Source of the DNA: Onchidella celtica
Lineage: Eukaryota; Mollusca; Gastropoda; Systellommatophora; Onchidiidae
Direction of reading: 5' to 3'
DNA length: 64,000 nt
Assembly: GCA_963931925.1 (NCBI GenBank)
Contig: OZ007569.1
Location: forward strand, 74,782,400 to 74,846,399
The translations under genes and the position numbers were made by a program. The first letter of the stretch is position 1; every line of letters begins with the position of its first letter. Positions 1 through 64,000 of this stretch are shown in pieces. The notes under the pieces are model-generated. The model ran no database searches and had not been told where the DNA came from. It worked only from the letters and a program-made list of their open reading frames with translations.

Positions 1-2619
1 AATTTGGCCTGTTCATTACCAACACAAATTTTAGTCTCCCCGTGAGAAACAGAACGTCATGGATGCATCCCCGCTCAAAGCATTGGCATCTCATAGACTA
101 TGTCATTGTGAGGAAGACTGACAGAAAGGATGTCCTTGTAACAAAGGCGATGTGTGGTGCCGAGTGTGGAACTGACCACAGACTCATTGTTTGCAAGCTC
201 AGACTAACATTGAGGCGCAATAGACGCCCTCAAGGGAAAGCGCCACCTAAACGCCTAAATGTTTCAAAACTCTGCTCAGCTGAGAAACAGAGCGAGCTCT
301 CATCAGAACTCTCCTCAAAATTGGATTGCGTGACTTTTGACCCTGAGAACATTGAACAGAGCTGGACTGACCTAAATACGACTGTACACTCTTGCGCCAG
401 CAGCACAGTTGGTTTTCCTGTCCGCAAGCACCAGGAATGGTTCAATGATAATGATAATGAAATCAAAGTGCTCATCAAAGAAAAAAATAGTCTCATCCAA
501 GCTCACTGCAGTGACCCCTCTTCCACAGCAAAAGCTGATGCACTGCGTGCATGTAAGGGTGTACTCCAGAAGAAGCTGAGGAAAATGAAAAATGACTGGC
601 TTGAAGAGCGAGTAAGAGAAACTCAGAAATATGCCGACACAAACAACACTAGAAAGTTCTTTGAGAGCCTCCGAGCTGTGTTTGGACCATCCCGCTCTGG
701 CACTACGCCACTTCTTGCGTCAGATGGTTCAACGCGCATTGTTGAATTGAATGCCATAATTCAGCGTTGGGCAGAACATTTCGGAGGTGTGCTAAATCGG
801 CCATCAAATATAAATACTGAGTCCATTGACCGCCTCCCTCAGACTCCTATTAATGCAGCTCTTGCCAAGCCATTCACAGCAAATGAGACCCGAACTGCCA
901 CAAATCAGATGTCCTTTAACAAATCACCAGGCGTGGATTCAATTCCTGCTGAGGTGTATGCCTTCGGTGGAGAAAAGCTTATTGAAAGGTTGACCGAGTT
1001 GTTCAATCATATGTTGAAAGCAGGGAAGCTGCCACAGGACTTCAAAGATGCTTCAATCATCCATCTGTACAAAAACAAAGGGGACAGCCAAGTCTGTGAC
1101 AACCATCGGGGAATCTCTCTACTTTCAATTGCTGGCAAAATATTGCCAAGAATGCTTCTGAATCGCCTTCTTGATCACCTCTCGTCAAATGACTTGCTTC
1201 CCGAGAGCCAATGTGGCTTTCGTAAAGAGAGGGGAACGGCGGATATGATATTTGCTGCCAGACAGATTCAGGAAAAATGCATGGAACAAAATAAAGCGCT
1301 GTATATCACATTTGTTGACCTCACAAAAGCATTTGACACAGTGTGTCGTGAAGGCCTCTGGAAAATCTTGGCGAAGTTTGGGTGTCCACCCGAATTCATC
1401 ACAATAGTGCGCCAGTTTCATGATGGCATGCAAGCTGCTGTCAAAAGCAACGGCAGTGTTTCAGAGCCCTTTGCTGTCACAAATGGGGTAAAACAGGGTT
1501 GTGTCTTAGCCCCAACTCTGTTCAGCATCATGTTCTCTGCAATGCTACAAGAAGCCTTTAGCTCTCCTCATCAAGGGGTAAGCATCAAGTACCGAACTGA
1601 TGGCAGTCTATTCAACCTCAGGAGACTTCAGGCAAAAACCAAAACCAAAAGTACTCAAGTCTGTGACCTACTATTTGCTGATGATTGTGCACTTCTGGCA
1701 CACGATGAGGATAGCATGCAAAACTGTGTTGATAAGTTCTCTAGTGCCTGTGACAACTTTGGCCTCACAATAAGCACAAAGAAGACGGAAGTGCTCCATC
1801 AGCCTACTCCAGACGACAAGTATCCTGTGACCCCAAATATCAAAGTCCATGACAGTCTTCTGAAGGTGTCGGAGAACTTCACCTATCTTGGCAGTACACT
1901 GTCTTCCGCGGCTCGTGTTGATACTGAAATTCTCTCAAGAATCAGCAAAGCCAGCTCTGCATTTGGCAGGCTTCGAAAGAGAGTATGGGATGTTGCCGGC
2001 ATTCGCACAGACACTAAGCTGAAAGTGTACAATGCTGTGGTCCTTCCCACCCTACTCTATGGGGCTGAAACCTCGACAGTGTACCAATCGCATGCCAGAA
2101 AGCTAAATCACTTTCATCTGGCCTGCCTTAGAAAGATCCTAAGGATCAAATGGCAGGATAAAACTCCAGACACTGAGGTCCTCAATCGTGCCAAGGAATT
2201 GAGCATCTTCTGCCACCTGAAAAAAATTCAGCTACGTTGGGCAGGACATGTTGTCAGAATGCCCGACTCCAGACTCCCTAAGCAAATCTTCTTCTCTGAG
2301 CTCTCCAATGGAACGAGGAATGTTGGGGCCCCAAAGAGACGTTACAAAGACACTCTCAAGCAATCACTGAAGGCCTTTGCCATTGATGTGAGTGAGTGGG
2401 AAAAAGCTCTCGCTTGATCGTGCAAATTGGAGGGCGGCCCTTACCAGAGGCAGCAAAGCATGGGAAGCTGACAGAGTCCAGCAGGCTATCAAAAAAAGAG
2501 AACGGCGCAAGAAAAGGCCCAGTGGTACTGAACCAACGGAGCACTCTTGTCATTTATGCGGAAGGGTCTTCAGGGCAAAAATAGGACTTATCAGTCACAT
2601 GAGAAGCCATAAGTCATGA
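1..2619 (+). CDS. non-LTR retrotransposon ORF2 (endonuclease tail, reverse transcriptase, zinc finger), 5' partial, one frameshift
   Basis: Copy-and-paste retrotransposon polyprotein; the frame is already open at the window edge. The first ~60 residues are the end of an APE-type endonuclease (WMHPRSKHWHLIDY, then GTDHR). Reverse transcriptase follows: LYKNKGD near 1066, NHRGISLL, QCGFRKERGT, AFDTV near 1330, GVKQGCVLAPTLF and the catalytic FADD near 1674. After it come the YLGSTLSS and LRWAGHVVRMPD blocks typical of this family. The main frame stops at 2417, but the reading resumes one frame over (LSLDRANW) and ends at 2619 in a C2H2 finger (C-x2-C-x12-H-x4-H). Removing one A from the A5 run near 2400 rejoins the frames, so the break is a homopolymer indel, real or technical. 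No RNase H is visible. The clade is uncertain: it resembles the elements often labelled craniofacial development protein 2-like. Confidence 0.9.
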
Positions 2620-2739
2620 AAGAACAGTCTTTCCATTCTGTCCTCTGTGTCCTTTAGTTCTCTTTATTGTCCATGTGTTGAAATTCTCAACAATTTCTGT
2701 TCTTTATTCCTCTGGTGTTGTTAAGGTCATCATCATACC

Positions 2740-3190
2740 TGATGGACGAACTATTATTATGTTAAGAATTTTACCTTTTATCCCATCAAGGCCACAAGCT
2801 TTGTTTACATTTAAACTAGAAAAGATTCTAATTACCTCAGGCTCGCTCACAACAATGGGCTCCTCATTTAAAAAATTGTTCAATGATTTTGTTTTTATCT
2901 CCTCTATATTTTCTGTGAAGTCATGGGTGTCAAAACGAGCATAGAATTTATTTAGTTCATTGACATATTCATGTCCATTTTGAACATCAATACGTGTTTG
3001 TTTAGGTGAGTATCCCACGACTCTCTTCAGGCAGTTCCATGCGTCCCTGTGATTATTTGACTCAAACTGTTGTTCAAGTTTATTTTCATACCCATCTTTG
3101 ACTATTTTAATTTTTGCTTTCAGTTTCTTTTGAATCTCTTTCTTACCCTGTGCACTCTTCTTCATGAACATTCTCTTCTTTTCAGTTAAT
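2740..3190 (-). pseudogene. fragment of a second non-LTR retrotransposon reverse transcriptase
   Basis: The minus-strand frame encodes a lysine-rich linker, the segment RDAWNCLKRVVGYSPKQ, and FSSLNVNKACGLDGIKGKIL. This is the stretch between endonuclease and RT, ending at the first RT block (KACGxDGI) of CR1/Jockey/L2-type LINEs. The similarity breaks off near 2745, before any catalytic motif, and nothing recognisable precedes 3190, so it is truncated at both ends. It lies antisense and directly downstream of the first LINE. Confidence 0.6.
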
Positions 3191-3274
3191 AATAATTTTA
3201 TATATCTAATAAATATCTAAAAACAGGAGTAAAATTAGCCAGTTATTTCTGCAAAAAGCTAGTAAGCTTACTTA

Positions 3275-4168
3275 TTTAACCAAGTCAGATATTAAAGCGA
3301 GAGAAGTAAAACAAGTAGGTACAATAAACTCGATTGTTTGGCAGAATGCAATTAAAACATGGTTAGATTTAGAAAAAAGGGACAAGGAAAAAGAAAACGA
3401 TACTGCTCCAAATAGGTTAGGCCAGCAACCGCTATTCAACAACAATAATATTAGATATAGAAATAAGCCACTGGGGATAGAAAAATGGGTCAAAGGGGGA
3501 ATTAAATATTTGTATCAAATAATAAATGAAAACAACTGGAAAACCTTGCAAGATATTGCTGGGATAATTGGACATTGTCCTTGTATCCATTTCGACTATT
3601 GGGCAGTTACAAATGCTTTTAAAAAAGAATGGAAGGACATTTTTGTAAAAAACCAGAACGGAAGACAGACCTCCTTTGTATACAGAAGATGAGGTAGATG
3701 AAAATGTAAAAGATATTTTTAAACTAACGAATAAAGAAATTAGAAAGAAATTAATAAATAACAAAAACGCCACGATCTGTAGCTGGGGTTTCTGGAAACG
3801 AAAATACAATGTTGACATTTATCCTTATTTTGAAAGCGGGTATAGAGCTTGTAAAGAAACCAGATTGAGGCTCTTACATTTTAAAATCCTACACAATATT
3901 TACCCAACGAATATTCTCTTATATAAAATGAAAATAAAAGAAAGTAATAAATGCGAGCACTGTAAGACGCCTGATTTTATAGAACATTTCTTTTTCTATT
4001 GCAGAAAATTGAAAGACTATTGGCCTTATGTGACCCAGTATATTTTGAATAAAACCGGTACAAGAATTTAAATAAATGAGAAAATTGCACTTTTTGGAAT
4101 ATTACGTGGGGACTTAGACTATATCGTAAATCAAAATACTATTGATGATATTAACACTGTACTACTAG
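3275..4168 (+). pseudogene. L1/Tx1-like LINE ORF2 C-terminal region, frameshifted, interrupted by a solo LTR
   Basis: Two overlapping frames (about 3275-3692 and 3676-4071) read as the C-terminal part of an L1/Tx1-type ORF2. They contain a WGFWKRKYNVDIYP-type segment, then RLLHFKILHNIYPTNILLYKMKI and a zf-RVT-like cysteine/histidine cluster (CEHCKTPDFIEHFFFYC). A frameshift lies near 3675 and a stop at 4069. The reading continues in another frame to 4168 (GILRGDLDY, then DDINTVLLV), where an LTR is inserted; it resumes at 5404. The RT core itself is absent, so this is a 5'-truncated copy. Confidence 0.7.
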
Positions 4169-5398
4169 TGTCACGAGTGGAGTGAGTGCAATTAAGGGGA
4201 TTGCTACAGAGCGGGTGTAGAGTAAGAAGGGCTCACGGCAGACAGGTAGGGAAAGACGTGAAAGGAAGAGAGTAAAATTAACGCACGAAGACAAGTAAGG
4301 AAAGCGTGCATGTTATGAGTGGTGGGGGTCTGAATGAGGCGAAAGCGCTGTATTACTATCACTGCAAGTTAGAAGGTCCTACTGAACGGACGCTAGTAAG
4401 AGCCCAGCGGGCGGACATAAGGGGAGCAGTCGAGAGACCAGTGAGAGAGTTTTTCCAGTGATGACTGGTAGGTAGAACGTTGATTGATAATTATGATTGA
4501 TGTATTATATTATATTCGTCTATTACCATGATGTAAATAAGTATATGTGAGGAATGTGGAAGTCCTTGATATTGGATATAGCAATGTGCGCCATGAGCGA
4601 TAGATGAAAGTGAGTTCATGGATTTGTAGCGCGAGTGAGTAGTGTGTACTCCGATGGAGGTGTGTTACCGTAAGATGTGTGGTGAGTGAAAGGTGAACTA
4701 GTGTGTGTACGCTTCATGGGTTGTAAGGAGAGGCGGAGTGAATAGAAATGGTAGGGTATTATACCAATGTAATGTTATTCTTGTAGGTGCCGAGGTCGGG
4801 CCAAAGAGCGCCGCCTACGGTGATAGGCCAGCATAGGGCCGGAGGCCACACATAGGCCAGAAGTGAGGCTGTCAGTGCAGGACAGTAGAGGCACATAAAG
4901 TCGTGGCAGTCAGGCCACGGACAGGGACGTAGATATGAGCGTGAATGTGATAATGTACTATTGCCATGTTGATGGGCTAGGAACTAATAATGTACTATTG
5001 CCATGTTGAGGGGCTATTGAAATGATAATGTGTTATTGCCCTGCTGAGGTGCTAGGGGAGTGCTAAGGTGTATGACAATAGGAAGGTGATATTGAGAGAC
5101 TGCGGTGCCAGTGAATTATTAATGTGCTATTAAGACCCTGAGGGGAGAGGCTGAGGCCGAAGTGCCTTTAGGAGTAACTACCGGGTTGTGGATCCGAGGG
5201 AGAGTGTGTGTGAGAATAAGGCCGTTGTACGGCAGTTAATCCCAATAATATAATGTATGCAATTGCGCTATTATCTGTATAATTATGTTTAATAAATGTG
5301 TGAGTCTGATGGATTGTTCTGTTAAGTGTTAAACTTGTTTGTTCGTGATTGTTGTCCTGTCATAAACTATTACATCTCCCAGTCTGGGATTTGTGACA
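4169..5398 (+). mobile_element. solo LTR, family A, copy 1 (5-bp target duplication ACTAG)
   Basis: The segment begins TGTCACGAG and ends TTTGTGACA, giving the TG...CA ends of an LTR, and is flanked on both sides by ACTAG (4164-4168 and 5399-5403). A second copy at 9225-10400 shares both ends and most of the body. AATAAA lies near 5290, about 110 bp before the end, as expected for the R region. Short repeats around TAATGTACTATTGCC occur near 4950-5035. No coding capacity. A 5-bp duplication fits Gypsy, BEL or Copia integrases; the family cannot be named without an internal region. The strand is inferred from the AATAAA position. Confidence 0.85.
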
Positions 5399-5403
5399 AC
5401 TAG

Positions 5404-5516
5404 TTGCTAAAATGTGTGTCGGTAAAGTGAAATATGACAAATTAATGAATCTTAAATTTGTATTTGAGGCAGAAATGCAGGTAAGAGAAAAAATATCTGA
5501 AGGTATATCCGGATAA
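5404..5516 (+). pseudogene. distal end of the L1/Tx1-like LINE ORF2, split off by the solo LTR
   Basis: Leaving out the LTR and one ACTAG copy, the frame LLV before 4168 runs into AKMCVGKVKYDKLMNLKFVF and on to a stop at 5514-5516. AKMCxxKVKYG is a usual C-terminal block of L1/Tx1-type ORF2 proteins. The LTR therefore integrated into an existing LINE. Confidence 0.65.
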
Positions 5517-6339
5517 ATAATCAAAGAATGAACGGATGATTGAAAAGTGTGGAGAATGTGTGAATGAAATAAGAGTAAAATGAAAGCAAATAAACTTTAA
5601 AAAAAAGGGCAATGACGAAAAAATGAAAATGCAAAAACTAATACATGACAATGTATTCCAAAGTGCATGAAGTAAAGTAAAATTAGTATACGGTCGTATA
5701 CTAATTTTTATTATTCTATCACTGGCAATATATTATTACCATGTAATATAATAATTGATTATGTCTTGCCGCATCTGGCTGATAATAACCTATTTATTTC
5801 TTTATTCTTATTTTTATCTCTTTTCCTTTCTTCTTTCTGTTTATCTTTTCTGTATTACTTGCATTTGTATATGCTGAGATTTTTAAACATTATATCTTTA
5901 TTATTTAATTATAGCTGTTTTTCACGCACACCATAATAATTTGTATATGACGCATACACTCAGTTTGTTTTTTTTAAAAATTAAATTAAATTTTATTATT
6001 ATTATTTTTTTACCAGCTGTTGAAACTGAACTGTAAAAACCGCCAGCTGATAAAGAAAAGACCAAAAATGGTCCGAGAACAGCCGACAACACAGATTTCA
6101 ACAACTGACAATTATGGGATATAAAAGACTTCAATTGGGTTCGAGCCTCAGAATAGTCCTTATAGACAGCCGTCTATTTATTTACTGGACTATTATCAGG
6201 TCATATACGTACTTTCATACTTATCTATTTATTCATTTTAACTAGCCACTGTGAACTAGACTTCTCTACGTATTTATTTGCGAACTCACTTATAATTATG
6301 GATACCTTTTTAAAGTAGTTTTCTTCGGTTAATTATACT
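5517..6339. other. AT-rich spacer with a perfect short palindrome
   Basis: No gene seen. At 5679-5708 a 13-nt arm (AAAATTAGTATAC) is followed after 4 nt by its exact reverse complement. The rest is AT-rich, including a T-rich and ATT-rich tract at 5960-6010. Confidence 0.5.
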
Positions 6340-6566
6340 ATTTAGTGATCTCCAATCACCGAGCCATGCACGAAATGAATGCATTGCATTTGAATCTGAG
6401 CCCCCCCCCCCCCCCCCCAATGAGATGGTATGCTCGGTCGACCGTCAGGACACCGGCTGGCAAAGAAAGTTGATACCTCGCGAATGAAATCTGGGTCCAT
6501 CCTGGGATCGAACCCGATACCTTTGGCTTCGAACTCGAGCGCTCTACCAACGAGACAACAACACAC
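6340..6566 (-). mobile_element. tRNA-derived SINE
   Basis: Reading the minus strand from 6560, a tRNA D-arm-like A box (TCGTTGGTAGAGCGC) is followed by a B box (GGTTCGATCCC) near 6512. The anticodon region does not fold convincingly, and about 140 bp of unrelated body follow, including a C18 run at 6401-6418. This is the layout of a tRNA-derived SINE rather than a functional tRNA. Confidence 0.6.
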
Positions 6567-6929
6567 TACGGTACTAGAATGTATACAGTGAGAGCAAGCG
6601 AGTCGAATGAAGGCGAATGAAATTTAAGTGCAGACCTTCGCTGACAATCCCTCACTTTTTTTTGCTGTTTGGAGGAATGACCCGAAATGAATGAAAGGTG
6701 AACCCAGTGTAGCGCGCGCAACGCATTTCCTGTAGATTAAAATCACCATTCGACGTGAGGATAATACCCCGCACCCCAAAAAAGGTGGGGAAGGCGGATC
6801 CATTGTGCTTGCACATTAAGAGATCGAGGGTGTAGAAATCCAATTTTTTTCCTTGGCAATATGAGTTATTTCTTTTCTTTCTTTCTAGCGGACGCAGAGA
6901 AAGTGCAAAGTGACGAACCCTTTACATGT

Positions 6930-8290
6930 GGGTGTACGCAAAGAATGTAGAAGTAACAAGGAGCTTCGGGCGCTCCCCGTTACTTTAGCACTAGCGTCAA
7001 GCGACATCGGTGCGAACCGTCTTGCTAGCTAGGAAGCGCGGTAAACAATACCCGGGTAGTCGGCGGTAAAGGGAAAGTTAATAGAAAATAGTCGAAGAAT
7101 TGCTGCAGAATCTAGGACATAATGACTGTCACAGACCAACAATAATCAAGACTGCTACGTGCTCAATTGTAAATTATTTTTCTATTTTCATATTTCAAGC
7201 ATCTGATCTAAATATTTGTGTTGTTTTGGTTTTAATTAGAAAAGATGTCTAAAGGTGTTTTTTTTTTACATGACGCGTTTCCTTTAGATAAAGCATCTAC
7301 CAATAACCATTCCAAATCTTCTCTGCAACAATTGTTGATTGGTAAAATTGTTGCGCTTATAATAGAAACAAACATTACGTCCTTTTACTTTTAAAACAGC
7401 AATTAAAATGACAGTATGAAAGAAATGCATTTATTGCAGGGCATTTTGTGAACGAAACAATAACATCTCAGAGATGGAGGTGAGGGAAAGTACAGACAGT
7501 AAAGTACATTCTTATTCATTTAAACTTAAAGTATAGATTGGTATTGTATATTCTCATTCATTGACTAAAATAAGTATAGATTGTTGAAATACATTCTTAA
7601 TGATCTTATTCAACAACGGAGTTTAACTGATAAAGTGCATTCTCATTAATTAACTAAGTTATAGATTGGTGGAGTACATTCTCATTCATTGACTAACACA
7701 TGCTTTGGTACCTGAGTTACACATTGATAAAGTACATTCTCAATTCATTGACTAAGATATAGATTGGTAAAGTATATTCTTAATTAAGTAAAGTACATTC
7801 TCATTCAACAGCTAAGTTTTAGATTGGTACAGAACTTCAGTAACTAAGTAAAAGATTGGTAAGGTATATTCTCACTGAACAACTGAATTGTAGATTCATT
7901 TCATCAAATGGGAGTATTAAAAATGCTTGTTTGGGCCTTGTTGTTTAGTCAAATCTTGTCATTATATGGTACTACAAATAAGAGAGGAAACCGTACAGGT
8001 CTGTTTTAAGGAGACGGTAGAAAGATAGATCGGATCTACTGCTTTTGTTACAGTTGCAATTCACAGCTGAACACCAATGACATTGTACATTTCTAGATTT
8101 TGCGGTTTATATTGTTGAAATAAGCAAGTTGTACACAAACTGCAATGAAAACCCTATGACACCCCTCTACTTGGCCACCGTTCTACCGCGCTTGCTCGGG
8201 TCGCTCCCGTTGATAACCGATGTCGCATTCGGCGGCAAGTGAACCATCTTATTATTTCTACAATCTTTGGTGTACGCCTACGCAAAGTTC
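6930..8290. repeat. old inverted-repeat pair enclosing a degenerate ~42-bp tandem array
   Basis: The sequence near 6930-7060 (GTGTACGCAAAGAATGTAGA, GCGACATCGG, AGCGCGGTA) reappears in the same order, reverse-complemented and diverged, at about 8165-8285. Between them, 7498-7895 holds about nine loose copies of a unit like AAAGTACATTCTCATTCATT plus TAGATTGGT. No coding frame. It could be a decayed TIR element with a minisatellite core; the borders are approximate. Confidence 0.4.
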
Positions 8291-8816
8291 ATGCATACCG
8301 GGCAGCGTTTTCCACCTACGCATAAGGCCTACACCACCATAATATAACCAATTACAGACAATTCATGCATACGGCCATAGGAGTAGAGACTTTTTACATA
8401 CACCGTAAGGGCTGGCAATAATTGAGCTGGGGGCGGGGGGAAGAGGGGGGGGGGGGGAGTGAAAGAGAGAAGATACCAAAAGTTTACGGATTTCAACATT
8501 CAAAAGACATTAAAAAAAAATACAACATTGCTGCGAATGGCCGTGGAAATTACAACGATTTGTAAATATCATTTCCATAATAATCATACTCTGCATTGAA
8601 TAAAGCCTGCCCAATCCTTGCCCGGTTTGTCTGAATGAGCTAAACTAAATAAAGCTGCACTTTGAAAATGAGCAACAGCTTTCAGCTCCTATATGGCATT
8701 CCAAGTTATTCCCTCAAGATCCATCCCCTTTCCCTTACCCGGATATTTCAGAATAACTTCCGTATAATCTGGAATATTATGTTTTCTCCCCCACCCCCGG
8801 GATATTCTAGAATAGA

Positions 8817-9224
8817 GATGGATGGATGGATGGATGGATGGATGGATGGATGGATGGACGGACGGACGGACGGACGGACGGACGGACAGACGGTCGGACG
8901 GACGGATGGATGGATGGATGGATGGATGGATGGATGGATGGATGGATGGATGGATGGATGGATGGATAGACAGACAGGCAAGACAGACAGGCAAGCATGC
9001 AGACAGATAGAAAGATAGATAGGTAGATAGACAGACAGACTGAGAGATAGATAGATAAATAGATATACATACAGACAGAAAGATAGATGGATTGAGAGAC
9101 AGACAGACAGACAGAGACAGAAAGATCAAAAGATGGATAGACAGGCAGATAGACAGGCAAGCACACAGACAGACAGAAAGATCAAAAGATGGATAGACAG
9201 GCAGATAAACAGGCAAGCACACAG
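8817..9224 (+). repeat. GATG/GACG/GACA tetranucleotide microsatellite
   Basis: Runs of GATG, GACG, GATG, then GACA/GATA. The long open frames on both strands (WMDG and SIHP repeats) are by-products of stop-free tetranucleotide repeats, not genes. Confidence 0.95.
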
Positions 9225-10400
9225 TGTCACGAGCGAGTGGGCGAGGGTCAATAAGTGCGAGGAAGGGACTTGAAGCGTGCATGTTGTGAGTGAAGTTGAG
9301 GCGTAGTAGAGGCAAAATCTGAATAGTCAGATCACTGCAAGTTAAGAAGTCCAAGGAGACAGACGTGAGAAAGCAGTCGGGAGATTGTGTGTTTTCCAGT
9401 GATGACTGGTAGGTTGAACTATGATTGATAATTATGGTGATTGATGTACTATGTTCTCCTATGACCATGATGTAAATACGTTATATGTGAGGAATGTGAA
9501 AGTCATTGATTACTGTGTATAGAGATGTGCGCAATGAGCGATAGATGTAAGTTAGGATCATGGATTCGTAGCGAGTCTGAGTACTGTGTAATACGGTGGA
9601 GGTGTGTTACCGTAGAGAAGTGCAGATCATGTGTGGTGAGTGAAATGTGGACTATTGTGTGTACGCTTGATGGTTCGTAATGAGTGGTGAAGTGGATAGT
9701 AATTGTATGGTGTTATACATATGTAATGTTATTTCTATAGGTGCCGGGGTCGGGCAGAGAAGCCACCCGCGGTGAGCGGACTTGTGCCGGGATCGGGCCG
9801 TGAGGCTACCCGTAGTGAAGAGACTAGCACAGGGGATAGGCCAGCATAAGGAATTGCTTGGGTTGGGCAGAAGGCTACCCACAGGCCTGCCTGAGTGAAG
9901 CTGTCGCGCAGGACAGCGGGAGCACATGAGTCGTGGCAGTCTGGCCACAGACAGGGACGTTGTTATTGAAATGTTAATGTGCTATTAAGATGTTACTGTG
10001 CTATTGAGATACTAATGTGCTATTGAAATATTAATGTGCTATTGAAATATTAATGTGCTATTAAGACCTCGAGGGGAGATTGAGATACGGAGATTAGGTT
10101 GAGCAGGAGCCAATAAGAGAGGCCAGCAAGTAGTATATATATGGATGTGAGGCTGAGGCCAGAGCATAGTAGGAAGTAACTACCGGGTTGTGGACCCGGA
10201 GAAGAATGAATGTTGGGAATACTGACCATTGAATGGTATTTGAATTAATTAATGTAATGTATGTAATTGCACAGATATCTTATCTTTATATATAATAAAT
10301 GTGTGAGTCTGTTTGGTTGTTCTGTTAAGTGTTATACTTGTTCGTTCGTGATTGTTGTCCTGTCGTAATTATTACATCTCCCAGTCTGGGATTTGTGACA
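9225..10400 (+). mobile_element. solo LTR, family A, copy 2 (5-bp target duplication CACAG)
   Basis: It starts TGTCACGAG, ends ATTTGTGACA and is flanked by CACAG at 9220-9224 and 10401-10405. It shares most of its length with copy 1 at 4169, including the stretch ending TCCCAGTCTGGGATTTGTGACA-type just before the border. A TATA-like AGTATATATATGG lies near 10133 and AATAAA near 10293. Units around TTAATGTGCTATTGAAA are repeated at 9970-10060 and differ in number and sequence from copy 1. It landed in the GACA/GATA microsatellite. Confidence 0.85.
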
Positions 10401-10800
<400 letters not shown>

Positions 10801-11595
10801 CACCGACAGAGACAGACAGACAGTCAAACAAACAATGCAGTGTGAATACCGTTGGGCTATGAAACACAGAAACCCAGAACTCCCAATTAATCAAAAGGGA
10901 AAAAAATTCTCTGGTAGGCACAGTGTCCACGCTAAAGCGAATATAGAAAATATATCTGAACCGTGATCATAACTCTACATTTTCTCTCACTAGGGCCACT
11001 TGGAAACTGTCCCTAGAGAACCCGCAATTGGGAGATAATGAAATTCTTTCGAGAAGTTCATAACTGATAAGAAATATTTGGCAAAAAAACCAAACAAAAC
11101 AACAATATCTGCAGTAAACATTGTAGGTATACACTTGAACCGTTTCATTTTGGAGCCATCAATATCCCACGCAACCGCTCTCATAAAGGTGGTAAAGGGA
11201 AATAACGTTCGCCAAACAAACCACATTAAACATTAAGCTATTATCTCCCCTGTCTTGGCTCTGCCGAGAATATTGGTTTTCGGGTTTTTACGTGAACTGT
11301 AGTCCATTTTGTCCTTTGTAATTTTGTAACATTCAGTTAAACGAGCAGTCCGCGATACAGAAGTGAGAGACACATGTATAGCTGTAGGCCTGAGTGTCTC
11401 CGTGGGTGTGGGTTTGGGGTAAAGGGTGTTTGTTTGGTATGTCTGTGGGTTGATTTGAGGTCTTTATTTTAGGAGGTTCGCTGCCCTTGGCATTTACACC
11501 TCACTTTACTTGTTTTATTATTTCTTGTTCTGGCGGGGGCGGGGGGGGGGGGGGGGGGGGGAGATAATATGGATAAATTTTAATCTATTAATTTC

Positions 11596-11935
11596 AATTT
11601 TGCCCGGGCAGCGGCCTTTCGGTCTGCTCTTTACGATTTCCAACTGCCAAGGTATCTTTAACGTGCGCAACGTGTACACGGGCCCTCCGATTTTTTTCGT
11701 CCTTATCCGAGAAGACTAGGTACTCGATCCTACCCCCCAATAGGACCAGGGCCTTGAAAATATGAGAAAAATCCAATTTCCAAGAACTACTCGATCCTAC
11801 CCCCCAATAGGACCAGGGACTTGAAAATATGAGAAAAATCCACTTTCCAACATGCCTGCACTGCCCGGGTTTAGAACCCGGGACCCTTGGCATGAGAGGC
11901 GAGCACCTTGCCTCTAGACCACCTTGTCCACTTGT
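11596..11935 (-). mobile_element. tRNA-derived SINE with an internal 66-bp duplication
   Basis: On the minus strand a tRNA-like head starts near 11930 (AAGGTGGTCTAGAGGC, with a B-box-like CCGGGTTCTAAACCCGG). A body with two 66-bp direct repeats follows (around 11725-11790 and 11790-11855, marked by TCGATCCTACCCCCCAATAG), then a conserved-looking block around 11650-11690 (ACGTGTACACGGGCCCTCCG on the plus strand). The SINE sits in the start of the 37-bp minisatellite, which is present on both sides, so it inserted later. Confidence 0.55.
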
Positions 11936-13490
11936 GTAAACAGTATTTATTGGGCATGTCTGTGGGTTTGGAGTGAACGGTATTTATTGGGTATGTCTGT
12001 GGTTTTTGGGGTAAATGGTATTTATTGGGTATGTTTATGGGTTTTGGGTAAATTATATTTATTGGGTGTGTCTGTGGGTTTGGGATAAATGATATTTATT
12101 GGGAATGCCTGTGTGTTTGAGGTATGTCTGTGGGTTTGAGGTAAACGGTATTTATTGGGTATGTCTGTAGGTCTGGGGTAGACGGTATTTATTGGGTATG
12201 TCTGTGGTTTTGGGGTAAACGGTATTTATTGGGTATGTCTGTGGGGTTGGGGTAAACGGTATTTATTGCGTATGTCTGTGAGGTTGGGGTAAACGATATT
12301 TATTGGGTATGTCTGTGAGGTTGGGGTAAACGGTATTTATTGGGTATGTCTGTGAGGTTGGGGTAAACGGTATTTATTGGGTATGTCTCTGGGGTTGGGG
12401 TAAACGGTATTTATTGGGTATGTCTATGGGTTTGGGGTAAACGGTATTTCTTGGGAATGTCTGTGGGTTTGGGGTAAACGGTATTTATTGGGTATGTCTG
12501 TGGGTTTTGTGTAAACAGTATTTATTGGGCATGTCTGTGGGTTTGGAGTGAACGGTATTTATTGGGTATGTCTGTGGTTTTTGGGGTAAATGGTATTTAT
12601 TGGGTATGTTTATGGGTTTTGGGTAAATTATATTTATTGGGTATGTCTGTGGTTTTTGGGGTAAATGGTATTTATTGGGTATGTCTGTGGGTTTTGTGTA
12701 AACAGTATTTATTGGGCATGTCTGTGGGTTTGGAGTGAACGGTATTTATTGGGTATGTCTGTGGTTTTTGGGGTAAATGGTATTTATTGGGTATGTTTAT
12801 GGGTTTTGGGTAAATTATATTTATTGGGTGTGTCTGTGGGTTTGGGATAAATGATATTTATTGGGAATGCCTGTGTGTTTGAGGTAAACGATATCTACTG
12901 GGTATGTCTGTGGGTTTAGGGTAAACGGGATTTATTGGGAATGTCTGTGGGTTTGTGGTAAATTAAACGGTATTTATTAGGTATGTCTGTGGTTTTGGGG
13001 TAAACGGTATTTATTGGGTTTGTCTGTGGGTTCGGGGTAAACGGAATTTATTGGCTATGTCTAGGGATGTGGTGTAAACGGTATTTGTTGGGTATGTCTG
13101 TGGGTTTGGGATAAACGGTATTTATTGGGTATGTCCGAGGGTTTCGAGTAAATGGTGTTTGTTGGGTATGTCTGTGGGTCTGGGGTAAACGGTATTTGTG
13201 GGGTGTGTCTGTGGGTTTTGCGGTAAACGGTGTTTGTTGGGTATGTCTGTGGGTCTAGGATAAACGGTGTTTGTTGAGTATGTCCGTTTGTCTATGGTAA
13301 ACGGTATTTGTTGGGTGTGTCTGTGGGTTTTCGGTAAACGGTATTTGTTGGGTATGTCTGTGGGTCTTGGGTAAACGGTGTTTGTCGAGTATGTCTGTGG
13401 GTTTTGGGTGAACGGTATTTGTCGGGTATGTCTATGGGTCTTTGGTAAACGGTGTTTGTTGGGTATGTCAAGTGGTATTTTCATTACTTG
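11936..13490 (+). repeat. 37-bp minisatellite, copy 1
   Basis: About 40 units of a 37-bp repeat with the core GGTATTTATTGGGTATGTCT followed by GTGGGTTTGGGGTAAAC. Units drift from TTTATT to TTTGTT toward the right end. A larger block appears duplicated: the set near 11940-12110 recurs near 12510-12870. The array is shared with 42300-43563. Confidence 0.9.
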
Positions 13491-15054
13491 ACGGGTTTTT
13501 TAATACCTTTGTTGCCTTGTCCGTTTCCGTACGCGTGAAACCCCGGCTTTACTCACCATATATGAGCGTGGCGTCGCCTTCTGCGGCCTTGGTCACTGAC
13601 ATAACAACAGCAATAGAAATACCACTGTACCGGTACGGTTGCTCCTTGGGATAGCCAAAGCCACGATACAATGCTCTACGATACTGGAGTTACATTCTTT
13701 CCTTCCCATGATGCAGCGCAAGCATAACCTCGCTGTTTTTACTGTTAGCATCAAGCCAAACCAATCATCCGTGCAGTACACACGCAACATGCCGCAACAT
13801 GGAGAACATGGATAAACGATTTTCAGGTGCAACATTTCACCGCTCACAATTACACACTGCGCGCGCCTGTTCGCTAACACGAAAGCATGTAGTGACTCTG
13901 GGCTAAAAGAATTAGGACAATCTACCACATAACTCCTACACACCTCAAGCACTACTCTCTCTCTCTCTCTCCCGTAGTCTTGTGAAATGTTTGCGACGCC
14001 ACAGGTGATCTGGCAATCAGCATTCCCCCATTCCTCTCGGTTTCTGACCTCCCGATTGTATCGCTCCATCCCAAGCCCGTCCATTCTGTATGATTAAAAA
14101 AAAATACTCACTTAGATCTAATAAAAGAGATGGCCTTAGTGAAGAAGGTTACAGACTCCAATCTGACATTATCCTACTTCTCTGACTAACCCGTGGAACA
14201 AATATTCGAATGTATGGGCACTCACTAACCGGTATATTATATTCCTACCTGAAGTTTTACCCCCGCTCCCCACACAACAGCACGGTGACCGCGTTTCACT
14301 TAAAATTAACGGGAAGTCTCCACAACGACGAACTCACTTTGGTCGTGAACACAGCATCCGCTCCTCGCCGCTATTTTTTTCGGAACAGTTTATTTATACA
14401 TGTACTACGAAAAAGTAAAGACTCTCTGAACTTTGGACTATAAAACCGACCTAAAAACTGTCGGGTATTTTCCATATTTTTATAAATGTATTTTTGCCTT
14501 TTCGAGAAAATGAGGACCGAAAGTTTAACAGTTGTGTAAAATCAAGGTTTTTGTTCCATTCGCTTCAAAATCGGAACTTGCATTAAAAAAATGCCCACGA
14601 AAAATACAGTCATATGACAATTCTACCAAGATAAAATTAGGATCGAGTGAACCACTTTTCATGACAAAATCTCAGAATGGGTTAAATGCTGCATACAATA
14701 ATTATGGCAAAAATACCCCTTGACGTAGTAAAAGGGACTGCGTACAGGTCCTCTGGGAACAAGTTAGTGGCCACTGAACTAAATGGAAGGTGTAAGAGAT
14801 TAGATTAAACTTCATTTTATGGTTCATAGTGTGAGATTGTTTTGTCCCAATAGCCATGTAAGTGTCAATAAGACAGTAAAAAAAAGGAATGAAAATGTTA
14901 CGTTTATAGTTATAATTATACATTCATCAACGATAATGTAGTGACAATAATGATGAATGCGATGATGATGATTGTGATGATTATAGATGATTTTGATGAA
15001 AGGGATTGTTGTGGTAGGGCGAAGAATGACAACGATGAGACAGTGTAACATTTG
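13491..15054. other. unannotated spacer
   Basis: A 163-codon minus-strand frame (13593-14084) is cysteine-rich with no motif I recognise; I do not call it a gene. 14900-15010 carries imperfect GAT-type trinucleotide repeats. Nothing else was identified. Confidence 0.4.
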
Positions 15055-15981
15055 TGTCACGAGCAGAGTTGAGGTCTTGGGGATCTAAAGACTGCACGAG
15101 AGGCAGCTAACTCACACTCGGACACAAACACACAAGAAATTATTAAATAACAAGAATATATGTTTGTCAGGCCGGCCGGGCCATAATATTACATAAAATA
15201 ATATATGAAACAATTCACAATAGAGGTATATTCAAAGCAAAAATTCCAATTACTAACTTAACCTAACATATTTATGCAACTATGTTCCCTATCAAATGTA
15301 CTGCAATCAATAGCCAAATGGTATATTATAAGAAACAAGATATCAGTTTATAGTAGCAGTTGAGTCGCCACTGGACAGTCGCCAGGCAAACTCTCCATAA
15401 ATAATATGGGTTCCCAAGGTACACTGAATGTTAGGAAAGCCCAGTATGTTCAAAGCCTATAGAAGCACAAATCGGCTTGTAGGTATTTAAGCAGCTTGTA
15501 AAAGTATTTATATACATGCAATCACTCAGTCACTATTCATTTCATCAACAATGTACCATAATTCTTCAATCGTATTATGGAGATAGTTTTACAATACAGG
15601 ACACTCGTTCGTCGAGTCCAAGCTGTGGTTTTCTCTGACTTCCTATGAGGCTGTGGGTTTTCTCCCTATCTCTGAACTTCTACCATAATTAGTTAATAAG
15701 ATCAGTTACCATTGGTCACGCCTAATTCGTAGGCGCGAACATCAGCAGAGCACAGCGTGGACTCTTTAGGTCAGTCCACCCAGACCTTTCTTTCTAGAGC
15801 TCTCTCTCTCTCTCTCTCTATGCTCAGACAGTCCGATGACAATGGACCGCTCGTCTTCGGGCCACACAGTTCAGGTACTGGCCAACCGGAGATACTTCAC
15901 GAAAACGATGCTTCTTCTCGTCTGTATTCAATGAGTTTCAACGTTACACGATGTTTTATAATATCCAACTACCCAGCACGG
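15055..15981 (-). repeat. left inverted arm (LTR family B-like, minus orientation)
   Basis: The reverse complement of this arm follows the LTR sequence at about 52085-52957: it contains the counterpart of GAAGCATCGTTTCGTGAAGT and ends at the terminal CTCGTGACA. It carries an extra CT microsatellite at 15801-15818. The similarity stops near GTGCTGGGTAGTTGG (reverse complement), just before the LINE frame. Confidence 0.8.
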
Positions 15982-16010
15982 TTATATATCGCTAAAAAAA
16001 AGAAAGATAT

Positions 16011-19000
16011 TTGAAGGTCGGAACATGGAATGTCAGGACCATGTGCCCCGGCCTAGATTCAACTAACCTGACAAACACTGATGTGAGAAAGACCGCCATC
16101 ATAGACAAGGAGCTACACAGACTGAGAGTTGACATAGCTGCCTTACAAGAGACCAGACTGGCAGACTGCGGCTCCCTGAAAGAAGAAAACTACACTTTCT
16201 ACTGGCAAGGCCTGAGCTCAAACCAACCCAGGCACCACGGAGTTGGCTTTGCCATCAGTAACCGACCCCTGAGCTGCATAACAACACCCATTGGAAAAAC
16301 AGAAAGATTAATGTCACTAAGATTGTCAACAAGATCAGGACAAATGAACATCATCTGTGTATATGCACCAACCCTAACATCAACTCCAGAGAACAAAGAC
16401 AAATTTTATGACGAACTGACCTCTGTTTTCAACTCCATACCACCAGATGAATCACTCATCATCATTGGCGATCTGAATGCAAGAGTTGGTTGCAACCACC
16501 AAGCTTGGCCCACATGCTTAGGTCATCATGGCATTGGGAAAATGAACGACAATGGTCAACGACTTCTTGAATTCTGCACCCAAAACGACCTATGCATAGC
16601 TAACACGTACTTCCAGGTGAAGCACTGCCACAAGGTAACATGGAAGCACCCAAGATCAGGCCACTGGCATCAACTGGACCACATACTAACAAGAAGGAAA
16701 CATCTCAATGCAGTAAAACTGGCCAGGACTTACCACAGTGCAGACTGTGATACAGACCATGCCCTCGTAATTGGAAACATTGAAGCACAACCAAAGAAGA
16801 TCTTCAAGACTCGTAACAAACCAAAACCAAAGTTAGACATTAATAAAGCAAAGCTGAATGAACGAAAGTGTGCCTTCACGGAAACATTCAACACTAGCAT
16901 TGGGTCAAAGTTGGAAGAAGGAACAATAGACGAGACCTGGAATCTTCTAAGGACAAACATCTACGACTGTGCTCTCACTTCCTATGGTGCAAAACCACTA
17001 TTCAAACACGACTGGGTTGAGGAACATGCCATCACACTCCTCCCACTGATTGAGGAAAAGCGAAAAGCTATGGTAGATCACAAGCAGAGACCATCACAGG
17101 AAACCCATGATAGAGTCAAACAGACACGCTCCAGAGTCCAACAAGAAGCAAGAAAATGTGCAAATGAATACTGGACCAATCTATGCATGGATATCCAAAG
17201 AGCATCAGATATGGGAGACCCAAGGACAATGTACGAGAAGATGAAAGTAGCACTGGGTCCCACCGTCTCCAAATGTGCTCCAATCAAATCAGAAAGTGGA
17301 GAATCAATCACAGACAAAAAAAATCAACTAGACAGATGGGTTGAGCACTATTCAAAGCTGTACTCAAAAGAATCACCAGTCAACGCTGGACTAGATGAGG
17401 CTGTACCAACGCTCACAGCAATGTACGAACTTGATGTGGAACCCACAATAGAAGAACTTGCAGAGGCAATCCAAGACTTGAGAAACGGGAAGTCACCTGG
17501 AGAAGATAATATCCCAGCAGAAGTTCTGAAAGAAAATATAGACACCCTTCTTCCACATCTCCATCAACTGCTAATCAAATGCTGGAAAAACGGCGAGGTC
17601 CCTCATGATATGAGAAATGCAAAAATTGTGACTCTCTACAAGAACAAAGGCGACAAAGGTGACTGCAATAACTACAGAGGCATATCCTTACTAAGTGTAA
17701 CAGGAAAAGTCTTTGCAAGAGTCATCCTAAAACGTCTCCAAACACGTTCAGAAAGGATACTTCCTCAATGTGGGTTCAGAGCCGAAAGATCGACCATAGA
17801 CATGATCTTTACCCTCCGACAACTTCAAGAGAAATGTAGAGAGCAAAATCGACCACTGTTCATAGCCTTCGTGGACCTGACAAAAGCTTTTGATACTGTA
17901 AGCAGACCAGCGCTCTACACAGTTCTCAGAAATATAGGATGCCCCCCAAACTGCTGAGTCTGATAAAATCCTTCCATGAAGACATGACTGGATGTATACA
18001 GTTCGATGGAAACATCTCAGAAAAGTTCGACATAAAAAATGGAGTAAAACAAGGATGTGTACTAGCACCGACCCTGTTCGGCATCTACTTCGCAGCACTC
18101 CTCCACCATGCGTTTAGCGAAAGCACTGAAGGCATCTACATCAGGACAAGACTGGACGGCTCCCTGTTCAACTTATCAAAACTCAAAGCAAAGACAAAAA
18201 CAGTTGAGGTCCTTCTGCGCGAACTCCTGTTTGCAGACGATGCAGCTATCGTCGCACATGACAACGAAACACTCCAGAATTTGATGGATCGACTAGCACG
18301 TGCATGCGAGCTCTTCTCTTTAATCATCAGTGTGAAGAAGACAGAAATAGTCGCACAAGGAACATGTGTACCTCCAAGCATCTACCTAAATGGAGATAAA
18401 TTGAAAAATGCTGAATCTTTCACATATCTGGGGTCAACAATCACTGCAACACTCTCCCTAGATGAAGAAATTAACATGAGAGTCGGGAAAGCAGCCACAA
18501 CTTTCGGAAAACTGTTCAAAAGGGTCTGGAACAATAAACACCTCACAACAAAGACCAAGATTCTGGTCTATCAAGCATGTGTGTTGACCAGCCTCTTATA
18601 TAGATGTGAGACTTGGACCACCTACTCAAAACAAGAAAAAAGGCTGAACACGTTTCATCTCAGATGCCTACGGAAAATCTTCAACATCAAGTGGCAAGAT
18701 AAGGTCCCAAATACAGATGTATTGAGAAAGGCACAAGTTCTATCAGTGCAAACGATCTTACGAATGAGGAGACTTCGCTGGTTAGGCCATGTGAAAAGGA
18801 TGGATGATCACCGCCTCCCAAAACAAGTGCTGTATGGCGAGCTGAGGGAGGGTCACAGAGCAAGAGGCAGACCCAAGCTCCGATTTAAAGATCTGTGCAA
18901 ATCATCACTAGATGACTTCGAGTTGCCAGAAGGCTGGGAAATCATTGCTGTAGACCGAACCACATGGAGAGGAGATGTGAGGAGGGGTGCTCGGAGGTAC

Positions 19001-19170
19001 GAGCAGTCACAACAGACAAAACAAGAACAAAAACGGCAGGACAGGAAGCTCTAGCTGCTAACCCAGCAACCACACAACAGTACTTGTCCTGCTCATATTG
19101 TCAGCGGCCGTGTAACTCAAACATTGGCCTGGTCAGCCACGAGAGGAGTTGCTCACGACTCCAACATTGA
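16011..19170 (+). CDS. LINE ORF2: APE endonuclease + reverse transcriptase + C-terminal zinc finger, two frameshifts
   Basis: The endonuclease runs from the first codons: GTWNVRTM (metal-site Asn), ALQETRL near codon 46 (catalytic Glu), GDLNAR near 152, and HWHQLDHI then DTDHALV near 246 (the His/Asp end). RT follows: LYKNKGD near codon 541, NNYRGISLLS, QCGFRAERST and AFDTV near 625. The first frame stops at 17957 (GCPPNC). The RT continues from 17939 in another frame (GVKQGCVLAPTLF, FADD near 18233, YLGSTIT, LRWLGHVKRMDDHRLP) to 19054. A third frame carries the finger CSYCQRPCNSNIGLVSHERSC, in which Cys replaces the last His. The 17945 break is one base short at a C6/A3 run. There is no ATG at the start (TTG at 16011), and the upstream frame is closed. 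Confidence 0.9.
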
Positions 19171-19214
19171 CATTTAGAAGCTGCTCTGACCGTCTGTAAA
19201 GACTATATTCCTAC

Positions 19215-20160
19215 ATTCAAAATGGTGGGATGTTTCGGCCAATGAGATTACTGAACTAATTTTGCCAGCGGACTAGCCTTGCCGGGTGGTTGGATAGTGT
19301 AAAACATCGTGTAACGTTGAGATTCATTGAATACAGACGAGAGAAGCATCGTTTCGTGAAGTATCTCCGGTTAGCCAGTACCTGAACTGTGTGGTCTGAA
19401 GACTAAAAGTCCTTTGCCATCGGACTGACAGAGTAGAAAGAAAGGTTTGGGTGGACTGACCTTAAGAGTCCACGCTGCGCTCTGCTGATGTTCGCGCCTA
19501 CCAGTTAGGCGTGACCAACGGTAACTCATCTTATTCATTAGGTATGATAGAAGTCAGGGATAGAAGAAAACCCACAGCATCATTGGAAGTCAGAGAAAAC
19601 CACAGCTTGGACTCGACGAACGAGCGTAGTGATAGCTTGTGAATCATTACGACTCGAGCCCTCTGATTTTAATATGAATAGTAGAGCGATTACCTGTATA
19701 AAATTATATGTACAAGCTGTTTAAATACCTACAAGCCAATTTGTGCTTCTGTAGGCTTTGAATGTACTGGGCTGTTCTAACCTTCAAGTGTACCTTGAGA
19801 ATCTGTATTATTGCTGGAGAGTGTGCCTGGCGTCTGGCCAGTGGCGACTCAACTGTTACTTTAGATTAATATCTTGTTTCTTATAATATACCCATTTGGC
19901 TATTAAGTGCATTACCTTTGATAGGGAACATAGTGGCATAAAGATGTTAGGTTAATTTAGTAATTGGAATTTTTTGCTTTGAATATACCTCTATTGTTTT
20001 TTTGTTTTGTATATTAATATTATGTAATAATATGGCCCGGCCGGCCTAACAACATATATTCTTGTTATTTAATAATTTCTTGGGTGTATGTGTCCGAGTG
20101 TGAGTTAACTGCCTCTCGTGCAGACACTAGATCCCCAAGACCATAACTCTGCTCGTGACA
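19215..20160 (+). repeat. right inverted arm (LTR family B-like, plus orientation)
   Basis: Matches the LTR at about 52024-52957 (AAAATGGTGGGAGG-type start, AACATCGTGTAACGTT, AGAAGCATCGTTTCGTGAAG, CTCTGCTCGTGACA end) with substitutions and small indels. The first ~290 bp of the LTR are missing. Confidence 0.85.
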
Positions 20161-23106
20161 ATGATAATATTTGCAAAATGTCGAAACGATTGATAAATGA
20201 TGGAATGTTTTTCAGTATTTTAAACTCATTTTTATGTTACCACTGGACTCGTTTGAAAGCTCATTGCTAATCCTTCATTGACTGATACAGAAACAGTAAA
20301 TGTCATGTGTGAGCAAGATGATTGTAAGAGCCTTCCACATGTCGGTGGTGAGGAGTTGGACCGATTACACCATCTGCAACCCTTCATTCATAGCTTTACC
20401 GTCTTGCCAAGTAGGCATTGTTCTTTCATTTCGCGTTTCTTGTCTTCGCCAAATTTTAACCAGCATCTGGTTTAGGAGATCAAAGTAACAGTTTTAGTTT
20501 TATCCACAATGTTCTTGTGTATCAACTTGTCCCCCCCCCCCCCCCGCCCAAATTAACGAATGCACTTACATATTCTACTCATCACAGCTTTTTCTTATCC
20601 ACAAAACCGGCAACGTGATTTTTTTTTTTTTTTTTAAATTTAAACTCAAGCGAATTTGTTTGGATTCTTTTTAAATATTAATTTGAGTCTTATACTACAT
20701 CTAATCCACAAATTTAGGAACTGAGATTCCGAGTAATACCATTTGACGAATTGTTGACCTTTCCGCTGTCGTCTCTGTACAAATGAAAACACAGCTTAAG
20801 CCTGTAACGGCCTGTGAGTATTTATATGTTAGTATGTGTTATGCGTATCCATTAGTTAGGACTTCGTTACAATGCGTACACTGAGCCGAGGACGCCAATG
20901 GGCAGGTTGTAGTTCTGAGTTTTCGTTTCTTAGTAGATCTAAACCTTTTTAGTTACCAGTTTAGTGTTTTTAGTTCTTCCTTGTATTATTAGTTACATGT
21001 GTTGGTTTTGTTTAGTCATTTCTTTTTGGTTATTGCTTCCTGTGACTGTTAAGTTACTCTTTTTAGTTCCTCCCTTCAGAAATTACCTTCTAGTCGATAG
21101 CTCTTAGCTTTAGATCCTGTTTGTATAGTCTGTGTTACTCCAACCGTTGTCTGGACTACATAACAAGGCCCTTTTTGTTTTTCTGATGAATGTGGTCTCT
21201 GTAATGTGAATGATCCTGACGTTTTTTTTTTTTTTTTTGGTGGTAAATTATTTTCACCACAGTTTCATCACACACAATAATTGAACAAATCGTCCCATCA
21301 GAATGAACCGATCTCCACTTTCTGGCTGAACTGATTCATACACTACACACTACTTCTGAGGGCCTTCTCCATTGTGTGTCAAAGTATCAAGCACATTCGG
21401 TGTGTAATTTATAAGTATTACTGAAAAGAAAAACAACAACTTTGCTCTAAAAGATAATTATCATCACATACACGAAACTTCAATCCTCAATTTCTCAAAG
21501 ACAATAAACAAGCATGAAAAGTCCTCTTGACGGAGGAGAGATAGAATCTTGTCATTCTAAAGGGAGGAAATCTGACTTGTATGTGGACCAGGCAGGACGG
21601 ATTTGACTGACACATAATGAAACCAAGATGCAATTCCCGTAAATCAGGACATTTTTGTAATTGTAATTTAGTGCCACTGATTAGATAAAACAGCCGTTTG
21701 GGGGAACCAGAGCGCACAAATCGGAAGGAGTACCATAAGAGTTACAGAACTTTAGTCGGGCACACATTTCATGCTCTGAGTGTTAATCGCCGAGCCATGC
21801 ATTTACTATGAAAAAGACATCCATCTACCGGAGGATCACGGAAGCTCCTAAAGTCGCGTCATTGTTATATTATCCTTACAGTGTAACTCAAATGAAAGTC
21901 CTCTAGTCAAAATAAGTAAGCTTATTGCAAAGTTAGTGAGTAGTAATCGTCCTCACCTGCCTTGAATGCAGCGATCAGCAAAATCTACACTACTTGAGCC
22001 CTACATCATTCTGCCCACTTGGAACATTATAATTTTGCCACTTGAATGGGATCAACGAACAGATCTCCGCCTGGACAGTGGAAATAATTATATCGCATGA
22101 CTGAATGATCTAAAGACATCTGTTTCATGTCTTCTTCCATCTATCTCGAATCTGCTTGTCCTTGCTGATTCAGTTGAGGACAAAATCCATTTCTGATATA
22201 TTGGTCCTAATCAATGAAATTCACCTCCTGAGATCCTGGACAAGGGCATTTATTACAAATATAATGACCGTTCATCATGGAAACTAGAGTTTGAGCCCCT
22301 TTCAGAGATGCCAAGTCCACATCTTCAATGACAGACCATTGGCAACATACACTTATTTGTGCTGACAACGTCTGTGACCCTCATCACACGTCTGGCAACC
22401 ATGGAAAATGAGGATTCGGCGTCCGTTTTTTTTGTTGTTGTTACAGAACTCGTACATGTATTTTGGATAAATGGCATGACAAGGTGTGGAGAAGAGAGGG
22501 CCATTCTGCTCGCCGCTTTGCCTTCTTGTAAAGGCAGTCTTCAGCGCAACATGGCTCAAGTAGGGCTCACACATGACGTTACTTCGGAGAGTCCAGTTCT
22601 ATCAAATTTTGCAGCTTTGTAGCCAGTACTGTTTCACCACAGCCGTGTTGCCGTGGCATTTGCTGTCCTGCTAACTATTTTAATGCTTCACGATCAGAAA
22701 TAGTTCTTCATTCGTCTTGTTGAACTAAGTTAGGAACTAGCAGTAGCACTGCATTATTTTGATCATTATACTGGTACATCTTTTTAGCGTTTTCTTAGCA
22801 CTGTTACATCTCCACTTACCCCATAGTAGTGCTAGAGTACAGATGGGAAATCATAGAGTGAACATTCGATGCCAAGGAGAAGTATGCCACATCAGGGTCC
22901 AATAATGCGGTAGTGGGTGAACTATGAAGAGATAAAGATAGCTATCGTGAAGAACGGTACCGAATTAAGGATCGTTTCTCATTGGTCAAGACCTGCACTT
23001 GGAAAAGGTCCCTCTCGCCCAGTGGCCTATGGGAAGCCAGTAACTACTCGAAACCGGTAATGGTTAAGAAAAGGGCCAAGTGCGACGCCGATGCCTAGGT
23101 GGGCCT
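20161..23106. other. spacer with fragments of dispersed repeats
   Basis: No gene supported. 20340-20530 matches the reverse complement of 43900-44075 (shared TTTTAACCAGCATCTGGTTTAGGAG-like core). 21330-21440 matches 44490-44625 in direct orientation (TTCTCCATTGTGTGTCAAAG). A C15 run lies at 20531-20545 and T runs near 20620 and 21220. The short frames here, such as 22359-22622, show no motif. Confidence 0.45.
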
Positions 23107-23114
23107 TATATAAG
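23107..23114 (+). promoter_or_regulatory. TATA-box candidate upstream of SDR gene 1
   Basis: TATATAAG in a locally GC-rich context, about 560 bp upstream of the SDR start codon. An acceptor-like CTTCAATTTCAG ending at 23584 would allow a 5' UTR intron between them. It could equally belong to an LTR remnant. Confidence 0.3.
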
Positions 23115-23584
23115 CGAGTAACCCACCTGGCTAGCTCGGATTTTGCAAGCGTCTAAAAGTGTATGTGCGCTGGCTGTACGTACCCTGTTACATGTTAGAC
23201 TGCAAAACCTTTGGGCATTAAACCCAAAAGGGCGTAAATCCCATAAATTAGGCAAGAACTCTGTTATTGCTCAACACTGATAGTGATAGACGGCATTGGC
23301 TTGGGCTGTACTAATGTCTAATATGGCCATTATTAATCCGTTTCACCTGGGAATTCAGGTTTTGCTCTCTCTCTCTCCCGTAAAATTTCACTCGTGTATG
23401 CATTTGTAGCGACGACTCGTGGACTAAGTTTTTGTCTGCCCAGATCTGGACCTCGACCGTCATTGGGAGGCCAATGACCCAGTACTCCGGAAACGGTTGG
23501 ACTAAGACTGACAATCTAGTTTTTATATCTGGTATCTTTGCTTAGTTAGAAGCGACAGGTCACAATATCATACTTCAATTTCAG

Positions 23585-23669
23585 GTGTAGTGTGGAAAGG
23601 TTACACTGTGTCTTATCCCTGTACATGTTACACAGCAGAACACAGATCTATTAATACAGGACAAAAGTT
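23585..23669 (+). other. putative 5' UTR segment of SDR gene 1
   Basis: A pyrimidine-containing acceptor (CTTCAATTTCAG) ends at 23584, and 85 nt lie between it and the start codon. This suggests a non-coding upstream exon whose donor I could not fix. Confidence 0.3.
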
Positions 23670-23762
23670 ATGGAGTTGCAAGGAAAAGTGGCATTTATTA
23701 CCGGGGCAGCTCAAGGGATGGGGAAAGGTTTTGCTGAAGCGCTGCTGGAGAAAGGTGTTACG
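23670..23762 (+). CDS. SDR gene 1 exon 1
   Basis: Residues 1-31, starting [20 protein letters not shown]. It ends in phase 0 before the donor GTCAGT. The ATG is chosen because SDRs start a few residues before the first strand. Length 93 nt, the same as the intended exon 1 of the paralogue at 40395-40488. Confidence 0.88.
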
Positions 23763-26700
23763 GTCAGTATTTGATCTATATAGCAAAATATCGTTGTTCG
23801 TAACTTTTCATGTGGTTTATAATTATCAACTTTTCGTACAAAAATTGGGTTGTTCTCAGATGACGTGTGTATGCCAGTCCTGAAATCACAAAATTTGGCA
23901 AGTTTTGGTGGAAACTCGAACTCAAAACTAAACTAAGTAAAACTGAAAAAGAAGGTCCAAGTGCAAATACGTGATTGTATAAATCCAAACTGAAATTGGG
24001 TCATGACTGAGACCAGTGAGGCGCCAGCTCCAGTCTGTTTGGCCTCAGTTTGAGTGTCAGCAGCAGCAGCGGACCACGGGGGTTCAGCAGGACTTCTCGC
24101 TCACTAATCAAACTGAAACAAGTCTGTCTCGCTAGTTGATTTAAAACAAGTTCAAAGTTGGAGTCAATACCAACGTAACACAGACTTGACTCAGCGCTCA
24201 ACAAGCTTGAAAACAACAACAACGAAACCCACAGACTCATCTCCCCCCTCCCCCCCCCCCCATCCCCCCTCCAAAAAAAAACAACAAACACCGGACGATC
24301 ATTTAAACTTTTTGGCGCTTGTATTTTGCACTGTTCGGTCATCTCTTTTCAAATGAAGCCAAAATCTAGCTGCACATTCAGCCACTGCGCTTCTCCGATG
24401 TTCAGGGTTATTTTTCACGTGCAATGGAACATTTCAAATGGTCAACATTTCTATTTTGGTGACACTAATTTTGGTGAAACCGAAGATACTTTACTAGATA
24501 CGATAAAATCAAACACTATGGTCTTCTTCGCGCCTCTAAGTAAATACATGCAGTTCACACAGTTTGGGAGGTCATCAGCGGCGGTGCCCATTTCGCATTG
24601 CATGAAAAGGACGTTTGAAATAATGGTAAAGTAATGATGCCCATTTATTACAATGCTACTGCGACTTGAAAAAAAAAAAACAACCCGCGTTTTCCCACAG
24701 CCATTGAAGTTATAATTACAAAATAAGTGACGTCAGACAAGGCCTACAGCGATAGCTGGCCAGTGAACAAAATTCAACATTTTCCATATCCTTCGCCTTC
24801 AAGTGGCGGTGCCAAATATGTGCACACTAAACGCACTGCCAGTCTCATCTTATTGTATGTAACATCTTTTGTAAAACGTACATGTACCAACAGGCCTATG
24901 TGTCACTTTTTCCAATAGCTAAATTATGTAGGCAACCGTTCACATATTATGTCATGACATAAGGGGGGGGGGGGTCTCTTGAATGGTGATAAGTGATGAC
25001 ACGGGGAGAGGGAGGGGGGTGTTGAGTCCAAAGATGACGTCATCAATGTGGTTTGGTAAAATTGGAAAAGAAGAGCAAATATATAGATCAAATTCATATT
25101 TTTATTATAATACCTGCCAATAAAATAATTAATTAATTAATCAACCAATACCTTGAATGACTACTATTACTACTCAACATTTGTTAAACTGCTAAACCTA
25201 CCACAGAGTCAAAACTGCATCATGTCTGATTTAGTTCTATATTTTTCACTTCTGTTTCAATGTTTACCTTCCTGTTTGTTCAGCCGTATTTTTCAAATCA
25301 AGGGAAATGAGAATCTTCAGTTACCTACTTTTTTTTTTAAATCCTAGATTCTAGACTAGATCTAGACAAGTCTTGGTTTTAAGACCTAGGTCTACACTTA
25401 CATTTGGCAGGAACAATACATCTTATTCAACTAGATCTACATATATTTGAACAAACATGAATAGGTCTACTTCTGGCAAAACAGTTTTGTACGACAAATT
25501 TTTAGCTGCACATCTGAGTACAAATCCTAATGAAAAACGCCAGACGTCAGTATCTAAAGCTCAGAAACTTTGGAATGAACTGAAGACCAACAAAAAAGTT
25601 AATGTTTGCTAACAGACAGCTTCTCTGTATCCTCTTTGTGAGTTGAGATGGTATTAAATGGTTGAATCAGCCTGTCAGGGACACTTTGTAAAGTGCTTAG
25701 AGCATTAGTGGATATTAAGCGCTATATAAAAGCTCTTATTGATTTTATTTTATTTTTAATCTGTTAGTTTGAATTAAACAGCAAACAGCACTATGCATGT
25801 ATTTTTTGTCGTTATTTGTCAAGTTTTGATTATGTCATCAAACAGGGGGGGGGGGGGGATAGCCATTTCATGACATGTGATGATAAGGGGGGGGGGGGAG
25901 GGAGGGAGGTCAAAATTAGTCAATTTTTGCTGACATTATGTGAACGTTCCCTAGGCTACTAATAGTAATATTATGACGAGATCTAGACCTAAATCAGAAA
26001 CATGTATAGTTGTACATACCATTTTGTAGACCAATCTTTCGTGTGGATAGAATTATTGTCTTGCCATGAGATCACATAAAAGGCCATGAGATGGTAAGGA
26101 TAAGAACAATGATACAGTTTAAAATTCCACGTGCCATTTGTCAACAGGTATTTTTCGTGGATGTGAATGCTGAAGTTGGAAAAGCTACAGCCACAACATT
26201 GAGTGAACCTTTTGGTCCAGAAAACGTCAAAATTTGTGCAGTTGGACGTCACTGATCGTCAGAAATTTACTGGTAATCTCGATCTATGAAAGTGTGCTTG
26301 TTGCTAAAAGTAGGTCAATACCATATCTGGTCAAACATGACCTACAGAATAAACAAAGCAGTATCGGTTAAGGGCACTGTTATAGATTAAGCCATAATAT
26401 TCCTGGCGTGTTTGGTAAGAAGAAACAAAAAAGTGGAGGTAGAATGGGATAGGGGGTGACAAGTCTAGGGGAGAATGATCTCTGTATTTTAAAGATCTGG
26501 TGCACTTTAGGTTACCTCCCCAGTGAGTGTTCGTTTACGGTTTGAATGCGTTGTAGGCTACTTTTGTTCATATCATGTACGTGTAAATAGACCCATAGAT
26601 GTTGATAGCTTGTCAATACCAAGTTTTGCTCCAATAGTTTTATTGTGTATTTGGGCGTTTGTAAAGGCTTTCTCTTGCTGGAAAAACATGTTGGATGTGA

Positions 26701-29700
26701 GCATTCAAATATCTGGGTCAAGTTAGATGGCTGTTAGTATAAAGTTGCCATTGCTTTGCGGCTCACTTCGATCTTTTACTCTTAGCCAAAGTCACCATGA
26801 ATGCTGTATCATTCATAATTAACATAACGTATTCTGTTAATGGCAGTGTCAAGGGTATTTAGTACATAGTTGTTCTCAAATAAATTTTCTGAATAGTTGT
26901 GAATAGACAATTTTAGAGCTGTTCTTTTTGAGGGTTTTATAGTATTCATAGTGTTCTTTATTTCAACAAGTGTTGGTGAATGGAAAGGCACCAGTGACTC
27001 GAAAAGCACGTGACTATGTTTCCCCAGATGTGTTCAAACAAGCTGTGTCCGAATTTGGTCATGTGGACATCATGGTCAACAACGCTGGGATCTTGGATGA
27101 AACACGCTGGGAATTAGCCGTACAGATCAATTATGTAATATTATCTATGTATCCGTCTGTCAGTCTGCCTGTCTGTCTGTCATTCTGTCTTTTAGTCCGT
27201 TTGTCCATCAGATCTTCTGTCTGTCCTTCTCTTAGTCTGTCTGTCTGTCTGGCTGGCTATCTATCAGCTCATTTGTCTGTCTATCTTTCAGTCTGTCGGT
27301 CTGCCCGTCTGTCTGTCTGTCTGCCTCTCTGCCAGTCAATAAATGGAAATTCTCATTGTTTTCTGTATTCATAACACATTGTTCAGAAACAGTCATACAG
27401 ACTGAACATTATGACTTCAATATATTCAAGTAGCCATGGTCCACGGTACCAAATTGGCTGAAGAACACATGAGAAAAGACAGAGGTGGTCGAGGAGGTTG
27501 TATTATCAACAATAGTTCCTTAACAGGTAAATCTTGAGGCTTGGGTCTACCATAGATAACTCTTGGGGCTTAAGTCTACAATAGATAAATCTTGGGTTTG
27601 AGTCTACAACAGGTAAACCTTGGGGTTTGACTTTTGAGTTTACAGCAGGTAAATCTTGGAATTTGAGTCTACAATAGGTAAGTCTTGGGGTTTGGATCTA
27701 CAACAGGTAGCAAAAATTTTCGGGTTTGAGTCTACAACAGGTAAATCTCGGTGTTTGAGTCTACAACAGGTAAACCCTAGGGTTCCGATTTTTGAGTCTA
27801 CAAAAGGTAAACCTTGGGGTTTGAGTTTACAACAGGTAAACCTTGGGATTTGAGTCTACAATAGGTAAATCTTGGGGTTTGGATCTACAACAGGTAGCCT
27901 AAATTTTGGGGTTTGAGTCTACAACAGGTAAATCTTGGGGTTTGAGTCTACATCAGGTAAATCTTGGGGTTTGAGTTTACAACAGGTGAACCTTTGGGTT
28001 TGATTTTTGAGTCTACAGCAGGTAAATCTGGGGGTTAAGTCTACAACAGGTTAATCTTGGGGTTAGAATCTACAACAGGTAAATCTTAGGGTTTGGGCCT
28101 ACAGCAGGTAGCCTAAATCTTGGGGTTTGAGTCTACAACAGGTAAATCTTGGGGTTTGAGTCAATAACAGGTAAATCTTGGGGTTTGAGTCTACAACAGG
28201 TAAATCTTGGGGTTTGAGTCTACAACAAGTAAACCCTGTTGTTTGATTTTTGAATCTACAACAGGTAAACCTTGGGGTTTGAGTTTACAACAGGTAAACC
28301 TTGGGATTTAAGTCTACAATAGGTAAATCTTGGGGTTTGGATCTACAACAGGTAGCGTAAATTTTGGGGTTTAAGTCAACAACAGGTAAATCTTGGGGTT
28401 TGAGTCTACAACAGGTAAATCTTGGGGTTTGAGTTTACAACAGGTGAACCTCTGGGTTTGATTTTTGAGTCTACAACAGATAAATCTGGGGATTTGAGTC
28501 TACAACAGGTTAATCTTGGGGTTTGAATCTACAACAGGTAAATCTCAGGGTTTGGGTCTACAGCAGGTAGCCTAAATCTTGGGGTTTGAGTCTACAACAG
28601 GTAAATCTTGGGATTTGAGTCTATAACAGGTAAATCTTGGGGTTTGAGTCTACAGCAGGTAAATCTTGGGGTTTGAGTCTATAACAGGTAAATCTTGGGG
28701 TTTGAGTCTATAACAGGTAAATCTTGGGGTTTGAATCTACAACAGGTAAATTTTGGGGCTTGAGTCTATAAGAGGTAAATTTTGGGGCTTGAGTCTACAG
28801 CAGGTAAATTTTGGGGCTTGAGTCTATAAGAGGTAAATTTTGGGGCTTGAGTCTACAGCAGGTAAATTTTGGTGCTTGAGTCTACAGCAGGTAAATTTTG
28901 GGGTTTGAGTCTACAGCAGGTAAATCTTGGGGTTTGAGTCTACAACAGGTAAATTTTGGGGCTTGAGTCTACAGCAGGTAAATTTTGGGGCTTGAGTCTA
29001 CAGCAGGTAAATTTTGGGGCTTGAGTATAAGAGGTAAATTTTGGGGCTTGAGTCTACAGCAGGTAAATTTTGGTGCTTGAGTCTACAGCAGGTAAATTTT
29101 GGGGTTTGAGTCTACAGCAGGTAAATTTTGGGGTTTGAGTCTACAACAGGTAAATTTTTGGGCTTGAGTCTACAGCAGGTAAATTTTGGGGCTTGAGTCT
29201 ACAGCAGGTAAATTTTGGGGCTTGAGTCTATAACAGGTAAATTTTGGGGTTTGAGTCTATAACAGGTAAATTTTGGTTCTTGAGTCTACAGTAGGTAAAT
29301 TTTGGGGCTTGAGTCTACAGCAGGTAAATTTTGGGGTTTGAGTCTACAGCAGGTAAATTTTGGGGTTTGATTCTATAAGAGCATTGGTCTCTTTGTCAGA
29401 TCAACAACATTCACATGACAAATAACGTTTTAGGTCCTATAGGGCAGCTTGACTTGCAGCACGTTATGTTGGTCTCTGTGAAAGTAGACAGTAAATTAAG
29501 TTACATTTACCTGAAAATTGGCCTATGATTTGCTAACTAGTACATATGTAATGAATTTTTTCAGTGTCATCGTGGCATTGCCAAAAGTAAGTTCCTCTAA
29601 GTACATTATATTCAAAAGTCACTGGCTTGAATTTGAACAGTTCCCTTTAGAAAAGGATCAAGCTTTATCAGGGAACTGTACACTAGAGAGTTATACACAT

Positions 29701-32700
29701 TTTTTAAGCATAATATATATTAAATGTTCAGCGTAGGTGGTACGTTTGCAGTGGCATTATCTGCTACAAGCATAGAGGTACATACAATGGGTCGAAAGGA
29801 AAAAGAAAATATATATTATGAGAAGTGATTGTGGTGGAGGAGTCAGAGATAACTGAAACCTCACGCAACTCGACTCAGGTCAATCCTCCCCCCCCCCCCC
29901 CCAACCTTCAACCTCAAGCCCTGCGGCGATGGGGGAGTGGCGATAGGGACAGGTGGAGGTAACCACTGGAAGTTCTAGCCACAAGCCTGCACGTAGGCGG
30001 CATCCCCAGACAGCTCATGTATGGTGAGCTTAACCAGGGCTCACGCAGACAAGGAAGACCCAAACTGAGGTACAAGGACACCTTAAAGAGCAACCTCAGA
30101 TGGAGCGGCATCCAGCCACGTGAGCTCGAAACCACTGCTGCAAACAGACAGGCATGGGGGTCGCTCATCTACAGAGCGACAGCTGGTTTCGAACGGGACA
30201 GGAGACAGCGTCATAAAGCAGCAAAGGACAGACGCCCTGGAGCAGCGTCTGCCCCAGCTCAAACAACAGATTACCGTTGTGACACCTGCGGTCGCCTGTG
30301 TGCATCCAGTCTTAGACTGCGAAGCCACATGCGCTCCCATCGATGAGTTCACAGACTACGTCTTCATCGGAATCGATGGACTACCAACATTCAATCGTTT
30401 GACTTACTTTTTTCTGGGCACAATATGGCCGTTAGCGTGTCGAAGTGCATCCTTCCTTACTCAGCTCAAGTCGTAACCCATTATCAAAATCAAAGATAAG
30501 AAAAAGTATTAAGTTCAGTTCTCTCAAAAACCGATTAAAGTGAAGTAAGACTACATTATTTTTTATTCATATTCACACACAAAAACCACCTCCTTAATCA
30601 ATTTTTATCTTTTTTTTTTTTGTTGTCTTAAAGCTTTAGGCTCCTACCCCTTCGTGCCTGTGTATTGCAGTACTAAACACGCTGTGCGGGCCTTCACCGT
30701 GTCCATGGCCGTAAGTTACAATCAGCCGTCATCACCAATATAAATTGCTATCACCGCCACTAATATTATTGTATTTGTCGCCATCATCTTCATCACAATC
30801 GCCAACAATATCGCCTTCATCGTCATCGCGAACTATATCATCATCATCATGTACATGATCTTTCTCATCATCATTATCGCCATTAACATCGCCACGTGCA
30901 TCACTTTCATCATCTTCCTGATCATCATCCTCATAAGTAACAAAAACCTTATCCTTATCATCATGGTCACCACCACCATCATTACTATCACTACTAGTAG
31001 GCTACTACATTGTCAGCCTCCCTAGACGAATTCTCATAGTCATACATTGCTTTCACCCGTGTCTTCCAGTGCAGCCAAAACTAAAGATCTGATCATAATA
31101 TAATATATTATATAGATTAAAGTGGCTGTGGGGTGGGGGTGGGCTAGGAGGAGGAGGAGCTGTTCAGCATTACATTGTTGTAGGTACTTTTGGACCCCCC
31201 CCCCGCCCCGCCCAGCTCCCCCCCGCTCCTCTTTTTTTTTCTTTAATCCATCAGAATTCCATGCCAAGATTACACACGCTGAATTCCATGCCAAGATTAC
31301 ACACGCTGAATTCCATGCCAAGATTACACACGCTGAATTCCATGCCAAGATTACACACGCTGAATTCCATGCCAAGATTACACACGCTGAATTCCATGCC
31401 AAGATTACACACGCTGAATTCCATGCCAAGATTACACACGCTGAATTCCATGCCAAGATTACACACGCTGAATTCCATGCCAAGATTACACACGCTGAAT
31501 TCCATGCCAAGATTACACACGCTGAATTCCATGCCAAGATTACACACGCTGAATTCCCATTGATGTGAAAATATGTATAGTATTGTTTCTGTGTACACAG
31601 GAACAACCAGATGTTACAGAGAAGGGTATTGAATATGCTGTTCTATGCCCAGATGTTGTGGACACGCCCTTAATTAAGAATCTGGATGAGAGTAAAGTGT
31701 ATTGCATGGGACTCGTGAGGGAGATGTGTGAAGAAACCAAAATGCCGTAAGTCCTGTCTGTAATACATTGCTATTAATGTGTATGGTATGAAACAATCCT
31801 TCTTTTACAAACGAATGAACTCTTTCGGGACATATCCCCGATTTATTGGCGCCAGTGAAAAACATGTTTTGACGTATCGCCAATTTATATTAATTTGTAT
31901 TCTACATTCAATTCTCTTTTATTTGATGCATAACATTTTACTTTGCTATCAATACTTTTTCTTTGCTGTAAGCATTTAACTGAACCATGCTGTTTTTCTC
32001 AAAGTGGGAAAAAATTTATTACGTCCAGAAGCCTCTAACACGGACGTCCTGAAAGAGTTAAAATTCCCTGTATCAAACAAAAGACCACGTTCTCTGCGCT
32101 AAATATTTGGGAGAAGGTTTCTGTACGCCATTTTGTTCGGTGAATGAGGGCTGCACGCATGGACGATATTCCCCATCTCCTCAAATTCTGTTTTTTTTTT
32201 TTTTTTAAATTTATTTTGTTTACAAATTGAACGTTAGAGAAAGAAAAAAAAAGAAGTCAGAAGCCGAAAAGAAAAAATGTTCACAGACAAAAGGAAGAAA
32301 TAAACGTGTCACTTTCAACACTTGCAGTCAGCTAGGGATTAGTTAACAACTTAGGAAACAATACAGCATGTTAATTTACTAGACAAGTTCAGAGTTGCAC
32401 CATTTCCACCTAGGACGACACAGACTGTGTGCTGATATAGAATACAAAACAGTATGCACGCAAGCTCGAGGCATATTATTCCTAAATCTCACTGATGGGA
32501 CAGTTCACAGCCTCCGCATGTCCATCTATGGCAGTCACGACAGAGAGAGAATTATACTCAACCCTTGTGCAAAGGAAACAAAGGCTCTTAGTAAAATGTT
32601 AGGGGCGCAGAGTATTTTACATTGTAAGCCATTGCTGAACAATGAACACAACTCAGTATTTTCTCTGTTTGGCTTTGTAATAGTAGAAAACAAGATCTGG

Positions 32701-35700
32701 GGGAAAACCCAGCTAGTTGAATGTAGGTCAGCCATCAAATACAGTGGTGAATGGAGAAGGTGAGGCAAACAAATGACCTGAGTAAAGCTCAGACTACTCA
32801 TATCAACTGACTAGTACGAAACGCAACGTTTGTCTCACTTAAGAGCAGGGTTAATGTCACAGAATTTCGGAAAATTTTTGGTCAAGTTGGTGAAGCCCAT
32901 TAGACTAGGTATCCCTAACAACATTCTAGAGGGGATAACCATTGAACTGTGAAACAATAATTACCTCCCATTTCATTGCCAGAGTTGGCAGAACAAATTA
33001 TTTCCCCTGACTGTTCCAAATTGCTGTAACAAAATGTAAGAAAAGTGTGTAAATGTAGGCAGAGGAGACTTTGGACAATAAAACGGAAAGTATCATTATG
33101 TGTGAACAAATAAAAGAGAGCAGCATGCGTGTGTATAAAACTAATTTGGGTCCCGGTGTAGCAGGCCAGATTATACTCCCGCCAGACTATACCCGGGGTT
33201 AAACTGGCCTAGCCCAGAATATACCCCGGGGTATATTCTGGGCTAGGCCAGTTTATACCCCGGGGTATATTCTGGGCTAGGCCTGACTATACCCCCCCCC
33301 CCCAGTCCAGATTATACCCCCTCCTTTTTTTAAAAAAACAAGTCAAGACCGCAGTTTATTTCAACTTTGGTTTAAATTGTTCATTATCACTGTCATCAGG
33401 TATCATATTGAAGCATATATTCTTGGCTCTTGTAAATTATGATACATTTAATGGAAAATAAACATGCAGAAAAAAGCATAATGGGATAATAAAGTGATTC
33501 TTATCTTATCTTATCTTATCTATATACAAAAGGTTTGAAAATCCATTCAAATTGATATAATTAGACTTTAACACTAATTTTACTTGTGTCCGTTGGTATT
33601 ATTACACATCTATTGTTTTTTTTTTTTTTATAATTGGTTGTCCATGAGATAAACATAATTAATATTGTATTTTTTGTTTGTTTGGCACCACTTACATATG
33701 CTTAGTGGTAAGGTATGAAATAATTATAAGTCTCATAAGTGTAAAGTCATCTGAATTTTATTTTAGTTTTTGAAAATCAGAAATGTGCTTGATATGTCAG
33801 AACAATTAGATCGACATGTAAAGTTACAATAATGCAGAGAGAAAAGGCCGGGAAAGAATACACAGAGAAAACAACGACAACATTTTAATAACCCAACTAC
33901 TGACAGATGGTGCAGTTCCATCATCAAGCAGACATTAAATACTTCACACAAAACTAAATACATACTAAAAATTTTTCACATCATGAACTTAACCTGTCCT
34001 GATCCACTTGAGACGTTACAGAATGCTAATCAGTAATATGCAATAATAAAAATAAGAACAGGAGATCATCTTATGTACTCTTGAAAATAAAGAGAATATA
34101 ATCAATATCAGAATCATCATCATCATCATCTTGGAATATCATAAAGTTAAGAGGGAATGTAAAAATGACCTACACATCATTCTAGAATCTATAAGTATAA
34201 GCAGCAAAGTGTGTGTACCAACTACATATATCTAAATAATGTGTTAAATCTTTTCATCTATTCAAGTAGAACTGGACAGAAAGCTTTAGTAAAGTAGCTT
34301 TGAGAGTCGTGAAAACTGACAGATTAAATCCACAGACAACAGTGCATTGTAGAAAGGAATTACAGTATGTTACGGCAAAAATTCGATGGATCGTGTTGCG
34401 TTAATATTTCTTGTTAGTAAATTCTTTGATAGCTTTTTTGTAGAAAGGTATACATTTCATGTAGCTGGTGGTTTAAGGCACTGGATTTGTTTGCAGGGCA
34501 TTCGAAGGATTGCAATTATGTGTTATAGTGAATAAAGGCGTGTCACTTGCGGGTGAAATACAATTTTAAAAACTTAATGTTGTCTCCTTGAATATTTTGC
34601 CTGAATATGGGAGTATAATCTGGACTGGTGGAATATAGTTTGGCCTAAACACCACAGTTTATTTCAGTCATATTTTAATTCATGTTTTTACCACTGTCAA
34701 CAGGCACCATAGTAATACATGTACATACATACATACATTCTTGACTTCCGTAAATCATAATACAATTCAGAGGAAAAAACATGCATTATTATGTATTGAT
34801 ATGCTATAGGATGAATATCCATTCAAACTGATATTATTATGATTCAACTTTAACCCTCATTTCACTCACGTTCGTTGTCATGTTGCAGTTGTTTTCATAG
34901 TTGGTTGCCCATGGGTAAAATTTGCATTGTATTGTTTGTTTGGCACTGACATACACTTAGTCGCAATGGATGAAATAATGAACACACTCATAAAAATGAA
35001 GTCATTTTAGAGTATTTTTGTGTGGGAATACACAGTTGTTAAATCCTCTGGCAAGGGGCGTGTCAAGCTTAGGAAGGTAAAGACGGACAAGGTCTTTTTT
35101 TTTATATATTTTATTTCACTCACGAGTGACAAACCCTTATTCATTATAATACGTAAGTTCAATCTTTCAAATGCCTTGCAAACTAATCCATTGTCTTAAA
35201 CCATAAGGTACATGAAATGTATATCTTTCTACAAATAAGCTATCAAAGAATAATATTCATTAACAAGAAATTCTGTTAATGCAACATGACCCATCGAATT
35301 TTGCCTTAACATGCTTGATCTAATTACTTTTTACAATGCACTACTTTTGTCTCAGTGGACTTACTCTGTCGGTCTACACAACTGTCAAGGCTATTTCACT
35401 AAAGCTTTCTGTCCAGTTCTACTTGAATAGTTGAAAAGATTTAACACATTTCATATACATGTACATAGGTGATACACACACATATTGCTGCCGTTTCTAC
35501 ACTCCCTCTTATATCTTTGTATTATTCCAAGATGATGATGTTGATTCTTATATTTATATTTCTCTTTATTTTCAAGAGTAAAAAAGATGATTTCGTGTCC
35601 TTATTGCTATTATGTATATTACTGGCTAGCATTCTGTAACGTTTCAAGTGGATCTGGACAGGTGGAGTTCATCAGGCGAAAAAATTTAGTGCCTGTTTAG

Positions 35701-36955
35701 TTTTATGTTAAGTGGATGATGGACTTGCCCCATCTGTCAGTTGGGTTACTAATATGCTTTTATTATTTTTTTCTATGTGTGTTGTTTTCCGGCCTTTTCG
35801 CTCTGCATCATTGTAACAAAAAATACAATTTATGTTTTACTCATGGCCAATCAATTATCAAATAATAATAATAATGATAATAATAATAATAATGATACCA
35901 ACAGACACGTGTGAAATTAATGCTGAAGTCTAATCATATCAGTTTGAATGGATACTCAACCCTTTTGTATATCAATGCATTTTAATGCATGTTTGTTTCC
36001 TCTAAAATGTATCATGATTAACAGGAGTCAAGAATGTATGTATGTACACCAATTTAAACTAAGGCTGAAATAAACTGTTATTATTATTTCCTCTAAATTG
36101 TATTATGATTTATGGGTGTCAAGAATATGTTCATGTATGTATTAATATGATAAAGAACAGGCTGTGGTCTTGACTTGTTTTCAAAAAAAAAGTAGGGGGT
36201 ATAATCTGGACTGGGGGGGGGGGGGGTATAGTCTGGCCTAGCCCAAAGTAACCCCGGGGTATAAACTGGCCTAGCCCAGTACCCCGGGGTATATTCTGGG
36301 CTAGGCCAGTTTAACCCCGGGTATAGTCTGGGCGGGGGTTATATTTTGGCCTGTTACACCGGCTCATACTTTCAGTAAAACATTGTCACAGACGATCTGG
36401 CAGCAAATTGCTCACAAAAAAGTCAACAGTGGCACGTAGTGAAGTTAGCATCCAAATGACGTTTACATTGTAAAAGTGGCCATATTTGTTTGACGTACAA
36501 GTCATATACATTATACATGGTACTTCACTATATCTGAAGATTGCAAGACTCTCCTCCATTAACATACAAATAAAAGAGAAAAGAAAGCTGAAGAATGAAA
36601 TTTCTGATCGTACTTTTTGATTGTGCTCTTCGGAAATGCGTCTCTTTTTTACGACTCGATGTATAATATAAATATAATAATAAAAAGAAAGGTGCATGTC
36701 AAACAAACAGCTACAATTTGCCTGCTAGGCGCAGTTTGGTTGCTGTAAAATGTCCTACGTGTACCTCTGTTTTAGTGTACATGAACTACTTTGTTAAAAA
36801 TAATTCTTGCACAATATTTCAGGCTGTCCTCTGCCGTTGCAGGCTTCATGGACCTACTTCACCAACCAAATATGAACAGATCAATCCTGCTGATAAATGA
36901 CGGGATGTCTTACCGTACTGAAGATTATCCAGTGGTCGAAAAAGAATCTAACTGA
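23670..36955 (+). CDS. short-chain dehydrogenase/reductase, 15-hydroxyprostaglandin dehydrogenase-like (SDR gene 1, seven exons)
   Basis: NAD-dependent cytosolic oxidoreductase of the classical SDR family, probably oxidising a secondary alcohol on a lipid or similar substrate. Exons: 23670-23762, 26148-26272, 27028-27134, 27431-27526, 30634-30710, 31601-31746, 36823-36955. The translation is 258 residues; human 15-PGDH has 266. Visible landmarks: TGAAQGMG at 11-18 (cofactor loop), Asp36 after strand 2 (NAD preference), NNAG at 90-93, Asn107, Ser138, and YCSTK at 151-155. Numbering coincides with the human Ser138/Tyr151/Lys155. Departures: Val148 where human 15-PGDH has Gln148, and PDVVDT in place of the PG motif. 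Exon 2 has one extra A in an A4 run, and the exon 3 donor lacks one G; the two cancel, so the total stays 777 nt. The substrate is unknown. AATAAA follows at 37151. Confidence 0.88.
24928..25959. mobile_element. putative non-autonomous TIR element in SDR intron 1
   Basis: The left end GTAGGCAACCGTTCACATA, continuing to TTATGTCA, matches the reverse complement of the right end (GTAGCCTAGGGAACGTTCAC, continuing to ATAATGTCA) with a small gap. G12-G14 runs lie just inside both ends (24963, 25845, 25887). No coding frame. No clear target duplication was fixed. A SINE/LINE-type tail (AAGCGCTATATAAAAGC near 25717) lies inside. Confidence 0.45.
25660..25765 (+). mobile_element. 3' tail of a SINE/LINE
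   Basis: TTTGTAAAGTGCTTAGAGCA followed by TATTAAGCGCTATATAAAA is a tail shared by many invertebrate LINE/SINE families. Only the tail is recognisable. Confidence 0.45.
26148..26272 (+). CDS. SDR gene 1 exon 2 (one-base insertion)
   Basis: The acceptor TTTGTCAACAG precedes [20 protein letters not shown]. After ENVK the frame breaks; dropping one A of the A4 run at 26229-26232 restores [11 protein letters not shown] and the phase-1 end before GTAATC. The corrected length of 124 nt equals the paralogous exon at 39516-39639. Confidence 0.85.
27028..27134 (+). CDS. SDR gene 1 exon 3
   Basis: After TTTCCCCAG the reading is [20 protein letters not shown], then GI and on to AVQINY; it contains NNAG and Asn107. 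The donor as written (TAT/GTAATA) leaves the next exon one base out. A G missing at the border (TATG/GTAATA) would give Val109 and match the length of the human enzyme. Confidence 0.8.
27150..27340 (+). repeat. GTCT-type microsatellite in SDR intron 3
   Basis: Imperfect GTCT/GTCC repeats start about 15 bp after the exon 3 donor and fill most of the ~300-bp intron. Confidence 0.85.
27431..27526 (+). CDS. SDR gene 1 exon 4
   Basis: After ATATTCAAG it encodes [16 protein letters not shown] and [10 protein letters not shown], including catalytic Ser138. It ends in phase 1 (ACA G) before GTAAATC, where the 29-bp array begins. Confidence 0.82.
27527..29375 (+). repeat. 29-bp tandem array repeating the exon 4 splice donor
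   Basis: About 60 units of consensus GTAAATCTTGGGGTTTGAGT followed by CTACAACAG. The first unit starts exactly at the exon 4 donor. The junction of adjacent units reads ACAACAG/GTAAAT, against the real junction TTAACAG/GTAAAT, so each unit carries a donor-like sequence. Some units hold 9-10 bp insertions (TTTGATTTTTG). The right half drifts to GTAAATTTTGGGGCTTGAGT. Confidence 0.92.
29985..30346 (+). pseudogene. 5'-truncated LINE ORF2 tail with C2H2 finger in SDR intron 4
   Basis: From 30017 the frame reads [20 protein letters not shown], then KDTLKSNL and AANRQAWGS, ending in the finger [22 protein letters not shown] at the stop. These are the C-terminal blocks of the LINE family at 1-2619 and 16011-19170. 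Upstream the reading is shifted (near 29985). Everything 5' of it is missing, as usual for LINE insertions. The element's 3' UTR probably runs to about 30480. Confidence 0.8.
30634..30710 (+). CDS. SDR gene 1 exon 5 (YxxxK catalytic exon)
   Basis: A T-rich tract and TCTTAAAG precede [20 protein letters not shown]; it ends phase 0 at SMA before GTAAGTT. It holds Tyr151 and Lys155. Confidence 0.9.
30730..31010. repeat. imperfect ATC trinucleotide-rich stretch in SDR intron 5
   Basis: CATCATC, CACCATC and TCATCATCATC variants are spread over about 280 bp, with no coding frame. Confidence 0.6.
31255..31554 (+). repeat. 27-bp minisatellite, 11 identical units, in SDR intron 5
   Basis: The unit is TTCCATGCCAAGATTACACA plus CGCTGAA, repeated 11 times without visible change, ending about 46 bp before the exon 6 acceptor. 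As 27 is a multiple of 3 and no frame of the unit has a stop, several frames stay open on both strands; they are not genes. Confidence 0.97.
31601..31746 (+). CDS. SDR gene 1 exon 6
   Basis: The acceptor GTGTACACAG precedes [20 protein letters not shown], then DTPL and on to CEETKMP. It ends in phase 2 before GTAAGTCC. The GIEYAVLCP segment corresponds to the loop after the catalytic helix in 15-PGDH; the usual PG is PD here. Confidence 0.88.
31747..33152. other. SDR intron 6, proximal part, nothing identified
   Basis: A 122-codon plus-strand frame (32395-32763) has no motif and an overlapping antisense frame; I do not call it. A T15 run lies near 32191. Confidence 0.4.
33153..36362. mobile_element. 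3.2-kb foldback element with long diverged inverted arms, in SDR intron 6
   Basis: The ends are CCGGTGTAGCAGGCCA and, reverse-complemented, CCGGTGTAACAGGCCA. Both ends carry palindromic ATACCCCGGGGTAT blocks alternating with TTCTGGGCTAGGCCAGTTTA. The arms (about 33153-34570 and 35050-36362) are diverged inverted copies: 34000-34060 (CCTGATCCACTTGAGACGTT) returns reversed near 35640. A third partial copy of the first arm lies in direct orientation at about 34610-35030. No transposase frame. Target duplication not established. Confidence 0.7.
36823..36955 (+). CDS. SDR gene 1 exon 7 (terminal)
   Basis: After ACAATATTTCAG, reading in the phase left by exon 6 gives [20 protein letters not shown] and [10 protein letters not shown] to a TGA at 36953-36955. 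It aligns with the paralogue's last exon (SSIGDCLLELLDLENMNGC) and with the SDR C-terminal pattern (LLxDxxxNG). A competing open frame here ([11 protein letters not shown]) is out of phase and was dropped. Confidence 0.85.
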
Positions 36956-37150
36956 AAATGCTAAGAACAAAACTGGCCAGTGAGGACGCCAGAAAAAATT
37001 GACAGTTTTGCCTGGATTTCAAGGTTGAAATGAGAAGCGAGAATGAGGCATTTACAGATTTGATGGACAGGTCAACAGAGACACATACATGTACGAGACT
37101 AGATGCAGATGGACATTTAAACAGTTTTGGGTTGTATGGCAAAGGATACA

Positions 37151-37156
37151 AATAAA
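37151..37156 (+). terminator. polyadenylation signal of SDR gene 1
   Basis: AATAAA about 195 nt after the stop codon, the first such hexamer downstream. Confidence 0.55.
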
Positions 37157-37230
37157 TCTTTACAACAACAGCATTCAAATGTAATATTTTTATTGTCGTA
37201 TGTCGTTTGTGATTTGTACATGAATGTATT

Positions 37231-37437
37231 GTGTAAGGTTTGTCAGTTTCTAACTCTACAACGGACGATAGTTCATTTGAATAATAATTGGAATTACAAC
37301 GGTTTAGATGCTTTTTCTAACATGCTTTTATATACTCTAAAGTGTCGCTATAAAGAGCATCTAAACCATTGCCCTTCTACTTATCATACAAATGAACTAT
37401 TGTCTGTCCTAGAGTTAGAAACTAAGAAACCTTACAC
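37231..37437. repeat. inverted repeat (hairpin) between the convergent SDR genes
   Basis: The left arm GTGTAAGGTTTGTCAGTTTC, then TAACTCTA, AGTTCATTTG and GGTTTAGATGC, is mirrored on the right by GCATCTAAACC, CAAATGAACT, TAGAGTTAGAAACT and CCTTACAC. Arms are about 90 nt around 37334, with a loop of about 25-30 nt and scattered mismatches. It could be a small MITE or a transcribed hairpin. Confidence 0.8.
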
Positions 37438-37480
37438 TGACATAATGCACATATTACATAGAATGAAAGAAAGGAAGACA

Positions 37481-37486
37481 TTTATT
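37481..37486 (-). terminator. polyadenylation signal of SDR gene 2
   Basis: AATAAA on the minus strand, about 48 nt beyond the TAA of the terminal exon. Confidence 0.5.
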
Positions 37487-37533
37487 CTTTGTCTTCTCTC
37501 TCTCCATAGCCTTTTCTGTATGGTTTAAATCCA

Positions 37534-37669
37534 TTACTTTGGCTGTGCTTCCACTGATCTGCACTCCATTGTGACGTATTCTTTCACATTATACATTGCA
37601 CGAAAAATGCATCCATTCATGTTCTCCAGGTCCAATAACTCTAGCAAGCAATCCCCTATGCTTGAGACG
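37534..37669 (-). CDS. SDR gene 2 exon 7 (terminal)
   Basis: The acceptor GGGAAACAG precedes, in phase 2, VSSIGDCLLELLDLENMNGC, then IFRAMYNV and a tail ending TAA at 37536-37534. LLELLDLENMNG is the clear SDR C-terminal signature. Confidence 0.8.
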
Positions 37670-38162
37670 CTGTTTCCCAGATAAACAGAAACAAGCAAGA
37701 ATTAAAAGAAGAATATTGTACATTGTGGACATTAATTGGATACAAAAATATTGAAAACCGTGAGAAAGCAAACCGTTTGGCTCCTTTCATTGAATGTGAC
37801 AGTTTCCTTAAATGTGGAACTATATTACTAAATAGCTTCTACACATTGGTATCTTTAATTCATTTCCAATTTTTTTTTTCTGTTCAAAATTCAAGCGTTT
37901 TCTTGTTGAATACTTTTTGTTATCTTGTAGCTTGGGGAAGGTCCTGGTGATTGAAATTTTCATTATATATTGATCAACTTTAATTCATAGTATTCTAGTT
38001 TATTTATTGCCAACCTAGAGATTTGCAAAAAATATAATGTATATTTCACTGGAGGTGAAGACTGCGAGGGGAGAACAACCACGAGTGTCCCACGCTTTAC
38101 ACTGAGAAATTGATTCTCAGAGTTTGAAATTTCACCACTTTCCTCTGGCAACTGAAAAAGAG

Positions 38163-38165
38163 GGG

Positions 38166-38209
<44 letters not shown>

Positions 38210-38275
38210 TGTAAATATGCATGTCTATATATATGTGTGTGTGCATTGGGGGAGGGGGGAGGGACATATGGGGGA
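38163..38275 (+). repeat. GT dinucleotide microsatellite and G-rich stretch in SDR gene 2 intron
   Basis: A pure GT tract at about 38169-38213 is followed by GGGGGAGGGGGGAGGG-type sequence. Confidence 0.9.
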
Positions 38276-38694
38276 GGGGATAGGGCTAAAGGTGAAAATT
38301 ACTTTTATGATCCAAGGCTGTTTCTTCCCCTGTAGACTTCGTCTTCAGTTAAAATTACAAGCTAAATACTTCAGTCAAAGTCAATAGACCTAGAGCGATT
38401 GTTGAACAATGCTCAGTACATGTATTTCCTCTGACTTTCAAAATACCACCAAGCCTTGAACAACAACAACAACAGAAAAAATGCCCAGCTGTCCCATCCT
38501 GTGGTATCTTTACTTGGACAACTGCAGCCTCAAATCTTGCTTTCTCCCTCAGCCAGTCTGGACAACTACATCATTTTTGCTTGCTTATAGTGACAACAAT
38601 TTAGAAACAGCCACAACAACAAGGACAACAAAATATTTTAAATGCACCAATACCTATAACCTTTTTTGCAGAAAGAAAGATATGTAATACTTAC

Positions 38695-38813
38695 GGCATT
38701 GGGACATCCTTTAGATCATGTTCTATTTGAAAACCAGCGAACAGGGATGTACCCACAGCACTAAGGCAGATCACTGCATACTGGATACCACGTTCAGTAG
38801 CACGGGAATCACC
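38695..38813 (-). CDS. SDR gene 2 exon 6
   Basis: The acceptor TTGTCTTTCAG precedes GDSRATERGIQYAVICLSAV, then GTSLF and VPMP; the donor is GTAAGTATT. Phases (0 in, 2 out) equal gene 1 exon 6, but it is 27 nt shorter and the PG motif is also lost (CLSAVGT). Confidence 0.82.
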
Positions 38814-38934
38814 CTGAAAGACAAAACATCTGTAATCAGTGTATGGGGGGAATGATCGCTTGGTCTAGACAAAAACAGTGCCAGGAGGCTTTGTTTACAC
38901 TTCCAGTAAACTAAATAATATATACCAGAAGTAT

Positions 38935-39110
38935 GGTTTGGAGTGCTAGCTATGATTTAGCTTACGTGGTAAAGTGTTCACCTGGAATGCATTTACTCTG
39001 AGCTCAGTTCCCCCTTGCATCTTTGCCATTGTTTCATTCTCTCAAGCTCCCAAAATTTCTTTCTCTGCTTATTTTACGCATTATATTTATTTCAAGTCAA
39101 GATTTTCTGT
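38935..39110 (+). mobile_element. degenerate tRNA-derived SINE fragment
   Basis: ATTTAGCTTACGTGGTAAAG, then TGTTCACCTGGAATGCA, resembles a tRNA D-arm and anticodon arm as in other invertebrate SINEs. The B box is weak. It lies in the gap where SDR gene 2 exons 3-5 should be. Confidence 0.35.
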
Positions 39111-39515
39111 CTGGTATCATTCCAAAGGAAATGGTCCCAGTGGCTGCCATTTACAGTTACACCCACAAAACTTCACATCCAACAATTGTGCACTTGTTCT
39201 ATTTTAATGTACTGCGAGTGCAAGACAGACAAATATCGCATCTACATGAGGTTTTAGGTGAAATACCAAAACTTGATATGTCAGTGAGCCAATCATGAAT
39301 GTTTAACACTGAGTTTTGCCCACGTTTGAAAACCATACATATTTATTATATTATAATTTTTTATCACAGGATTAACTGAGACTTCCAGATCTACCTACTT
39401 TGTTTTTTGTTTTGTTTTTCTGGTTGAAGATCTGGATTTGTGTCTTTTTGTTGCTTTGGTTTGTCAGTTAATCCTTAAACAAAGACAAAGTTGGAAAAAG
39501 GCTGTAGCAACAAAC

Positions 39516-39639
39516 CTGCAAATATTTGGTGATCAGTAACGTCAAGAGTGGCAAACTTAATGTTTTCCAGCCCAAACTTTTCTGCCAGTTCTTTAGCCAT
39601 GGTTTCACCCACACTTGTGCTCATGTCAGCGATAAATAC
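39516..39639 (-). CDS. SDR gene 2 exon 2
   Basis: VFIADMSTSVGETMAKELAE, then KFGLENIKFATLDVTDHQIF; the acceptor is CATGATCAG and the donor GTTTGTTG. 124 nt, uninterrupted, phase 0 to 1. Confidence 0.87.
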
Positions 39640-40394
39640 CTGATCATGAATGGAGAGAAAAATCATCTGTATGGCTTGAGGTTTTCATACGGGGGGGGGG
39701 GGGTGGAAGATTAACGTTCTTTACAGTTGTGTGAACACTCTCTGTGTAATATTGCACAGATATTGGTGCATTCCATTACTCCCCATCTCTCTGTGTGCCT
39801 CTTACTCTTTCATTTTCGCCTTGCCTTCTTCCCTTTTCCCGTCTATTCCTCCAACCTCCATGGCCCATTCTGTCTGGGTTTTTTTTTTTCATTTAACTCA
39901 TTTTTTTTTTTTTTCATTTCTGTCACCCGTCTTGAAGTCATCTGAATTCAGCCTCCACTGTTATTAATCAACTAGATAACCTTTGCAAATGTATCTCACA
40001 AAATTCTTCATCTGCCAGATATTATTCAGGTAGACCTATGGCTAAATATGTGGCAAGATTGTGTTATACATGCCCGTGTCACCAGGTACATGTAACATAT
40101 TTACCATATAAACCCACAAAGAATACTAAATTAATAATGAGAAAAAATGAGCGTGAAGTATTAATCATTACAACAGTTGGTTTACTATGTATGACACGGG
40201 ATGGTACTGTCTTTGATACCACTAACCTTTCATGTGTTAAATAATCTTAAGTTTACTCCAGTTCCGTCCCATTCCGTACTCTTAAAAAATACAACTGTGT
40301 TCGATCAACGGCATACCTGGCTTCACGTGAGATAACAGATAATGAAACAGAAGACATAAAAAACGACAAGGCGAACATTGCACCAGCCACTCAC

Positions 40395-40488
40395 TTTGAC
40401 TCCGTTTTGCAGCAGTGCCTCAGCCAATCCTCTGCCGATACCCATTGCTCCGCCAGTGATAAAAACCGTTTTTACCCGTCAGCTCCAT
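40395..40488 (-). CDS. SDR gene 2 exon 1 (one-base insertion)
   Basis: It starts MELTGK, then breaks; dropping one A of the A5 run restores VFITGGAMGIGRGLAEALLQ and ends in phase 0 before GTGAGTGG. An acceptor-like CCCTTGTACTTGTAG lies 7 nt upstream of the ATG. Confidence 0.83.
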
Positions 40489-40704
40489 GACAGATCTACA
40501 AGTACAAGGGATATAATAATAATATTATAATGATTTCCTGGTCATCAAGTCAAAAGCTGGAGACATGTTGTGACCCACTTCAGCAATTCTTTCTCTACAC
40601 GACGAGACCGCTTCTGTCTGCCCCATAAAGCACGTTCGACACAGCGTGTCGCCAATCGCTAGGCAACGGGTTTTGTTAATAGACGGGATGTTGTGTTTTT
40701 TTCT

Positions 40705-40977
40705 TTATGTGGTCATCTCAAATCTAAAAGCAGCCAGCGGATGGAATAATATGTTCCTTAGTGGTTTTAGAACACCCCTGGGGTTGAGGTCCCCTCTCAA
40801 AGGGGTGCAGGGCTCAGCGGGGGTGCATACAAGATATCCGCAAGACAAAGAATTAGTTGCCACTTCCTTTGCAGTATCTTGGGTAACTTTACCGGTAATA
40901 GCTGAAACTACAGAATCAAAAATACCAGAGCCTCCATAAATGTATTTTCTGTCGTAACCTTTTTCGGTGAGCAACAT
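40705..40977 (-). CDS. unrecognised small ORF, 90 codons
   Basis: The minus-strand frame starts at an ATG and reads MLLTEKGYDRKYIYGGSGIF, then DSVVSAITGKVTQDTAKEVA; a glycine-rich, amphipathic N-terminus. The second half (from about residue 48) looks unlike coding sequence. The first half faintly recalls small structural proteins encoded by DNA elements of invertebrates, but I cannot name a family. It starts about 490 bp upstream of SDR gene 2. It may be a fragment or chance. Confidence 0.25.
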   Translation of the reverse strand: MLLTEKGYDRKYIYGGSGIFDSVVSAITGKVTQDTAKEVATNSLSCGYLVCTPAEPCTPLRGDLNPRGVLKPLRNILFHPLAAFRFEMTT

Positions 40978-41107
40978 GGTCTAGTTTTAGAAGTCAGTTC
41001 TTGAACGTCATATTAATTGTTATACTGTTCATTATCAAGAACTCTCTGACTAAAAAGGTTCATCGGCTTGGCTGACAATTTCATTTATTATTCTCAGGAT
41101 ATTCTAG

Positions 41108-41125
41108 AATAGATAGATAGATAGG

Positions 41126-41223
<98 letters not shown>

Positions 41224-41294
41224 GATAGACAGACAGATAGACAGATAGATAGACAGATAGACAGATAAATAGATAGATAGATAGAGAGATAGAC

Positions 41295-41365
<71 letters not shown>

Positions 41366-41410
41366 CTGACAGACAGGCAAGCAGACAGACAGATAGACAG
41401 ATAAATAGAC

Positions 41411-41485
<75 letters not shown>

Positions 41486-41486
41486 C

Positions 41487-41583
<97 letters not shown>
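41108..41583 (+). repeat. GATA/GACA microsatellite
   Basis: About 475 bp of GATA with GACA interruptions. Long minus-strand frames (IYLS repeats) are artefacts of the stop-free unit. Confidence 0.97.
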
Positions 41584-41584
<1 letters not shown>

Positions 41585-42299
41585 ACACACCGACAGAGAC
41601 AGACAGACAAACAGTCAAACAAACAATGCAGTGTGAATACCTTTGGGCAATGAAACCACAAAGGTAAATAGGACAAATTATATACAAGAGGAAAACAAAA
41701 CTGCTCTGTTTGAAATCCATTTCATATCTGGCATAATTTTTTAGTTTAAACCTTTGAAACACAGAACTCCCAATTAATCAAAAGGGAAAAAAAGTTCTCT
41801 GGTAGGCACAGTGTCCATGTGAAAGCGAATAGAGAAAATATAGCTGAACCGTGATCACAACTCTACATTTTCTCTCACAAGGGCCACTTGGAAACTGTCC
41901 CTATAGAATCCGCAATTGGGAGATAATGAAATTCTTTCAAGAAGTTCATAACTGATAAGAAATATTTGGCAAAAAAAAACCCCACAACAAAACAACATCT
42001 GCCGTAATCATTGTAGGTATACACTTGAACCGTTTCATTTTGGAGCCATCCATAAATCCCACGCAACCGCTCTCATGAAGGTGGTAAAGGGAAATAACGT
42101 CCGCCAAACAAACCACATTAAACATTAAGCTATTATCTCCCCTGGCTTATCCATGCCGAGAAGATTGGTTTTCGGGTTTTTACGTAAACTGTAGTCCATT
42201 TTGTCCTTTGTAATTATGTAACATTCAGTTAAACAGACAGGCCGTGATACAGAAGTGAGAGACACAATCATGTATAGTTGTAGGCCTACGTGTCTCTGT

Positions 42300-43563
42300 G
42301 TGTGTGGGTTTGGGGTAAAAAGGTGTTTGTTGGGTACGTCTGCGGGTTTAAGATAAACGGTATTTATTGGGTATGTCTGTGGGTTTAAGGTAAGCGGTAT
42401 TTATTGGGTATGTCTGTGGGTCTGGGGTAAACGGTATTTATTGGGTATGTCTGTGGGTCTGGGTTAAACGGTATTTATTGGGTATGTCTGAGGGTCTGGG
42501 GTAAATGGTATTTACTGGGTATGTCTGAGGTTCTGGGGTAAACGGTATTTATTGGGTATGTCTGAAGGTCTGGAGTAAACGGTATTTATTGGGTATGTCT
42601 GAAGGTCTGAGGTAAACGGTATTTATTGGATATGTCTGTGGGTCTGGTGTAAACGGTATTTATTGGGTATGTCTGTGGGTCTGGGGTAAACTTTATTTAC
42701 TGGTTATGTCTGTGGGTCTGAAGTAAACGGTATTTATTGGATATGTGTGAGGGTCTGGGGTAAACGGTATTTATTGGGTATGTCTGAGGGTCTGGGGTAA
42801 ACGGTATTTATTGGGTATGTCTGAGGGTCTGGGGTAAACGGTATATATTGGGTATGTCTGTGGGTCTGGGGTAAACGGTATTTATTGGGTATGTCTGTGG
42901 GTCTGGGGTAAACGGTATTTATTGGGTATGTCTGTGGGTCTGGGGTAAATGGTACTTATTGGATATGTCTGAGGGTCTGGGTTAAACGGTATTTATTGGG
43001 TATGTCTGAGGGTTTGGGGTAAACGTATTTGTTGGGTATGTCTGTGGGTTTGGAGTAAATGTATTTGTTGGGTATGCCCTTGGGTTTGGGGTAAACGGTG
43101 TTTGTTGAGCAAGTCTGCAGGTTTGAGGTAAACAGTATTTATTGGGTATGTCTGTGGGTTTGGGGTAAATGTATTTGTTGGGTATGTCTGTGGATTTCAG
43201 GTAAACGGTTTTTGTTGAGTATGTCTGTGGGGTTGGCGAAAAGGATTTTTTTGGTATACCTGTGGGGTTGGATTATGGAGTAAACGTATTTGTTGGGTAT
43301 GTCTGTGGGTTTGGGGTAAAATTTGTTTTTTGGGTATTTCTGTGTGTTCGGGGTAAAGTTTGTTTGTTGGGTATGTCTGTGGGGTTGGATCATGGAGTAA
43401 ACGTGTTTATTGGGTATCTCTGTGGGTTTGGGCTAAAGTTGTTTTGTTGGGCATGTCTGTGGAGTTGGGGTAAACGGTATTTGTTATATATATCTGTGGG
43501 TTTTGGGTAAGCGTTGTTTGTTGAGTATTTCTGTGGGGTTGGGGTGAACGCTGTTTGTTGGGA
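42300..43563 (+). repeat. 37-bp minisatellite, copy 2
   Basis: About 34 units of the array at 11936-13490 (GGTATTTATTGGGTATGTCT, then GTGGGTCTGGGGTAAAC). Here GGTCTG dominates over GGTTTG, so the two arrays have homogenised separately. Confidence 0.92.
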
Positions 43564-46500
43564 CACCGACTCTCGCCGCACGGGTGGCTCTTTAAATTTA
43601 ACAATTGGAGAATTGCGATATGTTTACAACTTGCTGCGTGTACATCCCGACCATTGCAAATTGCTTCTGCGTGAGTAACTGATTACAAAATTCACTTCAT
43701 AAATCCTTATGAGGGCACTGAGGCTTTCCCTGAAAAGCCTGGAATGTGATAATAGGTAAAAATTAGGAGAATTCATGATCTGAGTTCCTAAATTAGTGAC
43801 CTGGCATTAGTATAAGAGGTCACATTAATTTTTAAGTTTTCAGACAAATTTATTTCAATTTAAGTTCTAAAAAAATAAAGCAACGGCGGTTTGGGTAGAA
43901 AGAAAATGATGGTGAAGAGAATACTGTAAGTGTGTACTGTCATTGGGTGGAGGCAGGCTGTCCGATAGCACCATCCACACACAGAAACATTGAGATGAAA
44001 AGAAAACTGTAACTTGGATCTCCTGAACCAGATGCCAGTTAAAAATTGACGAAGATAAGAAACGGTAAATGCCCAAACAAACAGATCTGCTGTTCAATAT
44101 TGTATAGCCTTGAATGGTTACAGATCTTGGGGGCTGTCCATGTTTCTCCTCCCCCCCCCCCCCCCCCACTCGTCACGCCCGACGACATTCGGGAGGCTCA
44201 TGTGGACGACCGTTTTGCTCGTACATGACATTAATTTTGCTGTTTGTGTATCAAGCCATGATGGTTTAGCTATGAGCTTTCCTACGGGCACAATGGCAGC
44301 ATGCTGAGGAGCGACCATACCTTTAAAATACTGGAAGGGATTTGCGTAATCTATTAATCGCTTCAACATTTCGCAAATATCGTAAATTGTTGACAAAATT
44401 TAAGTACTGGTAAAAATAATAACGGTAACGCCTGAGTCAGAAAATCGTGCCCTAAGGTTCTATCTCCACGTTTTGGTTGAAATGAGTTTACACACTACAC
44501 ACTACTTCTACAGGCCACTACACATTACTTCTACAGGTCTTCTCCATTGTGTGTCAAAGTATCAAGATCATTCGGTGTGTAATCTGTAAATATTACTTAA
44601 AAGAAAAAAGTCATACCTCTAAAAGCTATGAGTATGCCAAACTACAATCATTTTCTTAAAGGCTGATAGAATGAAGTTTGAACATTGTGATTCTAAGGAC
44701 GAAGTGTTAAGATGAAGGGAAATAACAATTAAAACTTTGCTGGAACTTTACAAATGAACACTTATTTCCCTTTGACTGTATGCCATGCTCTTGCCCCACC
44801 TATTCTGCTCATGTTATGTATTTGGACATTCTTCTTTTCGCTCTCTGTTAAAGTTTCCCTTGATTCCTCTCATTCATTTTCTGCCTTAGACCTACAGGTT
44901 CGCGTGGGTTTCTTGTCTTCAGAGGGAGGGGGAGGGTGAATGATGCTTGTGAAGAAACTTGGAAGATATCTACTGTCAACTCTCTTACTCGAGACCTCAA
45001 GGTGTAGGCTGACAGATTTGATCTCATCTTGCAACAACAGAAATGATGCTTCTCGCCGCTTGTTCAAGTCTGAATTTGCACCGAACACAGCCAGAATGAA
45101 GTATTGGGTGTTGCAGTTTCGCTTGACTACTCTTGATGAAAATAGATGAGCAGTGGTCATAGAGATAGTATTTAGTACGACAAAAAGCCACGGGGAGTAG
45201 AGGGTCGGGTACCACAACCAAAAAGTTTGAAGCTGGCTGTTTGTGCAGTTACATATTACATAGTAGCTGTGGATTGTCTATGTGGTTATCCGTAACTCCC
45301 CATTTTCTCAGATGTGTCTGTCTCACATGGATTTAGTTAAGAGTGGACTGCTGGGATAACAATGCATTCGGACGTTCTATGTACAAAATGTAATTATAGC
45401 AGATCCTTTGAAGGCTGCAAATTGGAACCTTTATCATCACTGACATAAATATCACGGAGAAATATAAAGAATCTTTATGAGTCGGAACTTAACTGATTGT
45501 TAGTCAGTGGACACCAGATGTTTTCTCCTTTGATTGCTTTCCCGTGTTCTAAGGACCATTTTTTTAAATGTGGAATTGGTCCATCTACTATTGTCATATT
45601 GCGGGTTTGTTTGCCATCTGAAGCCAACAGATTGATTGCAATATGCTCTTTCCACTCTCTTCATACTAACTAATGAAGCAAGAAATCTGAACCCCTCATA
45701 TTGCTGCTTTTATCTTCAAATAGATCTTCAAAAATTCTTGCAATCTCGTCAGTAAAAACCATTTGTGTTTGAGACAGTGAAACTGTTGATTTCTTCCATT
45801 CTTGTGAAAAACGTGATAGTAAATTGTCTTCTAGCATCTTCGGTTTATATGTGCAACACAGTTAACTTTGGTTTGGGCATAGTTCTATGTGTACAATTTT
45901 GGTGACACTTACATGATAGGACAATACAGTAGCAGAGCTTGCCAAATTCAAAACAAAAACACTGTCATTTGAATAGTGTTACTATCTGGATATTGTGATT
46001 TGTGAGATCTGTCTTAATTACGTCATGAATCTCTTCATCATTTTTCCCGTCATCTTCATAATTGTGTGTGTTTGTGTGTGTGTGTGTGTGTGAATGTGTG
46101 TGTGTGTGAGGCGTGACCGCGCACTCCTACATGAGGAGAGAGGAGATTAATGATTGAAGCCCACTGAATAGGCCATGAACTTAAAGATGCTCAGTCCTGT
46201 ACTGACAACCCCCCATTTACCACTGGCCACGTATGAACACTGAATGTTTAAGTTCTAATGTCCAATATTAGCCTTGCCGCATTGGAATGAAATAAAAAAG
46301 TCTGTGTTCTTGACATCTTCACCACTCGCCATTTTATGGCACATTGTGTCAAATAGAAGTGACATCATGGAAATTTTCGCTGACATTTATCAGTATCATG
46401 TCTTCAGTTAATGGCAAAACACACACTGTACTCTCTAAACTCTTCTGTCATAATTGTCAAGAACAGATTTAATTCATAAATGTTTCCACTGACTAAATTT

Positions 46501-46851
46501 TTGTGAGAGAGCAGTGAGTAATTTTTACAAACATAGTTATTGTGCGAGCCAGCATAACGTGGTCTCGTAAACAATTTGTTTTGAACAGTTTTTTTTCCTA
46601 AAAGATAGACAGAAGGTGTGGGGAAGGATAGACGGACAGCGTAGGTGTGCATGGCTGAGCACTTTTTATATCTCGTGTTTTGAACTAGGTTTAGTAGAGA
46701 GGGAAGGGGTGAGTAGGAATTAAATGTTATTGAGACGTCTGTTGACGTACAGAAAATCCGTGATCCAGAGTAAAAGCTCGGGGTTTTGAACATGTTAAGA
46801 ATTTATTACTATAAAATTACATTTTATTGTCTTGAGTGATTCGACCTTTGA
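43564..46851. other. spacer with dispersed repeat fragments
   Basis: 43900-44075 and 44490-44625 match segments at 20340-20530 (inverted) and 21330-21440 (direct). A C17 run lies at 44151-44167 and a GT tract at 46065-46108. The short frames are not supported as genes. Confidence 0.45.
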
Positions 46852-47702
46852 TGTCGACCCAAGGTCGTTGCGTAGGGCTGTTACTTAAAATAACTCAGTT
46901 CGGCAGCTGAGCTAGAAGTGGTTGCACCAATCACAATCCAGGAATTAGACGGTAAGCTGCAGATGCAGTCCAGTATTTAAGGCCATACAGAACTTAGTTC
47001 TGGGCCACATGTAGACAATCCATTTACGAGGTGGACGGCGAGCTCTCAGCCAGATGAGAAGTCATAGAGACGCAGCGATTGAGCTGATATGTACAGTGAT
47101 GGAGCATTGTCAGAAATCTACGCTCCTGAGCCCAAGCCTACTTGTTTGAGCATTAAACCCACAGCGCTAATATCAACAGCCCTCACATTGTGAGGGCCGA
47201 ATGGTGAGCTAAAGATTTTAATTCCATGCTGAATTTACAGCCACCTACACATGTAGACTGTTGACCAGTACTGCCAGACCACATGCATTTCCCGCGACCA
47301 CGTGTGAACTACACCAGAGCGCGCCTGGCAGAGTCGCTATATAAATATGTTTTAGTATGAAGAGAGATAGAACTTTAAACCTTACAGGATCCGTCGCCAT
47401 CGGGCGCGGATTCTTTTGAATGTAAATTTATTGTGACTTAGATAACTTCATATTACATTGCCTCAAGTACTTCATAGTTGCTCCTCAGCTTAGCTGAGCA
47501 TTTTCAGTTGCTATTGTATTCGTTATCTATTGTATATTTTATCTTTGAATTTGTTAGATATATAAACTTTGCAGTCTGTTACTCAAATTGATTTATTTAG
47601 TTTTTAGAGTGAAAGTTGTTTAATTGTTGTTTTTTTTTTGTGCTCGTGTGATTGGGAAGCGGACCTCTTGATCTATATTCCCAAAAATCCCGATCCGCGA
47701 CA
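46852..47702 (+). mobile_element. possible solo LTR (TGTCG...CGACA)
   Basis: It starts TGTCGACCCAAGG and ends GATCCGCGACA, with a TATTTAAGG box near 46974 and CATTAAACCC near 47152. The flanks (TTTGA, ATAAT) do not form a target duplication, so the left border may be wrong. Confidence 0.35.
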
Positions 47703-48680
47703 ATAATGGCCCGCCTTTCTGATGAGTTGTATACATGGGGGCCAGAAAACAACGAACGCTTATAATCATGTATTATCTGAACACGAGTGCAATGTTCAGC
47801 GACTTATCAAATAGGCTTTATCTATGACACAAGAGTATTCAGCATTAATGTACTTTAAATAATTCGTCGATGAAAGCAGCCAGGTAGCTGATACTTAAAG
47901 AGCAGCAGTTGCCATCACAATAACACAATAATGATCTAAATGGTGGGAAATGAAGAGCTCTTGTACCTAAATAGATAGAATATCATAAACATACTGACGA
48001 CGGGCGCATTTGCGCGGAACATTTTTGATAGTCTACACACGGTAGCTATTCAAGACACAATATAAAACTGAGAGTGGTCATTAATTTTACTGATAACATT
48101 ACTTTACAGGATTTTCTCCTGCTGCAACATTACTTACTCTTTCTCTCCGAGAGGTAAAATATTTCCATACCTGTTCAGCTTAAGCTTTCTTTTTCCAGTG
48201 CTTTTCATGGCTGTTCTATTGTGGAGGGTTCAGAAATTCTCCAGATTAGACAATAGAAGAAGACAAGAGGTTCACGGAAGAATTGGAATGTTCACGAAGA
48301 AAGACATAATACTTGTAGTTCATTAGAGTTGAGAAGTTCATCATTCTATAAAACCTAACACGTTCTGTTCCAGATCTGCGTTCACTACATTGAACAGAAT
48401 GGGAATACATGAAGAGGTTAGCCCGAGTGTCTCGGAATTATGTAGATCTATGTGCTATGAAACATTGGACAATTTGTGCATTAAAACACCATTTGTGAGT
48501 TTATTGTTACCCATTGTTGTTGTGCTGAACTACAGAATACATGAGATAGTTCCCCCCCCCCCCCTTCCTAACAACTACAAGCCACCAGCATTAATTCCCT
48601 CCCCAACTGTTTTCTTCTTTTCGGCAATCTGAAATACCTGAGAATTTCAGGACATATATATTTGTATGATTCAAAATAAA
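47703..48680. other. unannotated spacer
   Basis: No feature identified apart from a C13 run at 48552-48564. Confidence 0.4.
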
Positions 48681-48689
48681 AACTGGTAG

Positions 48690-50440
48690 GTGGTAACTTT
48701 TTCTCACTCAGTCCCATACATGGTAACTTTCTCTCACAGAGTCCCAGACCTGGTAACTTTCTCTCACAGTCCCATACATGTTAACCTTCTCTCACTGAAT
48801 CCCATACATGGTACCTTTCTCTCACACTCCAATCATGATAACCTTCTCTCACAGAGTCCATTACATTGTAACTTTCTCTCACAGAGTCCCATACATGGTA
48901 ACTTTCTCTCACATGCATGGTAACTTTCTCTCACAGAGTCCCATACGCGATAACTTTCTCTCACAGAGTCCCATACATGGTAACTTTCTCTCACATAGTC
49001 CCAGACGTGGTAACTTTCTCTCACAGTCCCAGACGTGGTAACTTTCTCTCACTGAGTCCCATACATGGTAACTTTCTCTCACTGAGTCCCATACATGGTA
49101 ACTTTCTCTCACTGAGTCCCATACATGGTAACTTTCTCTCACTGAGTCCCATACATGGTAACTTTCTCTCACAGTCCCATACGCGATAACTTTCTCTCAC
49201 TGAGTCCCATACATGGTAACTTTCTCTCACAGTCCCATACGCGATAACTTTCTCTCACTGAGTCCCATACATGGTAACTTTCTCTCACAGACCCATACGC
49301 GATAACTTTCTCTCACTGAGTCCCATACATGGTAACTTTCTCTCACAGTCCCACACATAGTAACTTTCTCTCACATACATGGTAACTTTCTCTCACAGAC
49401 CCATACATGGTAACTTTCTCTCACTGAGTCCCATACAAGGTAACTTTCTCTCACAGTCCCATACATGGTAAATTTCTCTCACAGTCCCATACATGGTAAA
49501 TTTCTCTCACAGAATCCCAGACGTGGTAACTTTCTCTCACAGAGTCCCATCCATGGTAAATTTCTCTCACAGTCCCATACATGGTAACTTTCTCTCACAG
49601 AGTCCCAGACGTGGTAACTTTCTCTCACAGAGTCCCATCCATGGTAAATTTCTCTCACAGTCCAATGCGTGGTAACTTTCTCTCACAGAGTCCATTACAT
49701 TGTAACTTTCTCTCACAGAGTCCCATCCATGGTAAATTTCTCTCACAGTCCAATGCGTGGTAACTTTCTCTCACAGAGTCCATTACATTGTAACTTTCTC
49801 TCACAGAGTCCCATCCATGGTAAATTTCTCTCACAGTCCAATGCGTGGTAACTTTCTCTCACAGAGTCCATTACATTGTAACTTTCTCTCACAGAGTCCC
49901 ATCCATGGTAAATTTCTCTCACAGTCCAATGCGTGGTAACTTTCTCTCACAGAGTCCATTACATTGTAACTTTCTCTCACAGAGTCCCATCCATGGTAAA
50001 TTTCTCTCACAGTCCAATGCGTGGTAACTTTCTCTCACAGAGTCCATTACATTGTAACTTTCTCTCACAGAGTCCCATCCATGGTAAATTTCTCTCACAG
50101 TCCAATGCGTGGTAACTTTCTCTCACAGAGTCCATTACATTGTAACTTTCTCTCACAGAGTCCCATCCATGGTAAATTTCTCTCACAGTCCAATGCGTGG
50201 TAACTTTCTCTCACAGAGTCCATTACATTGTAACTTTCTCTCACAGAGTCCCATCCATGGTAAATTTCTCTCACAGTCCAATGCGTGGTAACTTTCTCTC
50301 ACAGAGTCCCATACATGGTAACTTTCTCTCACATAGAGTCCATACATGGCAACTTTCTCTCACTGAGTCCCATACATGGTAACTTGCTCTCACAGAGTCG
50401 AATGCGTGCTAACTTTCTTTCACAGAATCTCAGACGTAGT
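48690..50440 (+). repeat. ~30-bp minisatellite with an 88-bp higher-order repeat
   Basis: The monomer is GGTAACTTTCTCTCACAGAG plus TCCCATACAT. The left part (48690-49490) is mixed. From about 49493 three monomer types (CCATTACATT, CCCATCCATG and CAATGCG variants) alternate in fixed order with an 88-bp period; at least seven virtually identical 88-bp units lie between 49669 and 50285. Confidence 0.95.
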
Positions 50441-51731
50441 TTCCAAACAAAATAAAATATTTTCAAGTTTTATGGCACAAAGAGGAGTTCCGAAGGAGAG
50501 GGAGGGACAGGAGGAGGTGGGGTGGTGTGACCAATGGGAACTTGCTCACCTCTGGTGCAGAAGCAGCTGGTAAGAACTCAGTCCTCTCACATCTCTTGTT
50601 CAGCCCAGAAATTTTACTGCAAGTGATGTGTCGACTCGCAAATTTTTTCGATTAAATCGTGCATGGACAAGTTTTTATATAAACTTGTAAGTATGGTCCA
50701 TGTGTGCGTGTTAGTTATGTGTGTAGCTATGATAAAACTGTGTAACTAACTTTCCGGCCTCTGGATAAATAAAGTTTCATATTATCTTATCTAATCTTAT
50801 CATCTGATCATGTCGAACTTAGTAGGATGGCTTAGCTTAAGATTGTTAGCTGTGGCATTGAATGTTCAGGCCTATTTGAGTTTTTTGTCGAACGAATTGA
50901 TTGGAATATCATTCTCTTAAATGAGTGTCCAGTCAAAAAAAAAAAAGTCGAAAAACTACTCCAGCACGTGGAAATACTATTTGATCAACTATCGAACAGT
51001 TCCAGAATTCAATTAACCTAATAATGCTAATCGACTATAACATCCCTTAAACTGAATGCTTTTAAGAAAATTCCTCAGGTGTTTTAGATTTCTGAAACTG
51101 GAAACGGGAGATAAGACTCAGCTACGACTCTTCTTGCCCATTCAATGGGTTGTATTAGATAGTCACGTGACATGCGCCGTCAGCCATTTTGACGGACAGC
51201 CGATTAGAGAAAATGGTGGCCGGTCAAGACATGACCAACGCATCCACTCTGAATCCGCGATCGTTGAGACGCTATGATTAGAAATTATTGTCTATAGACA
51301 AGACTGACCCCTCCAGTGTTCCCCGAGCAATGGAGTACCCGCAAAGAAGAAATGCCGGCTGTGGCAATGCCAGAATTATATCTTCTGGTGCTGAAATGCA
51401 ATGTCAAAATTGGGCAAAAAGAAAAAGTTGTATGTAGCCAAAGCCCCGCGTAAGAAAAACTACCCAAACGATATAATGCAGACACTAATGAACACTCCAT
51501 GGCAAGAATATGCATAATATTGATAAACCACACCAGATATCGAGACCAGATGCAGTGTATAGATAAAAAAAATAAAAATAATTAGATTCTAGATCTAGAT
51601 TGATCCATTGATCGACATGTCAATGCTGTGACTAGATTCTAGTACGAGATCTAGATCCAGATAGAAATTTAGATAGACTAGCAAGCCTACATGTACTGTA
51701 CATCTAACTAGATCTAGTAATAAGTGGTAGT
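50441..51731. other. spacer with a LINE/SINE 3' tail
   Basis: GGATAAATAAAGTTTCATAT followed by TATCTTATCTAATCTTATC near 50761-50800 is a typical non-LTR 3' end. 51140-51196 shows an AATGGGTTGTAT...CCATTTTGACGGAC segment that recurs inverted at 57691-57757. No gene is supported. Confidence 0.4.
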
Positions 51732-52957
51732 TGTCATGATTCGGATATTGTTAAAACTCACGCAGAGAGTGAGTTGTTGTTGTTTACCAGGGCCATGAGA
51801 AATTGGCTGGTGGCCTTGAACGGTCCTCGCCAAATTATAGTTGGTGAGTAAATAAATGTAAAGTTAAACTGTTAGATTCACGCTGGTGGGTTTTAATGTT
51901 CGTGATTAATAAGTAATGGAGTAGGGGTGAAACAAGGTGGGGACAGTTGACATTGTTAAGTATGACTAGACAAGTTTTTGCACGTTAACTGGCTGGTAGA
52001 ATAGTGCAGACGTATTACTACAGTTAAAATGGTGGGAGGTTTCGACCTATGAGATAGCTGAACTAATTGGGCCAGCGGACTAGCACGCTGGGTAGTTAGA
52101 TAGTATATAACATCGTGTAACGTTCAGATTTGGTGAATACAGACGAGAGAAGCATCGTTTCGTGAAGTATCTCCGGTTGGCCAGTACCTGAACTGTGTGG
52201 TCTGAAGACTAAGAAGTCCTTGCTAACGGACTGACTGAGCTCTAGAAAGAAAGGTCTGAGTGGGCTGACCTTTGAAAGCCCACGCTGCGCTATTTTGATG
52301 TTCGCGCCTCCCAGTAGGCGTGAGCAATGGTAATATATCTTAATTATTCAAGTATAATAGAGATCGGAGATAGAGAGAGAACTACAGCCTCATAGGAAGA
52401 CTAAGGAAACCCCAGCTGGCACTCGACCACGAGTGTCCTGTATGATAGATCTATTGCCATAGTATGATTGGAATAATATAGCACATTGTTGATGAATTGA
52501 ATAGTGATTGTGCCTAAAATATAGTCTTTTGGCAACTGCTTAAATTACCTACAAGCCGAAGAGTGCTTCTGTAGGCTTTGAACGTACTGGGCTCTCCTAA
52601 CCTTTAAGCCCATATGATTTATAGAGAGTTTGCCTGGCGACTGGCCAGTGGCGACTCAACTGTCACTTTAAATTGATATCTAGTTTCGTATAATATACCT
52701 ATTTACTATTGATTGCAGTACCTCCATAGCTACATGAATATCATTGGTTAAGTTATTAATTAGAGTTTTTGGTTTGAATATATACCTCTATTGTCTTTTG
52801 TTTTGTTATTAATATTTATGTAAACTATGGCCTGACCGGCCTGACATATATACGCTCTAGTTATTTAGTACTTTTCTTGTGTGGTTGTGTCCGAGTGTGA
52901 GTTAGCTGCCTCTCGTGCAGTCGTAACATCCCCAAGACCCTAACTCTGCTCGTGACA
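51732..52957 (+). repeat. 5' LTR of the family B element
   Basis: TG...CA ends; a TATA-like AGTATATAACATCG near 52084 may be the promoter. The distal 0.93 kb is the sequence found, diverged, as inverted arms at 15055-20160. Confidence 0.92.
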
Positions 52958-55612
52958 TCTGGAGGGGACCCCACTGACATCTGGAGGGGACCCCACTGAC
53001 ATCTGAAGAGGACCCGTCACCTTCTGACATCTAGAGAACACTACCATCATCGGAAGAGGACCCCGTCAACAGCTGCAGGTCTACCACTCTAAGACTCCAC
53101 TGTTATTTATGTAATTTTTGTAGTTTATAGTTTTGTATACTGCTGATTTTTGTTTTTGTTTCTCCCCCACATGTCTGGCATGTCCTCTCGTCATTGATCC
53201 TGGGACCACTACGAGGGACTGACAGCTAGCATCAGGAAAAGACAAGACCAGCGCTGTGGACCAAAGGAAAGAGCCAGTCCATTTTGCCCAGTTAAGTGAA
53301 CCATCTGTATTTGTCTTCGTTTGAGGGGTTCGTCGTTCCAGCTCCCCTACTTTTGACAGGCATTATTTTTTTCTTTTGTGTTAGATTAGATAGGCGGGAG
53401 GTTGGAAGGGATCGAGACTTAGCATACCTCTTTTTGCCAGACTAGCAGATCTAGATGGCGTTTAAAACGGATAGGAGATACGCTTTGCCTTGAATAGTTC
53501 TGTAGGGACCTGTTATTCGTATAGATTGTTAGCGTTCTATCTTTCTCGTACTTTTAGGAAGACGTCTCTCTTGTGCTTTTCTTACCTTTCTGTACATAGT
53601 TTCAGGTTAGTCGGGTCTGTTGTCGTTCGTGATTTCTGTTAGTTTAGCGTCTTATTGTAATTTATCGTTCGTTCTGTTCCTCTTGCGTCTTGTTTGTAAT
53701 GTATTACCTTTTTATATATTCGTTATATAGTATTTATCTTTCTTGGTTACACTTATTTTTTTAATATTTTTTTTGATTACATACTTCCATTGATTCACGT
53801 GTTTTGACACGTTGAGCGGTTTTTAGAGGTAACTTGGCTTGGTGAGAGGGAAAAGTTTTTAAGAATTAACCCTCCTGTGCTGTAGAGTGACAACACTGTT
53901 TAAGTGACAACTATTATTGAATTGTTGGAATCCGTGCAGTGAGTACACTGCCAGTTCTTGCTAATTATTAATTTATACCGATCTCGTCTTTAAATTGACG
54001 GGCCCCCGAGAGGACAGTATTAGACTGTTTAGGGAGGTGACCTTTTTTTTGTGTAGTGATGAATAGTGAGTATTGGTTTTATTGTCGGCTGGTGCCGCCG
54101 CCCGAAGGAGCAATAAATTGTCTCAGGGGAAGAGTCTGTATCAGTGTCGAGGTGATATCAATATAAGAGCTATGTGAATTATATATATTGAGGATACTTT
54201 TTTTTAGTCGTCTGCGTATGACGTCGACCCGAGGAGAGCAATAATGAGATTGCCTCGTGGGATGGATGATATTGGTATTTTTCGATTATTTGAGAGATGT
54301 TTGGCAGTGGTAACGTAGTACACTGCGTATTCGTGTTTTGAGAGATATTTTGCAGTGGTAACAGAGGACACTGCGTGTTCGCGTTTTGAGATATTTTGCA
54401 GTGGTAACAGAGGACACTGCGTGGTCGCGTTTTGAGATATTTTGCAGTGGTAACAGAGGACACTGCGTGGTCGCGTTTTAAGAAGTTTTGGAGAAGTGTG
54501 GAGTTGTTTTTTTATACAACCGATTATGACTATGATTTTCCGCGTTTCGTGGACCATCTAACGTAATACTATATATGACAAGTAAGAATAACCGATTATG
54601 ATTGTGACTATCCATGTGGCCAGTGGATGAGTTACCTAAGAACATACCCGATAAGGATATTGAATTGAACCGATTATGACTATATTACCGAGATGACTGT
54701 GACACTTGACGTGTGCATGGCTTGCGTACGGAAACGGCGCATTAAATTAACTGCTATCGCCTCGTGGCATCTCATCTATACCGGATTGGATGTTGGAAAG
54801 ATTTAATTGTAATGTTATTTGAGATCTAGCTTAGTGTTAAATGCGAGAAGCGCTATGTAATTCTTAACTCAAGACGAGGGCTACGCGGATTTTAAACGAG
54901 AACATCAGACTAAATTATCTTACGGACGCTTCTGTTAGTGTTAATTAAGCTTAACTATGCCGAAATTTGTAGTTGTGATAAACCCGGAAATTTTGTTCTC
55001 CTATTTAGGTCTGTCATATGTACTGGCGTTGGATACTGATTAGCACCTCATTCAGAGACCGAGGGATGGTATCACATATTGTTCACCCATTGTGAACACT
55101 TTTCACCTACCCCTGTGCTTTCCTTTGTTCCAACAGCTATTTTACTGACGTCGACCCGTATTTTGGCCACACCAGACGTTGTTGCCCAGGGTCGAGGACG
55201 AGAAGATCATGGCAGACCAGGAGTCCAGATCCACTAATGCCATCGATGCTACTATAGTTATCTTTTCTTGAGTATTATTCATTGTATGTATGCATTCCTG
55301 ATGACATTCGCACAGGATCAGTGTTGTACTCTAAAATTTTAGAGTTATGATTGTTAATGTCTACCTATTTAGAGGTAAGATTTAATCCTCAGAGAGATAT
55401 ATACTTTTGGACGGAGCCTTAAGATTTTCATGAAGTTTTGTCCATCAATGATACCCGTCCTGTAGGGTTTTTTCAACTTTAGTACTAGTCTTAGTTATTA
55501 CCTAGTATTCTTAGTTAAGTTCACCTTTCGAGGAATTTCTCGACTCATGCCTTCCCCTTACGATAATCATTTATATCGTTAAAATTGCAAATTTTAACTG
55601 GGGTGGGGGATA
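52958..55612 (+). other. non-coding interior of the family B element
   Basis: It starts with two copies of ATCTGGAGGGGACCCCACTG-AC, the place expected for a primer-binding site (TGG three bases in); the tRNA is not identified. 54290-54480 holds four ~46-bp repeats (GAGATATTTTGCAGTGGTAA-CAGAGGACACTGCG). The polypurine tract ends at 55610. Confidence 0.75.
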
Positions 55613-56838
55613 TGTCATGATTCGGATATTGTTAAAACTCACGCAGAGAGTGAGTTGTTGTTGTTTACCAGGGCCATGAGAAATTGGCTGGTGGCCTTGA
55701 ACGGTCCTCGCCAAATTATAGTTGGTGAGTAAATAAATGTAAAGTTAAACTGTTAGATTCACGCTGGTGGGTTTTAATGTTCGTGATTAATAAGTAATGG
55801 AGTAGGGGTGAAACAAGGTGGGGACAGTTGACATTGTTAAGTATGACTAGACAAGTTTTTGCACGTTAACTGGCTGGTAGAATAGTGCAGACGTATTACT
55901 ACAGTTAAAATGGTGGGAGGTTTCGACCTATGAGATAGCTGAACTAATTGGGCCAGCGGACTAGCACGCTGGGTAGTTAGATAGTATATAACATCGTGTA
56001 ACGTTCAGATTTGGTGAATACAGACGAGAGAAGCATCGTTTCGTGAAGTATCTCCGGTTGGCCAGTACCTGAACTGTGTGGTCTGAAGACTAAGAAGTCC
56101 TTGCTAACGGACTGACTGAGCTCTAGAAAGAAAGGTCTGAGTGGGCTGACCTTTGAAAGCCCACGCTGCGCTATTTTGATGTTCGCGCCTCCCAGTAGGC
56201 GTGAGCAATGGTAATATATCTTAATTATTCAAGTATAATAGAGATCGGAGATAGAGAGAGAACTACAGCCTCATAGGAAGACTAAGGAAACCCCAGCTGG
56301 CACTCGACCACGAGTGTCCTGTATGATAGATCTATTGCCATAGTATGATTGGAATAATATAGCACATTGTTGATGAATTGAATAGTGATTGTGCCTAAAA
56401 TATAGTCTTTTGGCAACTGCTTAAATTACCTACAAGCCGAAGAGTGCTTCTGTAGGCTTTGAACGTACTGGGCTCTCCTAACCTTTAAGCCCATATGATT
56501 TATAGAGAGTTTGCCTGGCGACTGGCCAGTGGCGACTCAACTGTCACTTTAAATTGATATCTAGTTTCGTATAATATACCTATTTACTATTGATTGCAGT
56601 ACCTCCATAGCTACATGAATATCATTGGTTAAGTTATTAATTAGAGTTTTTGGTTTGAATATATACCTCTATTGTCTTTTGTTTTGTTATTAATATTTAT
56701 GTAAACTATGGCCTGACCGGCCTGACATATATACGCTCTAGTTATTTAGTACTTTTCTTGTGTGGTTGTGTCCGAGTGTGAGTTAGCTGCCTCTCGTGCA
56801 GTCGTAACATCCCCAAGACCCTAACTCTGCTCGTGACA
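55613..56838 (+). repeat. 3' LTR of the family B element
   Basis: Same length as the 5' LTR, offset 3881 bp, with no difference noticed in the stretches compared. Confidence 0.92.
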
Positions 56839-56843
56839 GTAGT

Positions 56844-58910
56844 GCGTAGCAGACGATCTATCTAGATTTTCTTGGTGACTCTTAGTCTTAAGAAGTAATA
56901 TTATAGAAGATGTGTGTTGAAGATAGGGGATAGAAGATATAGATCTATACGTCAGCAATGACCTATTCATGTATTATTGTCCGGGATAATGGAATCAAAT
57001 CTTATTAAAGCAGTGTTGAATGAGTATGGAATAATAGTTGTAGATCTACTTGGCATTGGATTTAAAGATACAATGTAGTATTTAACCAGAAGTGTTTCAG
57101 TGATGTCGTGGTCTATATATGTAATAGCTCTATATAGTCTACAACATTTTGTATTCTGCATTGTCTTCTCATTTTTTATAAATCTAACCTGAAAACCCTC
57201 ACCGGTACAATAAAATAGGAATTTTGTCATGGATCCTGGTTCATTTAAAATAGATCTAGATCTAGATCTATATCATTTGTAGTAAAATTATTTCGAGTCT
57301 TTACTGGAAAAGTCAGATAGAAAATGCACCAACCGAGGTGCGAGTTATACAGATACTACGCTGTGATTAGTCACAAATAAATAAATGCCATTGAGATAAA
57401 AACCATACTGATAATGAAGCCAGGTGATAGTCATGTGTGCATTTCTTTTTGCTTCCTTGTCTCCTAAATTCTTTCGATTAATGCCTTTTAACAATGCTAG
57501 GGGGCTCTTCCTAGTCAAATTTTCGGTTGCTTGACCTTCTAAAGTCACCACCTTGGGTATCCGAAAAAAAACAACTGAGGTCCTTCAGCTTTGATCTTTT
57601 ATTGGTGCAGCCCACAATACAACAAAAGACAGGCATTTCAAAGGAAATTTAAAAGAAGGCCTAGTACCATGTAAACAACCCTGTCGCCAGGTCCGTCAAA
57701 ATGGCGGACAGCTGTTCACAGCAACCGGAAACGCGTCATATCTCATACAACCCATTCGGAGAGTTCATTATAACTATTATTAAAAATATGACCAGTCGCC
57801 CACTGACTCGGGGAATACACAGATGTGACTTTTAAAGGTGAGTGTCAATCATCAATGTGTAAGTTGAGGCGCAGAACGAAATTTCCTGTCACACTTTTTA
57901 ATGCGTCTGCATTTCCTGGCTCAAAATGTCGGAACAATTTTTTCTGTTCAACTCAGTTGTGGTTCAAAATTAACGAAAGTATTAAAAATATAGCGAACTT
58001 CAAGACCCGTAAAACATGCTCACGTACACATTTACGCCTTTCTATGGGTAATATGATATTTCCTAGAATTTAAGGCTCAGCGGTCAAAAAGCCTTTCATG
58101 ATTACAATGGGGGCCTGACTTCCTTTTAATTATGATCATTATTGTGGTCATTATTGTGATTATTATTATTATTTTATAAACTTTGAAGCCTGTACTTTTT
58201 TTTCTTTTTTTTTGCTTTTATGAAATCCTTCACTTCGTTACATTTATTTAGTTTTTAAGTTAATGCTTTACTCTTTCTCTTGCTCGTTTACGCGAAGTCT
58301 GTAATACTAGAATCTAGTTCATGAACAGATTCCTAGAAAGTCAAACAATTTTTACTTCCCATAAGTATGTTTAAAAACAAAAGACAAAACGAGTCAGTAA
58401 TTCACCATTTGAGAATCCAGTACTTGAGCTTTCTTATCCCCGTCTACGCGGGGTACGGCCGGCAAGTTGCAAGTCTTCCCTGGCCTTAACTATCTAATTT
58501 GTTGTTTCCCTACCGTGTTTCCAAATCCATCTTCATCAGTTAAAATAATTGTGTCCAGGGGAATTCCTCAATAAAAGTAGCGAATTAAACGAAGAAAGAT
58601 GAGCGATCAAGCCGAACGTGAGATTTACGATAACATTCCTGTTTTCTTGTGTATTTGGAGAGATCCTATCAGTAGACAAATTTGGGCAGAAATCTGGAGT
58701 GCACGTGAGCTTGAGTTGATTATGGGAGAGTAACGGAAATTTCAATATGTGGGTCTGCTTGAGGTAGGTGTTTCAGTGCATAGGAATACTGGGCAGGCTG
58801 TTGATTAATGAATGAGTAGAAGCTTTTTGTGATGAGAAGTTTAATATATGAATTTTTGAGATCACAGAATGATAGCACGAACGTCAGACAAAATTATACA
58901 CCGATTTCGG
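56844..58910. other. unannotated spacer
   Basis: A CAAAATGGCGGAC motif near 57697 (the CCGCCATTTTG type bound by YY1-like factors) and an ACCGGAAAC motif near 57723 give a promoter-like look. The frames at 57703-57834 and 57825-58073 are short and unrecognised. TAGATCTAGATCTAGATC lies near 57250. Confidence 0.35.
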
Positions 58911-58913
58911 TGG

Positions 58914-59001
<88 letters not shown>

Positions 59002-59010
59002 TAGACAGAC

Positions 59011-59082
<72 letters not shown>
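58914..59082 (+). repeat. GATA/GACA microsatellite
   Basis: GATA runs around a GACA core. Confidence 0.97.
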
Positions 59083-59737
59083 TCACTCTAGTGGAAGACT
59101 TAGTATTGTAAGATACAGGCTTCTACTTGCATTCTATTTGTGTGATGCTCAGCCAGCACTACCAGCACTATAGACTTACCAGAAGCATGTGTAAATAGCA
59201 ACGTTTATTTACTTAGTTTCGCATGTGCTGTCTAGTATGAGTAAACGTCATCACATCCGGGCCACAGTATGTCATCACGTCACAAAATTTCTCTCGTGGC
59301 TGATGACATGACCAATCAACGACCAGGCTTTCCTCCATTTCACCGCACGTGCGAGCCCGGTGATAATTAGGCACATGAGTGGGAAGTATGGGTGAGGTAA
59401 GGGGGCATGAAGAAGCGGGTCAGGAGCATCTGAAGTGAACCCGAACCTAGAGGTAAACACTGGTAAACTCTAGTTTATTTTCATATCCAGGTTTCAATCT
59501 CCACCGACAGAAAGTGAAAAGTGTCGGAATAGTTAATGGAAGTTGGACAATTCAGAAATGTGGGCCGAACCACAGACAAAGACCTACGGATTTCAGAATT
59601 GCTTTAGTATGTCTTACATACACTCAAAATGAGTTAATTTTCTTAGCCATTCCCTCCTTTGTGAGTCCACAATTCCTAAAGACATGAGTGGGAGATCGAC
59701 ATTCTCGCAGTTTCTAAATAGTGGGTCTTGTATGGGA
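59083..59737. other. unannotated spacer
   Basis: Nothing recognised; no supported frame. Confidence 0.4.
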
Positions 59738-59898
59738 GCCCATTTGATCACATGCAGAGAGGTTTCTCCCTAGATGGTCACTTGCAGAGAGGTTTCTCCC
59801 TAGATGGTCACATGCAGAGAGGTTTCTCCCTAGATGGTCACATGCAGAGGGATTTCTCCCTAGATGGTCACTTGCAGAGAAGTTTCTCCCCAGATCAC
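59738..59898 (+). repeat. 30-bp minisatellite, about five units
   Basis: The unit is CAGAGAGGTTTCTCCCTAGA followed by TGGTCACATG. Frames on both strands stay open by chance. Confidence 0.92.
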
Positions 59899-60640
59899 CT
59901 GCTTCTGTGCAGTCTATCGGCATTACATACATTTAAAATAAAATCTGAATTATTTGTAACTTTATTGCCTGACTGATTTAATCTTCTTTCTAGGATTTTA
60001 AAAATGATTAGCAAATTTTTTTCAAGTATGTACAGTTCAACAGTGTGAATGCCACTGAGAGGACAGAAAATCAATAGAAACAGGAGACGAACACACAAAA
60101 ACGACTTGTTTTAATGTTCTCTAACCTGTCACAAACTTAATGGATTAAAGTATCTCCTGGACTAGAGCTAGAAAACTTCTCATTGAACTCACCGCCAGGG
60201 ACGGGACGAGTTACTGGTCACGACTGCACCCTTTTATTATTCCCCATAACTTTAGATCCAGTCGAAATGTTTCGTCGCGTTTTTAAAAGAATAGTCCAGT
60301 ATTTTCTGACTTCAATGAGATAGATCTCAGTATTTCTTTGTCTTTACAGAGTTTGTGTCGCCGCATTCTTGAACGTTCACCGCAAACTGGTTATGTCATC
60401 TACACACAAAGTTGTTAAAAATGTTGGCCCCGTCGTTGTTATTATTTTGCTTGTAGTTGTGGTTGTTATTGAGGATGATGTGTTTCGGTCGTAAACCAGG
60501 AGACACGAATGGCCAGTCAAAGATAGTTTTATTAAAATTTGAGACTTAAATTTACAGAATAAATTATTACTAAGCAGGTGAGAGGACTTTCTTTTCTTTT
60601 TATTTTTTTTTCACTTTTTGTTCTCACTAAGAAATGCACT
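59899..60640. other. unannotated spacer
   Basis: Nothing recognised. Confidence 0.4.
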
Positions 60641-60642
60641 GC

Positions 60643-60645
<3 letters not shown>

Positions 60646-60723
<78 letters not shown>

Positions 60724-60769
60724 TCTCTCTCTCTCTCTCTCCCTCTCTCTCTCTCTCTCCCTCTCTCTC

Positions 60770-60831
<62 letters not shown>

Positions 60832-60833
60832 CC
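60646..60833 (+). repeat. CT dinucleotide microsatellite
   Basis: About 190 bp of CT with CC and GC interruptions, ending in C and T runs. Confidence 0.97.
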
Positions 60834-61990
60834 TCCCCCCCCCTTTTTTTTTCCCCACAATTTTTTTTTGTTTGTTGTAATGACAGGAACGATAAATCTA
60901 TATCTGACATGTATGGGGGGAAGCTCATGCACAGATTTATAACTAAAGACACCAACATTTGACAAAAATTAACCTGCCAAATAGTTGTACAGCAGTTGTG
61001 AAATCGCAGGTCCGCATGGAACAAATCAAACATGAAACCTGAACATTAAAAACCGATGCAAAATTTTGGTCACTAGAACCTTCTTGAGGCTTGTTAAATA
61101 TACATAGCGTCAGTGTCATTCTCGAACCGTCCAACTTCACTTTTTGTGGACCAATCTTTCTCGTTCCAGAATGAATCAAAACCATGTGTCGTAACAAAAA
61201 ATATCTGTCAGCGTTTTGAAGATTTTGTGATTAATGCGTTAAAAAATGACTAATTCCGTGGGCGAGTGAAATAAATAAATAGTTTTTTTTTGCTATTCTG
61301 TAAAATTGTGTACAAAGCACTTTGACGGTTATAGAATTACGCCGATGATAATATGATTATGTGGGAGGGAATTAAGACATCAAATAAAATATCAATATTC
61401 TATTCTCGTACATTTGCATGTTCGTTTGTTTGTTGTTCTTGTTGATGTTGTTTCTGTTAAATCTTTAATAAAAACAAAAACAAAAAATAATGCAAAAACT
61501 ACGTTTTGATAAGACAGGTCATCGTCTCAAAACCACTCCAACTCCAGGAAATCTATCCAGACTTTTCTCTATTCTTTCTGACACCACGCTGTGGCCTAGG
61601 AATGCAAACTTGTACTCAGTCGTAGACATGGAGTGGTGCTCCAGACAAAATAGAATTTCACGAGATTCCAGCGACAAATAGGCAAACGACGATAATATAT
61701 ACATGTATAATTATTATCATTATATCCTATCCTTATTTGCCTGAGAAGTTGCAATTTTGAAACGGTCCTGAACAAATTTGGGTTAAATTCCCAAAAATGA
61801 TTTACCTGTCATTCCGAAGCGCTAAGGCTGGTATGCCGCTTCATTTGGGTTCTTGCCTTAAGAGCAGATGTCTGTAGGTCCAGGGACATACGCAAACTTG
61901 TCATTTAAGTTTTTATTTCCTCTTTTCCTTCGTCATCTATTTCTTTTTTCAAGGAAATACAGTATTCTTTTCTGAGTTAAGAAGCCCATT
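60834..61990. other. unannotated spacer
   Basis: No supported gene; short frames only. Confidence 0.4.
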
Positions 61991-62240
61991 GGCATTCATT
62001 CATTCTTTTAATCACACAATCATTAATCATTCATTCATCACTCATTCATTCAAGTTTCATTCATTCATTCATTCATTCATTCAGTCTTTCATTCATTCAT
62101 TCATTCAGTCATTCATTCATTCAATCATTCCTTCATTCCTTCATTCATTCATTCATTCAGTCAGTCATTCAGCCATTCATTCATTCATCATTCATTTATT
62201 CATTCATCATTCATTCATTCAAGTTTCATTCGTTCATTCA
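61991..62240 (+). repeat. ATTC tetranucleotide microsatellite
   Basis: ATTC/AGTC repeats with interruptions; the IHSF-repeat frame is an artefact. Confidence 0.93.
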
Positions 62241-62811
62241 CGTTAGCAAATTCTTTAAAAGTTGTTTCTTTTTTTTTTTTTTTAAATTTTCTTTTCAACC
62301 AGGTGCAGATCGACCCAAATCTGGGGTAGTGTCTTTATTTTGTTTTCTTGTACATGTACAATGTATTTCACAATCTTCTTGTCGTTTGACCCAAACCTGA
62401 AGCTTTGGAAAATACACAACTTTTTTTATTCATTTATTTTTTTGCCATAATTATTTTAAATTTGTGCCAAGCCCTGCAGTGACCTCACAGTTTTTCTGTG
62501 CCTTTTAAAAAAAAAAATCTGTTGTCTGTAGTGATCATGGACAAAAGAAAATGCAAAGAAACAAATCTAACACCAGAATACAACTGATCCAACAACTACA
62601 ACAATAACAAACACAAACAACTCAAAACCCAACTTTTTAAAAAACCACTTTCCTTTGTGAAGTCTCGACATTCCCAATCTATTTACTTTCTCTATACATT
62701 TTATTTTAGCTGTTTTAGTGTTTCATTCCTGCCTTATGTGGTATGTTATGTGTGTGCGTCTATGTATAAGATGTATGTCTAACATAATAGTGTATGAAAT
62801 AGATTATGTTG
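62241..62811. other. unannotated spacer
   Basis: Homopolymer-rich (T17 near 62267, A10 near 62508); nothing else seen. Confidence 0.4.
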
Positions 62812-62992
<181 letters not shown>

Positions 62993-63061
62993 AAAAATTC
63001 TTTATTTCCATGTGAATACAATACAGATTGTACAGATATAATATCGAAACATTACATCTAA

Positions 63062-64000
63062 GTGGAAATTGTGCCATGGTGGGTGGCTTTACTTGATCTC
63101 TTCTATGGAAGGGATGGACAAAACTGGAACATGTTTTTAAATGGAGTTAATAATTCCTATATGTCAGGCCAGAGTTTTCTGCTATTGTATGACAGTACAC
63201 AATACAGCCTGCTACTGTCACCCCCACTGTCTTGTGGGTCATCTCGGGAGAGAGGAAGACTAGGGGAAGGTAACCCTGAATACAAATACCACACTGCCTT
63301 GTGTGTTGCTATGATAGCAAAGGCTATGGGAGTAAACCCAGACAGAAAATCAGGAGTGGAGACCCGAAGGTGGTTGTCAGGGAGAACTGCATCAAACTGG
63401 CTTCCAGCATCTCCTGCAGCCGGACTAGTTCCAAATGTATTGACCTGGTCTCTCCCTTGGGTTTAACTAGAATGGCAGAGAGAGGGGTGGTGCCTCTGGG
63501 CAAAGCACCATCTCTTAAAAATAGCCCAGGCAAGGCAGCAAAACGAGGAGGCGTTTGCTCGGGCTTGGCAAGCGTCTGTCTCTCCTCTATAAGCCCACCC
63601 ATTTCCGATTTGGAGAGGACACTCCAGCCATCCGTTACGGATGGGCACAACACGGGAGGTGGCAGTTACCGGTGATAAGCTCAATCCATTTGGCGTACGG
63701 ATGAGCGCCAGGGGTCCCCTCTGTCGGTGGGAGCGGCTTTTCAGCTGCATTGATCAACTACCGCCCGCCGTAACCTGGGCAGCCCCCAGGCAGTTGGGTG
63801 TTGTTCCGCCACGTCAGCCTGCTTCATAAGGTGGTTGGAGCTAGACCAAAAGTCGAAAAGCTGACGTAAAGTGTGCACCTGGCAAAAACAGAAAAATACT
63901 AAAACTTGGTACCTGGAACGTCAGAACAATGCGCCCAGGCTTGCAACAGCAAGATCTCACTGATATTGACTCCATCAGGAAATCCCAAATTATTGATCGA
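63062..64000 (+). mobile_element. 5' part of a LINE (5' UTR and start of endonuclease), cut by the window edge
   Basis: From about 63902 the frame reads KLGTWNVRTMRPGLQQQDLT, then DIDSIRKSQIID. This is the N-terminus of the same endonuclease family as at 16011 (KVGTWNVRTMCPGL). The ~840 bp before it would be its 5' UTR. A frame in it (63301-63675) reads MAERGVVPLGKAPSLKNSPG, then KAAKRGGVCSG; it may be an upstream ORF, but I see no known ORF1 domain. The left border near 63000-63062 is uncertain. Confidence 0.75.
63902..64000 (+). CDS. LINE ORF2 N-terminus (APE endonuclease), 3' partial
   Basis: It has the first endonuclease strand with the conserved Asn (TWNVRTM). Whether translation starts at an upstream codon in this frame or elsewhere cannot be decided; no ATG lies directly before it in frame. 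Confidence 0.8.

Follow-up and report, generated by a model that had tools for sequence, protein, structure and literature searches.

How did a LINE coding region come to lie between two inverted LTR-like arms? The structure in question occupies positions 15055–20160 of the window, a 64,000-nucleotide stretch of the Onchidella celtica genome (C3:74782400–74846399; search space 1.14 Gb in 43 contigs). We are confident that it is the scar of at least three events and not a mobile unit. The left arm (15055–15984) and the right arm (19200–20160) are 83.2% identical in inverted orientation over 936 columns (blastn), and nine inverted-repeat pairs span most of 15055–15984 against 19274–20160. Between them sits a LINE fragment (15989–19203, plus strand) with endonuclease (PF03372, PF14529) and reverse transcriptase (RT; PF00078) domains. 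These data bear out the initial annotation, which had described mirrored arms around a LINE coding frame; the junctions that it placed near 15981 and 19215 are corrected to 15984/15989 and 19199–19203.

Each arm is the 3′ three-quarters of one LTR. The left arm, on the minus strand, is 94–95% identical to seven LTRs (L002–L008, subfamily a), which match the right arm at ~84%. The right arm, on the plus strand, is 95.5% identical to L029 and 94.0% to L023 (subfamily b), and these two are 83–84% identical to the left arm. The closest fetched relatives of the two arms (94–96%) thus fall in separate LTR subfamilies, and by sequence comparison the arms are parts of two LTRs, LTR-a and LTR-b. The LTR family is broader than these two groups: six further LTRs (L024–L028 and L030) are ~86% identical to the right arm and 87–88% to the left, and among the 40 scored matches of 1641 first-look candidates, the left arm's relatives other than itself range from 95% down to 87%. 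The arms had been ascribed to the distal part of the family B LTR in opposite orientations. Both do match that part, in opposite orientations, at ~78.6% (blastn), but their actual source is the two subfamilies, which are relatives of family B. The family B element itself lies in the same window (51732–56838, plus strand), with two 1226-bp LTRs (51732–52957 and 55613–56838) and the target duplication GTAGT; the only interior open reading frame of at least 100 aa is a 117-aa one on the minus strand.

Siblings of both arms run on beyond the inner junctions, although L031 has only the nearest bases in common. Compared with its seven siblings, the left arm lacks 341–346 bp of the LTR 5′ end, and the right arm lacks ~271 bp (268–277 bp in nine siblings). 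The 3′ LTR terminus is exact in both arms, as in the siblings, whereas the 5′ terminus and the second target copy have been lost. A perfect 5-bp duplication flanks 11 of the 13 comparable sibling LTRs (all but L002 and L007), flanks being judged by eye. These 13 come from 18 sibling loci and have both ends readable and no recognised adjoining interior; L026, L027 and L030 are joined to an interior, and L022 and L031 have one unreadable end.

The outer flanks of the structure, ATTTG on the left (15050–15054, the LTR-a integration point) and ATGAT on the right (20161–20165, the LTR-b integration point), form no 5-bp target duplication around the whole. The left flank (14600–15054) has a full-length 90% relative at C3:4553095–4553547 and a 96% partial relative at C3:74231987–74232080, besides many partial repeat matches. 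The right flank (20161–20520) gave four matches: itself, C3:74232467–74232825 (93%), C3:4552339–4552708 (92%) and a weak one on C9. In each C3 paralogue the two flanks share a strand, and no LTR or LINE separates them; the gap is 386 bp in one and 382 bp in the other. Both empty sites read on past the left integration point, where the target positions are AGTTG and ATTTG; at the right they are ATGAT (L059, reading AAGTT-ATGAT) and ATAGT (L060). The DNA between the flanks of the paralogues is absent from this place in the window, and its one significant match elsewhere in the window is 80 bp long (82.5%, 44706–44784). Because the flanks stand 386 and 382 bp apart in the empty sites, the two LTRs integrated separately, at two points. 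They entered head to head at a distance of ~384 bp, and the intervening DNA was later lost. The empty sites here are unusually clear; the structure is ordinary in kind.

The LINE fragment is truncated at both ends and is ~98.5% identical to five siblings (L033–L037). Its first open frame (15996–17957, plus strand, 653 aa) holds the endonuclease and the first part of the RT (PF03372, PF14529, PF00078), and the second (17894–19054, plus strand, 386 aa) holds the remaining RT. A private frameshift near 17945, absent in all five siblings checked, breaks the frame and parts the two. Upstream of the LINE start, all 11 siblings checked carry on with common sequence, and in four LINE copies with a recognised duplication the upstream part, which includes tandem repeats, adds ~760 to 1,380 bases. 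At the other end, 3′ ends were sought in 18 siblings and found in 15 (not in L051, L053 and L054); each of the 15 closes with AGAC(G/C)AAAAGGGCC and then a variable tail. The window LINE stops at AGAC and so lacks the 3′ motif of all 15 readable siblings. The frame had been taken for a nearly complete ORF2 that begins at its endonuclease without a 5′ UTR. The 5′ region is indeed absent, but the frame is broken near 17945 and at least the last 11 bases common to the sibling 3′ ends are also missing. Being short at the 3′ end is uncommon among copies of this LINE but not unique. The 3′ end of the query is reached by 36 of the 39 other scored copies, whose 5′ starts vary; the exceptions stop at 3195 of 3208 (one copy) and at 1132 and 898 (two copies). 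The copy stopping at 3195 lies at C5:12776044, and L051 yielded no 3′ end.

We then compared apparent ages by counting private substitutions, a measure that depends on the siblings chosen. The left arm has 30 in 919 positions (3.26%), the right arm 16 in 942 (1.70%) and the LINE 13 in 3202 (0.41%). The siblings' own counts were 4–11 of 919 for LTR-a (all seven fetched siblings), 5, 6 and 9 of 942 for LTR-b, with 55 for the distant L031, and 15–19 of 3202 for the LINE. For LTR-b, the five of 11 fetched siblings that are closest to the right arm were supplied (L022, L023, L029, L031 and L032; L024–L028 and L030, at 86% to the right arm, were omitted), and four were aligned after L022 fell below the 90% coverage rule. 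Similarly, five LINE siblings were supplied and four aligned, with L034 below the same rule. In the first 1.6 kb of the LINE, the window copy has 7 private substitutions in 1580 positions and the siblings 3 to 12 (nine of the 11 siblings, L018 and L020 being too short to include). Within the limits of this sibling sampling, the LINE looks younger than both LTRs and appears to have arrived last, an age order that rests on the sibling counts. The arms, only 83% identical to each other and with 3.26% and 1.70% private substitutions, are not of one origin and age.

These results bear on an account in which the RT of an LTR element switched between two strong-stop (R-U5) cDNAs and LINE RNA, and an integrase then inserted the chimeric cDNA. 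As would be expected of R-U5 ends, the two arms are missing much the same portion at the LTR 5′ end, and both outer ends are U5 ends. Against this, the inner ends differ by ~72 bp, the arms differ in apparent age, no 5-bp duplication is present and ~384 bp of target has been lost. We consider such an origin very improbable, and set it aside on the missing target duplication and the vanished spacer.

Another possibility, offered as one of two options in the initial annotation, is that LTR-derived inverted repeats move the LINE coding region as a whole, the unit having integrated here with loss of ~384 bp of target. The search for other copies with the same junctions, which that annotation had proposed, found one copy: either arm/LINE junction is spanned only by the window among the 40 scored matches for each (of 1028 and 1165 candidates), a search in which a strongly diverged second copy could be missed. 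An integrase could use the outer ends, which are exact LTR 3′ termini on both sides, but the unit is single-copy among scored matches, its arms belong to different subfamilies, its LINE is younger by private substitutions and no 5-bp duplication surrounds it. The claim is not supported, as neither junction recurs among the scored matches and the duplication is missing; we rejected the mobile unit on copy number, flanks, subfamily and age, and regard it as extremely unlikely. The other option, that several events built the structure, is supported by the two integration points in the empty sites and with parts that differ in subfamily and apparent age.

How, then, was the gap between the LTRs filled? 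At the left junction, the four bases TATA (15985–15988) match neither the LTR nor the LINE siblings. At the right junction, AGAC (19200–19203) is a 4-bp microhomology common to the LINE and LTR-b; an overlap of at least 4 bp is expected in 1.4% of random LINE/LTR joins. Target duplications of 10–12 bp are present in four of five LINE siblings, and the canonical features of target-primed insertion are missing from the window LINE, which lacks the 3′ motif and shows no target duplication. The initial annotation had named a LINE duplication inside one arm as evidence against a mobile unit; none was seen, which fits the truncation of the LINE at both ends. A LINE cut at both ends, with no target duplication, loss of target, and microhomology and filler at its junctions, fits endonuclease-independent insertion or RT-mediated repair, although these features are not exclusive to them.

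We propose that two LTRs of different subfamilies, either solo LTRs or remnants, inserted ~384 bp apart in opposed orientation, their 5′ ends facing. Later the centre was probably lost: with the spacer went the inner target copies and the 5′ parts of the LTRs (~344 bp in LTR-a, ~271 bp in LTR-b), ~1 kb in all if both elements were solo LTRs. The gap now holds a 3.2-kb stretch of the younger LINE family. The two points of integration, the absence of the spacer and the cut LINE ends are shown directly. The least certain step is the last: LINE cDNA would have patched a double-strand break close to the middle of the LTR pair, through repair of the endonuclease-independent or reverse-transcript-mediated kind, one side annealing at AGAC and the other being joined end to end with TATA as filler. 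We infer such a cDNA patch only tentatively and rate its chances at a little under even.

Endonuclease-independent LINE insertion, or reverse-transcript-mediated break repair, was reportedly described by Morrish in 2002. Passages of one study describe insertions of this kind that are truncated at both ends, have short microhomology and mostly lack a target duplication; the same passages state, against a patch, that L1 endonuclease-independent events had no microhomology (PMC4516963). The window structure resembles these events, as far as those passages describe them, in its missing target duplication, truncation at both ends, microhomology at one junction and target loss. It differs in being an old scar, and not an event observed as it happened, at the centre of an opposed LTR pair. 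The near-equal trimming of the two LTRs, which has an 11% probability of arising by chance, also counts against the patch account, as does the existence of at least one other copy of this LINE that is short at its 3′ end, and the 17% divergence of the arms would weaken a hairpin. In the excerpted text of another study, distance and divergence lower breakage at inverted repeats, while in single-stranded DNA only divergence above 25% does so (PMC10164571).

An ordinary target-primed LINE insertion between or inside the opposed LTRs would have left the same scar, with the same end product, if deletions to its left and right then took away the LINE ends and the 5′ parts of the LTRs. Copies of this LINE that have target duplications do occur elsewhere, and according to part of a report on ZfL2-2, ordinary insertions of that LINE commonly carry extra 5′ nucleotides and 3′ microhomology (PMC2666801). 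Consequently, a non-standard event at this locus is indicated by no more than the 3′ truncation, the target loss and the absent duplication. This route needs extra deletions, one of them stopping roughly a dozen bases or fewer from the LINE 3′ end, and has left no trace of a LINE target duplication; we consider it possible but on the unlikely side. The same scar would also result if a piece of genomic LINE DNA had been captured, or a template switch had run through a LINE copy, in place of repair from LINE RNA; this would be gap filling of the kind seen in Pack-TIRs. Portions of one survey attribute single-copy animal Pack-TIRs mostly to gap filling, with microhomology at one or more breakpoints in 67.6% (PMC8277862). 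Of 727 candidates, the 40 that were scored included no near-identical LINE donor (the best others reach 99%), which speaks against capture, although a donor that went unscored, was lost or mutated later would account for this. We find this origin doubtful. The likeness to Pack-TIRs as those portions present them (PMC8277862) extends to foreign sequence in a gap between inverted repeats, a single copy and microhomology; unlike in Pack-TIRs, each arm comes from an LTR insertion of its own and not from the TIRs of one DNA transposon, and the filler is a retrotransposon.

DIRS and Penelope-like elements with inverted terminal repeats also have a reverse transcriptase between inverted repeats, as here. 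They differ from the window structure, which contains a LINE with an Exo_endo_phos endonuclease and whose arms are LTR parts that also occur alone. Among the titles and abstract openings listed in searches on inverted LTR structures, none describes this arrangement; they include a DIRS1 overview and a Dictyostelium paper that uses the term "inverted LTRs". Ordinary insertions and DNA loss can imitate a new composite transposon, and paralogous empty sites such as those used here can settle the matter.

A broader reading would make head-to-head LTR pairs in this genome fragile palindromes, and hotspots of LINE capture, whose centres break and are repeatedly patched with cDNA from LINEs or other retrotransposons. 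With one case here, we judge this quite improbable; were such filled pairs common, a genome alone would allow the fragility of opposed LTRs to be measured. None of the four arm-like LTRs inspected in 10-kb stretches (L038–L041) had a second LTR nearby. From the 1641 arm candidates, itself a rough count, simple arithmetic predicts ~0.2 head-to-head pairs within 400 bp by chance genome-wide, and more if the LTRs are in truth more numerous. A single case, noticed by a reader on the lookout for oddities, needs no special cause.

The interval 13545–20744 is a segmental duplication whose copies at 4.55 Mb and 74.23 Mb of the same contig (C3, OZ007569.1) contain neither the LTRs nor the LINE. Once the inserts (left LTR arm, 15055–15984; LINE fragment, 15989–19203; right LTR arm, 19200–20160) are set aside, it shares ~85–96% identity with these two relatives. 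The window also carries two minisatellite arrays, at 11932–13482 and 42299–43563, with related units of ~37 bp, and minisatellites of this type were found near both paralogous loci too. A satellite-like array at 48661–50500 proceeds in alternating steps of 30 and 28 bases.

Among the genomic sibling copies of the LINE with readable 3′ ends (L033–L037, L042–L050 and L052), the tails were mostly of two kinds, (TA)n or AATGA-like, both following a shared terminal motif; L050 is an exception. In the 5′ region of the family, L036 and L037 have tandem copies spaced by ~85 bp and L033 has a 62-bp repeat.

The family B LTR element on the plus strand at 51732–56838 is apparently non-autonomous. Its longest ORF is 117 aa, its two LTRs are identical over the part compared, its target duplication is GTAGT, and it contains a 46-bp tandem repeat.
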